DNA of 40,585 nt, from positions 1 to 40,585 of the IMG/VR virus record IMGVR_UViG_3300046512_000173; one strand, 5' to 3'. Below are positions 1 through 40,585 of the stretch, one piece after another. Position 1 is the stretch's first letter, and every line of letters begins with the position of its first letter. Under the pieces are notes generated by a model. It saw only the letters and a program-made list of their open reading frames with translations. It ran no database searches and was not told where the DNA came from. The translations under genes and the position numbers were made by a program. The DNA is from a virus.

Positions 1-33
1 TCTCGGGGTCTGATTCCTGAATCCCAGATACGA

Positions 34-59
34 CAAAGCCCTGAAAAATCAGGGCTTTG
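34..59 (-). terminator. Hairpin downstream of the tRNA-Ser remnant
   Basis: A 10-bp perfect stem (34-43 with 50-59) closes a 6-base A-rich loop. It lies just past the CCA end of the tRNA-Ser fragment, which reads leftward, so it is likely the host terminator of the original tRNA gene. There is no clear T-tract on the minus strand, so termination efficiency is uncertain. It belongs to host flank if the attachment site is read correctly. Confidence 0.5.
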
Positions 60-71
60 CGCTGTAGAAGA

Positions 72-127
72 TGGCGGAGACATAGAGATTCGAACTCTAG
101 GACCTGTTACAGTCGGCAGTTTTCAAG
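72..127 (-). other. Phage attachment site (att): 3' half of tRNA-Ser(UGA)
   Basis: Read on the minus strand, the segment gives the anticodon loop CTTGAAA (anticodon UGA), the 3' anticodon strand ACTGC, a long class II variable arm, a perfect T-arm (TAGAG, TTCGAAT, CTCTA), the acceptor strand TGTCTCC, the discriminator G and CCA. The 5' half is absent: the bases before the loop do not pair with ACTGC and no D-arm or 5' acceptor strand follows. Homology ending at the anticodon loop is what tyrosine integrases leave after crossing over inside a tRNA gene. The intact copy should be at the other end of the element, and the host flank is to the left. Confidence 0.8.
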
Positions 128-407
128 TCTACAAAAATAATGTTAAAAATCAAAAGACTATAGAAAATGACGTTCCTAAATCGGAGTATTTTTACCACTC
201 TATTGGCTGCATTTTCTGGCACTAAGGACCCTTATTTCGGAACGAATTTTTGGCCGTGTTCGAGTCCGGTTTGATCGGGTCGAGTGCGCCAGCCAGTCAA
301 GCTGGCGCCGTATGGCGATCAAGTTTTGGTCAGCCTTGAAGCCTGCTTGGCTATATCAACCATTCACCCTAACCTAGCCGTTCACCTCAACATCCAAGAC
401 CTCAACC
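128..407. other. Gene-free left end of the element
   Basis: About 280 bases between the attachment site and the TIR-TPR gene. The first half is AT-rich and the second half has ordinary composition. No convincing reading frame, RNA gene or terminator was found. It may hold integrase arm-binding sites, but no repeated motif was seen that would show this. Confidence 0.4.
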
Positions 408-1871
408 TCAGGTCTGAGGAAGCGTTACAATCGCCTCCATGGCTTTACTTACTTGACGCCTACCCTCATCGCATTTATTTTGAAACTCTTTAGCCTCAGA
501 ATTTTTTTTCTTCAAGGCAGAAGCAAGTCTATCATGTGAGTAGTCCGATTGAGACTCAAGCTTAACTGCACGCTCTAAATACTCACATGCCTCAGTTGGA
601 AGTCCTTTATTAATAAAAAGATTACCTATATTGGCGCCTATCCATTGAGAATTATCTTCAGGGGCCATCAAATTTTGTGCTTTGCGGTATGACTTAAGTG
701 CACTGTCATACAAATCGAGCTGGATACAAGAATTTCCAAGATACCCCCAATAATCTACTGATTTAGGATCTTCGATCGTTAGGCGATTGAGCAAGTATGC
801 AGCAATATAGTTTTGATCCAGCTCCTGAGCCAACCGCGCATATTTGAATTTAAGCTTCTGATGACTTGGATTTTTCGCATAGCAACGCTGAATAGCTACT
901 AGCGCTTCGGTCGTATTTTCGTCCTTCTCATAGGTTTCAGCTAAAAGAATCGCAACCTCTGGAAAATCGTCTGGGCCAACGTGCTGAAGTTTTTCGATTG
1001 CGCTGGCGGTATCGGCTTCATCTAGATGGCATCGAGCAAGTGACATAGCAATCTCGGTATCATTTGGCCTGCTTCGCTGAACGATAGAAAGCAGTTCGAT
1101 CGCTTTTTTTGCATGTCCCTGAAAGCGAAGTGCCGACGCGACTACCGCTTGAACTCCGGAAAACTCCTGATGATCAACAGAGTATTTAATTAGCTCATCT
1201 ATGTTCCCATCTCCCCTAAGTTTGAGATCGCAAAAAAGAATCCAGGCTTTACTTTCTAACTCTTTCTCCCCCGATTGATTTTGCATTTCGCGCTGTAACG
1301 TAGTTTTGGCTTGCTGATACTTTTCATCGAAAAAATCAGAAATCCAATCACGCTCTCCTAAGTCATCTGCTACCGATCCCTCCGTGCTTACTTCAACTAT
1401 AATCCGGCCTGGAACAATGCCGAGCCTCTTCATTTGAAGTCGTATCTGGTGGCACACAGGGCCTGTCGCGGCTTGCATACTGCCATCTGTGCGAGATACA
1501 TCGTATCTACCAGGAGTAACTCCCAATAGATCGGTAGGGATATGAAGCTCACCATTAGATGGTAAAATGAAAAAAACCCGATCTCGACCAAGCTTTCCAA
1601 TAAACAGGCCGAACTCGAAAAGCACATTATCCCTAACTGTAGGCGCAGTTTGACTTCTGATGCGGACTAAGTCATCTGGAGAGAAAACGAAGACAGCAAA
1701 ATCGCTATCAGAGAGAACCTTAGTCAAACTTTCCATTGTAGTACTAGAAAGCTCAAATACGCCTTGATCCCAAATAGTGACTTCTGCTTCATGAGAAAGA
1801 TTCTGCTGCACCGGATATGCGACATTGAGCCCCTCAACGGAAGAGCCGATAAAAACACGAGGCTTTGGCAT
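408..1871 (-). CDS. TIR-like domain protein with TPR repeats, candidate anti-phage NADase
   Basis: The 487-residue product has an N-terminal TIR-like nucleotide-binding domain (about residues 1-150): the PRVFIGSS first strand at 4-11, then NVLFEFGLFIG at 82-92. In the Cap12/Pycsar-type TIR-like family the glutamate of this FELG-type motif (here Glu86) is the catalytic residue of NAD+ cleavage. Residues from about 200 on form helical TPR-like repeats, which usually sense or bind a partner. The start is supported by AGGAG six bases upstream. The gene is AT-richer than the late operon and lies alone between the attachment site and the phage genes, a usual place for cargo. No cyclase or STING partner is adjacent. 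The defence role is inferred from family and position. Confidence 0.75.
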   Translation of the reverse strand: MPKPRVFIGSSVEGLNVAYPVQQNLSHEAEVTIWDQGVFELSSTTMESLTKVLSDSDFAVFVFSPDDLVRIRSQTAPTVRDNVLFEFGLFIGKLGRDRVFFILPSNGELHIPTDLLGVTPGRYDVSRTDGSMQAATGPVCHQIRLQMKRLGIVPGRIIVEVSTEGSVADDLGERDWISDFFDEKYQQAKTTLQREMQNQSGEKELESKAWILFCDLKLRGDGNIDELIKYSVDHQEFSGVQAVVASALRFQGHAKKAIELLSIVQRSRPNDTEIAMSLARCHLDEADTASAIEKLQHVGPDDFPEVAILLAETYEKDENTTEALVAIQRCYAKNPSHQKLKFKYARLAQELDQNYIAAYLLNRLTIEDPKSVDYWGYLGNSCIQLDLYDSALKSYRKAQNLMAPEDNSQWIGANIGNLFINKGLPTEACEYLERAVKLESQSDYSHDRLASALKKKNSEAKEFQNKCDEGRRQVSKAMEAIVTLPQT

Positions 1872-2343
1872 TCTTGCTCCTGTGGGTTAGCAACCCTTTT
1901 GTCTGTTTCTTCCAAACATCTAGTGTAGCGTGAGAAATAAATCAAACCAATCAGGAGAAGAGCATGGACCAGTGGTAGACAAGGTTCCTAGATAAATCAT
2001 ACACACGCGCTGGCCAAAAAAATGGCAATTTCTTAGGGTGCATGGGCTTAAAAACGGATTATGAGATAAAGAGTACAAAAAAATCTCTAACTCCAAACCC
2101 GGGTTGAGTTGAGCAAAATACAGAATTCAGCGACATTTTTTTCTACCGTCATTCCAGTATCCCACAGGGATTTGCCCTCGAAAATACGGGCAAACCCGAG
2201 GGCCAAGTTCCTGAAATTCCCTGCCTTACCCTGATGAATTGGTCCAGCTTTTGGCCCACCATCTTCCGCGCTGTGCCGAACCGAATCCTTCCTCGCGTGC
2301 ATTTCATCACCCAACGCTCGCCATGCTGCCCATTTCTAAATTA
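1872..2343. other. Intergenic region between the TIR-TPR gene and the SOS-linked patch
   Basis: About 470 bases without a convincing gene. The right-hand part contains an imperfect inverted repeat around 2170-2200 (TTTGCCC with GGGCAAA, overlapping CCCTCG with CGAGGG). A leftward promoter for the TIR-TPR gene should lie here but cannot be assigned with confidence. The minus-strand frame at 2087-2314 has no ribosome-binding site or recognisable product. Confidence 0.4.
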
Positions 2344-2359
2344 CTGTATATCCAAACAG
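2344..2359 (+). promoter_or_regulatory. LexA (SOS) box
   Basis: The 16 bases read CTGT, ATATCCAA, ACAG, which fits the proteobacterial LexA operator CTGT-N8-ACAG with an AT-rich centre. It ends 16 bases before the ATG at 2376, a suitable position to repress the small gene that follows. Confidence 0.7.
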
Positions 2360-2375
2360 TTATAGGTGAGCGCGA

Positions 2376-2712
2376 ATGACCAACGACTGCGACGCAGAAA
2401 ATTGGCTCGGCAACCCCACGCGAGAGGAGATGCTCGAGCTACACGCCAAGCTGGTGGAAGCCGAGTGCAACTGCATGCGCTCGGAGGTCGACCGGTACAG
2501 GAAGAACCAGGCCACGCTGGTGGACATGCTTACGACCACTATCAGCAACCAGGCAACTGGCGGCTTTGCTCGAACAGACAGATTCGGGTGAATGCCTGAA
2601 AGGGCTGACCTCGGCCGACCGGCAGAACTATCAGCTGACAGAACAGAACCGGCATTTGCAAGACACCGTACTCAGGCTATCGACAGGCGCATGCGAGCCG
2701 CCCCCTTTTTAA
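2376..2712 (+). pseudogene. SOS-box-linked small protein gene, interrupted by a one-base frameshift
   Basis: The first frame runs from ATG 2376 (MTNDCDAENW...) for 59 plausible residues to Gln at 2550-2552, then gives a short unnatural tail to a stop at 2591. One base later (from 2554) another frame continues with a plausible helical, Gln/Leu-rich sequence (QLAALLEQTDSG...) for 52 codons to a TAA at 2710-2712. Joining the two by ignoring one G near 2553 gives a smooth protein of about 111 residues. The sequence is therefore a recent frameshift mutation, a sequencing error or, less likely, a recoding site. The LexA box directly upstream suggests DNA-damage induction. The family is not recognised. 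Confidence 0.6.
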
Positions 2713-2738
2713 CGGCAGCTGCCCACCGGGCTACCTAG

Positions 2739-3077
2739 TCAATTGCACTTCACTTTCCAAAGCTGATCAAGGCGCGTCGTGTAGCTCTGGCTCATGAGGT
2801 TGCGTTGCATGCCCCAGTCGGGCTCAGCGGGCACGGTGGCCGATCGCACAGTACCCCTTCCCCATCGACCGTTGATTTCGTCCAGCACCTTCATCACTCG
2901 ATCAGTCGTGCACGGCTGAGTCACTGCAAATAAATCATCCGTGAATTCTCCGGGCTGCCTCAGATCGAGGAGCAGCACCTCGGCTTTGCTGTACCGAAAC
3001 CCCTCCCTGTAGATCCGCTCGACCGCCTCCGTCGCGGCACGCGTCATCATCAGCGTGTCATTCGTGGGGTATCTGAA
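2739..3077 (-). pseudogene. umuC: C-terminal remnant of UmuC (DNA polymerase V subunit)
   Basis: From YPTNDT onward the reading frame matches the UmuC C-terminal region as I know it: AATEAVERIYR, a KAEVLLLDL stretch, DLFAVTQP, then DRVMKVLDEINGRWGRGTVR and SQSYTTRLDQLW near the end. Only about 110 residues remain of a protein normally near 420, so the catalytic palm and finger domains are missing. The frame continues upstream of 3077 with a Ser-rich stretch unlike UmuC, encoded opposite the truncated SRAP gene. The break point is thus near 3077. It cannot be a functional polymerase. Confidence 0.8.
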
Positions 3078-3717
3078 GCAGCTCGAGCTTGAGCTGGTGA
3101 TCATCAATGGCTACGACCATGAGCGGATCAACCGCTACAACGTCGCACCGTCGACGAAGGTGGAAATCATACGACCAGGTGACGGCGGCCTGCGTGTCGA
3201 TAAAGTGAAATGGGGATGGGCGCCTTTTTGGGCGAAAGGAAAGCGCCCCGACCCTATCAATGCCAGGGTGGAGACGGTGGCTACCGGGAAGTTTTTCAAA
3301 CAACTCTGGCCTGCCGGTCGCGCTTTAGCGCCGTCCAGCGGGTGGTTTGAGTGGCTGAAAGACCCAGATGATCCGAAGAAGAAGCAGCCGTATTTCATCC
3401 GACTAAAGGGAGAGGAGCCGATGTTCTTCGCTGCCCTGGCCCAGGTGCACACAGACCTGGAACCGCACGAAGGCGATGGCTTTGTGATCATCACTGATGC
3501 AAGTGACGAAGGAATGGTAGACATCCATGACCGGCGCCCAGTCGTACTAAGCCCGGCAGATGCGAGAGAATGGCTTGAGCCCGATCTGCCTGCCGAGCGA
3601 GCCCTTGAGCTAGCCCGGCATTGCAGACCGGTTGAAGACTTCGAGTGGTTTGAAGTGGGTAAAGCCGTGGGTAACGTCCGCAATCAGGGCGCTGAATTGA
3701 TTGCTCCCCTCCCCTGA
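3055..3717 (+). pseudogene. SRAP-domain (HMCES/YedK-like) gene lacking its N-terminus
   Basis: SRAP proteins crosslink to abasic sites in single-stranded DNA through a Cys that becomes residue 1 after Met removal (MCGR start). The typical downstream motifs are present: INRYNVAPST, WGWAPFWAKG, NARVET (active-site Glu), PSSGWFEW and MVDIHDRRPVVL (active-site His). The MCGR segment and about 15-20 residues are absent. The first eight codons of the open frame (3055-3078) are instead the reverse complement of umuC sequence, and no MCGR codons occur nearby in another frame. The rest of the domain is intact, so the break looks recent. Without Cys2 the crosslinking activity should be lost. Confidence 0.8.
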
Positions 3718-3941
3718 CCGACTGACCAATTTAGGATGGCCTCGAGGGAAACCCAGGGGTTTTCCGCTGGCTCACCATTTCTGCTGCAGATGCTCGCGTG
3801 CTTGAAAGACTCACCGAAATACTCGACTGACTGAAACGCGAGACATTCAGTGCACGCGACAAATCCACCCATCATCAGCCAGTTCCGATTCCACTCGACA
3901 ACCTGGCTTAAAACGCTCCCGCGCTTGTCATAACTGACCAA
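3684..3941 (-). CDS. Small Cys-rich protein of unknown function (TTG start)
   Basis: An 85-residue product read from TTG 3941. The start is supported by a strong GGAGGTG sequence six bases upstream on the minus strand. A CTEC pair at about residues 30-33 and a later Cys and His (SFKHASIC) suggest a small metal-binding module, although the set is not a classical zinc finger. The 3' end overlaps the end of the SRAP remnant by about 30 bases in convergent orientation. I do not recognise the family. The ribosome-binding site and protein-like composition argue that it is real. Confidence 0.55.
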   Translation of the reverse strand: MVSYDKRGSVLSQVVEWNRNWLMMGGFVACTECLAFQSVEYFGESFKHASICSRNGEPAENPWVSLEAILNWSVGQGRGAINSAP

Positions 3942-4073
3942 TTCACACCTCCATGGTGTCTAGACCGGGGCATCCGGCCCGTCCTATCAGAGTAGCGAAT
4001 GCTTTAGCTTCCGTTAGATCGTTCGGCGATTTGAGGCGATCAAGGTGAAACAATCAGTCAACTTCTCTCACGC

Positions 4074-4868
4074 TCAAAACAAACCGCCCAGTGCCGCAGG
4101 CTCCCAGTTCATGATCACCAGCTCGCCGGTTACGTCTGCCTTGCCTTGCCGCTGGTTCGTCGTGGTGTACCGAATATCGAGGGTCTCGAAATGAAAACCC
4201 TCAAACGCCTGGCGGATATCAGGGTGGTCATTGATGCTGACCATCACCTTGCCTTTGCAGCGCCGCATAAACTCAGCCATACGCACGTAATTGTCGAACG
4301 GAAAATCCACGCCGTACCCAGCGGTCTGCCAGTACGGCGGATCCATGTAATGGAATGTGTGCGGCCGGTCGTAGCGTTCGGCACACTCAAGCCATGACAG
4401 GTTCTCAACATAGGTGCCAGACAAGCGCTGCCAGGCGGCTGAGAGGTTCTCCTCGATTCGCAGCAGGTTGATGGCCGGGGCCGTGGTTGCGGTACCGAAC
4501 GTCTGCCCAGTTACCTTGCCCGCAAAGGCATGGTGCTGCAGGTAGAAAAAACGAGCTGCACGCTGGATGTCAGTGAGGGTTTCGACGCGGGTCATCTTCT
4601 GCCACTCGAACACCTGGCGCGAGCTGAGCGCCCATTTGAATTGCCGCACGAATTCTTCAAGGTGGTTTTGGACAACGCGATACAGCGTCACCAGGTCGCC
4701 GTTGATGTCGTTAAGAACTTCAACCGGCGCGGCCTGGGGGCGCATGAAATAGAGGGCCGCGCCGCCAGCGAACACTTCAACGTAGCATTCGTGGGGCGGG
4801 AAGAGAGGGATAAGACGGTCGGCCAGGCGGCGTTTGCCACCCATCCAGGGGATGATCGGATTAGTCAT
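4074..4868 (-). CDS. dam: Phage Dam-type DNA adenine methyltransferase (D12 class)
   Basis: This 264-residue N6-adenine methyltransferase transfers a methyl group from S-adenosylmethionine to adenine in DNA. It shows PWMGGKRR at residues 7-14, the AdoMet-binding FAGGAALYF near 33-41, DINGDLV at 54-60 and the catalytic DPPYW at 176-180, in the order of D12 (Dam/DpnM-like) enzymes. No restriction nuclease is next to it, so it is most likely an orphan methylase that protects phage DNA or alters host sites. A LexA box ends 17 bases before its start codon in the divergent gap, so SOS control is likely. It lies outside the late operon, in the cargo part of the element. Confidence 0.88.
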   Translation of the reverse strand: MTNPIIPWMGGKRRLADRLIPLFPPHECYVEVFAGGAALYFMRPQAAPVEVLNDINGDLVTLYRVVQNHLEEFVRQFKWALSSRQVFEWQKMTRVETLTDIQRAARFFYLQHHAFAGKVTGQTFGTATTAPAINLLRIEENLSAAWQRLSGTYVENLSWLECAERYDRPHTFHYMDPPYWQTAGYGVDFPFDNYVRMAEFMRRCKGKVMVSINDHPDIRQAFEGFHFETLDIRYTTTNQRQGKADVTGELVIMNWEPAALGGLF

Positions 4869-4884
4869 TTAAAGCAAGCCTTTA

Positions 4885-4900
4885 CTGTATGGATAAACAG
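4885..4900 (-). promoter_or_regulatory. LexA (SOS) box in front of dam
   Basis: The bases read CTGT, ATGGATAA, ACAG, matching CTGT-N8-ACAG. The site lies 17-32 bases upstream of the dam start on the minus strand. It also overlaps the possible start codon (4889) of a 42-residue plus-strand frame. A bound LexA would block initiation for dam. Confidence 0.65.
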
Positions 4901-5017
4901 GCGCTAGACTCCTCGCGCTTTGTGCACGAAGCGGGAGCCTGGGCTGGACTTGCAGGTATCGTCTGCGGTTCGGCGGTTGGCAAAATGTTGGCGCATTTTG
5001 CCAATCGCTCTTTTTAA
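4889..5017 (+). CDS. Possible 42-residue membrane peptide starting inside the LexA box
   Basis: The open frame begins MDKQALDSSRF and contains a Gly/Ala-rich hydrophobic stretch of about 18 residues (AWAGLAGIVCGSAVGKML), then ends HFANRSF. This is the layout of a small single-pass membrane protein. No good Shine-Dalgarno sequence precedes the ATG, and the start codon lies within the LexA operator, so a promoter would have to lie further left, inside dam. A terminator-like hairpin overlaps its 3' end. It could be a real SOS-linked peptide, comparable in principle to TisB-type toxins, or a chance frame. Confidence 0.35.
   Translation: MDKQALDSSRFVHEAGAWAGLAGIVCGSAVGKMLAHFANRSF
4977..5015 (+). 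terminator. Rho-independent terminator, plus strand
   Basis: An 11-bp perfect stem (TTGGCAAAATG 4977-4987 with its complement 4994-5004) encloses a 6-base loop and is followed by CTCTTTTT at 5009-5015. It would end any rightward transcript coming from the LexA-box region, before the unknown gene at 5088. Confidence 0.6.
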
Positions 5018-5087
5018 AAAGACACAGTGAAACTATGTACTATGCTAGATCATGAATAACCTCTATCTACTTACAGGACGTTGAAAC

Positions 5088-5726
5088 ATGGTAGGAATTG
5101 CACGATCGATAAACAAATCAATTAGCGACTTTGAAATAGGAGACACAGAGTTTTCCATGATGCATGCTTGCATGGTTATTGATGCAACAGCGAAAAAAAC
5201 TTATCCCAAGATGAAAGATGTGGGACCAAGATTTAAACAGCTTCTCAGAGAAAACTATGAAATTCTCGGGCCATTAGGAATTACGGGAGTAGATCTCGCG
5301 AAAACAAAGTGGCCGGTTGAAATTAGAAACTCGAAAGGAAAGAAAATAATACCTGATATGGCTGATATCATATACTCAATCCATCGATGCACACATGGTC
5401 ACGGGGAGGAGTTACCACAAGGATTCGAACTAACCAAGGAGTCAGGGATTTTACCGTACGCAACTACCGACATAGAATCAGGTGTAGTTAAACTTTCCGA
5501 CTGCGTTATTTTTGCCTTGCTCGCCATCGCCGTCGTCGCCCCAGTCAACTCTAGCCTATCAGATAACGTAGGATACTACCTGATGTTTCATGGTGATAAA
5601 TACCCACTTAACGAATGGTGGGGACGGCGTCAAGACTTCATAAAAAGTTTACTGCCTTACTCTATACCAGCGGTGATTATAGATTTTGCGCACATGATGG
5701 ACGTAACTAAAGAAGACAATAAATAG
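5088..5726 (+). CDS. Unknown AT-rich cargo gene
   Basis: The 212-residue product starts MVGIARSINKSISD, with AGGA about ten bases upstream of the ATG. No catalytic motif or domain is recognised. A His/Cys-containing stretch, YSIHRCTHGHGEELP, sits near residues 97-111, and a hydrophobic segment, VIFALLAIAVVAP, near 140-152. The gene is visibly AT-richer than the late operon, stands alone in opposite orientation to the lysis genes and has a terminator-like hairpin just before it. These are signs of an acquired single-gene insertion. Such cargo is often defence or lysogenic conversion, but nothing in the sequence proves a role. Confidence 0.7.
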   Translation: MVGIARSINKSISDFEIGDTEFSMMHACMVIDATAKKTYPKMKDVGPRFKQLLRENYEILGPLGITGVDLAKTKWPVEIRNSKGKKIIPDMADIIYSIHRCTHGHGEELPQGFELTKESGILPYATTDIESGVVKLSDCVIFALLAIAVVAPVNSSLSDNVGYYLMFHGDKYPLNEWWGRRQDFIKSLLPYSIPAVIIDFAHMMDVTKEDNK

Positions 5727-5870
5727 CTTTATTCAACCACGAACTGACTGTTCAAGAATTCAGATTCTAACTCGCCAGATACCTTGATAATCACGGGCTG
5801 TTGTAAAGTGCTATAAAGCCCTGCAACCAATTTGGAAGAGGGTTAGACAAGCCGATGCAGCGCATACTCA

Positions 5871-6383
5871 TCATTTGTGAGTCAAGCTGTCGAAAGCTTT
5901 CTCGCATGCTAGGCCCGCTATTCGGGCTGCGTCATACGCTTTTGCCAGCTCTCCCGCTCTCTGGTCAGCCCGCTGGAACAGGTCGGAGAGCACCATGGCG
6001 GCGCGGGTAGCTGACGCGCTTCGTTGGGCAACTGCGGGATCGCCGGAGGGGCAACTTGCTCTGCCTGCCAGGGCTCGGGCTGAGTCGTGCAGGCGCTGGC
6101 CAGCAAGATCAGCAGCAACAGCGTCAGCAACTGCAACGGTGTATTGCTTTCGCGCATCGTTCGATACCTCGTCTATTGCCGCTTGACGGCGTTGTTCCTC
6201 GGCCCGGTTGGCCGTCGTGGCAGCGGCCAGGCCCTTCGCCTGGAGCACCTGCTGATCGGCCCACTTGCCCTTCCAACGACCATCAGCGACCTCGACGCCA
6301 TGGTCGTAGGCCAGGTACAGCACACCGGCCAAAGCCACGACGGCCAGCATCACTCCACCTACCCGCAGGTAGAGCGCGCTCAT
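5871..6383 (-). CDS. Rz: Inner-membrane spanin subunit, Rz-like
   Basis: The 170-residue product has one N-terminal membrane segment (about residues 8-26, VGGVMLAVVALAGVLYLAY) followed by a long Ala/Glu/Gln-rich helical periplasmic domain with RAEEQRRQ, typical of Rz or the related DUF2514 lysis proteins. With Rz1 it forms the complex that fuses inner and outer membranes in the last step of lysis. The start overlaps the end of the endolysin gene by four bases (ATGA type), and a second lysis gene is nested inside it in another frame. Confidence 0.8.
   Translation of the reverse strand: MSALYLRVGGVMLAVVALAGVLYLAYDHGVEVADGRWKGKWADQQVLQAKGLAAATTANRAEEQRRQAAIDEVSNDARKQYTVAVADAVAADLAGQRLHDSARALAGRASCPSGDPAVAQRSASATRAAMVLSDLFQRADQRAGELAKAYDAARIAGLACEKAFDSLTHK
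5918..6157 (-). CDS. Rz1: Outer-membrane spanin lipoprotein, Rz1-like, nested in Rz
   Basis: The 79-residue product reads MRESNTPLQLLTLLLLILLASAC, a signal peptide ending in a lipobox-like ASAC with the lipidated Cys at 23. The remainder is Pro-rich (PEPWQAEQVAPP, PQLP, PAPP), as in Rz1 proteins. It is wholly embedded in the Rz gene in a different frame, the arrangement known from lambda. Matching position, signal and composition make the call firm even though Rz1 proteins share little sequence. Confidence 0.75.
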   Translation of the reverse strand: MRESNTPLQLLTLLLLILLASACTTQPEPWQAEQVAPPAIPQLPNEARQLPAPPWCSPTCSSGLTRERESWQKRMTQPE

Positions 6384-6829
6384 AACAACGCCCGTCGCAC
6401 ACCCTCGGCAATGACTGCCGGTGCGTAGGGATTGCCGCCGTTTTCGTGCTGGATGATCGCGGTCACGATGCCAAGCAAGGTCCGCTGGCTGCGGATATCA
6501 ATCTGGGTGTTCGGCTGAACGCCTGCAGCATTGGCCACTGCATCAATGTAAGCGCCGGTGTTGTTTTCGGACGACGGTGCCCAGCGATTAATAGTTTCGC
6601 GTACGGTATCAATGCCTGGCGCGCCAATCCCTGGCATGCCGTCCTTACCGCGATAGTTGATCAGCAGCTTGGCCAGGGCACGGATTCCGTTCTCCGGCGT
6701 ATCGAATCGAGCGAACCGTGGAGTCGGCACACCTTCTTCGTAGCCGAGCTGGCCCTGCCAATCGTTGGCTTTGTTGAAGTCGATGTTGCCGGGGTTGTTG
6801 TTGCGGATACCGCGTGTGGCTGTTGGCAT
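6380..6829 (-). CDS. Phage endolysin / virion-type peptidoglycan hydrolase (GIRNNNPGN family)
   Basis: The 149-residue product starts MPTATRGIRNNNPGNIDF. The GIRNNNPGN signature marks a phage lytic family often annotated as structural protein or transglycosylase P5-like. It sits where an endolysin is expected, directly before the spanin pair and after the tail genes. There is no signal peptide, so release needs the holin found at 29850-30197. The start has GAGGAAA upstream. The exact bond cleaved cannot be told from sequence alone. Confidence 0.7.
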   Translation of the reverse strand: MPTATRGIRNNNPGNIDFNKANDWQGQLGYEEGVPTPRFARFDTPENGIRALAKLLINYRGKDGMPGIGAPGIDTVRETINRWAPSSENNTGAYIDAVANAAGVQPNTQIDIRSQRTLLGIVTAIIQHENGGNPYAPAVIAEGVRRALL

Positions 6830-6847
6830 TGCACTTTCCTCAGGACG

Positions 6848-6869
6848 AAAAAAAACCGCACGACGGCGG
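6848..6869 (-). terminator. Weak hairpin with T-tract between gene D and the endolysin
   Basis: A short stem, CCGC with GCGG (6856-6859, 6866-6869), is followed on the minus strand by a run of eight T residues (6848-6855). It lies between tail gene D and the endolysin start and would act on the leftward late transcript. Confidence 0.35.
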
Positions 6870-6890
6870 CCTGGGTGTGATTGAAACGGG

Positions 6891-7928
6891 TTATTTGATA
6901 TCGATGACCTTCAGCGGTCCCTTCTTTTTCTTGCCGTCAGCATCGGCCTTGCCCTTGTTGCCCGCGTTGCACTCGACCGTCGTCGTCCATCCCGACTGAG
7001 TCCAGGTTTGTTCTACTGAATCGACCAGGTACGTGCCGTCCGCCCCATCCTTGAAGCCCTGGGCCGTAACCTTACTTTCGGCAAACAGATCAGTTCGCCC
7101 ATTCATCTCCAGCCTGACCCCGGCCGTGGACCGATTGAAGGCATCAATCCGGGCTTTGGCCGATGCTTCAGCAGCAGACTTGTTCGGATGCAGGTGGCGG
7201 TCGGTATGCACCGGCGGCGTTCCTGCAGGAGCGCTGTCGTTGCCGACATCGACGACCTTCAAATCGCCCTTGCCATCTTTGTACCCGGCCCGGGCGCCCT
7301 TCTTTACCGTGTCGTCAGAGAACCTGAACTGCCATCGGCTGACATCGGTACGGCTGATCGTCACAGTGGGCAGATCCTTGCCGGTCGCGCTCTTCCCTTC
7401 ATCCTTGGGCAGCACCAACAGCTTGCCGTCAGCGATCTTGGCTGTGCAGCCATACTGGTTGGCCAGCCGAGTGATGAAGTTGATGTCGCTCTCACCCAGC
7501 TGATCGGCACGCTCAACGATGGTTTGGACTGGGCACACCGGTTCCAGCTCATTACGCTTGGCGACCTCGGCCACAATGTCGGACAGGCTGACGCCCTCCC
7601 AGCTCCCATTTCGGGTTTCCTTCGCGCTGCCGCGTGTCTCCCCCGACTTACTGCGAATGACGATGGTATCCGGCGGCCCCGATACCTCCACCTCATCAAC
7701 GGTGTAAGTCCCGAGCAAGGTCAGCTTGTCGCTTTCCCAGCCAAGCCACACCTCGATCTTGACCCCTTTGCGCGGCAAGGCCACCGCACCATCACGGTCA
7801 TCGATGCGCAGCTCGAAGTCGTCCGAATCAATCCCGGGCTTATCGACTGTACGCGCCAATAGCAGCCGGTCATTGATCAGGTCAGTGATGTCCTGACCGT
7901 TTGCAACTATGCGGTGAACGGGACGCAT
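6891..7928 (-). CDS. D: P2 gpD-like baseplate hub / late control protein
   Basis: The 345-residue product (MRPVHRIVANGQDITDLIND...) matches the phage late-control gpD family, the trimeric hub at the end of the tail tube related to T4 gp27. LARTVDKPGIDSDDFELRIDD, a VWLGWESDKLTLLGTYTVDEV segment and ESDINFITRLANQYG are characteristic. The C-terminus is Lys-rich. I chose ATG 7928 because GGAGG lies four bases before it; a TTG one codon earlier is less likely. It follows X in the order U, X, D of P2-like tails. Confidence 0.88.
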   Translation of the reverse strand: MRPVHRIVANGQDITDLINDRLLLARTVDKPGIDSDDFELRIDDRDGAVALPRKGVKIEVWLGWESDKLTLLGTYTVDEVEVSGPPDTIVIRSKSGETRGSAKETRNGSWEGVSLSDIVAEVAKRNELEPVCPVQTIVERADQLGESDINFITRLANQYGCTAKIADGKLLVLPKDEGKSATGKDLPTVTISRTDVSRWQFRFSDDTVKKGARAGYKDGKGDLKVVDVGNDSAPAGTPPVHTDRHLHPNKSAAEASAKARIDAFNRSTAGVRLEMNGRTDLFAESKVTAQGFKDGADGTYLVDSVEQTWTQSGWTTTVECNAGNKGKADADGKKKKGPLKVIDIK

Positions 7929-7945
7929 CAAACCTCCTGAAACGC

Positions 7946-7967
7946 AAAGGCCCGCACAAGGCGGGCC
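7946..7967 (-). terminator. Hairpin between X and D
   Basis: A perfect 7-bp stem (GGCCCGC 7949-7955 with GCGGGCC 7961-7967) with a 5-base loop is followed on the minus strand by only three T residues. It is one of several GC hairpins in the gaps of the late operon. It may be a weak terminator or an mRNA-stabilising structure. Confidence 0.45.
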
Positions 7968-8000
7968 AATTAATGAGTTAGATATCCAGATAGCCGCAGG

Positions 8001-8210
8001 TCAATCCCAGAGCGCGACAGATGCCGTGGCCACTGCGACCGGTAGATCCGGCAGCACGATCAGCAGCCCCACACGGAAAGGTTGAGGCTCCCGAGCAAGA
8101 CCTTCATTTGCCTCCAGCACGGCCTCGACGGTACCGCGTAAGTGCCCGTAGAAGTGCTGGCAAATGGTGTCGAGCATGTCACCGTCAGACGTTCTGCATG
8201 TCGTCGCCAT
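8001..8210 (-). CDS. X: P2 gpX-like tail protein
   Basis: This 69-residue product reads MATTCRTSDGDMLDTICQHFYG, then VEAVLEANEGLA. The GD-x-LD-x-I-x(4)-YG pattern is the LysM-like fold of tail protein X. The start chosen (8210) lies inside the end of gene U in another frame, a usual overlap for this pair. X is a minor tail or baseplate component in P2-like phages. Confidence 0.8.
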   Translation of the reverse strand: MATTCRTSDGDMLDTICQHFYGHLRGTVEAVLEANEGLAREPQPFRVGLLIVLPDLPVAVATASVALWD

Positions 8211-9036
8211 ATCGCGAGAACTCCAGGCTAAAGGCTTGTTTGCGAGGTACGCCGCCGGTGAGCAGAGCACTCTGTTCGTCGTCGACGCTCAACAAGCACC
8301 AGTTACCCAGCACCAGGCCATAACCTGTCGTGAGCAGCAAGGGCTTAAGCTGCTGGCCGAAGCTGCGCAGACGATCCAGCTGTTTCAGACCACCCCTGAA
8401 GCCCGGGAAGATCGCACCCTTGATGCTCAGCTTTTCAGCTCCGACGCCAACTGCCTGCTGAGCAGGCCGCCGCATCAGCCGCTCCTGCTCGGCCCAACGA
8501 AACGCCGATGAGCGACGTAACTCGTCGAAAGCAGCTGTGTCGAGGTTGAAGTAATACGGCTGAATGCCTGACTTCGAGTCGAGGAACTGCATGATCATGA
8601 GGTGCGCGTGACCACCCACGGCTTCGGGCGCTGGCGTTACCTTCGGAGCAATCGCGGCAGTGGGCAGCACCACCTCCATCTTGGTACCGGTTTTGGTGGC
8701 CAGTTTGTCGATAGCCGCCTCGGCCCGGGCGCCCTGCTCCTTGAGAACACCCACGCGATCCTGCACCTGGGCCAGGCCAGCGGCAGCATTGTTGTAGGTC
8801 GAAACGACCCGATTGATGCCCGACTGTGCGGCGCTGATCGCTCCGGTTACACGCCGTAGCTTCTGCCCTATGAGGTCGCCCACGAAGGGCAGCCCTTCCA
8901 GGTCATCGGCTGCCGACGAGATAGAGCTGATCGCCCCGTTGACCGGACTGATCATTCCCGCAAGGTCTTTGCGGCCGGTCTCACCAGCCTCGACCATGTA
9001 CTTCAGCCCACCTTGAAGCTTGTCTACATACTCCAT
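8185..9036 (-). CDS. U: P2 gpU-like tail terminator with long N-terminal extension
   Basis: Residues from about 140 to 283 (HAHLMIMQFLDSKSGIQPYYFN..., ending FSLEFSRYGDD) match gpU, the tail-tip or tail-completion protein, normally about 130-160 residues long. In front is an extra helical domain of about 135 residues (MEYVDKLQGGLKYMVEAGETG..., AAAGLAQVQDRVGVLKEQGARAEAAIDKL). The fusion is encoded in one uninterrupted frame. The start at 9036 has GGGGGGT before it and abuts the tape-measure stop. Confidence 0.82.
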   Translation of the reverse strand: MEYVDKLQGGLKYMVEAGETGRKDLAGMISPVNGAISSISSAADDLEGLPFVGDLIGQKLRRVTGAISAAQSGINRVVSTYNNAAAGLAQVQDRVGVLKEQGARAEAAIDKLATKTGTKMEVVLPTAAIAPKVTPAPEAVGGHAHLMIMQFLDSKSGIQPYYFNLDTAAFDELRRSSAFRWAEQERLMRRPAQQAVGVGAEKLSIKGAIFPGFRGGLKQLDRLRSFGQQLKPLLLTTGYGLVLGNWCLLSVDDEQSALLTGGVPRKQAFSLEFSRYGDDMQNV

Positions 9037-11784
9037 CTACCCCCCTTGCACATGGGCTTCGTCATACATGCTGCTGCGCCCGGCCTGCCGACCTATGTCC
9101 CGCAGCCTGCGTTCCAGCTCCGGCATCAGCCGATCAATGATGCCCTGTGGATCCTTCGCATCGCCCTGAACCACCAGGCTGATGGTCGGTGATATCTGGA
9201 CGTTCTGCTGCTGCACAGGCGCCGGGGCAGCAGGAGGGGCAGCCTGAGCCATCATCAGCAAAGGCGTCCCTGACGCGCTCGACTTGTCGAACGAGCGAGC
9301 AACATCACCCAATGCGGGCAACGACGGCGCAGCACCGGCCGGTTGATCTCCTGTCGCTGCCGTCTCAGCCTCAGGCTCATCGTCCCCAAACCACTTCTTG
9401 CCCGCCCACGCACCCAGGCTGTCACCGCCCATCCCCCCCAGAAAGGCGCCGATTGCACCGCCAACGACAGTGCCGATGACGGGCACAACCGAGCCAATCG
9501 CAGCCCCTGCCGCAGCACCCGCCATCGTTCCGGCCAAGCCACCTGCAGCTGAGCCGTAGCCTTCAGCCTTGTCGTTCTGGGTTTCAGCGTTCTGGTATGT
9601 GTCGAGTACTTTCGCGCCCGCCTCAAGGAACGACCCGCCGGGAATCGCTTTACCCAGCCCGCCGACCTTCGTGGCCACCGCCCCCAGCCGAGCCATTGCG
9701 CCAACCCGGGGAACAGCAGGGACAGGAGGAACATGGGGAACCGGCGGCGTCGGTGGAACTGGGCCGCGAGACGGTGGGCGAGCAGCACCATTGCGGCGCC
9801 TCCGAGATCGGCGGCGCCGAGCAGGGCCATCACTGGCCCCGCCATTTGAACCTGCACCAGGAACACCGCTGCCACCGATTTCCGAGGCGTTGACGACAAA
9901 GACCTTTTGAGGATCCTTGTCGCCGTCTTCCCCCTTGCCATCGCCCTTGCCTTCCGCAAAGGATTCGAACACCTTCAGGCCCGCATCAATCAACGCTTCA
10001 CCCGGTTTCGGCGCCTCGCCCTTTTCCCCATCCTTGTCATTAGCACCGATGGCCTTTCCTTTATAAGCACTCACGCCCGCGACGAGCAGGCCCTTTAGCG
10101 CTTCAGCCTTCCCGGACTTGCTGTCCTTATCATCCTCATCGGCTTTCTTGTCCTTGCCGTCATCAGCACCTTTGCCACGCCCGGCCAGAGCACCGCGCCC
10201 CAGATTCAGCAGCCCCTTGCCCACCTTGAATGTGCTGATGACAGACAGGACTGTGGCGACCGCAGCGCCCGCACCAACGAGCCCCATGGCAAGCGCCGGG
10301 GTTTTATCGCTGACATCGGTGATGCTCTGCGCCACCTTGGTCAGCGAGGTGGCCACCACGTCCGTCACCGGCCGCAACGCATCCCCGATGCTGCGCATCG
10401 CATCGTTCATTGCCTGCCCGGTCTCGGCCCACTTCTGTGCCGAGGTATCACGACGCTCTGCCAGGTTCTTGTCCAAGATACCGCTGGCATCGTTGGAGTC
10501 TTTTTTCAGCTGCTCGTACAGCTGCTTGTTCTGCATGTAACCCGTGAGTGCGGCCTTGACCTGCATGTCGGCAAACAAGTCGCCGGTGCGCAGGGCGCCC
10601 TCCAGGCTGGCCATCATTTCTTTAGCCTTCTTCGGATCGGTCTCCTTGCTGATGCTGGCCATGGCCTCCGACATCTGCTTGGCTTTCTTCGGATCGGTGG
10701 TTTCGACGTACTTTTGCGCCAGTGCAAACGACGTCTCCAACGTGGACTTGCCGTTCTTCAACCCCGTGTTCATTGACTTCTGATAGTCAATACCGGCGTC
10801 CTTATACGCCTTGACCACGTCGCCAGAACCGATCTTGCTGATCCAGTTTTTTAAGTTGTTCGCCGCCTCATCGGATGAGCCAGCGGTTTTCATTTGCACC
10901 TGCAGCATTGCGCCCAGTTGCGTCACTGCGTCGGTTCCCGTGATCCCCATGTTGCCCATCTGCGCGAGCAGGTCCGGGAACCATTTGGCCATGTCACTGG
11001 CCTCGAACGAACCGGCCTGCCCCTGGTAGGCAATCGCCTCCAACGCTTTCTGCATTTCCTTGGGATCGGTGATCTTGGCGTTCTGGCCCAGAGCGTTGAT
11101 CATTTTGGCCGTATCGACACCGTCAGCCCCCTGCCCAACGACAAACTTTGAAGCGACCGGCACATAGGCCAGCGCCTGCTTCAAGTCCATGCCAGCGCCT
11201 ACCAGGGCATTCACGACGCCCGCCACGTCATTACGGGCCATCCCGGTATCCCGCGACGTATCGATGATCGTGCGAGACATTTCAGCCTCTTCAGGCTTAT
11301 TCGCGATACCGGACTTGATCGCGATGTCCCGAATGATCGCACCGTACTCTGCGGACACCTTCGTTGAAGCGGCAGCCACACCCACGGTACCGGCCGCCAC
11401 CATGCCCGCCTGGACAAACCTGGTCTTGCCTTGCTCGAGCTGCTCCCTGCCTTTACTTTTCAGCTCAAGCGCCTGCGCCTGGCGTCCGGCCTCCACATAA
11501 GCCTTGCCCAGATTCCGCACCTCGACACCCTGCTTACGCAGCACCGCGAGGTTGTTCTCCAGTTTCGACAGCAGGCCGTCAGCCGCCGCCGATCCAGCCG
11601 TGTGCGCTTGCCGCCACTCCTGCTGCAAACGGCGGGTCTCGCCGATCATTGACTGCAGCGCCCGGGGTTTCGACTTGATGGCATCCAGGCGTTTGACCTT
11701 GCCCTCGACGTCCTTGAATGCGGCACCCAGCGAAGGGCTGACCGCGCCGCCCAAGACCAGGCCGATCTTCATTTCGTTCGACAT
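9037..11784 (-). CDS. T: Tail tape measure protein
   Basis: At 915 residues this is the longest gene of the tail module. It sits directly after the E/E' chaperone, as in all long-tailed phages. The N-terminus is helical (ALQSMIGETRRLQQEWRQA), the middle has the TP901-type tape measure pattern (GMDLKQALAYVPVASKF, GQAGSFEASDMAKWFPDL), and there are a membrane-like segment near residue 500 and a Gly/Ala-rich stretch near 770-830 (GSAAGGLAGTMAGAAAGAAIG). A Lys/Asp-rich linker and a Pro-rich stretch lie around 560-690. The protein sets tail length and helps DNA pass the inner membrane. Confidence 0.9.
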   Translation of the reverse strand: MSNEMKIGLVLGGAVSPSLGAAFKDVEGKVKRLDAIKSKPRALQSMIGETRRLQQEWRQAHTAGSAAADGLLSKLENNLAVLRKQGVEVRNLGKAYVEAGRQAQALELKSKGREQLEQGKTRFVQAGMVAAGTVGVAAASTKVSAEYGAIIRDIAIKSGIANKPEEAEMSRTIIDTSRDTGMARNDVAGVVNALVGAGMDLKQALAYVPVASKFVVGQGADGVDTAKMINALGQNAKITDPKEMQKALEAIAYQGQAGSFEASDMAKWFPDLLAQMGNMGITGTDAVTQLGAMLQVQMKTAGSSDEAANNLKNWISKIGSGDVVKAYKDAGIDYQKSMNTGLKNGKSTLETSFALAQKYVETTDPKKAKQMSEAMASISKETDPKKAKEMMASLEGALRTGDLFADMQVKAALTGYMQNKQLYEQLKKDSNDASGILDKNLAERRDTSAQKWAETGQAMNDAMRSIGDALRPVTDVVATSLTKVAQSITDVSDKTPALAMGLVGAGAAVATVLSVISTFKVGKGLLNLGRGALAGRGKGADDGKDKKADEDDKDSKSGKAEALKGLLVAGVSAYKGKAIGANDKDGEKGEAPKPGEALIDAGLKVFESFAEGKGDGKGEDGDKDPQKVFVVNASEIGGSGVPGAGSNGGASDGPARRRRSRRRRNGAARPPSRGPVPPTPPVPHVPPVPAVPRVGAMARLGAVATKVGGLGKAIPGGSFLEAGAKVLDTYQNAETQNDKAEGYGSAAGGLAGTMAGAAAGAAIGSVVPVIGTVVGGAIGAFLGGMGGDSLGAWAGKKWFGDDEPEAETAATGDQPAGAAPSLPALGDVARSFDKSSASGTPLLMMAQAAPPAAPAPVQQQNVQISPTISLVVQGDAKDPQGIIDRLMPELERRLRDIGRQAGRSSMYDEAHVQGG

Positions 11785-11808
11785 ACCTGCGCCCTCGCCC
11801 GTGGCGGT

Positions 11809-11922
11809 TCAATCCATGAACCACCAGGCCATTTCAAACAGCGTCATCTCTTCGATTTCGGCGCGCGTGAACCCGGTTTCCCGGGCCAGGCGCCTCGCGG
11901 CCTTTTCTAACAGCCCGTAATC
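11809..11922 (-). CDS. E': E' extension of the tail assembly chaperone, reached by frameshift
   Basis: The frame downstream of the gpE stop encodes DYGLLEKAARRLARETGF, an AEIEEMTLFEMAWWF stretch and a stop at 11809-11811. This resembles P2 E'. No good start codon or ribosome-binding site precedes it in its own frame. It sits in the +1 frame relative to E, and the switch would fall at the E stop. The fusion would have 103 + 37 = 140 residues, close to the 142 of the P2 E+E' product. Such fusions are assembly chaperones that bind the tape measure. Confidence 0.72.
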   Translation of the reverse strand, partial: DYGLLEKAARRLARETGFTRAEIEEMTLFEMAWWFMD

Positions 11923-11926
11923 AAAG
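11921..11926 (-). promoter_or_regulatory. Candidate +1 translational frameshift site CTT-TGA
   Basis: On the minus strand gene E ends GAC GGG CTT TGA. Slipping the CTT tRNA forward one base onto TTT continues reading at GAT TAC GGG, which is the E' frame. CTT TGA is the slip site of bacterial release factor 2. A classical T6G heptamer for -1 slipping, as in P2, is not seen here, and -1 would not reach the E' frame. A -2 shift would, as in phage Mu. Confidence 0.5.
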
Positions 11927-12232
11927 CCCGTCGTCTTGGTAAAGACGAAAATAGCCCTGCTGAAGGCGGCCGTAGTCCTTGATATCCAGCAGGTCCAGAT
12001 CAGCAACGGGGATCTTCGCCATGCTGGACAGCAACATCATTTCTTCGGCCTCTTCATCGGTTGGGTGCGCCTTGCGGCACGCCCTGACCAGCCTGATGTT
12101 GGGCGACTCCAGCTTGATGCGGTCGACCTTCACACCGTTGAATTCGCGAGGATGACGCAGCCGGATCGTCGCAGTGTCGTGATCGACCGTCATCCATTCA
12201 GGCAGGGGCAAGGTGGTGGCTTCTTTGGTCAT
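11921..12232 (-). CDS. E: Tail assembly chaperone gpE
   Basis: This 103-residue product is rich in Glu/Asp and Leu (ATIRLRHPREFNGVKVDRIKL, then RACRKAHPTDEEAEEMMLLSSM). It is the gpE type of assembly chaperone, located between tube FII and the tape measure. It ends in TGA at a slippery CTT and is continued by E' in another frame. The acidic helical middle is typical of this family. Confidence 0.82.
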   Translation of the reverse strand: MTKEATTLPLPEWMTVDHDTATIRLRHPREFNGVKVDRIKLESPNIRLVRACRKAHPTDEEAEEMMLLSSMAKIPVADLDLLDIKDYGRLQQGYFRLYQDDGL

Positions 12233-12241
12233 GTCTGTTCC

Positions 12242-12748
12242 TTAAATACCGAGGTGCTCGCGCACTTTTGCCAATTGGTCCACGCCGTCGATTACACGGA
12301 TACAGTTCAGGATGTCGATCTCGTACATCACCGCCCCGTCGATCTCCAGCTTGAAATAATTGAGGTTGGCCGCGTATTTGAACTCGGCCTTTTCCCCGGC
12401 TTTCCAGTCGCCGAAGTCGACCTCGGTAATCATTCCGCGCGCCGTGCAAATGACCCCCACGGCGTTGCCATGCAGATCCTTGAAGGAACCACGCCAGGAC
12501 GAGTCGAGCGAAGAGCCGCTGGCCAGGCCGTAGATCTTCAGGGCCTCCTTGCGAATACCGGTCATGGTCCAGCTCAGATCGAGCTTGTTCATGCCCTGAT
12601 CCATATCAACCGGGGCATCCATGCCCCCGTTGCGGATCTCTTCCGTTTTCAGCCCGACCTTCGGCAAGGTGAACGACGGCACATCGCCCGCGAAGCTGAT
12701 GCCGCCGATGAATGCGTTGATGTTGTACAGCGTCTGGGGAACCATCAT
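12242..12748 (-). CDS. FII: Major tail tube protein FII
   Basis: The 168-residue product (MMVPQTLYNINAFIGGISFAG...) matches the P2 FII family: VPSFTLPKVGLKTEEIRNGGM near residues 24-44, then MGMNKLDL-like and EIDGAVMYEID segments. It polymerises into the inner tube through which DNA passes. The start has GGAGGG nine bases upstream. It follows the sheath gene FI by 15 bases, as in P2. Confidence 0.93.
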   Translation of the reverse strand: MMVPQTLYNINAFIGGISFAGDVPSFTLPKVGLKTEEIRNGGMDAPVDMDQGMNKLDLSWTMTGIRKEALKIYGLASGSSLDSSWRGSFKDLHGNAVGVICTARGMITEVDFGDWKAGEKAEFKYAANLNYFKLEIDGAVMYEIDILNCIRVIDGVDQLAKVREHLGI

Positions 12749-12763
12749 GGGTCAGTGCCCTCC

Positions 12764-13936
12764 TTACGAGCGGGTGTCCAATACTTCGGTGATCCACTGG
12801 TTCGTGACATCGACCAGGAACGTGGGGTTTTCGGCAGGCGGGGTATCCGTGAAGCGGACTTGCCAGTAAATCTTGCCCTCCTCCAACTGGGTCGCCGTGG
12901 TCAGTTCCAGATCCGGGTAGACCTCGAAGTTGATCACGGCCCCCTTGCTCTTGAGGTCACGCATAAAAGCGGAGACGGTCTCGGTGACGCTCTTCACGTA
13001 GCCCCGGGTGATCGGCATGTCCACGAACGGCTTCATGCCGTAAAGCAATGCGGACATGACCATGTCGCGAGTCCGTACCCGGGTGACAAATGCCCACTTG
13101 GAGTCGGATGACAGCGTGCGGTTGCCCCACAAGCGGTAGCCATCGTCGCGGATGACCGTGGCAATGTTCGCCCGGTTGAGCAGGTTCGCCCGGCAGGTCG
13201 GGTCGCCATCGAGAAACTCGACCGAGCGCGTGGTACCGGTGATCCCGGTGAACTCCTTGTTCGACGGCGACGCCCAGAAGCCGAACTGAGCGTCGGTCCA
13301 GGCGTACAGGCCAGCGACGAACGCCGAGGCCGGAAAGTCGGTGGTGGCATTCAACGCCGTGTCCCACATCTGAATGCCAGGGTCGACCATGTACAGCCGC
13401 TTACTGCCAAACAGCGCGGCATAGGCCAGAGCCTCCTCATCGGTGGTACCAGGCCCGTCGAGGATCCCGAGACCACCCAGCTTTTCGGCCAGCACATCCA
13501 TCGCCGTTGCAACCGCCTGCGTGGCTGAATGCTTCGGAGCGATCAACAGCCGCGGCTGAGCGTTGAAGCGGCTCTTGCCATCGAGCAAGGCTTGGAGTCC
13601 GGTGCGCGTACCGTCAGCTTTCACACCACCGATAACCGCAGAAGTGAGCGCCGCCGCGTCTGCCACCTTGGCAACACCTACGCCGACGATCACTGCCTTG
13701 GCTTTCAGGAATACCGCCTGTGCAGCGCGGGTGATGGCCGAGGCCTCACCCCAGGCCGCGATTGCCTCACGCTCAGTGGTGACCATCACCGCAACGTCCG
13801 GCTTCGCCAGGGCATCGCCTGGCGTGAAAGTATCGACCAGGCCAATGATCGACGACGATGGGATTGAAACGGTTCGAGCCCCGTTATCCACGGCCGTCAC
13901 CGTGACGCCGTGATAGAAGTCAGTGCTTGTAGCCAT
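12764..13936 (-). CDS. FI: Tail sheath protein FI
   Basis: The 390-residue product is the contractile sheath subunit. It begins MATSTDFYHGVTVTAVDNGAR and shows IIGLVDTFTPGDALAKP, PRLLIAPKHS and a C-terminal RDLKSKGAVINFEVYPDLE segment typical of FI, including the handshake-forming termini. Its presence shows that the phage is a myovirus. It is the first gene after a small hairpin (13957-13976). Confidence 0.95.
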   Translation of the reverse strand: MATSTDFYHGVTVTAVDNGARTVSIPSSSIIGLVDTFTPGDALAKPDVAVMVTTEREAIAAWGEASAITRAAQAVFLKAKAVIVGVGVAKVADAAALTSAVIGGVKADGTRTGLQALLDGKSRFNAQPRLLIAPKHSATQAVATAMDVLAEKLGGLGILDGPGTTDEEALAYAALFGSKRLYMVDPGIQMWDTALNATTDFPASAFVAGLYAWTDAQFGFWASPSNKEFTGITGTTRSVEFLDGDPTCRANLLNRANIATVIRDDGYRLWGNRTLSSDSKWAFVTRVRTRDMVMSALLYGMKPFVDMPITRGYVKSVTETVSAFMRDLKSKGAVINFEVYPDLELTTATQLEEGKIYWQVRFTDTPPAENPTFLVDVTNQWITEVLDTRS

Positions 13937-13956
13937 AAAGGCGTTCTCCAGAAACT

Positions 13957-13976
13957 AAAAAACCCGCAGTGCGGGT
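13957..13976 (-). terminator. Hairpin with T6 before the sheath gene
   Basis: ACCCGC at 13962-13967 pairs with GCGGGT at 13971-13976. On the minus strand the hairpin is followed by six T residues (13957-13962, overlapping the stem end by one base). It lies between the small protein at 14004 and gene FI and has the form of an intrinsic terminator acting on the leftward late transcript. Confidence 0.55.
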
Positions 13977-14003
13977 CAGAGGGGTTTGGGATGGGGTCTT
14001 GTG

Positions 14004-14318
14004 TCAGGGCAGCGGCTTGCCGCGATCCGGCTCGATACTCAGCTCACAATGGTTTGGCTGAAACCAGTCGAGCAATTTGCACAGCACGCAGGCCCAGCGC
14101 CTGCCGTCCCGAGCGGCCTTACCAGCACGCGAGCTGATGGTTTCGTCTTCGTTGCCGCCAAAAGCAGCGTTTGCCAGTTGGTCAAACGACACAGCCAAGC
14201 GCTGTGCCCGGTCACCGCTGCCCACGGCTGCCGCCAACATCCACAGCCAACTGACCATCGCCGCCAGGGCACAGGGCAATAGCAGCAGGACCAGCCCGAT
14301 ACGCTTTTTCAATCTCAT
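14004..14318 (-). CDS. Small membrane-anchored phage protein of unknown function
   Basis: The 104-residue product begins MRLKKRIGLVLLLLPCALAAM and continues with a second hydrophobic stretch to about residue 31. The soluble part (DQLANAAFGGNEDETISSRAGKAARDGRRWACVLCKLLDWF) has two Cys residues and ends in a Cys- and charge-containing tail. I recall similar proteins from pseudomonad prophages but no established function. A GGAG lies close to the ATG. It could be a lysis accessory or a membrane protein, and its position among tail genes is unusual for either. Confidence 0.65.
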   Translation of the reverse strand: MRLKKRIGLVLLLLPCALAAMVSWLWMLAAAVGSGDRAQRLAVSFDQLANAAFGGNEDETISSRAGKAARDGRRWACVLCKLLDWFQPNHCELSIEPDRGKPLP

Positions 14319-14341
14319 CTCTCCTACGTCAGAAACGACAA

Positions 14342-14359
14342 CGCCCCGAATACGGGGCG
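14342..14359 (-). terminator. GC hairpin between tail genes
   Basis: CGCCCCG (14342-14348) pairs with CGGGGCG (14353-14359) around an AATA loop. On the minus strand it is followed by only a short T-containing stretch, so it may be a weak terminator or a processing structure. Confidence 0.4.
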
Positions 14360-14379
14360 CTTGCGGTCGAGCCTGCGGG

Positions 14380-14802
14380 TTACAGGCGTTCTTTCGCCTC
14401 AATGGGCGCATCAAGGATTGCCAAAGCACGTCCCTCGGCCAACAGGCCAGCCTCCTCCAGGGCGAGCGTGCCAGCCCGCGTGGCCTCGTCCGAAGGGTCG
14501 ATGTATTTGGCTGTCGCGAGATCCTGCACATACACACGCACAGCAGCGGCCTGGGTACGCGCCGCCATATCAGCAGCCGGGTCATCGAGCGCCGCCATTT
14601 CGATGGCGACCTTCTCTGCCGTCGTGAAGCGGTTGCGGTACGCCAATACCGTCATGCGTGTCAGGTACTCCTGATTCACAACCGTGAAGTCCGACAGCTT
14701 GCCGGAGAGGAAGATGGTGTTATCAAGACTGATGCTGTCGCCGTGGTCTTGCAGCGTTTCGAAGGAATAGATATTCCCGGCTTTATCGTGAATCAATGGC
14801 AT
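14380..14802 (-). CDS. Tail-fibre-associated protein (possible assembly protein)
   Basis: The 140-residue product (MPLIHDKAGNIYSFETLQDHGDSISLDNTIFLSG...) is helical in its C-terminal half, with many Ala and Glu residues. It follows the 674-residue fibre-like gene by one base and ends just before a hairpin. That position is typical of fibre assembly chaperones, but no known domain is recognised. The assignment rests on position. Confidence 0.5.
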   Translation of the reverse strand: MPLIHDKAGNIYSFETLQDHGDSISLDNTIFLSGKLSDFTVVNQEYLTRMTVLAYRNRFTTAEKVAIEMAALDDPAADMAARTQAAAVRVYVQDLATAKYIDPSDEATRAGTLALEEAGLLAEGRALAILDAPIEAKERL

Positions 14803-14803
14803 G

Positions 14804-16828
14804 TCACAGGCCCTTCAGGTTGATAATTCCATTGTTGAGGCTCCCAGCATTGCCGGGCGGTGTGTTGGCCGACTGGTCGAAGTTCACGACGGTCTGTTTC
14901 CAAGCAGGCGAAACAGCAAAAACCCCTTTGGTGCCGAACGCCATCTGATCGCCTTTCTCGACCGCGACCAGGTTCACGCCGAGTAATACGGTCGGCTGCG
15001 GTTTTAAGACGAGCGCCATATTCAGCGTGTACGCCCCGCCGTTGACGTTATCCCCGTAGGGAAAAGTACGATCTGCATCAATGGCGAGGATGGCCTGACC
15101 GAACGAACGCAACCGCGTGGTCAGCGCATTAAATCGCCCGTTTGCCATGCCCGGTATGGCTGGCAAATAAACGTTCATCATGTACAGCGATGACAGCTCG
15201 ACCACGACAATCGCAACACCTTGCGTCGTCCCGTAGAAGACGTGCATGTAGCGCCCGGTGTAATCCAGAACAATACGGACCGCGACGTAGCTGGATGAAC
15301 CCCCGGCATTAGTAACTCCGAGGTAATACTGCTGCGTCGTGACGACAGCGGCATTTGTAATGGAGAACGAAACAAGTTCAGGAATACCCGAGCCGAGCGA
15401 TGCCCCGCTTGTGAGCGCACCATAAACCTTGTCGTCTTTGACAAAGGCAGCGGCAGCCTGCCAACTGTTGCCGCCACCGAAGTTGTACAGCACGCCGCTT
15501 TTGACCACGCCTGCCGGAGTAACGAGCGCGTACTGGTAGGTGTAGTTACCCTGGGCGTTACCCCACAAAACCACAGTCCCGGTCGAAAGCCTGAGCACCA
15601 CCGTGCGGTCATACGCGCTGGCGCCTAACAGCTTTGTCGCACCGGAGTCCGCGCCCGCTGCCGTCAGGGCTTTCAGGTACATGCTGCCTGCAGCGCTATC
15701 GACACTGCTGTTGACAACGACAGCGAAGCCGCCCGCAGCATCCGCAACCACGTACACCGGGCAAGCACGGCTGGCGTTAGCCAGTGCGGTCGATGCCTTG
15801 AGAATCACGCCCGCTTCAGATACCACACCATAAACACCGGCAGCCGTTACGCCGGTGACCGCGTAGCAAATATTACCGGCCGTCGATACTGCGAATTTGA
15901 AATACGATCCAGGCGTGCCAGTCAGAGCGGACAACAACAGCGGCTCAGCGCGCTTGGTGCCATCCGCGTTGATCTGAGCGTAACAAACAGTATTGGCTAC
16001 CCAATAGACATAACCAAAGCCGCCATTGGATATCTTGGCGGGCGCGTAGTTACGCGGCCCAACACCGCCAACCCCGACGCTCTGCGGAACGTCAGCGTTA
16101 GTGATATTGCAATTCTGCTCGTCCTGCCAGGCCAGATAGCCTTGCGCAATCGCAACGGTATTGACCAGCACACCGTCGGCAGAGACCGTATCAATACCGC
16201 CAGGGCCAAATGCAGCAAAGCCACCATTGTTCAGCGGTTGTAGGTGTTGAATGCCGAAGCCGGAAGTGCCGCCACTCGATTGGCCGGTCGCGATGATTTG
16301 CAGTGACGGCGAGAAAATCCACCATCTGGCCGCACCGTAAGACGTACAGGACGCCGCGATATTGCCGTTGCTCAACACGACACAGGTAACCAGGGACACC
16401 AACGATGTCGCATCGCCCTTCAAGGCAGACATCAGAGTCTTGCTTAACAAGACACCTTTCGGACTGTATTTGAAAGCGGTCATCATCGACCATTGCGGGC
16501 TGCCATTTGCGGAGGTTGCGCCGGAAAAAATCACCAGCGATCCGTCGTCCAGAACAAGACCGTTGGCAGAGCACAAACCCGAACCAGCAACCCCGGTCGG
16601 GAAGTCGACGTGAGTCAACAGGGTAGACTGAGGGCCTGCGCCCAGCGCCGCCGCTGCCGGGACGCCGCTCAAGTTTTTGAGGTCGCTGGTCTTCCAATCC
16701 ATGAACACCAGCTCGCCCGCGTCGAATCGCTCAGGCGCAACGGCCCGAACCTGAGTGACGAGCCCACTGGAGTCAGCAGAGCCGCCAGCGACGCCGCTGG
16801 AGTTGTTCGGCAGATAACTAATACCCAT
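14804..16828 (-). CDS. Putative tail fibre / receptor-binding protein with repeated beta-rich units
   Basis: The 674-residue product starts MGISYLPNNSSGVAGGSADSS. After an N-terminal region resembling a particle-binding segment (ERFDAGELVFMDWKTSDLKNL) come many strands of the type LxNGNIAAS, PLNNGGFAAF, DAAGGFAVVV and STGTVVLWG spaced roughly 45-60 residues apart, suggesting a beta-propeller-like body. Gly, Ala, Ser and Val dominate. The start overlaps the stop of the 110-residue gene (TAATG). It lies after the short gpH-like fibre, so it is probably the distal adhesin. Low similarity to known fibres would be expected for this fast-evolving part. Confidence 0.6.
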   Translation of the reverse strand: MGISYLPNNSSGVAGGSADSSGLVTQVRAVAPERFDAGELVFMDWKTSDLKNLSGVPAAAALGAGPQSTLLTHVDFPTGVAGSGLCSANGLVLDDGSLVIFSGATSANGSPQWSMMTAFKYSPKGVLLSKTLMSALKGDATSLVSLVTCVVLSNGNIAASCTSYGAARWWIFSPSLQIIATGQSSGGTSGFGIQHLQPLNNGGFAAFGPGGIDTVSADGVLVNTVAIAQGYLAWQDEQNCNITNADVPQSVGVGGVGPRNYAPAKISNGGFGYVYWVANTVCYAQINADGTKRAEPLLLSALTGTPGSYFKFAVSTAGNICYAVTGVTAAGVYGVVSEAGVILKASTALANASRACPVYVVADAAGGFAVVVNSSVDSAAGSMYLKALTAAGADSGATKLLGASAYDRTVVLRLSTGTVVLWGNAQGNYTYQYALVTPAGVVKSGVLYNFGGGNSWQAAAAFVKDDKVYGALTSGASLGSGIPELVSFSITNAAVVTTQQYYLGVTNAGGSSSYVAVRIVLDYTGRYMHVFYGTTQGVAIVVVELSSLYMMNVYLPAIPGMANGRFNALTTRLRSFGQAILAIDADRTFPYGDNVNGGAYTLNMALVLKPQPTVLLGVNLVAVEKGDQMAFGTKGVFAVSPAWKQTVVNFDQSANTPPGNAGSLNNGIINLKGL

Positions 16829-17160
16829 TATGCGGCACCCTCAAAACCACGGATGTCGAACGCCACGCCAGCCTTGTTCGACTTGACGTAGACGTTCTCC
16901 CCTTCGCCCAGGACGACCGGGCGCTCATATTCGCCACCGGCATCGATCTTTCGGCCGAAAGACTTGTAGGGCGCAACAGCTGCAACCGCATCAGCGCTGA
17001 TGGCGGTCGATACCGCTATGCAGATCTCCACCCCGCTGTCGCGCAAGGTGTTGCATACGCCAATAACCACTTGGCGAACTTTTCCTGCAGGTGGCGCGCT
17101 CGTCGTCGCCTTGGTCAGCACTCCCGCGTCAGGCGAGAGCTGGCCGTAAAGTCCGTTCAT
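16828..17160 (-). CDS. Small tail-fibre-region structural protein
   Basis: The 110-residue product (MNGLYGQLSPDAGVLTKATTSAPPAGKVRQVVIGVCN...) has beta-rich composition and ends in GEGENVYVKSNKAGVAFDIRGFEG, as seen in head-fibre or fibre-linker proteins. It is coupled to the next gene by a TAATG overlap. It is probably an attachment module between the gpH-like fibre and the 674-residue protein. The function is inferred from context. Confidence 0.5.
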   Translation of the reverse strand: MNGLYGQLSPDAGVLTKATTSAPPAGKVRQVVIGVCNTLRDSGVEICIAVSTAISADAVAAVAPYKSFGRKIDAGGEYERPVVLGEGENVYVKSNKAGVAFDIRGFEGAA

Positions 17161-17173
17161 AACGGTCTACTCC

Positions 17174-17878
17174 TTACATAGTGGTGCGGAAATGCACTTC
17201 GGCCGGGTTCGGTGTAACAGCGGCAATTGCTGCCGTCATCGCCGCCGAAAGGACGTATTGGGGATGTGGGTTAGCCGCCAAGATGTGCTGAGCCAAGTCC
17301 GCTACTAGGGAGTACTGCGGATGTGGGTTGGCAGCCAAAATGTGTTGCGCCAGATCCACAGCAAGGGCGTACTGCGGATGCGGATTTACAGCCTGCAGGT
17401 GCGCCGCAATTGCATTGGCGACCGAGGTCGTGGTCGCAATCGCAGCCGAAGGTTCGACCACCATGCTGACCACCGAGGTGTTGCTGACCTGCATGATGAA
17501 CTTCGCGATCAGCTCACTGGTGGTGTTCTCGCTGGCCAGGGGCTTGTAAAAGTCAGGGTGGTTACACAGCGCCAGCGTCTTGCCACCCGCACCAACCCCG
17601 CCGATCAGAGATAGCTCGCGGACGGTGAAACCGCCGACCGTCGCGGGCACTACCCCACGGATGACCAACCAGTTCGGGTTGTCCGGGTCCACGGAAATGT
17701 CGCTGATGGGAACCCGATGGACCTCACGCACCAAGGTTTTCTGGATCTCGGTCGGGGTAACAAAGGCTCCACCACCGTCACCGATGGCCATGTGGGTGAT
17801 GGGCACAACTACCCCGGCCGCCTGAGCATTGACGAACTCGGCAATGCCCACCGGGGTCAGAATTGAGTAGTAGTTCAT
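17174..17878 (-). CDS. H: gpH-like tail fibre (short, with HPQY repeats)
   Basis: The N-terminal 150 residues match the conserved baseplate-binding domain of P2-type fibres (NYYSILTPVGIAEF, ITHMAIGDGGG, GGFTVRELSLIGG). The rest consists of three repeats ending NPHPQY (near residues 171, 191 and 211), a motif found in fibre shafts and collars. At 234 residues it is much shorter than P2 gpH (about 670), so the receptor-binding part has been replaced. The two genes that follow probably supply it. The gene overlaps gpI by four bases. Confidence 0.8.
   Translation of the reverse strand: MNYYSILTPVGIAEFVNAQAAGVVVPITHMAIGDGGGAFVTPTEIQKTLVREVHRVPISDISVDPDNPNWLVIRGVVPATVGGFTVRELSLIGGVGAGGKTLALCNHPDFYKPLASENTTSELIAKFIMQVSNTSVVSMVVEPSAAIATTTSVANAIAAHLQAVNPHPQYALAVDLAQHILAANPHPQYSLVADLAQHILAANPHPQYVLSAAMTAAIAAVTPNPAEVHFRTTM
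17254..17402 (-). repeat. Tandem in-gene repeats encoding NPHPQY units
   Basis: Three imperfect tandem units of about 60 bases, each encoding a 20-residue repeat ending HPQY, lie inside the fibre gene. Two units share AQHILAANPHPQY and the third reads AAHLQAVNPHPQY. Length change by recombination would alter fibre length. Confidence 0.7.
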
Positions 17879-18498
17879 GTAGTCCTCGGATAGACAGTGG
17901 TTTCGGTGTAGGAGTAACCGCCAATACCCACGCGCAGGGGCAGCGGTGAGGTGTTCAGCTCTTTCGCCTGGTACGGATACACCGTACTAATCAGCCCGCT
18001 GAAACAGACCGCCCCCGTGTACACGGTGCCCTTAACCGCGCTCGCCACGTTAAGCTTGCGTAGGTGGCTACGTTCGGCCTTGTAGGCGCCGATCAACCGC
18101 TCCAGCTGGGTAAACAGCCCGGCACTCAATGGGCGCTCGACAATCGTTACCTCGACGTCGAACTCAGCCCAGTGAGCCCCGGCGGGCCGCTCGTTGAGCT
18201 GGACCTGCTCGATACCCAGCGCTTGAAGCGCCTGTTTGATCGCCCAGGGGGTGCCGCGCTTCTTGTGCCAGGTGATCGCATTGCGGATCAGCTCGCGCCG
18301 CTGGCCATCGGTAATCGCCATTTCCCAGAAGTCGACGGAAAGCATCCATGCCAGGTAGGGCAAAAAGGCCGGAGGGCATTCGTCGACGTCGTACAGCGTG
18401 CGGATGATGTCGGGGTCCAACTCACGAAACGCCGCCGAATCAAGCACGGCGGCTTCGAGCGTGGTCCGATTCTTGGGCAGGAGCCCCGAGCTACTCAT
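17875..18498 (-). CDS. I: Baseplate protein gpI
   Basis: The 207-residue product contains REL(D)PDIIRTLYDVDECPPAFLPYLAWMLSVDFW near residues 25-60 and KKRGTPWAIKQALQALGI near 92-109, the signature of P2 tail protein I. It connects the baseplate wedge to the fibre. It overlaps both J and H by a few bases, showing tight translational coupling. Confidence 0.9.
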   Translation of the reverse strand: MSSSGLLPKNRTTLEAAVLDSAAFRELDPDIIRTLYDVDECPPAFLPYLAWMLSVDFWEMAITDGQRRELIRNAITWHKKRGTPWAIKQALQALGIEQVQLNERPAGAHWAEFDVEVTIVERPLSAGLFTQLERLIGAYKAERSHLRKLNVASAVKGTVYTGAVCFSGLISTVYPYQAKELNTSPLPLRVGIGGYSYTETTVYPRTT

Positions 18499-19336
18499 AG
18501 TCCACCACCGGGTCGATCTGGACGCTGGTGCAATACGGCGCCCCCTGGATATCCGCAGGAATGTCAGCGGCCGGGCTGATCAGCTCGACGTCACTGACAC
18601 CGGCAACCCCCAGCGCCGCGATAACCATGTTCCGCTTGATCGGCAAGTTAAGACGCCGCTGAGCCGTGGCATAAGCCTGAGCCGCCTGTTCTGCCGCCTG
18701 CACCACCGGCTCGGTTGCGGCACCACTGGGGAAATGCAAGCGGGCTACCAGCTCCCACAGCACCACCTGCGCCGGTTCAACAAGTACCGTGTCGCTCAGC
18801 GGCCGTATGTCTTCAGCGTTAAGCTGCTCGCGCAACGCCTCCAGAACCTCTTCTCCCGGCACGCCCTGGCTGGATCGACTCAGGACCGTGACACGCACAA
18901 GCCCAGGCTCCGGCGAATCAACCCGAGCGTCGAGCACATCGTCGTGGGCACTCAGCGCGTGGTAGCGGTATGCGTTGCCAGGACCGGCTGTACTGAAGCC
19001 ATAGGGCGCCAGCCGACCGCGCTCACGGAAAGCATCGTTGGACTCCTCATCAAGCCGCTCGGCCCCAACCAGCGCCAAGACGTGATCAAGGTCAGCTCCG
19101 CGTGCCGAGGCCAGCAGCACGGCGCGGGCCGCAGCATTGACACGGGCACGCAGGGTAATTTTCTCGTAAGCCACGTCCTGCAGCAGCTTCATTACGGGAT
19201 CCGATTGAAGCAGAGCCGTCCAATCATCGCCCATCAATATCCGATACCGTTCCAGCACCGCAGCAAACTCGGCCTCGAACTCAACGGTTTCGATCACGTC
19301 CGGGACGGGGAGCTTTGATAGATCGAGTTGATTCAT
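18491..19336 (-). CDS. J: Baseplate wedge protein gpJ
   Basis: The 281-residue product begins MNQLDLSKLPVPDVIETVEF and carries ARGADLDHVLALVGAERL and ESNDAFRERGRLAPYGFSTAGP, the pattern of the baseplate J family (related to T4 gp6). It forms the wedge ring with W and I. It is overlapped by four bases by W upstream. Confidence 0.92.
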   Translation of the reverse strand: MNQLDLSKLPVPDVIETVEFEAEFAAVLERYRILMGDDWTALLQSDPVMKLLQDVAYEKITLRARVNAAARAVLLASARGADLDHVLALVGAERLDEESNDAFRERGRLAPYGFSTAGPGNAYRYHALSAHDDVLDARVDSPEPGLVRVTVLSRSSQGVPGEEVLEALREQLNAEDIRPLSDTVLVEPAQVVLWELVARLHFPSGAATEPVVQAAEQAAQAYATAQRRLNLPIKRNMVIAALGVAGVSDVELISPAADIPADIQGAPYCTSVQIDPVVDYE

Positions 19337-19659
19337 GCCGTCACCTCAATCACCGCTGAGTCGCCCAGGTATTCGCCTGTCAGGTTCATGCTGATCTTCC
19401 CGTCCAGGACGGCGGTGACCTTGACCTGCTCCAGTTTGATACGCGGCTCCCACCGCCCCAGTGCCCGGGCCACCTCAGCCTGCACCGAGCTTTTCCAGCC
19501 TTCGGTGACAGGCATGTCGACAAAGCGCCAGAGGCTCGAACCGTAGTCAGGCAACATCCGACGCTCACCGAGGCGTGTGGTGAGGATGTCTTCGATGGAC
19601 TGCCGGAGGTGATCGATCCCCGCGAGGGGCTTGCCCGTTCGGCGATCCATTCCGATCAT
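19333..19659 (-). CDS. W: Baseplate wedge protein gpW (gp25-like)
   Basis: The 108-residue product (MIGMDRRTGKPLAGIDHLRQSIEDILTTRLGERRMLPDYGS...) has the gp25-like fold signature with conserved RRMLPDYGS (the EPR-type core region). It initiates sheath assembly on the baseplate. It has the standard position between V and J. Confidence 0.92.
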   Translation of the reverse strand: MIGMDRRTGKPLAGIDHLRQSIEDILTTRLGERRMLPDYGSSLWRFVDMPVTEGWKSSVQAEVARALGRWEPRIKLEQVKVTAVLDGKISMNLTGEYLGDSAVIEVTA

Positions 19660-19661
19660 GG

Positions 19662-19904
19662 TCAGCCCACCGTGAGTTCGAGATCTGGATGGTCGCTGAG
19701 AAACTTGAACTGATCGTCACCGAGGGCCGCCACCTTCCCCTGGCGCACATCAAGGCCGCGACCGTCCGGCATGATCAAAGTGCGGGACATATAAGCCCTG
19801 TCACGAAACACGCGCATTGGTTGAACCGGCGCCACATCGGGCTGGGCCGGTTCAACCGGTTCAAGGGCGGCAACACCGACCGCCTTCTCGATTTTGGAAG
19901 TCAT
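19662..19904 (-). CDS. Small protein between gpV and gpW, unknown
   Basis: The 80-residue product starts MTSKIEKAVGVAALEPV at ATG 19904, with GGAGA nine bases upstream; a TTG one codon earlier is possible. An N-terminal Pro-rich segment (EPAQPDVAPVQP) precedes a compact C-terminus, RGLDVRQGKVAALGDDQFKFL. Genes of this size occur here in other pseudomonad P2-like tails, but no function is known to me. Confidence 0.6.
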   Translation of the reverse strand: MTSKIEKAVGVAALEPVEPAQPDVAPVQPMRVFRDRAYMSRTLIMPDGRGLDVRQGKVAALGDDQFKFLSDHPDLELTVG

Positions 19905-19921
19905 CAACTTTCTCCAGACGT

Positions 19922-19942
19922 AAAAAAACCCGCATGCGCGGG
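19922..19942 (-). terminator. Hairpin with T7 after gpV
   Basis: CCCGC (19929-19933) pairs with GCGGG (19938-19942) around ATGC. On the minus strand seven T residues follow (19922-19928). This is a compact intrinsic-terminator form lying inside the late operon, between V and the small 80-residue gene. Confidence 0.55.
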
Positions 19943-19966
19943 CTGCTGATAGTTCGGTTTATGGCG

Positions 19967-20533
19967 TCAGTGCGAGTGATGATTGCTGTTGCCGCCAGCG
20001 TCCATGATGGTGGCGTCACCGATCACCGCGCCGGTAACGTGAAGCGGCCCGTCAATTTCTGTGGGGCCAACCAATTTAATCGCCGGTGCCTTCAGGGTTA
20101 TCCCCGCGTCTGCGACGGTCACCGTGGATCCGGCAACTTTGATGGTGACGGTTCCGGTCGGCAGGGTGATATCGTAGGTTTTGGCTTTCCAGTCGTAGAC
20201 GATTCGGCCACCGTCATCAAACTCCCATACCTCGACGTGATCGCGGTCATCAGGCGCAGTCCCTGCATCACTGAACAGGCCAGGGACAAAGGTACCGGCG
20301 CCAGGTACGCCACTGGGGTTGAACAACGTCCCGCCCTCCCCCACGCTCGGCTCCCGCCAGTGGCGAGCCTTGCCAGCGGCCTGACTGTGCCACTTGACCC
20401 AAGGCGAGACCCAACCGTCACGGCCCTCCATGCGGCACCGCCCGTCCCCATCGACAGCAACGACTTTGCCGGGCATCACCATCGCCGCGATCATCCGGTC
20501 GTGTTCACCGATAACGGCCGCTGACTTGCTCAC
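19967..20533 (-). CDS. V: Baseplate spike gpV
   Basis: The 188-residue product has an N-terminal OB-like domain (GKVVAVDGDGRCRMEGRDGWVSPWVKW), a conserved GVPGAGTFVPGLF, a beta-helical tail (TVTIKVAGSTVTVADAGITLKA) and the apex GNSNHHSH. The H-x-H at the C-terminus binds iron in P2 gpV, forming the tip that pierces the outer membrane. The gene overlaps the upstream gene by four bases. Confidence 0.93.
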   Translation of the reverse strand: MSKSAAVIGEHDRMIAAMVMPGKVVAVDGDGRCRMEGRDGWVSPWVKWHSQAAGKARHWREPSVGEGGTLFNPSGVPGAGTFVPGLFSDAGTAPDDRDHVEVWEFDDGGRIVYDWKAKTYDITLPTGTVTIKVAGSTVTVADAGITLKAPAIKLVGPTEIDGPLHVTGAVIGDATIMDAGGNSNHHSH

Positions 20534-21045
20534 GGGAACAGCCCCGATAGATCAAGGGCCTCCTCGGTGGCACCCAGTTGCATAGTGGCCGGAGGGTTGT
20601 CCGGCCAAGGCCATTCTTCCTCACCGAGTTTGATGGGCTGGGTCCACTCCACGACCCAGACGATGTAGCCGTCCAGCTCAGGTTTGGTCCAGTCCTGAGC
20701 CGCCTGTACCAGCTCGGCTGCATCCACACCATTGAGTCGCCAATACTGACTGCGCAACAGCACCGCCAGCTGCGAGGCGAGATGGCAGGCTTGCTTCTCA
20801 GGTTCCGCCTGCTCAGCACCAACCACCACCCGGGCCTCGAAACGAGCGACCAAGGCCGTGCGCCCCGTGCCGTCATCAGTACCTGGCTCAAACTCTGGCA
20901 TTTCCAGCAGCACCGCTGGCAATGGGATACTCGGCGCGCCCTCTGGCCAGAACGTCACAAACGCCAAGCCAGGTACTCTTTCGCTAATGACACGCTCGAT
21001 GGTGGTGTACAACTCACTCAATTGAAGTGATTCAGGCTCATCCAC
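20530..21045 (-). CDS. Tail completion-type phage protein
   Basis: The 171-residue product (MDEPESLQLSELYTTIERVISERVPGLAFVTFWPEG...) has the layout of tail-terminator or completion proteins found between head-tail joining genes and gpV: an amphipathic N-terminal helix, a beta-rich centre (TALVARFEARVVVGAEQAEPE) and an acidic C-terminus. I cannot name an exact family. It overlaps gpV by four bases and the minor tail Z-like gene by eight. Confidence 0.6.
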   Translation of the reverse strand: MDEPESLQLSELYTTIERVISERVPGLAFVTFWPEGAPSIPLPAVLLEMPEFEPGTDDGTGRTALVARFEARVVVGAEQAEPEKQACHLASQLAVLLRSQYWRLNGVDAAELVQAAQDWTKPELDGYIVWVVEWTQPIKLGEEEWPWPDNPPATMQLGATEEALDLSGLFP

Positions 21046-21700
21046 GGCCCTTGCTCCTGTATTTGTGCAGCTCGTAGTTCAGCTCTTGCTTGAGCAGCTC
21101 TACAAAGCGAGCCTCTGCTTGTTGGGTCCAAGCTCGAAACAACGGCAGAACGTCGTCCAGCTGAATCATGGCCTTGGCCAGGGGGAAGCGGTCGCCATGC
21201 TCTGCAATCCACCCAGAGCTGGGGCCAGCGGCACCCGACACATCGCTGGCCGGGTAATCGTCAGCCGAGAAGTGCTTGCTGGCCGTTCGAATCCAGATGT
21301 CCGGTGAGCCGCCGTAGACCTTCTTGAAGAAGGCGCCCTGATAACGACGCCGACCGACCGAAACGCCTACGCGGGTTTGCCGCGCCCGGCCAGTGCGGGA
21401 TGCCTCCAGCGGATTGAGACCAAACCAGAGCTTGCCGCTGATCGCGCCGCCTCTGACCAGGTAGGTTCGCAGTCGCTGCCGTACCGCCTTCATGGCGATG
21501 CCTTCCTTCTGGCCCACTGCCCGGGCGATGTGCGTGCGTAGCCAACCCAGCGTCTTGTTGATGGCTCGACGCTGGGCATTGGCCGCTGCCTTGGGCACGG
21601 CCGACGCGAACGCGGAGAACGCTCGCAGGTCGGCAGGGGTCGCCTGAATGGTGATCTCGCCGGTAGAAGCCGAGGTTCGATAGTGAGTGCCTACGCTCAT
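21038..21700 (-). CDS. Minor tail protein Z-like (tail completion)
   Basis: The 220-residue product is basic and contains AANAQRRAINKTLGWLRTHIARAVG, RVGVSVGRRRYQGAF and DIWIRTASKHF, resembling the lambda gpZ-like prophage minor tail family. It takes part in joining the tail to the head. Its start overlaps the end of the preceding gene by four bases. Confidence 0.7.
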   Translation of the reverse strand: MSVGTHYRTSASTGEITIQATPADLRAFSAFASAVPKAAANAQRRAINKTLGWLRTHIARAVGQKEGIAMKAVRQRLRTYLVRGGAISGKLWFGLNPLEASRTGRARQTRVGVSVGRRRYQGAFFKKVYGGSPDIWIRTASKHFSADDYPASDVSGAAGPSSGWIAEHGDRFPLAKAMIQLDDVLPLFRAWTQQAEARFVELLKQELNYELHKYRSKGRG

Positions 21701-22011
21701 GCCTTGATCCTCAGTATCAGATTCACCCAGCCGGTGCCGTCGGGTTCAGGCTTTACGATGGTGTAGGTTCCACCGCCATCAGCAGGCGGCAGATCAATCA
21801 CCAAGGTCTGGTTGGCCACAACACCCTCAGCTTGCGCGGCTAACAACCCGAACACGGGCTCACGCACGCCGGTGCTGGTGCGGCCGAACTTGGCTTGCAC
21901 CCACGGCGCCGAGAAAAACCCCTGTACAGGCCGACCCTCAACCAATGCTTCGTCAGAGAGCGCGCTCAGCAACTGCTCATCCATTGCCGCCACTTGGTCA
22001 CGAAAGCCCAT
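21697..22011 (-). CDS. Head-tail joining protein (lambda FII attachment type)
   Basis: The 104-residue product (MGFRDQVAAMDEQLLSALSDEALVEG...) carries VFGLLAAQAEGVVANQTLVID and DGGGTYTIVKPEPDGTGWVNLIL, matching the phage attachment family related to lambda gpFII. It stops the filled head and offers the site for the tail. It sits next to the capsid gene, as in lambda. Confidence 0.7.
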   Translation of the reverse strand: MGFRDQVAAMDEQLLSALSDEALVEGRPVQGFFSAPWVQAKFGRTSTGVREPVFGLLAAQAEGVVANQTLVIDLPPADGGGTYTIVKPEPDGTGWVNLILRIKA

Positions 22012-22026
22012 GGTGTCACCCCGCGA

Positions 22027-23058
22027 TCAAACGACGGTGGCGAACAGGAAGGCATCGGGCTCCAGCATGCCGGACAACACTGCGCTCTGAAGCTTCAGCC
22101 AGCGCACGCTAGGCTCCTGAGTGACCCAGCTTTTCGGGAAGCGGGCCGCTTCGACCAGACCGCTCTCGATGGCTTCCAGATCCTGGATCGCGGCATAAAG
22201 CATGGCGTTGCGGGTGTTGGTTGCGCCGAGGATCAACCCACCTGCTGGAACGATGGGTTTAGGCGTGCCGTCTTCGTCGATAACCCACTCGTCGTAGCCG
22301 TAGAGATCCAGGCCAGGATCGTTCAAGTAGCCCAGGTAGGTCACGCCGTCAGGCAGCTCTTCAGGTTTGATCATGCCCATGTCGACCCGGCGGTTGTTCA
22401 GCTTCTTCAGCACCGCGTCGTTGTTCAGGAAGGCGTCCAGCGCATCACCGCCCAGCACACCCACGTTAGCGGTACGACCGGAGTCCTGGGCGATCTTACG
22501 GCGCCACTTGCGCATATGAGCAATTGGGTCCGAGTTCGCTGCATTCCAGCGATCACCGGCGGCCAGCTGGACCTTGTGGTCGGCTTCCATCAGAAAATCG
22601 ATGGTGTCATCAATGCCTTCGCCGATCACACGCACCTGGCCAGTGGTGAGCGCCATCGCACACATCCACTCTTCACGGCGGGTGATTTGCTCGTCCAGGT
22701 CACGCAGATCCCGGCCCAGTTGCTCACCAGCACGATCCAGCGGCGAACGAGCAGAGAACGGCGTGTCACCCGCAGCACGCTTGAGCAACAGCTCAGCGTT
22801 GGTTTCACGCTTGGGCTGGATGTAGGGTGGCTGGTAGGTGTTGGAGGTGTAGCCGTCACGTTGCGAGATGCTGCCCGGCAGGCGTGGGCTGACAAAAGGC
22901 GCCATGGTGCGCTGCCCCTTGACGATGTCAATGCTGACCGTCTTGGTGCCGAAGGTCTCAGGCACCTGGCCGTTGAAAAAGGTATCCATGAGGAAGCGAC
23001 GCGGCGTCGTCATCTGCTCGACGGCTTCCAGCATGGTGAGGGTATCGAAAATGTCCAT
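22027..23058 (-). CDS. Major capsid protein E
   Basis: I chose ATG 23058 (GGAG seven bases before it), giving 343 residues beginning MDIFDTLTMLEAVEQMTTPRRF. This and IDIVKGQRTMAPFVSPRLPG, the central RVIGEGIDDTIDF and a C-terminal RWLKLQSAVLSGMLEPDAF are typical of lambda-type capsid protein E. It forms the icosahedral shell with the decoration protein encoded just upstream. A longer frame up to 23115 lacks a ribosome-binding site. Confidence 0.93.
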   Translation of the reverse strand: MDIFDTLTMLEAVEQMTTPRRFLMDTFFNGQVPETFGTKTVSIDIVKGQRTMAPFVSPRLPGSISQRDGYTSNTYQPPYIQPKRETNAELLLKRAAGDTPFSARSPLDRAGEQLGRDLRDLDEQITRREEWMCAMALTTGQVRVIGEGIDDTIDFLMEADHKVQLAAGDRWNAANSDPIAHMRKWRRKIAQDSGRTANVGVLGGDALDAFLNNDAVLKKLNNRRVDMGMIKPEELPDGVTYLGYLNDPGLDLYGYDEWVIDEDGTPKPIVPAGGLILGATNTRNAMLYAAIQDLEAIESGLVEAARFPKSWVTQEPSVRWLKLQSAVLSGMLEPDAFLFATVV

Positions 23059-23071
23059 CAGGCGCTCCGGG

Positions 23072-23422
23072 TCAACGAATGAAAATGCTAAACAGGCGCA
23101 GGGTGGCCTTGGCATCTGCCAAGGTGTGCCCTTCGCCCAGAGTCAGGCCGCTGCCCAGCACTTGGCCGGTCAAGCGAATGGGCGCCGACAGCGCACCCTC
23201 GGTGGTGTCGACGTCCTGGTCGAGAATGGCCGACGGATGCTGAGAACCGTCCTCAGCGTCGGCAGTGCTCAGCACGTATTCCTTCGAGGCAGTGATCTGC
23301 CCCAAGACAGAGCCGCGCTTCAGGACGTGGCCGGATGCGATAACAGCGGCTTCCAGCACCACGGGAAAATCACCGGCGTCCAGATCGGCATAGCGCAAGG
23401 TTTGGCGAACGGGGTTAGTCAT
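23072..23422 (-). CDS. Head decoration protein D
   Basis: The 116-residue product includes FPVVLEAAVIASGHVLKRGSVLG and a C-terminal DAKATLRLFSIFIR, matching lambda gpD. It binds the threefold positions of the expanded capsid and stabilises it. It is located between the protease-scaffold and capsid genes, as in lambda. Confidence 0.92.
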   Translation of the reverse strand: MTNPVRQTLRYADLDAGDFPVVLEAAVIASGHVLKRGSVLGQITASKEYVLSTADAEDGSQHPSAILDQDVDTTEGALSAPIRLTGQVLGSGLTLGEGHTLADAKATLRLFSIFIR

Positions 23423-23433
23423 GAAACCTCCTG

Positions 23434-23829
23434 TTAACGGCGCGAGGCGCCAGCGACGATGGCGTTGACTGCTGCCTTGCGCTCACCGGTTTGAGGGTCG
23501 CTGCCGTCGGGTGCGGCAGTACCGTTCGCGCCCTGAGCATCGTTTTTGATGGAAAGCAGCGAAATGCCGCGATCAGAAGCGGCCTTGAACAGATGCAAGG
23601 CCGTGGCTTCAACCGAGGTGCCGCCATCAATAGCCGCAGCAATCTCGGTCTCGAAGCCTTTGCTGGCCAGCGCGTTGATGCCCTTGATGCGCTCGCGCTC
23701 GGCACCGGCCGCCTCGGTACGAATCGCCGAAAGATCAGGCTGCTGAGCCTGGGCGATTTCGATGGTGGCAGGATCGGTACCGGCAGCCACTGCCGCACGC
23801 AGCTCTGCCGTAGTCGTTACGGTGGTCAT
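23434..23829 (-). CDS. Internal-start scaffolding protein (Nu3-like)
   Basis: Within the protease gene, ATG 23829 (MTTVTTTAELRAAV) is preceded by AAGGA seven bases upstream, a better ribosome-binding site than expected by chance. Translation from here would give a 131-residue scaffold identical to the protease C-terminus, as with lambda Nu3. It guides prohead assembly and is later removed. Confidence 0.7.
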   Translation of the reverse strand: MTTVTTTAELRAAVAAGTDPATIEIAQAQQPDLSAIRTEAAGAERERIKGINALASKGFETEIAAAIDGGTSVEATALHLFKAASDRGISLLSIKNDAQGANGTAAPDGSDPQTGERKAAVNAIVAGASRR

Positions 23830-24660
23830 GGTGTTTTTCCTTGGGAGTGTGATGGCCGGTTTGGCCAGTTCGGTAATCAGTGATTCAAGCGAGCCGAGGC
23901 GATGGGCAAGGCCGGACTCCACGGCAGCGGCCCCGACGCGCAAGCCACCGAAGTCGCCCATTCCAGGGACCGCTTCGGCGTCGACGCCAAGATTGCGCGC
24001 CACCTTGGCCACGAAGACGTCAGCCATGGCGTCGATGGTTTCGCCTACCTTTGCTCGGCCCTCTTCGGTATTCATATCCGGGCGCTTGTTCGGGGCATTG
24101 CGGCTGACGATCTGGTAACGCTTGCGACCGGTGGACGCTTCGTTCTCGACCACCGCCTCGACGACAACACCGATGCTGCCAACCAGGGTGGTCTCATCAA
24201 TGACGATCTCGCCCGCAGCTGATGCGATCCAGTACGCGGCGCTGGCTCCAGTACCACCGATGTAGGCCACGATCTTTTTCCGATCACGACCGGCGTAGAT
24301 CATTTCGGCCAGCTCGTTGATGCCAGCCGCAACGCCACCCGGGCTGTCGATATTGAGGACAATCGAGCGAACCTTGGGGTCGTCCAAAGCCTGCTGAATA
24401 TCGGTGGCCAGCACCTGGGTACTGGTGGCTCCGCTGATTTCGGTGAACAGGTTGGCGTAGCGGAATACCGGGCCAATGACCGGCACCACCGCCACGCCGT
24501 TGCGCACCGTGACCCGGCGGGTATCATCCAAACGCTCGCCCCGGCGGGTCTCCAGCGCCATCGGATCGCCCATGCGATCCGCGATGGTCAGCAGGTTATC
24601 GAGGGCATCAGGCATCATCAGCCAGGGCTGCGCCGCAGCTAGCTCAAGTGCTCTTGCCAT
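23434..24660 (-). CDS. Head maturation protease with C-terminal scaffold (S49, lambda C-like)
   Basis: The 408-residue product contains an SppA-type S49 domain: LNIDSPGGVAAG near 102-113, and GTGASAAYWIASAAGEI with the likely nucleophile Ser140. After residue 276 follows an acidic/Ala-rich scaffold part (AEL...AGAERERIKGINALA). As in lambda C/Nu3, the scaffold also has its own internal start (MTTVTTT). The protease processes portal and scaffold during head maturation. Confidence 0.92.
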   Translation of the reverse strand: MARALELAAAQPWLMMPDALDNLLTIADRMGDPMALETRRGERLDDTRRVTVRNGVAVVPVIGPVFRYANLFTEISGATSTQVLATDIQQALDDPKVRSIVLNIDSPGGVAAGINELAEMIYAGRDRKKIVAYIGGTGASAAYWIASAAGEIVIDETTLVGSIGVVVEAVVENEASTGRKRYQIVSRNAPNKRPDMNTEEGRAKVGETIDAMADVFVAKVARNLGVDAEAVPGMGDFGGLRVGAAAVESGLAHRLGSLESLITELAKPAITLPRKNTMTTVTTTAELRAAVAAGTDPATIEIAQAQQPDLSAIRTEAAGAERERIKGINALASKGFETEIAAAIDGGTSVEATALHLFKAASDRGISLLSIKNDAQGANGTAAPDGSDPQTGERKAAVNAIVAGASRR

Positions 24661-24662
24661 GT

Positions 24663-26264
24663 TTATTCCTCTTCGGGTTTGGGATCGGGTGGGCCTTCGA
24701 GGCCGCCCTTGGGCAACACATGCAGGCCGTCGGCCCGGCGCTGGTTAACCTCGCGAACACGTTGCTGATACACCTGCTGCCAGGGTTCGCCGGTCATCGC
24801 GGCGGTTTCCAGGGTTTCGTTGCTCACCCCGATCTCGATGCGCTTGCCCGCCGCATTGGCTTCCTTCAGCTCGTCGATGGCACCACGCGCCGGACCGATC
24901 CAGATGGCCTGGCAGTAGGCTTTGCGCCGCGCTGGCTCTGAATAACCGGGTAGGTGGATCAGCCCGCGTGCAACCGCCTCGTCGATCACCAGCTCGCGGC
25001 TGGGCTGGCAGAAGTCACAGGCGAGCCACCAGCGGCGCAGGCTGTAGAACCGCCATGCCTGAAGCATCGCGGCCCGGGCTGCGCTGTAGCTGCTGCTGTA
25101 GTGCAGGAGCAACTCCTCCAGCGGCAGCTCCAGGGCGGCGCCGATCTCTTTAACGACGGCGGTGAAGAACGGGTCGAACTGGGCGTTGGGCCGGGCCGGG
25201 TTGGCAATCATCGGCTCTTCACCCACGCCCAGGTCGACCACTGCGCCCTCGCCCAGCGCCAGTTGGCCGTCCCCAGAGCTGCCACCATCGGCGGATTCAT
25301 TCGAGAGCGCAGACATCGGCAGGTTGCCCGTCTGGAAGTCCGAGGATTTCTTGATGAACACCGTGAACATCGCAGAGATCACGGCGGCCATCAGTTCGGC
25401 ACTGCTGTAGCGCTCAAGCTTTTGCAATGGCTCCAGCACCGGCGACAGGTACGGCACGCCGCGTCGCTGACCAGGGCGCTCTTTGTCGGCCATGATGTGC
25501 AGTACCCGGCGCCGACCGGTCTCGGCACCGAACACAGACAAGCGCTGCCATTGCAGCGGCTGGCTCGCTATATGCTCCCCGGGATAGCCGGTGCAGACGC
25601 GGTAGGCCACTGGTGCCCCCAACCCGTCGAACTCCACCCCGTCGATCATGTTGATCTGATCCAAGCCGTTGTTCGGGTTGCACACCCGCTCAGACTCGAT
25701 CAGTTGCAAGCGGGTGCTGAAGATGCAGCCCGGCCGTTCTTCGTCAGGACTGGCGACGAACACGTCACCGGCGACCATGGACGACACCAAGACCAGCGCC
25801 TGCAGCTGGTAGTGGTTCAACGTCGATTCGGCATCACACTCCCGGGGGTCGTCCGCATACAGCGACCACAAACGGTCCAACTGGCGGTTGATCCCCTCGG
25901 CCTCATCGATGTGCAGGCCGAGCGCTTCGTGGTCGATCTGCGCCCGGCACACCAGACCGGTGCCGACGACGTTGGTGCGCAACCGGGTTATCGCAGCCCG
26001 AGCGATCAGGTGATTGCGCAGTGCATCGCGGGAACGAGCGACCAGCATCCGCCGTTCATTCTTGTTGTAATCGCGACGCGGGCTGCCCAGGCCGGGTATC
26101 CAGCTCGCCATGGAGCGCAGGACACGCGACGCACCGCGCCACCGTGTTTCGACACCGCCACCGCCGCCCTGGGCGACAATGTGATGCCCCCCAACAGCCG
26201 CTTTGGCTTGCTTGATCGCCTCACCCATCAGCAGATCGGCAGGGGACTTACGGAAAGGCCACAT
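24663..26264 (-). CDS. Portal protein (lambda B family)
   Basis: The 533-residue product contains SRDALRNHLIARAAITRLRTNVVG, MVAGDVFVA, HIMADKERPGQRRGVPYL and a C-terminal LYHYSSSYSAARAAMLQ-like stretch, the series characteristic of lambda-type portals. It forms the dodecameric ring through which DNA enters and leaves. It starts two bases after gpW stops and ends two bases before the protease gene. Confidence 0.94.
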   Translation of the reverse strand: MWPFRKSPADLLMGEAIKQAKAAVGGHHIVAQGGGGGVETRWRGASRVLRSMASWIPGLGSPRRDYNKNERRMLVARSRDALRNHLIARAAITRLRTNVVGTGLVCRAQIDHEALGLHIDEAEGINRQLDRLWSLYADDPRECDAESTLNHYQLQALVLVSSMVAGDVFVASPDEERPGCIFSTRLQLIESERVCNPNNGLDQINMIDGVEFDGLGAPVAYRVCTGYPGEHIASQPLQWQRLSVFGAETGRRRVLHIMADKERPGQRRGVPYLSPVLEPLQKLERYSSAELMAAVISAMFTVFIKKSSDFQTGNLPMSALSNESADGGSSGDGQLALGEGAVVDLGVGEEPMIANPARPNAQFDPFFTAVVKEIGAALELPLEELLLHYSSSYSAARAAMLQAWRFYSLRRWWLACDFCQPSRELVIDEAVARGLIHLPGYSEPARRKAYCQAIWIGPARGAIDELKEANAAGKRIEIGVSNETLETAAMTGEPWQQVYQQRVREVNQRRADGLHVLPKGGLEGPPDPKPEEE

Positions 26265-26266
26265 GG

Positions 26267-26482
26267 TCAGATCCCCAGATAAATGACGCGATTGCGTCCA
26301 CGGCCTTTGGCAGCGGCCTGTTCTGCCGCGACCTCTTTGGCGTATTGCTGTTCGAGCAAGCGCAGGCTGTTCAGCTCAGCCATCTGGACTTCCCTGTCAG
26401 CCCGGCGTAGCCGTTGACCGTTTTTCAAGACGGCCGAGATCGCGGCGCGGACTTCATCCAGCCGTCGCTGTGCATCTGTCAT
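26267..26482 (-). CDS. Head-tail joining protein gpW (lambda type)
   Basis: The 71-residue product begins MTDAQRRLDEVRAAISAVLKNG and includes MAELNSLRLLEQQYAKEVA, the helix-turn pattern of lambda gpW. It plugs the filled portal. Gene order terminase large subunit, W, portal is that of lambda. Confidence 0.85.
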   Translation of the reverse strand: MTDAQRRLDEVRAAISAVLKNGQRLRRADREVQMAELNSLRLLEQQYAKEVAAEQAAAKGRGRNRVIYLGI

Positions 26483-26495
26483 GTTGAAACCTCAG

Positions 26496-28505
26496 TTAGC
26501 CAACGCTGCTGCGCGTCCCCCTCCCACGGCTGACCGTTCGACGAGGCGCCGCAGCAACCGGCTGTTCGGTGGTGAATAGGGTCGGTTGCAGCAGTTGCTG
26601 CTCCAGCTGGTCCCACTCGCTGTCGCGCAGCAAATGGGTCTTGAGGCTGCGAGCCGCGTGCAAGGCATACACCTCACAGTCGAGCGCTTCGTTGCGCCGT
26701 CCGGCCTTCTTCTGCCAGACCATCTTGCTGGGATTGCGTGGGTGGGGAGCCAGCACCTCGTTGGTGAGTTGCTCGTAGTAATCGGAGCGAATCTCGCTGT
26801 ACCAGTGCATCCGCCCGGGGCCGGAGCCCTTGAGCCGCATCCGGCCATCGATCAGGGTCTTGGCCTTGTGAGTACCGACGATGTACACGCGCAAGCCATA
26901 CTTCGAGGCTTTCGTGTTGTCCTGGCTGGTATCGCTCGACTGCGCGGGCTTGGTGAAGATCTCCTTGTCCCGGCTGTCAATCGAAGCCCCCTTGATCGCC
27001 ATGATGTTGAAGCGCTGGCGTTCACGAACGTAGCTGTAAACCGCATCGCTGGTATTGCCGTCCGAGCTGTCGATGCTGACCGCCGAAACGGCGAGCCGGG
27101 CGCCGCTTTCAGTCGGGATCGGCTGCGCGATGACCTTGTCCAGCTCCTGCCAAACCGGATCGTGTTTATCAATCGGGTTGCCAGGCAGCTCGCCCCAGTA
27201 CAAGCGCCAAGACTCTTCTCCCCGGCCCCAACCAATAATGACCAGGGCAAGGCGGTCGCCCTGGACGTCGACGCCCACGGTGACCATCAGTACGCCGTTG
27301 GGCGCGGTCAGTTCCGCGTAAGGCTCTGCACGCCTTTCCAGCTCATCGGTCTTGGGCGCATTGCTCTTGTATTCGTAGCTCTCGCCCATCGAGCTGTTGG
27401 TGAAGGCGATCATCGGGCCGATGTTGCCCTGTGCGGCCGCGTGCTGAGCCTGCAGCTTCTTTTCCATCAGCACTTCGAACCGCGAGCCGTAGAACGTCGC
27501 ATACAGCTCGTTGAGGATGTACCCGGCAATGCCCCTGAACTCAGCCGTAGCCACCCAGCGGCCATGCTTCAGATTGGCGTTCTTCTGGTTGTCGTCCCAG
27601 ATCGCCGAGCAGTGCGGGCAGACGTAGAACGCGCTTTCAGGGCGACGCTTACCGTAAACCTCATGGGAATAGCTGGGGTCTTCGTCGCAGTGCAGATGGT
27701 CAAAGCTGAGCGCATGCGATTCGCCGCACTCATGACACGGCACCATGCCGACACGTTTGTCAGACAGCTCCAGCTCCGCGTCGATGGCTGAAAGCCCCTT
27801 GATGGTCGGGGTTCCGCCGATGATGATCTTGGACCGCCGGAAGGTTTTCAGACGCTCCTTGGCCAGCTTGATACTGTCCCCCTGCCCCCTCAGGTTGAGG
27901 TTACAGTCGTCCGGCTCTTCCACCGCCACACGCGGCACCGGCGTGGATTTCACGCTGGCCGGGCTGTTGGAGCCGACCATCTTGAGAAAGCCGCCGGGGA
28001 AGCGCTTGAAGTCTTGCCGCTGCTGCAGCTTGCGGCTGCGCAGATCCACCTTCTTGCGCAACCTGGGCGTCGCTTCGATCATCGGCTCCAGCTTCTCGGC
28101 AACGTACTGCTTCGCCGCGTCAGCCTTAGGAAACAGGACCAGAATCGGCGAAGGATCGAGATCGATCCACTTGCCCAGTGCATTGCCCAGCACACCGGAC
28201 GTCCAGGCGACCTGAGCCGACTTGCGGCCCACGATTTCAGACACGGCCGGATCGTCCAGCGCCTCCAGCGGGCCACCAGGCCAGATGAGGTGCGGCGTGA
28301 TATCGAAGCGGTATTTACCGGGCCGCGCCGACTCTTCGGGCGACAGCCACCGATACTTGTCGGCCCAGTCGATGATGCTCATTCGTGGCGGCGGCGCCCA
28401 TTTCAGGCACACCTGCTTGATACCCTTAATCGCCGCTTTCTTCAGCGCTCTGCGGGTCGTCCTGTTCCTCAGGATCCCAATCTGGATCGGCATCATCCTC
28501 GTCAT
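26496..28505 (-). CDS. Terminase large subunit (GpA family)
   Basis: The 669-residue product is the packaging motor and cos-cleaving nuclease. It shows WADKYRWLSPEESARPGKYR near 47-66, ATPase motifs around SAQVAWTSGVLGNALGKWI, a zinc knuckle (CHECGESH, then CPHCSAIW) and a nuclease core beginning VGVDVQGDRLALVIIGWG. The open frame overlaps the small subunit by 80 bases, an unusually long overlap. A start further in (MPIQIG) is possible. The GpA family implies cohesive-end packaging. Confidence 0.94.
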   Translation of the reverse strand: MTRMMPIQIGILRNRTTRRALKKAAIKGIKQVCLKWAPPPRMSIIDWADKYRWLSPEESARPGKYRFDITPHLIWPGGPLEALDDPAVSEIVGRKSAQVAWTSGVLGNALGKWIDLDPSPILVLFPKADAAKQYVAEKLEPMIEATPRLRKKVDLRSRKLQQRQDFKRFPGGFLKMVGSNSPASVKSTPVPRVAVEEPDDCNLNLRGQGDSIKLAKERLKTFRRSKIIIGGTPTIKGLSAIDAELELSDKRVGMVPCHECGESHALSFDHLHCDEDPSYSHEVYGKRRPESAFYVCPHCSAIWDDNQKNANLKHGRWVATAEFRGIAGYILNELYATFYGSRFEVLMEKKLQAQHAAAQGNIGPMIAFTNSSMGESYEYKSNAPKTDELERRAEPYAELTAPNGVLMVTVGVDVQGDRLALVIIGWGRGEESWRLYWGELPGNPIDKHDPVWQELDKVIAQPIPTESGARLAVSAVSIDSSDGNTSDAVYSYVRERQRFNIMAIKGASIDSRDKEIFTKPAQSSDTSQDNTKASKYGLRVYIVGTHKAKTLIDGRMRLKGSGPGRMHWYSEIRSDYYEQLTNEVLAPHPRNPSKMVWQKKAGRRNEALDCEVYALHAARSLKTHLLRDSEWDQLEQQLLQPTLFTTEQPVAAAPRRTVSRGRGTRSSVG

Positions 28506-28950
28506 AGTTGGAGAGCCTCCTCAGGATTGTCTCGATGGGGTCGCTGATCAAATGGACATCGACGTCAATGCCGTACCTGGCGGCCAAGTCCGAAGCCAAT
28601 GCGTCAGGGAAGGTATTGAGCAGCTCGACTTTCGCCGACGTGATCACCGCTTCGAAGCGCTGGACCATGTCTTCTGCCAGCACTACCGACTCTAATTCCT
28701 TGGCCAGCGCCAGCTCTTCTCGGTCGCCCCGGACCCTGTCCAGGCGGTCACGGTTCGTTTCCTTTTTGCCGTTGAGGGCGGCCTGCTGCATCAGCCACTG
28801 GATCACCGCCTCGGTGTCGTACTGGTTTTCGTTGCCGCGTCCCTGACCGAACTCCATTACGGGCATTCCATCTTTCTGCCAGCGGGTCAGAGTCCGTTCA
28901 TCCCGGCCGACCAGTTCACCCAGTTCAACCTTACTGACTACCCTGCCCAT
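28426..28950 (-). CDS. Terminase small subunit (Nu1-like)
   Basis: The 174-residue product has an N-terminal winged-helix DNA-binding domain (VSKVELGELVGRDERTLTRWQKDGMP near 4-29) that recognises the packaging site, a coiled middle and an acidic C-terminus that contacts the large subunit. It lies directly next to the presumed cos region (28951-29155). Confidence 0.88.
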   Translation of the reverse strand: MGRVVSKVELGELVGRDERTLTRWQKDGMPVMEFGQGRGNENQYDTEAVIQWLMQQAALNGKKETNRDRLDRVRGDREELALAKELESVVLAEDMVQRFEAVITSAKVELLNTFPDALASDLAARYGIDVDVHLISDPIETILRRLSNYDEDDADPDWDPEEQDDPQSAEESGD

Positions 28951-29155
28951 AGCTAACCCTTTGAAAAGACGGACATCCCTGTAAAAAACTCAGCTGCACG
29001 AAACCCGCGAGTTTGGCCACCCGTGTAGGGGGCGGCCCAGGGGGAGGACCCAAAAAACTGCCGCCTACCCCCCACCCCGGCACCAATTCACCAGGTTCGA
29101 TGGACGGTTGAACAGGCGGAACTCTCAACCACCCTGCGCTCGCACAGCACAATGA
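28951..29155. other. Candidate cos / packaging region
   Basis: About 200 gene-free bases just upstream of the small terminase gene, where lambda-like phages keep cosN and cosB. A GC-rich block with imperfect inverted repeats (TAGGGGGCGGCC near 29026-29038, CCGCCTACCCCCC near 29062-29074) stands out from its surroundings. The nick positions cannot be read from sequence. Confidence 0.4.
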
Positions 29156-29395
29156 TCAGCCAGCCCGACAGCTACACACACAACCGCTGATTGGCATCTC
29201 GTGGTAACGGCCAGTAGCCAATGCCATGCTCAACGCCTCTACGAGTACTTCCTTGGGGGTTTCCTCTAAGGTCTTCTCCCAGTAATGTCGCGCTCGCGTC
29301 AAATCGACATCACGACGAATCTGCATGTCGATGTATCGAACTACTTGCTCCCAGCTTTGGGAGCTTTTTTTCTCTTGCTCAGGAGTCAAGGACAT
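29156..29395 (-). CDS. Small helical protein of unknown function, divergent from 29394
   Basis: The 79-residue product starts MSLTPEQEKKSSQSWEQ and has two amphipathic helices (WEQVVRYIDMQIRRDVDLTRARHYW, EVLVEALSMALATGRYHEM), then a CVCSC tail. A GGAGGTGG lies three bases before the ATG. The start codon overlaps that of the divergent plus-strand gene (CATG palindrome), so each gene holds the other's ribosome-binding site. I do not recognise the family. Confidence 0.55.
   Translation of the reverse strand: MSLTPEQEKKSSQSWEQVVRYIDMQIRRDVDLTRARHYWEKTLEETPKEVLVEALSMALATGRYHEMPISGCVCSCRAG
29347..29371 (+). terminator. Intrinsic terminator on the plus strand, before the gene at 29394
   Basis: GCTCCC (29347-29352) pairs with GGGAGC (29359-29364) around AGCTTT, followed by seven T residues. 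It lies 23 bases before the ATG at 29394 and inside the divergent small gene. It would stop rightward transcription just before 29394, so it could act as an attenuator or as insulation. Confidence 0.6.
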
Positions 29396-29837
29396 GACCA
29401 CCTCCAACATTCAGAAATTCGACGAGATCACCGGCCAGGTGTTTGGTGCCCTCTATGAGGACTTCCCGGTAGCAAGGTACCTGCTAATCAAAGAGTTCCT
29501 TGAAGACGGGTTCTCATACAATGAGCAGTTAGGGGACGAATTCCCCAATCAAAACGGTGACTTTTTCTTCGCGTGTGTCGAGTGGCTGGCAGATGCTGGA
29601 TATCTGCGTTTCCGGGAAAAAATGCACCAAGCAGGATTTGAAGGAGCAGTTCTCACCAGCAAAGGCCTCGAAGCCCTCAAGGCTGTTCCAGCGAGTCTTT
29701 CCGCAGGCCCGTCCTTGGGCGAGCAACTTGTTGATGCCACTAAAAGCGGAACCAAAAGCATCCTTGGTAGCCTGGCGGGAGAAGTGCTATCGATTGGATC
29801 GCGCATCGTAACCAACCACCTCGGGCTACCGAGCTAA
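29394..29837 (+). CDS. Unknown prophage protein, plus-strand gene within the late region
   Basis: The 147-residue product starts MTTSNIQKFDEITGQVFGALYEDFP with AGGAGTCAAGG directly upstream. It has a winged-helix-like mix of helices (RYLLIKEFLEDG, FFFACVEWLADAGYLRF, then AVLTSKGLEALKAVP) and a C-terminal Gly/Ser/Ala helix (GTKSILGSLAGEVLSIG). It is the only gene on the plus strand between the lysis and regulatory ends, so it is probably a moron expressed from the prophage. The function is unknown; a DNA-binding role is a guess from the helix pattern. Confidence 0.7.
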   Translation: MTTSNIQKFDEITGQVFGALYEDFPVARYLLIKEFLEDGFSYNEQLGDEFPNQNGDFFFACVEWLADAGYLRFREKMHQAGFEGAVLTSKGLEALKAVPASLSAGPSLGEQLVDATKSGTKSILGSLAGEVLSIGSRIVTNHLGLPS

Positions 29838-29849
29838 ATCATTTTCACA

Positions 29850-30197
29850 TCAATTCGGATCCGAGTGACTGGGCGGCGGCACCTCGCAGACACCCAGCCG
29901 CTTGGCGGCCCAGCGCTCGTATAGCCCGATGGCAACATCGGCACCGGCCATGGCGGTGAGGCATCCGAAGCCACCGGCGGTCCAGATTGAAACCCCCGCC
30001 GCATACAAAAGCATCATGGTCGACAACCCGCAGACCACGCATGCCCCCGATCGCAGGGCAAGGCGCCGGAGTAGCGACCAGCCGTGCATGCCGTCCTTGT
30101 CCGCGCGCCACATCTCGCCCGAAACGCCGCCGATTAGCGCAAGGACGATCACTAACCAGATTGGCATCTCTGCCAGCGTTTGCTGTTCCGTTGTCAT
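29850..30197 (-). CDS. Phage holin
   Basis: I chose ATG 30197 (AAGGGGCGG upstream), giving 115 residues: MTTEQQTLAEMPIWLVIVLALIGGVSGEMWRAD. Three hydrophobic segments lie near 12-27, 49-66 and 71-90, with conserved GGVSGEMWRA and GADVAIGLYERWAAKRLG. This is a pseudomonad phage holin family commonly placed at the terminase side of the late operon. It forms the membrane hole that releases the endolysin. It is the first gene of the leftward late operon. Confidence 0.8.
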   Translation of the reverse strand: MTTEQQTLAEMPIWLVIVLALIGGVSGEMWRADKDGMHGWSLLRRLALRSGACVVCGLSTMMLLYAAGVSIWTAGGFGCLTAMAGADVAIGLYERWAAKRLGVCEVPPPSHSDPN

Positions 30198-30215
30198 CGC
30201 CCGCCCCTTAAACGC

Positions 30216-30239
30216 AAAAACCCGGCGCGAGGGCCGGGT
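30216..30239 (-). terminator. Intrinsic terminator before the late operon
   Basis: A 7-bp perfect stem (ACCCGGC 30220-30226 with GCCGGGT 30233-30239) is followed on the minus strand by five T residues (30216-30220). It lies between the region downstream of Q and the holin gene, the position of tR' in lambda, and would have to be read through for late gene expression. Confidence 0.65.
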
Positions 30240-30422
30240 CATGTGGTGTGGTGCCTGCCGCGCTATGCGGTCGCACCTATCGAAGATGTGTACTTTTTAC
30301 AGGTCGATTTTACTGGCAGCAAGCCCGTTTTAATGCCACCGACGAATATGTAGGCAATGCAGCACGAACGCCCCGGCAATGTAGCTGAATACACCACAAC
30401 GGCCATTCGCTTTTGAGCGCTG

Positions 30423-30687
30423 GTCCCACCGTCCCACCAGCCTCATGACAGGTGGGACGGATGCCCCCCCCGAAAACAGGGCGTTGTCCCACCGTCCCAC
30501 CTTTATTCTATTTTTCTCGTGTAAAGAGGTAGTTATTAAAAGCACGCTTACGCGCGCATAACGCGTGATGGTGCCCGCTACGCTACATGCGAGATTCGCA
30601 CAAACAAGTGGGACGGTGGGACGGGCCAACGAATACGGGGGCTTACCCCGTCCCACTATGCATGCACAAGGTGGGACGAGGTGGGCC
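30423..30687. repeat. Iteron-like GGTGGGAC repeats, candidate replication origin
   Basis: The octamer GGTGGGAC or a one-base variant occurs about ten times in both orientations: as GTCCCACC at 30423, 30431, 30486 and 30494; as GGTGGGAC at 30451, 30615 and 30670; with variants at 30607, 30650 and 30680. Several are in abutting pairs. An AT-rich stretch (30502-30540) lies in the middle. The block (30240-30721) has no convincing gene and is next to the VapE-type primase-helicase and Q genes. It may be the origin, or the late promoter and Q-loading region. The minus-strand frame across it is low-complexity and rejected. Confidence 0.6.
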
Positions 30688-30721
30688 ATAGCCAGAGCGG
30701 CAGACAGGTAGGCAATAGGGA

Positions 30722-31081
30722 TCAAGCCGCTTTCCCCATCAACAAGACAGCAATGCACTCGTGTGCCAGATGCAAGCGTTGGTAGTACGTCCTGGCACTG
30801 CACCCGCAATGCAGCATTTTCTGAGACAGAAAACTGTCGTGGTTGCAGTAGTGCTCACGCACGGCCACCGCCAACTCGGGCGCCAGGTGCTTGTTTACGA
30901 TCAACTCGATATCAACCGACTGGTCGAGCAACACACGGCTGCCGCGAGTGCCTCGGATCAGCTCCCCTTTGCACTCCATCAGCATAGCGATCATGTTGCC
31001 TCCACCAGGTACGCCCTCGGTGATCGGAGAGTGGAGGTCCTGCGCCCATAGCTTGAGCATTTCATCTATGTACCTAATCAA
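30722..31081 (-). CDS. Q-like late antiterminator
   Basis: The product (IRYIDEMLKLWAQDLHSP, then GGGNMIAMLMECKGELIRG, a C-terminal HCGCSARTYYQRLHLAHECIA) resembles the lambdoid antitermination Q family, with a Cys pair and a helix likely to contact DNA. I chose TTG 31081 because GAGGAGG lies six bases upstream, within the end of the primase gene. This gives about 119 residues. GTG 31099 and ATG 31060 are alternatives. It lies directly before the gene-free block, terminator and late operon, as Q does in lambda. The function is inferred. Confidence 0.65.
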   Translation of the reverse strand: MIRYIDEMLKLWAQDLHSPITEGVPGGGNMIAMLMECKGELIRGTRGSRVLLDQSVDIELIVNKHLAPELAVAVREHYCNHDSFLSQKMLHCGCSARTYYQRLHLAHECIAVLLMGKAA

Positions 31082-33290
31082 AACAGGCCTCCTCGACACG
31101 CTGGTCGCCTGGCATCACCCCAGCCCCCCAGCCATCGGGTTTCTTGTAGACCCAATGACGTTGGCCGCTCTTGGACAACGTGGGCAGCCGCGTCCGTTTC
31201 CAGCCAAACCGATGCATGATCGCGCCGACGCGCATCTGCTCGGGTTTGCCCCAGTGGCCGGGGTCCAGCTTCAGCGCAGTGCCAAGTAGCTCACTGCCGG
31301 TCGTAGTGGCACCGATCTGCGACTCTTCCAACCAGCTCAAGATCGGTCCTTCCCATTCGTCCACAACAAAGCGCTCGTCCTGTGCCTCGGAGAACATCGA
31401 CGCTTCGTCTCTGTTGACCCACCAGACGTCACCGGCCTTATAGCAGAACACCGCTTCCGCCCAGAGCTGGTCGCGGATCTCGCGCAGTAGATCCAGTTCC
31501 ACGCGAGTACACGCAACCGGCCAGTACCGCCGGTTGCCCGTGGCGTCCTTCAGGTATTCCTCTTGGTTCGTGGTACCGACGAAAACACACTGGCGTGGCA
31601 CGTCGTTCGTTCTTCGCCCGTAGCTTTCGCGGTAGGTGTCCGTGGACGCTGAGAAGAACTGCTTGGCCTTGGTGCTTTCAGCCTTATTGAAGCTATCCAG
31701 CTCCCCCAGCTCGACGATCCATTTGCCACGGATCGCCTGGAAGCCGTCTTTGTCACCCAGGGCGAAGGGCGTATCCATGAACCAGTCACCGCCGAGAATA
31801 CTCATGGCGGTCGATTTACCCGCGCCCTGGGCACCTTCAAGGATCAGCACTGAGTCGGCCTTGCAGCCGGGTTTCATGACCCGAGCCACTGCCGATATCA
31901 TCCAGCGCTTACCGACCTTCTTCACGTAATCGCTGGGTGTCACACCCATGACGTCGATGAGCCACTGCTCAAGTCGAGGCACTTGGTCCCATTCCAGCTT
32001 TTGCAGGTATTCCCGCACCGGGTGGAAAGCGTGGTCGTGGGCGACGATGCTGACCGCCTCGATAACGCTGGAGGCTTTCACCCGCAGATTGTAGGTCTGT
32101 GCGAGCCATTTCATGACGCGCATATCGTCGATGTCAGCCCAATCACCGGTACCACCGCCATAAGGGGCGGCACGCAGCTTGACGATCTTGGAGCTGAATG
32201 CACTGAAGCTAATTACACCGGCCCAGCGTTCGTCATTGCCAAGAATCAGTTCGACGTTCTGCATATGAGCAATCAGCGCACCGCTTTCACTGCGCGCCAG
32301 CTGATCCTTCCAACCACCGGCGGCCGGCGGCTTGACCACAGCGAGCACCTGGCGGCGGACTGCCTCCAAGCCTTCGGCGCAATGCAGATCGTTAAAGTCA
32401 GTCCACTTATCCTGGCGCTCGCCAGTGAAGATAGGGGCTACGACCTGACCACCAACAACCAGGGCGGCGTTATTGGCCTTCTCTTCTCCGGGGTTCCAAG
32501 GGTCGCCGTTCGGCCGTTTGGTTTTCCAATCGTCGTCCCGGCAGATAATGATGGGCCGACCAGGGAAACGATCACGCATCAGTTTGGCAACTGGGAGCAA
32601 GTTGCCAGCATCAAAGGCTATGGCAACGCCAAAGGACGTCGCCATGTGGAGGCTGGCACCGGTCGCATATCCTTCACAGATCAACAGGGGCTCGCCCGGT
32701 TCAGGCTCAGGGCCGATCAGATGAAAGGCGCCCTCCTTCGACATGCCGTAAGGCCAGTAGGATTTATCCCGACCAGTGTCTTCCTGAGGCGCTGGATAGA
32801 TGACCTGCAGCCCGACAGTCTGATCGCGTGCATTGCTCATCGGAACAAGAAATGCGCCTGATCGAGGCGCATAACGGACACGTAAGCCAACGATCTGCTT
32901 TCGATCCAGGTAGCTGCTTTTACCCTTCTCAGGCATGCGTTTGAACATGCTGTCGGCCCGGCTGGCCGCCCGACGGGCGGCATTGGCAGCGACCTCCGCT
33001 GCCCGTTGCCGAGCAGCCTCCTGCCGAGCGCGCATCACTTCGCGCTCTTCCGGGGTCATCCGACCAGCCTTGACCTTAATTTTTTGGGACTCACCCGACC
33101 GCCAATCACCGAAGCTGCCGAAGATCAGTGTCTCGTTTTTCTCGGTGCGATGTTCATGTACGACGTACCAGCCATTCTTTTCCTTTCCCTTGTCCTGTGC
33201 AGTCTTGCATCGGGTCAACTTGCCAAATACCAAGGGCTGCGCAGGCTCAAGCCCATAATCCGCGAACTGGTTCAGTACCTCGTCAAGCAT
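31074..33290 (-). CDS. Toprim/VapE-type phage primase-helicase
   Basis: In this 738-residue protein a helical N-terminal part (residues 80-120, Glu/Arg/Ala-rich) precedes a toprim domain with CEGYATGAS at 205-213 and CRDDDW at 250-255. The C-terminal VirE/VapE-type P-loop ATPase has GAQGAGKST at 486-494 and KWIVELGELDSF at 523-534, and SNRRYWPV-like GNRRYWPVAC further on. Such proteins prime and unwind phage DNA. The ATG overlaps the end of the zinc-finger gene. The repeat block just downstream may be its origin. Confidence 0.9.
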   Translation of the reverse strand: MLDEVLNQFADYGLEPAQPLVFGKLTRCKTAQDKGKEKNGWYVVHEHRTEKNETLIFGSFGDWRSGESQKIKVKAGRMTPEEREVMRARQEAARQRAAEVAANAARRAASRADSMFKRMPEKGKSSYLDRKQIVGLRVRYAPRSGAFLVPMSNARDQTVGLQVIYPAPQEDTGRDKSYWPYGMSKEGAFHLIGPEPEPGEPLLICEGYATGASLHMATSFGVAIAFDAGNLLPVAKLMRDRFPGRPIIICRDDDWKTKRPNGDPWNPGEEKANNAALVVGGQVVAPIFTGERQDKWTDFNDLHCAEGLEAVRRQVLAVVKPPAAGGWKDQLARSESGALIAHMQNVELILGNDERWAGVISFSAFSSKIVKLRAAPYGGGTGDWADIDDMRVMKWLAQTYNLRVKASSVIEAVSIVAHDHAFHPVREYLQKLEWDQVPRLEQWLIDVMGVTPSDYVKKVGKRWMISAVARVMKPGCKADSVLILEGAQGAGKSTAMSILGGDWFMDTPFALGDKDGFQAIRGKWIVELGELDSFNKAESTKAKQFFSASTDTYRESYGRRTNDVPRQCVFVGTTNQEEYLKDATGNRRYWPVACTRVELDLLREIRDQLWAEAVFCYKAGDVWWVNRDEASMFSEAQDERFVVDEWEGPILSWLEESQIGATTTGSELLGTALKLDPGHWGKPEQMRVGAIMHRFGWKRTRLPTLSKSGQRHWVYKKPDGWGAGVMPGDQRVEEACFD

Positions 33291-33495
33291 GGCGAGCGGC
33301 CCTTACCTCATCGAGGGACTGACAATCGATGCATTGAGTGCAGCCCGGTACGGCGAGGCGACGCTTCAGCGGGATAGGGTCATCGCAACCCACGCAAAAC
33401 AGAAAAGAATGGCCCACCGGTGCAGGCTTGCGCGAAGCGAGCGTGTGCGCCACGCCCTCCAGAACCAGATCATTTGCAAAGTCCACGTTATCCAC
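33283..33495 (-). CDS. C4 zinc-finger protein (TraR/DksA type)
   Basis: I chose GTG 33495, giving 70 residues: MDNVDFANDLVLEGVAHTLASRK..., FCVGCDDPI and CTQCIDCQSL. The CxxC-x(17)-CxxC set is that of phage TraR/DksA-like proteins, which bind RNA polymerase through the secondary channel and alter transcription without DNA binding. It overlaps the CII-like gene's stop and the primase start, showing tight coupling. The longer upstream frame is not protein-like. Confidence 0.75.
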   Translation of the reverse strand: MDNVDFANDLVLEGVAHTLASRKPAPVGHSFLFCVGCDDPIPLKRRLAVPGCTQCIDCQSLDEVRAARHA

Positions 33496-34006
33496 GGGGC
33501 ACCCCCCGCGTCGTCTGGTTGACGTAGGAGGCACGGTTGTACATCCCCAATAGACCTTGGATGCAGCGAAAGACCAATTGGCGCAACTCTGCCAACTCAT
33601 GGTCATCGACACGGCCGTCACTGATATGCGATGCCCATACTTCAGCCAGGTCAGCGACCTGATGGAAGTACTTGGCGATCCCAACTGTTAGGGTCTCAGG
33701 CATGTCACCGGTGTAGCAATCCGCCAGGTCCTGCCAGATCGTGTCACCTACCAACGCATGGATCGAATCAAGGATCCGGCGATCCTTGGTGAGCTCCAGG
33801 ATCTCACCCATTTCCTGCACATTGATCACATGCGTAGGGTGTGTCGGGGAAAGCTTGTGCTGCAAAGTGGTGGGGTTTCTGCCGGTGGTGGCGGCGATTG
33901 CAGCAGCTCCGCCGGGGTAATCCCGTGCGGCATGGTAAAGCGCTAATTCGAGCGTCAGGACTTCCCGTTGTGCTCGGTCAACGCAACTCAGAGCGATTCG
34001 GCTCAT
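33488..34006 (-). CDS. CII-like phage regulatory protein
   Basis: From ATG 34006 the product has 172 residues (MSRIALSCVDRAQREVLTLELALYHAARDYPGGAAAIAATTGRNPTTLQHKL...). The N-terminal helix-turn-helix with AAAIAATTGRNPTTLQHKL and THVINVQEMGEILEL is the phage CII/CP76-type regulator. It is the second gene of the leftward early operon after cro, in the lambda cII position. It likely activates or tunes repressor and lysogeny genes. Confidence 0.8.
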   Translation of the reverse strand: MSRIALSCVDRAQREVLTLELALYHAARDYPGGAAAIAATTGRNPTTLQHKLSPTHPTHVINVQEMGEILELTKDRRILDSIHALVGDTIWQDLADCYTGDMPETLTVGIAKYFHQVADLAEVWASHISDGRVDDHELAELRQLVFRCIQGLLGMYNRASYVNQTTRGVPRG

Positions 34007-34137
34007 GGCATTAATCCTAATAAGTTGCCAGTGCCGCGCGGTATGTAGTGGTGATACATTTGCCGCGTGGCTTGAAAGGGTCCACACGCCGGTCTGACCG
34101 GCACCGTGCCTGAGCGAACAATCCGTTGCTCGCTCAT
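34003..34137 (-). CDS. Possible 44-residue leader peptide coupled to the CII-like gene
   Basis: An uninterrupted frame (MSEQRIVRSGTVPVRPACG..., ending GNLLGLMP) stops in an ATGA overlap with the CII-like start codon, typical of translational coupling. It is Arg-rich and unlike known proteins. The ribosome-binding site is weak and the frame runs through the inverted repeats of the opposite-strand structured RNA, so it could be a chance frame. Confidence 0.3.
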   Translation of the reverse strand: MSEQRIVRSGTVPVRPACGPFQATRQMYHHYIPRGTGNLLGLMP

Positions 34138-34199
34138 GGCGCAACAGCTGCCTTATCTGTGGTGGAGACGGCAGCAACACCGAGGCTTCCGAGCCTCGG
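34088..34199 (+). ncRNA. Structured RNA resembling the C4 antisense RNA arrangement
   Basis: Four hairpins follow one another on the plus strand: GCCGGT/ACCGGC (34088-34102), TGAGCGA/TCGCTCA (34111-34136), GCTGCC/GGCAGC (34147-34175) and CCGAGGCT/AGCCTCGG with a TCCG loop (34180-34199). The loop of the second shows CAATCC (34119-34124), which can pair with GGATTG (34211-34216), the only purine-rich site before the plus-strand frame at 34233. In the P1/P7 C4 system an upstream RNA pairs with the translation start of icd/ant in this way. The family assignment is not verified. Confidence 0.45.
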
Positions 34200-34232
34200 A
34201 ATCACGTTAAGGATTGGCGGTTAGCATGTGGT

Positions 34233-34469
34233 GTGCCCGTCAATCATTACCGTGACCTGACAGCACTGTGGTGGTGCGTCGGGAGAAACTGGGCGGCCCA
34301 CGGGTCGCCCTTTTTTCTAACTGTATTGCTCACTCGAAATGCCCTCTTCGGTGATTCCAAAATGCTCGAGTACCTCACTGAGCGTCACGACTCCTTCACT
34401 TTCGCGAGCGAGTGCCTTAATCAATGCAACGCTAGGGTCTTTACTAGCGTACTTGACATGAATACGTAG
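34233..34469 (+). CDS. Possible Icd/Ash-like small protein after the structured RNA
   Basis: The 78-residue frame from GTG 34233 begins MPVNHYRDLTALWWCVGRNWAAHGSPFF. This looks like a real peptide, and its WxxxGRxWAAHGxPFF pattern recalls Ash/Icd-like proteins encoded after C4 RNAs. The second half runs antisense to the 3' part of cro, and a terminator interrupts the gene at 34291-34316, so perhaps only a short part is expressed. The spacing to GGATTG is long, and expression is uncertain. Confidence 0.35.
   Translation: MPVNHYRDLTALWWCVGRNWAAHGSPFFLTVLLTRNALFGDSKMLEYLTERHDSFTFASECLNQCNARVFTSVLDMNT
34291..34316 (+). terminator. Intrinsic terminator of the plus-strand RNA
   Basis: GGGCGGCC (34291-34298) pairs with GGTCGCCC (34303-34310), including a G-T pair, followed by six T residues (34311-34316). 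It lies one base from the end of cro and ends rightward transcription from the structured RNA before it reaches cro and the operators. Confidence 0.65.
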
Positions 34470-34553
34470 GTAGCTGATGGCGATGCGGCATCGTTGGGCA
34501 TAGGCGTTCAGCCTTTCGGAACTCAAATCATTGATGTAGTCGCGTAGTTTCAT
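34317..34553 (-). CDS. cro: Cro-like repressor
   Basis: I chose ATG 34553 (GGAGGT seven bases upstream), giving 78 residues: MKLRDYINDLSSERLNAYAQRCRIAISYLRIHVKYAS. The small helical protein with DNA-binding composition is encoded divergently from the CI-like repressor, and the two share the operator region 34572-34633. The call rests on size, position and the helix-turn-helix-like LNAYAQRCRIAISYLRIHV. Confidence 0.7.
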   Translation of the reverse strand: MKLRDYINDLSSERLNAYAQRCRIAISYLRIHVKYASKDPSVALIKALARESEGVVTLSEVLEHFGITEEGISSEQYS

Positions 34554-34571
34554 GGCGCGTACCTCCAAAAT

Positions 34572-34596
34572 AAAAATAACCCATAAGGTTATTTTT
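34572..34596. promoter_or_regulatory. Repressor operator, cro side, perfect palindrome
   Basis: Ten-base arms (34572-34581 and 34587-34596) form a perfect inverted repeat around a 5-base centre, with core AATAACC-CATAA-GGTTATT. It lies 20-45 bases before the cro start codon. A TACAAT at 34597-34602, directly next to it, is a likely -10 box for rightward cI transcription. Confidence 0.7.
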
Positions 34597-34614
34597 TACA
34601 ATACCTATATGGAC

Positions 34615-34633
34615 ATTCACCTCAAAGGTTAAT
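34615..34633. promoter_or_regulatory. Second repressor operator between cro and cI
   Basis: ATTCACC, TCAAA, GGTTAAT has the same half-sites and spacing as the palindrome at 34572-34596, with one mismatch between its arms. It lies 18 bases before the cI start codon and overlaps a possible leftward -35 box (TTGAGG on the minus strand). Confidence 0.6.
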
Positions 34634-34650
34634 CCAGCCACTATCTGCCG

Positions 34651-35298
34651 ATGAAAATTTCAGACACCCGGCTACAAAATTTCAGAAGGGTCTTGGCCGA
34701 GAAGAAGCTGAGGCTCACAGACGTCGCAGACCTGCTAGGCAAAGCACCAGCACAGGTCAGCGCTTTCGGGGGTAAAAATCCCACTAAAGGGATCGGAGAC
34801 CAGATAGCGCGCGAAATCGAGAAAGCCTTAAACCTTCATAGCGGCTATCTGGATATGCCTTTCGGAGTTGGCGAATTTAACAATGCGACCGTCTTGAGCC
34901 ATACAGGGCGTAAGCTGCCTGTGATTGGATCGATCGCTGCTGGCGCTTGGTGTGAGTCGCACGAAGGCTTCGATCCCCGAGACGCTGAAGAGTGGATTGA
35001 CGCTCCAGGCCCTGTGGGTCCGCGTGCATTTATCCTTAGGGTAGAAGGGATCAGCATGGAGCCCAAATTCATTGAAGGGGATAAGATTGTTATCGACCCT
35101 GCCCTTGATGCTCTGCCAGGCCACTTCGTTGCTGCAAAAAGATCCAGGGATCAAGCTGCCACATTAAAGCAACTCAAACAGGAAGGCGGGGAACTATATC
35201 TCTACGCCTTAAATCCTGATTGGCCAGATCGTATAATTAGAATGACAGAGGAATGGAGCATTTGCGGCCGAGCACGCTGGAAAATCTCTGATCTTTAG
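34651..35298 (+). CDS. cI: CI-like repressor, S24 self-cleaving
   Basis: The 215-residue product has an N-terminal helix-turn-helix (RLTDVADLLGKAPAQVSAFGG, residues 21-41) and a C-terminal S24 peptidase domain with Ser135 in VEGISMEP and Lys173 in ATLKQL. The expected cleavage site is Ala97-Gly98 in IAAGAW. It should be cleaved when RecA is activated by DNA damage, which induces the prophage. It is divergent from cro and followed after 28 bases by the Septu-like pair on the same strand. There is no strong ribosome-binding site before ATG 34651. Confidence 0.9.
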   Translation: MKISDTRLQNFRRVLAEKKLRLTDVADLLGKAPAQVSAFGGKNPTKGIGDQIAREIEKALNLHSGYLDMPFGVGEFNNATVLSHTGRKLPVIGSIAAGAWCESHEGFDPRDAEEWIDAPGPVGPRAFILRVEGISMEPKFIEGDKIVIDPALDALPGHFVAAKRSRDQAATLKQLKQEGGELYLYALNPDWPDRIIRMTEEWSICGRARWKISDL

Positions 35299-35326
35299 AA
35301 AAAAATGTACTTAAGGAAAAGTCATT

Positions 35327-36976
35327 ATGATATTTCAGGTTCTCCCCCCCCGCACTGAGCCTAACTATGCAGGTGAAAGCCAATTCGCACTAATACAAAA
35401 CCACTGGAACGATTATAGCTACGAAACCCAGTATAGCTTAGTATATTTAGGCCCAAGAGACCGCAGGGGCCACAATCTAATCGGAACAGTTAAGATTTTA
35501 AAAAAAGGGCAAAAGGCTGTAGACCCTCTCCAACTCAATGACGACTTCAACTTCTTAGACGACGAATTTGTCTCAGTAGGTCAGTCTTTAGACTACTACC
35601 AACGGATATCTTCACTCCAGACCGACGTACGCACTAAGCTATTAGAATCACTTAATGACTACGTTTCCAACCCAACATTAGGTGACGAGTTCCGAAGCGA
35701 GGAAGGCTGGAGTATATCGCTATTCCGTTACTTCGATGAAAACGACAACTTCCTGCTTACTGCGAAATCGCTCTTAAATAGAAATTTTGACTCACTTCAA
35801 CACACTGATTTAAATTTCTCATTTGAAGTTCATGGCTGGGAAAAGAAAATACAATTCGATTATTCTCTTCCTGAAACCGTGAGTCGCTTAGGGGGAATTG
35901 CGCACCCGATTCCTGGGCGAATCATTGCTATAATTGGGCGCAATGGCTCGGGTAAAAGCACACTATTGGCACGACTTGCCCGCGTCGCATACGGCACCAG
36001 TAAAAGCAGGCAAGACGGGATGTTCGACCAAGTCGGAAGAATGGACCCTGAAGGCATCGGCTTCCCTAGAATCATAACAGTGTCCTATAGCGCTTTTGAC
36101 AGTTTCCGGCTTCCAGGACTCAAACCAAATGTTGAGGGAGAGGCGGACGAGAGATTACAAATCATTAAGGATGTGAACGAAGGTGGTGGTAGATTTGTAT
36201 TCTGTGGCCTAAGGGATATTGCGGCAGAGCTTCAAGAACAACTCGACTACGAAGAACTACTAGGTGAGGCGGTAAAGCCCACAGACAAGGTGGCTTCAAC
36301 TCTTCTAAAACCTGTAGAATCCCTTGCAAAGGAGTTCCATAACACCTTGCTGTTAGTTAAGCAGAATGAGGCCTCGCATATATTAGACAGAGCTCTAAGA
36401 TGCATAGCTAGCGATGCTTCGTTCTCATCCTATCAACACACACTGACGACAAAGTATCTACTGGAAAACGATCCTAAGACACTATTCCTGATGTGGAGTA
36501 CAGGGCACAAAATTGTGATGCAAATAATCACAAGCCTTGCTGCACACACAACACAATCTTCTCTAATATTGATAGACGAACCAGAAACCCACCTACATCC
36601 ACCGCTTCTTGCGGCGCTAATGCATGCCATACGTATAATACTATCGACGAAGAAAGCATTTGCAGTAGTAGCTACACACTCGCCGGTGGTGCTACAAGAA
36701 ACACTTGTTAAACATACATATCTGATTCGTAGGGAAGGCAAAGTCACCTCAATTCAAAAACCGAATCGAGAAACCTTTGGAGAAAACATTGGAACATTGA
36801 CTGGAGAGACGTTCGGCTTAAATACGCGACCAACCGATTTCCACACGACCCTGGACCGTCTTATAAAAGAACATAAGAACCTTGACAGGATCGAAAGTTT
36901 TTTTGAACCTTATGGGCTAAGCATGCAAGCCAGGGCGTACGTGATGAGCCAACTGGCGGCGATGGAGCTTATCTAA
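35327..36976 (+). CDS. ptuA: Septu-like PtuA ATPase
   Basis: The 549-residue protein has an N-terminal domain of about 190 residues, then an ABC/SMC-type ATPase: Walker A GRNGSGKST at 204-212, a signature-like MWSTGHK near 389-395, Walker B LILIDEPETHLHP at 413-425 and an H-loop THS at 450-452. Paired with an HNH nuclease, this is the Septu composition (PtuA senses or regulates, PtuB cuts). The start has AAGGA nine bases upstream and lies 28 bases after cI, so both are probably co-transcribed from the repressor promoter. The gene is AT-richer than the phage late genes. A long N-terminal domain before Walker A may mark a variant. Confidence 0.8.
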   Translation: MIFQVLPPRTEPNYAGESQFALIQNHWNDYSYETQYSLVYLGPRDRRGHNLIGTVKILKKGQKAVDPLQLNDDFNFLDDEFVSVGQSLDYYQRISSLQTDVRTKLLESLNDYVSNPTLGDEFRSEEGWSISLFRYFDENDNFLLTAKSLLNRNFDSLQHTDLNFSFEVHGWEKKIQFDYSLPETVSRLGGIAHPIPGRIIAIIGRNGSGKSTLLARLARVAYGTSKSRQDGMFDQVGRMDPEGIGFPRIITVSYSAFDSFRLPGLKPNVEGEADERLQIIKDVNEGGGRFVFCGLRDIAAELQEQLDYEELLGEAVKPTDKVASTLLKPVESLAKEFHNTLLLVKQNEASHILDRALRCIASDASFSSYQHTLTTKYLLENDPKTLFLMWSTGHKIVMQIITSLAAHTTQSSLILIDEPETHLHPPLLAALMHAIRIILSTKKAFAVVATHSPVVLQETLVKHTYLIRREGKVTSIQKPNRETFGENIGTLTGETFGLNTRPTDFHTTLDRLIKEHKNLDRIESFFEPYGLSMQARAYVMSQLAAMELI

Positions 36977-37830
36977 TGTGGAGATTAGAAGTTCCTCACA
37001 TCAACACTTCGAAAGCGGATATTGAGTCCGCACTCACACTGTTAGATGGCACTCCAGTTTATCCAGTGACCGAGATCGAGAAGACACGAATTTTAGAGCT
37101 ATATTCCTTATACGACAGTCATCAAGGAAACCCAAACGAAACACTAAAAGGTACGCCTGCGGAAAGCCCACTGCTTGATGCAATTTACAATGCGTACTCT
37201 CAAATCCAAAAGGGGGGGCGGCTCGAGGATTACCGAGACAGATTAAAGCTAAATGCGGAACTCTGTCCTTACTGTGGATTTGGCCCTATCACGGACCTTG
37301 ACCATCATCTCCCTCGATCCAAATATAAAGCTCATGCAATTTACGCTAGAAACCTGATTCCCTGCTGTCATCCATGTAACAACCTGAAGAGGACAAAAGC
37401 TGGAGAGAATCCTGACGGTCAATTTTCGCATGTATATTTCGGAGAATATCCAGACGCCGGATTTCTTACAGCAGAGACAACCGTACTACCAACGGGGCTA
37501 GTCGTAAAATTTTCGGTTAACCATATCGCAACTCTCGATTCCAATGAATTCGAAAGACTACATTTCCAGTTCACAACATTAAACCTCGATATGCGTTACA
37601 AAGTGCCAGTCAATACTTTTCTAGGAACGTTAAGAACGAGCATCGAGAGCTTCGCAGCGCTTGGTAGCCCAGCACTAAAAGCGTTTCTAGATCGGTGCCA
37701 CCTTGCCTCATGCAGGGATTTTGGTCCCAATCACTGGCAGTCGGCTCTTTTAAAGGGGCTGGCAGACTCCAACGACTTTTGCTCAGGGGGATTTGTCCAT
37801 TGCTTTGGTCGTAAGGACCCCGCCGTATAA
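36976..37830 (+). CDS. ptuB: Septu-like PtuB HNH nuclease
   Basis: The 284-residue protein carries an HNH core with structural zinc ligands: CPYC at 97-100, DHHLPRS at 109-115, then NLIPCCHPCNNLK at 126-138. The start codon overlaps the ptuA stop (TAATG), so the two are translationally coupled. In Septu systems the nuclease degrades nucleic acid of an infecting phage once the complex is activated. The frame is intact. The stop is directly followed by the second repressor operator cluster. Confidence 0.82.
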   Translation: MWRLEVPHINTSKADIESALTLLDGTPVYPVTEIEKTRILELYSLYDSHQGNPNETLKGTPAESPLLDAIYNAYSQIQKGGRLEDYRDRLKLNAELCPYCGFGPITDLDHHLPRSKYKAHAIYARNLIPCCHPCNNLKRTKAGENPDGQFSHVYFGEYPDAGFLTAETTVLPTGLVVKFSVNHIATLDSNEFERLHFQFTTLNLDMRYKVPVNTFLGTLRTSIESFAALGSPALKAFLDRCHLASCRDFGPNHWQSALLKGLADSNDFCSGGFVHCFGRKDPAV

Positions 37831-37848
37831 AACACCATAAAGGTTATT
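37830..37848. promoter_or_regulatory. Repressor operator, right cluster, first site
   Basis: AAACACC, ATAAA, GGTTATT shares the right half-site and spacing with the cro-side palindrome; the left arm is degenerate (5 of 7). It begins at the end of ptuB and lies before the rightward early promoter. Confidence 0.5.
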
Positions 37849-37854
37849 TTTTAT

Positions 37855-37883
37855 TTGACTTGATAACCCTTAAGGTTAATTAT
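37855..37883 (+). promoter_or_regulatory. Rightward early promoter (PL-like) with repressor operator
   Basis: TTGACT at 37855-37860 is a good -35 box. An AATTAT or TAATTA -10 candidate follows at 37877-37883 with 16-17 bases spacing. Between and over them lies GATAACC, CTTAA, GGTTAAT (37862-37880), the same operator as at 34572-34633. Repressor bound here would block the promoter of the early operon that starts at 37919. This matches OL/PL of lambda. Confidence 0.6.
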
Positions 37884-37918
37884 TGCCTCACTCTACCACC
37901 ACAGAGCGAGGCAACACC

Positions 37919-38095
37919 ATGCACACCACTGCAACCCTGCACGTCCATCCGGCCGTCGCAAACCCCATCCGCGTCTTTGAAATTCGCCACCTGGCTCGCG
38001 AGGCAGGCTGCGCATTCATTGCCAGCAAGCCGAAAAGCAAAGCCCGCAATGCCCCTACCCCCTTCGACCCAAACGACGGCGGGCGTGCAGCATGA
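37919..38095 (+). CDS. Small first gene of the early operon, unknown
   Basis: A 58-residue product (MHTTATLHVHPAVANPIRVFEIRHLAREAGCAFIASK...) with a GAGG seven bases before the ATG. It is basic and Pro/Ala-rich in its C-terminus. Its stop overlaps the next start (ATGA). I recall similar small proteins at this place in pseudomonad prophages but no function. Confidence 0.6.
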   Translation: MHTTATLHVHPAVANPIRVFEIRHLAREAGCAFIASKPKSKARNAPTPFDPNDGGRAA

Positions 38096-38682
38096 GCAAG
38101 TTCAAATTCGATAACCGCGCTCTTACTCTGCTCAGCGCTCAGGTCAACCTGAGCGAGACCTTCACTCACACCTTGCGGTCAACACCACAACGGAAGGCCC
38201 TTTCCTTCCGTTTGAAGATCGAGCGCAACGATGAAGACACCACCTTCATCGTTGAAATGGGCAATCAGCGGCACACGCTGACCCTGGCAAACGGTAAGAA
38301 GAGCCACCTAAAGCTGGCCGACTTCATCGAAGAGATCGCCAACGGGCCTGGCGACCACCATTGCAACGGAGCTATCACAGCGACTCCCCATGCTGAACGT
38401 CAGTATGGCGTTCTGAGCACAGAGCAGCGCGAACAGGTGTTCAACCTGGTTTGTAAAGGGGGAACGTTGATCCTCGATCTTGGCTTCGAGTTACCCATTC
38501 ACGTCGCGCATCACCGTACGTACACGCGCAAGGGGTCCACGACGATCATGAGCATTGGCATCAAGAACCCAAGGACCAAGTGCTTCACTCTGACCGGAGA
38601 TGAAACCGACATCTACAAACGGCTGATCGAATCCATCAACCACCTGGCAGCGATTGCAACGCCAACAGCGCATGCGGCGTAG
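38092..38682 (+). CDS. Unknown early protein
   Basis: The 196-residue product (MSKFKFDNRALTLLSAQVNLSETFTHTLRS...) is beta-rich in the middle (FRLKIERNDEDTTFIVEMGNQRHTLTLANGKK) and contains HPHAER-like and HVAHHRTYTRKG stretches. No domain is recognised. It is coupled to its neighbours by short overlaps or gaps in the early operon. Confidence 0.6.
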   Translation: MSKFKFDNRALTLLSAQVNLSETFTHTLRSTPQRKALSFRLKIERNDEDTTFIVEMGNQRHTLTLANGKKSHLKLADFIEEIANGPGDHHCNGAITATPHAERQYGVLSTEQREQVFNLVCKGGTLILDLGFELPIHVAHHRTYTRKGSTTIMSIGIKNPRTKCFTLTGDETDIYKRLIESINHLAAIATPTAHAA

Positions 38683-38691
38683 GGGGTGATC

Positions 38692-38976
38692 ATGGACCGC
38701 GACCTCAAGAAAACCGCCGACTACTTCGGGATATCCCGCCCAAAGCTGATTTCCTTGATGCGAGAGAAAGGCTTGCTCAATGACCGGCGCTTGCCCGCCT
38801 TTCCAACTCGTGACCGCGCTTACCTGGGCGTGAAAGACGGACAGTGGTTCCACCCGATACACGGCATGCAGTACTGCCAATCCCTCCGGGTTAAGCAACA
38901 GGGCATCCCATGGCTTGCAGAACAGCTGGGGCTTGAACTCCCACCAATACCGGCGGACAGCCGTGGCGTGGCCTAG
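38692..38976 (+). CDS. KilAC-like antirepressor domain protein
   Basis: From ATG 38692 (AGGGGGTG directly upstream) the 94-residue product reads MDRDLKKTADYFGISRPKLISLMREKGLLND, then RDRAYLGVKDGQWFHP. This is the KilA C-terminal DNA-binding type found in phage antirepressors (P1 Ant C-terminal half). It is present without an N-terminal Bro/Ant domain. It may counteract the repressor during induction. Confidence 0.75.
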   Translation: MDRDLKKTADYFGISRPKLISLMREKGLLNDRRLPAFPTRDRAYLGVKDGQWFHPIHGMQYCQSLRVKQQGIPWLAEQLGLELPPIPADSRGVA

Positions 38977-39127
38977 GGAATACGCTCGCCAGATAGTCGC
39001 CTTAAAGACCAAAGAGGAGCGCAATGCAGCGCTCCTTGAGGTTCCAGAGCACCTGCGCGAGCTGACCAAAACCCATTGCCTGATCGCCTGGACCCACCCC
39101 AAAAGGAAAAAAACCGATGACAAGTAG
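38963..39127 (+). CDS. Small early protein with WPREYARQI motif
   Basis: From GTG 38963 a 54-residue product (MAWPREYARQIVALKTKEERNAALLEVPEHLRELTKTHCLIAW...) overlaps the end of the preceding gene. It is a helical protein of a kind I recall from many pseudomonad prophages, with no known function. The ribosome-binding site is weak, so translational coupling is likely. Confidence 0.6.
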   Translation: MAWPREYARQIVALKTKEERNAALLEVPEHLRELTKTHCLIAWTHPKRKKTDDK

Positions 39128-39440
39128 CCAGCCACCGCTACGACTGATGCCACCACCAGAGGCGGCAACCGTCGAGCTGCTCTATCGCACTTTTGGCGAT
39201 GTGCTGATCCCCCTGGACAAGCTGCGCGTGCAGTACTTCCGCAACCTCAATGAGCGCTCGTTTGTAACAGAGATAGAGAGCGGCCGCATCCAGCTTCCGA
39301 TCACAACACTGGACAGCAGCCGCAAGGCTCCGAAGTTTGCCCACATCCGACACGTAGCGGCACTGATCGATATTCGGGCCTACAAGGCGGACGAAGAAAT
39401 GGACGCGCAACAGAAAGGCTTAACCGACCAACCCACGTAA
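39117..39440 (+). CDS. Pyocin activator PrtN-family protein
   Basis: The 107-residue product contains ELLYRTFGDVLIPLDKLRVQYFRNLNERSF and IQLPITTLDSSRKAPKFAHIRHVAALID, the PrtN layout. PrtN activates pyocin genes after RecA-dependent loss of a repressor. In prophages, relatives probably help switch on lytic genes. AAAGGA precedes the ATG. Confidence 0.75.
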   Translation: MTSSQPPLRLMPPPEAATVELLYRTFGDVLIPLDKLRVQYFRNLNERSFVTEIESGRIQLPITTLDSSRKAPKFAHIRHVAALIDIRAYKADEEMDAQQKGLTDQPT

Positions 39441-39483
39441 ACCAAAGGCTGCCACCACCAGCCATTATCCAAGGCACACCACC

Positions 39484-39942
39484 ATGACCAATACACAGAG
39501 CATTGCGCTATTAGCACTGATCATCCTGGCACTCGCGATCATCTGGATCAGCTACTGGATGGGCCGCCGAGAAGGCCAGGAAAGCCGCACCATAGACATC
39601 GGAACCGACCGGCAGGTCATGGACTTGTCCGAGAATCTGGCCAAAGCCAACAGAGAGCTATTTACCCTCAGACTTGATTCAGCCACCAAGATCGAGGACT
39701 TACGCCGAGAGGTTGCGAAGCATAAACAGACCCACACACTGAGCCTGAAGGTCGAGACATCTGATCTGCGCACCCTATACCGGCTCGCAGCGATACTGAC
39801 GCTCGCAGCCGACACTTTTGAAGGCTTGCGCGCCAAACTCAAAGCCGCCGAAGCCCGCAAAGCGGCGCAGGACTGCCTGGCCATGGCCGCCGTCCTAAAA
39901 ACTCAGACACCCCAGGCAGCAGCTATGGAGCGTGCAGCATGA
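39484..39942 (+). CDS. Membrane-anchored coiled-coil protein, unknown
   Basis: The 152-residue product has a membrane segment (residues 7-27, IALLALIILALAIIWISYWMG), then a long heptad-like helical region (about 50-90) and an Ala-rich C-terminus. The start has AAGG nine bases upstream. Its stop overlaps the next gene's start. The function is unknown. Confidence 0.6.
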   Translation: MTNTQSIALLALIILALAIIWISYWMGRREGQESRTIDIGTDRQVMDLSENLAKANRELFTLRLDSATKIEDLRREVAKHKQTHTLSLKVETSDLRTLYRLAAILTLAADTFEGLRAKLKAAEARKAAQDCLAMAAVLKTQTPQAAAMERAA

Positions 39943-40160
39943 ATCGCACTCTCCTCGCACGCCTCACCCCACGCGCAGCTGGCGAACTGCAACATCACTG
40001 CGAATGCATCAGCAAACGCCTGCATGAGCTTGCCCGCTACCACGAAGAGTTCGATCAACAGCTCAAAGCGCTGATAGGTCCTGACGCAACCCGTGAACTG
40101 CATCAAAAAACCGCAGATGCGGTCTTGCTGGCAGCGCTGAAAAAGGAGGTTGCAGCATGA
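39939..40160 (+). CDS. Small helical early protein, unknown
   Basis: The 73-residue product (MNRTLLARLTPRAAGELQHHCECISKRLHELARYHEEF...) is almost wholly helical. It overlaps genes on both sides by four bases (ATGA), so it is part of a translationally coupled string. No domain is recognised. Confidence 0.6.
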   Translation: MNRTLLARLTPRAAGELQHHCECISKRLHELARYHEEFDQQLKALIGPDATRELHQKTADAVLLAALKKEVAA

Positions 40161-40585
40161 GCTGGATCCTCACCCATACCGGCCAGCGCTTCGACCTGCA
40201 TGAGCCGGACGCCGATCTGATCGACCCACGGGATATCGCTCACGCGCTGGCGAACATCTGCCGCTTTAACGGCCACACCCGCGAGTTCTACAGCGTCGCC
40301 CAGCATTGCTGCATGGTGGCTGACCTCGTTGCGGACGAATACAAGCTTGCTGCGCTACTGCATGACGCACCGCAAGCGTACATCGGCGATATGGTTCGCC
40401 CCCTTAAACAATGGATTCTTCAATACCTGGACGTTCAGGACTGGCTATGGGAGCGGATCTGCACTCGCTTCGATCTTGATACGGAACTGCCTGAACCCGT
40501 GCGCCAAGCGAACCTCACTGCTCTTGCGACAGAACGCCGTGATCTCATGCCCCACGATCCGGCCATCTGGAATTGCTTGGCAGGC
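40157..40585 (+). CDS. HD-domain phosphohydrolase (cut by window end)
   Basis: The visible 143 residues begin MSWILTHTGQRFDLHEPDADLIDPRDIAHALANICRFNGHTR. They show the HD signature with His50 (VAQHCCMV), His69-Asp70 (LLHDAPQAYIGD) and a later Asp. Many phage members hydrolyse nucleotides, like YfbR (5'-nucleotidase). GGAGGT lies seven bases before the ATG. The gene continues beyond the window, so its length is unknown. Confidence 0.8.
   Translation, partial: MSWILTHTGQRFDLHEPDADLIDPRDIAHALANICRFNGHTREFYSVAQHCCMVADLVADEYKLAALLHDAPQAYIGDMVRPLKQWILQYLDVQDWLWERICTRFDLDTELPEPVRQANLTALATERRDLMPHDPAIWNCLAG

Follow-up and report, generated by a model that had tools for sequence, protein, structure and literature searches.

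Organization of the repressor region

The window, by which we mean the whole 40,585-nt stretch of DNA that was analysed, is the leftward-transcribed genome of a temperate, contractile-tailed phage, with genes for portal, terminase, major head protein, tail sheath and tape measure. Its host is Pseudomonas, in which the phage lies dormant as a prophage. The switch region of the phage spans 34.3-37.9 kb and includes a cI-type repressor gene with an S24/LexA peptidase domain (34651..35298, + strand; PF00717 2.3e-21; PHROG_4 repressor 3.3e-31). Divergent from cI are a cro-like gene (34317..34568, - strand), which is assigned by position, matches the phrog_35 repressor family weakly (0.0062) and is kept in nearly all related loci, and a CII-like gene (end at 33488, - strand).

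Behind cI, on the same strand, lie the two genes of interest, encoding an Ea59/PtuA-like ATPase of 549 aa (35327..36976) and an Ea31-like HNH nuclease of 284 aa (36976..37830). The cI stop codon and the ATG of the ATPase are 28 nt apart, a Shine-Dalgarno-like AAGGA stands right before the ATPase gene, and the ATPase stop and the HNH start share TAATG. Neither a terminator-like site nor a consensus promoter was found in the gap between cI and the ATPase gene. The first-pass annotation of this region had described the two reading frames, their strand, the TAATG coupling and the 28-base gap, all of which proved exact, and its statement that the pair ends at a second cluster of repressor operators was likewise borne out.

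Operator-like palindromes of the AATAACC-N5-GGTTATT type occur four times in the whole window, against a chance expectation of 0.07, and they are confined to two places: the cro/cI intergenic region (34575 and 34615) and the sequence directly after the HNH gene (37830 and 37862). The first two are OR-a (34575..34593; AATAACCCATAAGGTTATT), a palindrome with a PWM score of 25.1, and OR-b (34615..34633; ATTCACCTCAAAGGTTAAT; PWM 19.9). The other two are OL-a (37830..37848; AAACACCATAAAGGTTATT; PWM 13.3), whose first base is the last base of the HNH stop codon, and OL-b (37862..37880; GATAACCCTTAAGGTTAAT; PWM 25.1). A PL-like promoter, TTGACT-17-AATTAT, overlaps OL-b (37855..37883, + strand) and matches the consensus at 9 of 12 positions, which is weak taken alone. 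The first gene on the PL side (38092..38682, + strand; PHROG 5.8e-75) belongs to phrog_15582, a family of unknown function, and served as the right-hand anchor in the comparisons below. Further downstream of PL there is a PrtN-like (pyocin activator) gene (39117-39440, + strand), listed as an excisionase in PHROGs and present in nearly all related prophages.

Family assignment of the ATPase and the HNH protein

Searches against PADLOC placed both proteins in PDC-M01, an unpublished candidate family of that database for whose members the papers found describe no experiment. The ATPase matched the PDC-M01A model PDLC04235 at 2.9e-107 (residues 1-544) and the PtuA1 model PDLC00282 at 2e-81 (aligned 1-539), both at full length, and the HNH protein matched the PDC-M01B model PDLC04264 at 1.7e-45, its top 25 matches all being PDC-M01B. 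The main named phage relatives of the pair are Ea59 and Ea31 of lambda, together with copies in other lambdoid records; Ea59 is 28.5-32% identical to the ATPase and Ea31 25-25.4% identical to the HNH protein, and they score 3.9e-201 and 5.8e-113 on the same PDC-M01 models. The two genes lie side by side in lambda and other phages as well as in Pseudomonas chromosomes, where the relatives are 41-42% identical to the ATPase and 30-32% identical to the product of the adjoining HNH gene.

The catalytic residues appear intact. The ATPase has a Walker A motif, GRNGSGKS, around K210 and a Walker B motif, LILIDEPE (D417-E418), and the HNH and zinc residues C97, C100, D109, H110, N126, C131 and C134 are all present in its partner; these Walker A/B and HNH/zinc positions are invariant or near-invariant across 12 relatives. 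Defence by Septu EcB88 requires both enzymatic activities, with K43/D316 and H75/N91 as the residues concerned (PMC13096335), and these have counterparts in K210/D417 of the ATPase and H110/N126 of the HNH protein. Both genes are under strong purifying selection among the five slot members described below (pN 0.14-0.29; pS ~0.79 or higher); no dN/dS ratio is given because synonymous sites are saturated.

The first-pass annotation had called the pair a Septu-like PtuAB and had proposed an HMM search against Septu models as a check, which gave a divided answer: the ATPase fits one full-length PtuA model, PDLC00282, but the HNH protein reaches 14.3 bits on TIGR02646 (PtuB), far under the cut-off of 52. 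Against the NCBIfam PtuA model of the retron Ec78 type the ATPase scores 32 of 500 bits, far under the cut-off as well. When its profile was compared with the PDB, the leading family match, setting aside one to a RecA P-loop, was PtuA of retron Ec78 (2.6e-9), and the profile of the HNH protein met PtuB at just 0.024. A Foldseek search with the AlphaFold model of the ATPase returned only PtuA among the best 43 PDB matches (E from 2.3e-8), the model being of moderate confidence (pLDDT 67.2; TM ~0.3) and serving for the ranking of relatives only. A low-confidence model of the HNH protein (pLDDT 68.8) gave no meaningful match in a fold search of the PDB.

It may be argued that the pair is Septu in the strict sense and that the PDC-M01 label is a mere database artefact. 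The full-length PtuA1 match and the exclusively PtuA fold ranking speak for this, as does the fact that 41 PADLOC calls of PDC-M01 duplicated Septu calls and lost the PDC label (PMC11811056). However, PDLC00282 is itself an Ea59-type model, because Ea59 of lambda scores 5.4e-184 on it. The HNH protein, with 25 of 25 top matches in PDC-M01B, misfits the PtuB and TIGR02646 models, and the Walker A lysine is K210 here as opposed to K43 in Septu EcB88 (PMC13096335). Moreover, a textbook Septu occupies the corresponding interval of a relative with another repressor (L121:3585-5709; PtuA 1e-131, PtuB 5.7e-84), as does a second one by similarity to it (L130:3569-5710), and the textbook proteins are clearly different from the pair. 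We therefore regard a strict Septu identity as unlikely. By its sequence, the pair is best placed in PDC-M01, the Ea59/Ea31 lineage. It is sister to Septu, not a textbook Septu system, and is predicted to work like PtuAB. The N-terminal domain of 190 residues before Walker A, put forward earlier as a possible new variant, is real; it is not new, because lambda Ea59 and the full-length PADLOC models have the same domain.

Two other identities were considered. A retron effector was excluded, as the two reading frames take up the slot (35299-37829), which contains no reverse transcriptase. No Rex family was among the matches listed for either protein.

An exchangeable slot between cI and OL

The same cI was found in 80 viral contigs and 27 bacterial loci, the latter nearly all Pseudomonas. 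The comparison set consists of 86 loci including the window, in which the right-hand anchor gene is present and cI is at least 75% identical. In all 86, OL operators stand before the anchor gene and bound the interval, and the OR operators keep their distances of -723 and -683 from the cI stop codon to within 1 nt. The cI stop marks exactly the point where nucleotide conservation goes from 0.75 down to 0.35, and with OL it recovers. Among 77 distinct cI-OL intervals, 74 are filled and three are empty, the latter represented by four loci (L057 with L077, L059 and L184) in which OL follows cI after 2-3 nt. The filled intervals contain 31 unrelated module types, 14 of them seen once, with a Chao1 estimate of 44, and whole modules are swapped at two fixed edges, one at the cI stop codon and the other at the OL operators. 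The interval is thus an exchangeable cargo slot, and a dispensable one, being empty in relatives. The proposal that the pair sits in the rexAB position receives strong support from these roughly 80 related prophages, which share the same operator-bounded interval.

The ATPase-HNH pair fills five distinct slots, namely those of the window, L002, L003, L004 and L188; it is found in two named strains, namely Pseudomonas sp. CC6-YY-74, where the proteins do not differ from those of L003, and P. lundensis L1802 (L188). Prophages with a different repressor (31-36% identity) have the same slot, which is empty in 12 and filled in 11 of 23 loci. In all 11 filled ones (L008, L092, L115, L117, L121, L122, L129, L130, L151, L152 and L163) the cargo faces cI, as against about half of the slots with the window's type of cI. 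In an unrelated prophage, an Ea59/Ea31-like pair (L197:5989-8363) lies directly downstream of, and convergent with, a putative repressor gene (8872-9522), a comparable position but with the opposite orientation. A search of open-access papers found no earlier description of the Pseudomonas cI-OL slot, which is weak evidence of absence.

Defence-like cargo of the slot

At the level of sequence similarity, most slot modules resemble defence systems. PADLOC matches at 1e-5 or better were obtained for 17 of 30 scanned module types, with the reservation that matches of ATPase-type cargo can be generic. The cargo so matched comprises PD-T7-3, AbiTii, a retron type VI reverse transcriptase, DRT UG17 with SLATT, AriA/AriB-like pairs, SIR2, a type II methyltransferase with its partner, NsnA/PD-T4-2, AbiC/AbiP, a CBASS-type nuclease effector, OLD-like proteins and candidate families. 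Two further module types carry CAP12-type TIR or NACHT domains. As a control, ten other genes of the window, a set drawn from a single genome, were compared with the anti-phage models, and one matched. This was an accessory gene at the other (left) end of the prophage (408-1871, - strand), whose 487-aa product has a TIR domain at its N terminus (CBASS TIR effector 2.4e-49; PycTIR 5.9e-38), which is probably a second anti-phage gene at another accessory position. On the other hand, 11 of the 30 scanned types showed no defence match, so the slot may take other genes as well.

The commonest cargo is a protein of 312-367 aa, here called the 341-aa family, which occurs at L012:6677-7702 and in nine more slots, always in the direction of cI. 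The one member scanned had no PADLOC or Pfam match, and the family is a strong candidate for a defence protein not described before. Other recurrent modules lie at L010:6649-8103 (a 484-aa family), L018:6689-8308 (a 539-aa family) and L069:6678-9192; two of these have no Pfam or PADLOC match, and the L069 type is a pair, with a nucleoid-associated NA37 domain in its second protein. The slots of L063, L064, L081 and L178 carry a type VI retron-like reverse transcriptase directed against cI, plus hundreds of extra bases towards OL, in which an msr/msd RNA could sit.

Orientation of modules and predicted expression

Of 70 distinct filled slots with a single orientation, 36 carry modules directed along cI ('+') and 34 against it ('-'), and each recurring module keeps one orientation among its members, except for one extra ORF. 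The median distance from the cI stop to the start of a '+' module is 31 nt; most of these modules have a Shine-Dalgarno-like sequence, and their ends lie some 42 nt short of the OL anchor. In '-' modules, by contrast, about 120-121 nt separate the start from the OL anchor (p = 2e-7), which would leave room for a promoter of their own. Terminator-like sites after cI were found in none of 36 '+' slots and in one of 35 '-' slots and do not distinguish the classes. Simple sigma-70 promoter scoring did not separate '+' or '-' modules from shuffles, and the promoter argument is for this reason one of spacing.

For the '+' ATPase-HNH pair, the natural reading of this arrangement is that it would be read through from PRM together with cI. 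An alternative is that the pair is a defence module with its own or an internal promoter, independent of cI, and that its position reflects mere tolerance of insertions. Such promoters must exist in the slot, since the modules in 34 of the 70 slots face cI and must use another promoter, as must those in all 11 filled slots of the prophages with another repressor type. Coupling to cI is accordingly not general to the slot, because about half of the modules face cI and are unreadable from PRM. The pair itself, however, is '+', starts 28 nt behind cI after AAGGA, and follows a gap free of terminator-like sites and consensus promoters; '+' modules as a class leave no 5' promoter space, whereas '-' modules keep theirs before the OL anchor. 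Expression of the pair independent of cI is thus rather improbable, although a promoter within cI may exist, and we favour read-through from the repressor transcript.

Proposed function and significance

Taken together, we consider it likely that the pair is an anti-phage module expressed in the lysogen for superinfection exclusion, of the Ea59/Ea31 lineage and sister to Septu, carried in the exchangeable cI-OL slot of a contractile-tailed temperate phage of Pseudomonas. The exclusion role, already suggested by the first-pass annotation, appears very likely because about 80 related prophages mark the interval as a defence-gene slot; what changes is the identity of the module, which is Ea59/Ea31 rather than strict Septu. 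That the pair instead serves the phage's own life cycle (DNA processing, HNH homing or recombination) is improbable, since the slot is dispensable and filled by unrelated, mostly defence-like modules, the pairing of ATPase and HNH genes is also kept outside phages, and there is no self-insertion signature, the edges being cI and OL for every module, even though HNH proteins of phages frequently serve in homing or packaging, PHROGs places this one in DNA metabolism (phrog_10378), and no function, defensive or other, is on record for lambda Ea59/Ea31 in the open-access literature searched.

The exclusion module may be pictured as follows. Translation of the ATPase and the HNH protein would proceed from the cI (PRM) transcript of the lysogen. 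By analogy with PtuAB, the ATPase would act as sensor or gate, sensing an invading phage and then licensing the HNH nuclease as effector. The nuclease would cut an essential nucleic acid, as characterised PtuAB do, and so stop the infection; Septu EcB88 and retron-Eco7 deplete tRNA-Tyr (PMC13096335; PMC11555353), and another Septu is reported to attack phage DNA (PMC11555353). No tRNA gene able to guard against tRNA cleavage was found in the 40,585 nt. Upon induction, in line with the shut-off that the first-pass annotation proposed, loss of cI would end new synthesis of the pair, which would lower the risk of self-attack.

A broader reading is more tentative, and we place it a little short of an even chance. 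The cI-OL interval might be a dedicated plug-in slot for defence with two wirings, '+' modules riding on the cI transcript and '-' modules using their own promoter beside OL, perhaps under repressor control; the roughly 11 domain-less modules (e.g., the 341-aa family with its 10 slots) might be new anti-phage systems, and Ea59/Ea31 of lambda might themselves act in superinfection exclusion.

Defence cargo beside a repressor (rexAB, BstA, RexABpp) and Septu in phage hotspots are already known. To these we add the occurrence of an Ea59/Ea31-type pair at the rexAB position, and a precisely bounded Pseudomonas slot with at least 31 modules in two orientation classes. The assignment ties lambda Ea59/Ea31 to a PtuAB-like defence family and gives a testable defence hypothesis for both. 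The slot, in turn, is a sharply bounded site for the swapping of defence genes in Pseudomonas prophages, and reading the content between cI and OL therefore amounts to a discovery screen, which has so far yielded 31 modules in 77 distinct slots, about one third of these modules without any known domain.

Comparison with known systems

The closest counterpart is lambda Ea59/Ea31, which agrees with the pair in gene order, overlapping reading frames, the N-terminal domain before Walker A, catalytic residues and HMM family. It differs in position: instead of the cI slot, the lambda pair occupies the b region past att/int. An ABC/OLD-type ATPase is likewise combined with an HNH nuclease in Septu PtuAB and in the PtuAB effectors of retron Ec78/Eco7, and PtuA of these systems is the nearest solved relative of the ATPase in profile as well as fold comparisons. 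Compared with Septu EcB88, however, the ATPase has about 165 more residues before Walker A (K210 versus K43), and the HNH protein, unlike PtuB, fails the PtuB/TIGR02646 models. Retrons carry a reverse transcriptase and msr/msd beside PtuAB, whereas the slot of the pair has no reverse transcriptase.

In position, the pair resembles lambda rexAB and BstA of BTP1, which lie downstream of cI (PMC8585504), and RexABpp, which lies within the repressor operon of the P. putida prophage P1 (PMC12894663); all are found right behind the repressor on the same strand, and, like them, the pair is probably co-transcribed with the repressor in the lysogen. The proteins are unrelated, and the effector is the membrane protein RexB in one case and an HNH nuclease in the other. 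Defence genes near a repressor are also known from tha/ith of 80alpha and the immunity regions of Gifsy phages (PMC11087260, PMC12724215), and the tha-1 transcript starts from the cI promoter and drops on induction (PMC11087260). These systems employ other proteins, and no ith-type antisense antidote gene was identified at the locus of the pair. Finally, the antiviral hotspots of P2 and P4 offer many alternative defence modules, Septu included, at one phage locus (PMC9122126), as the slot described here does; they occupy another locus, whereas the Pseudomonas slot is bordered by the cI stop codon on one side and by the OL operators on the other.
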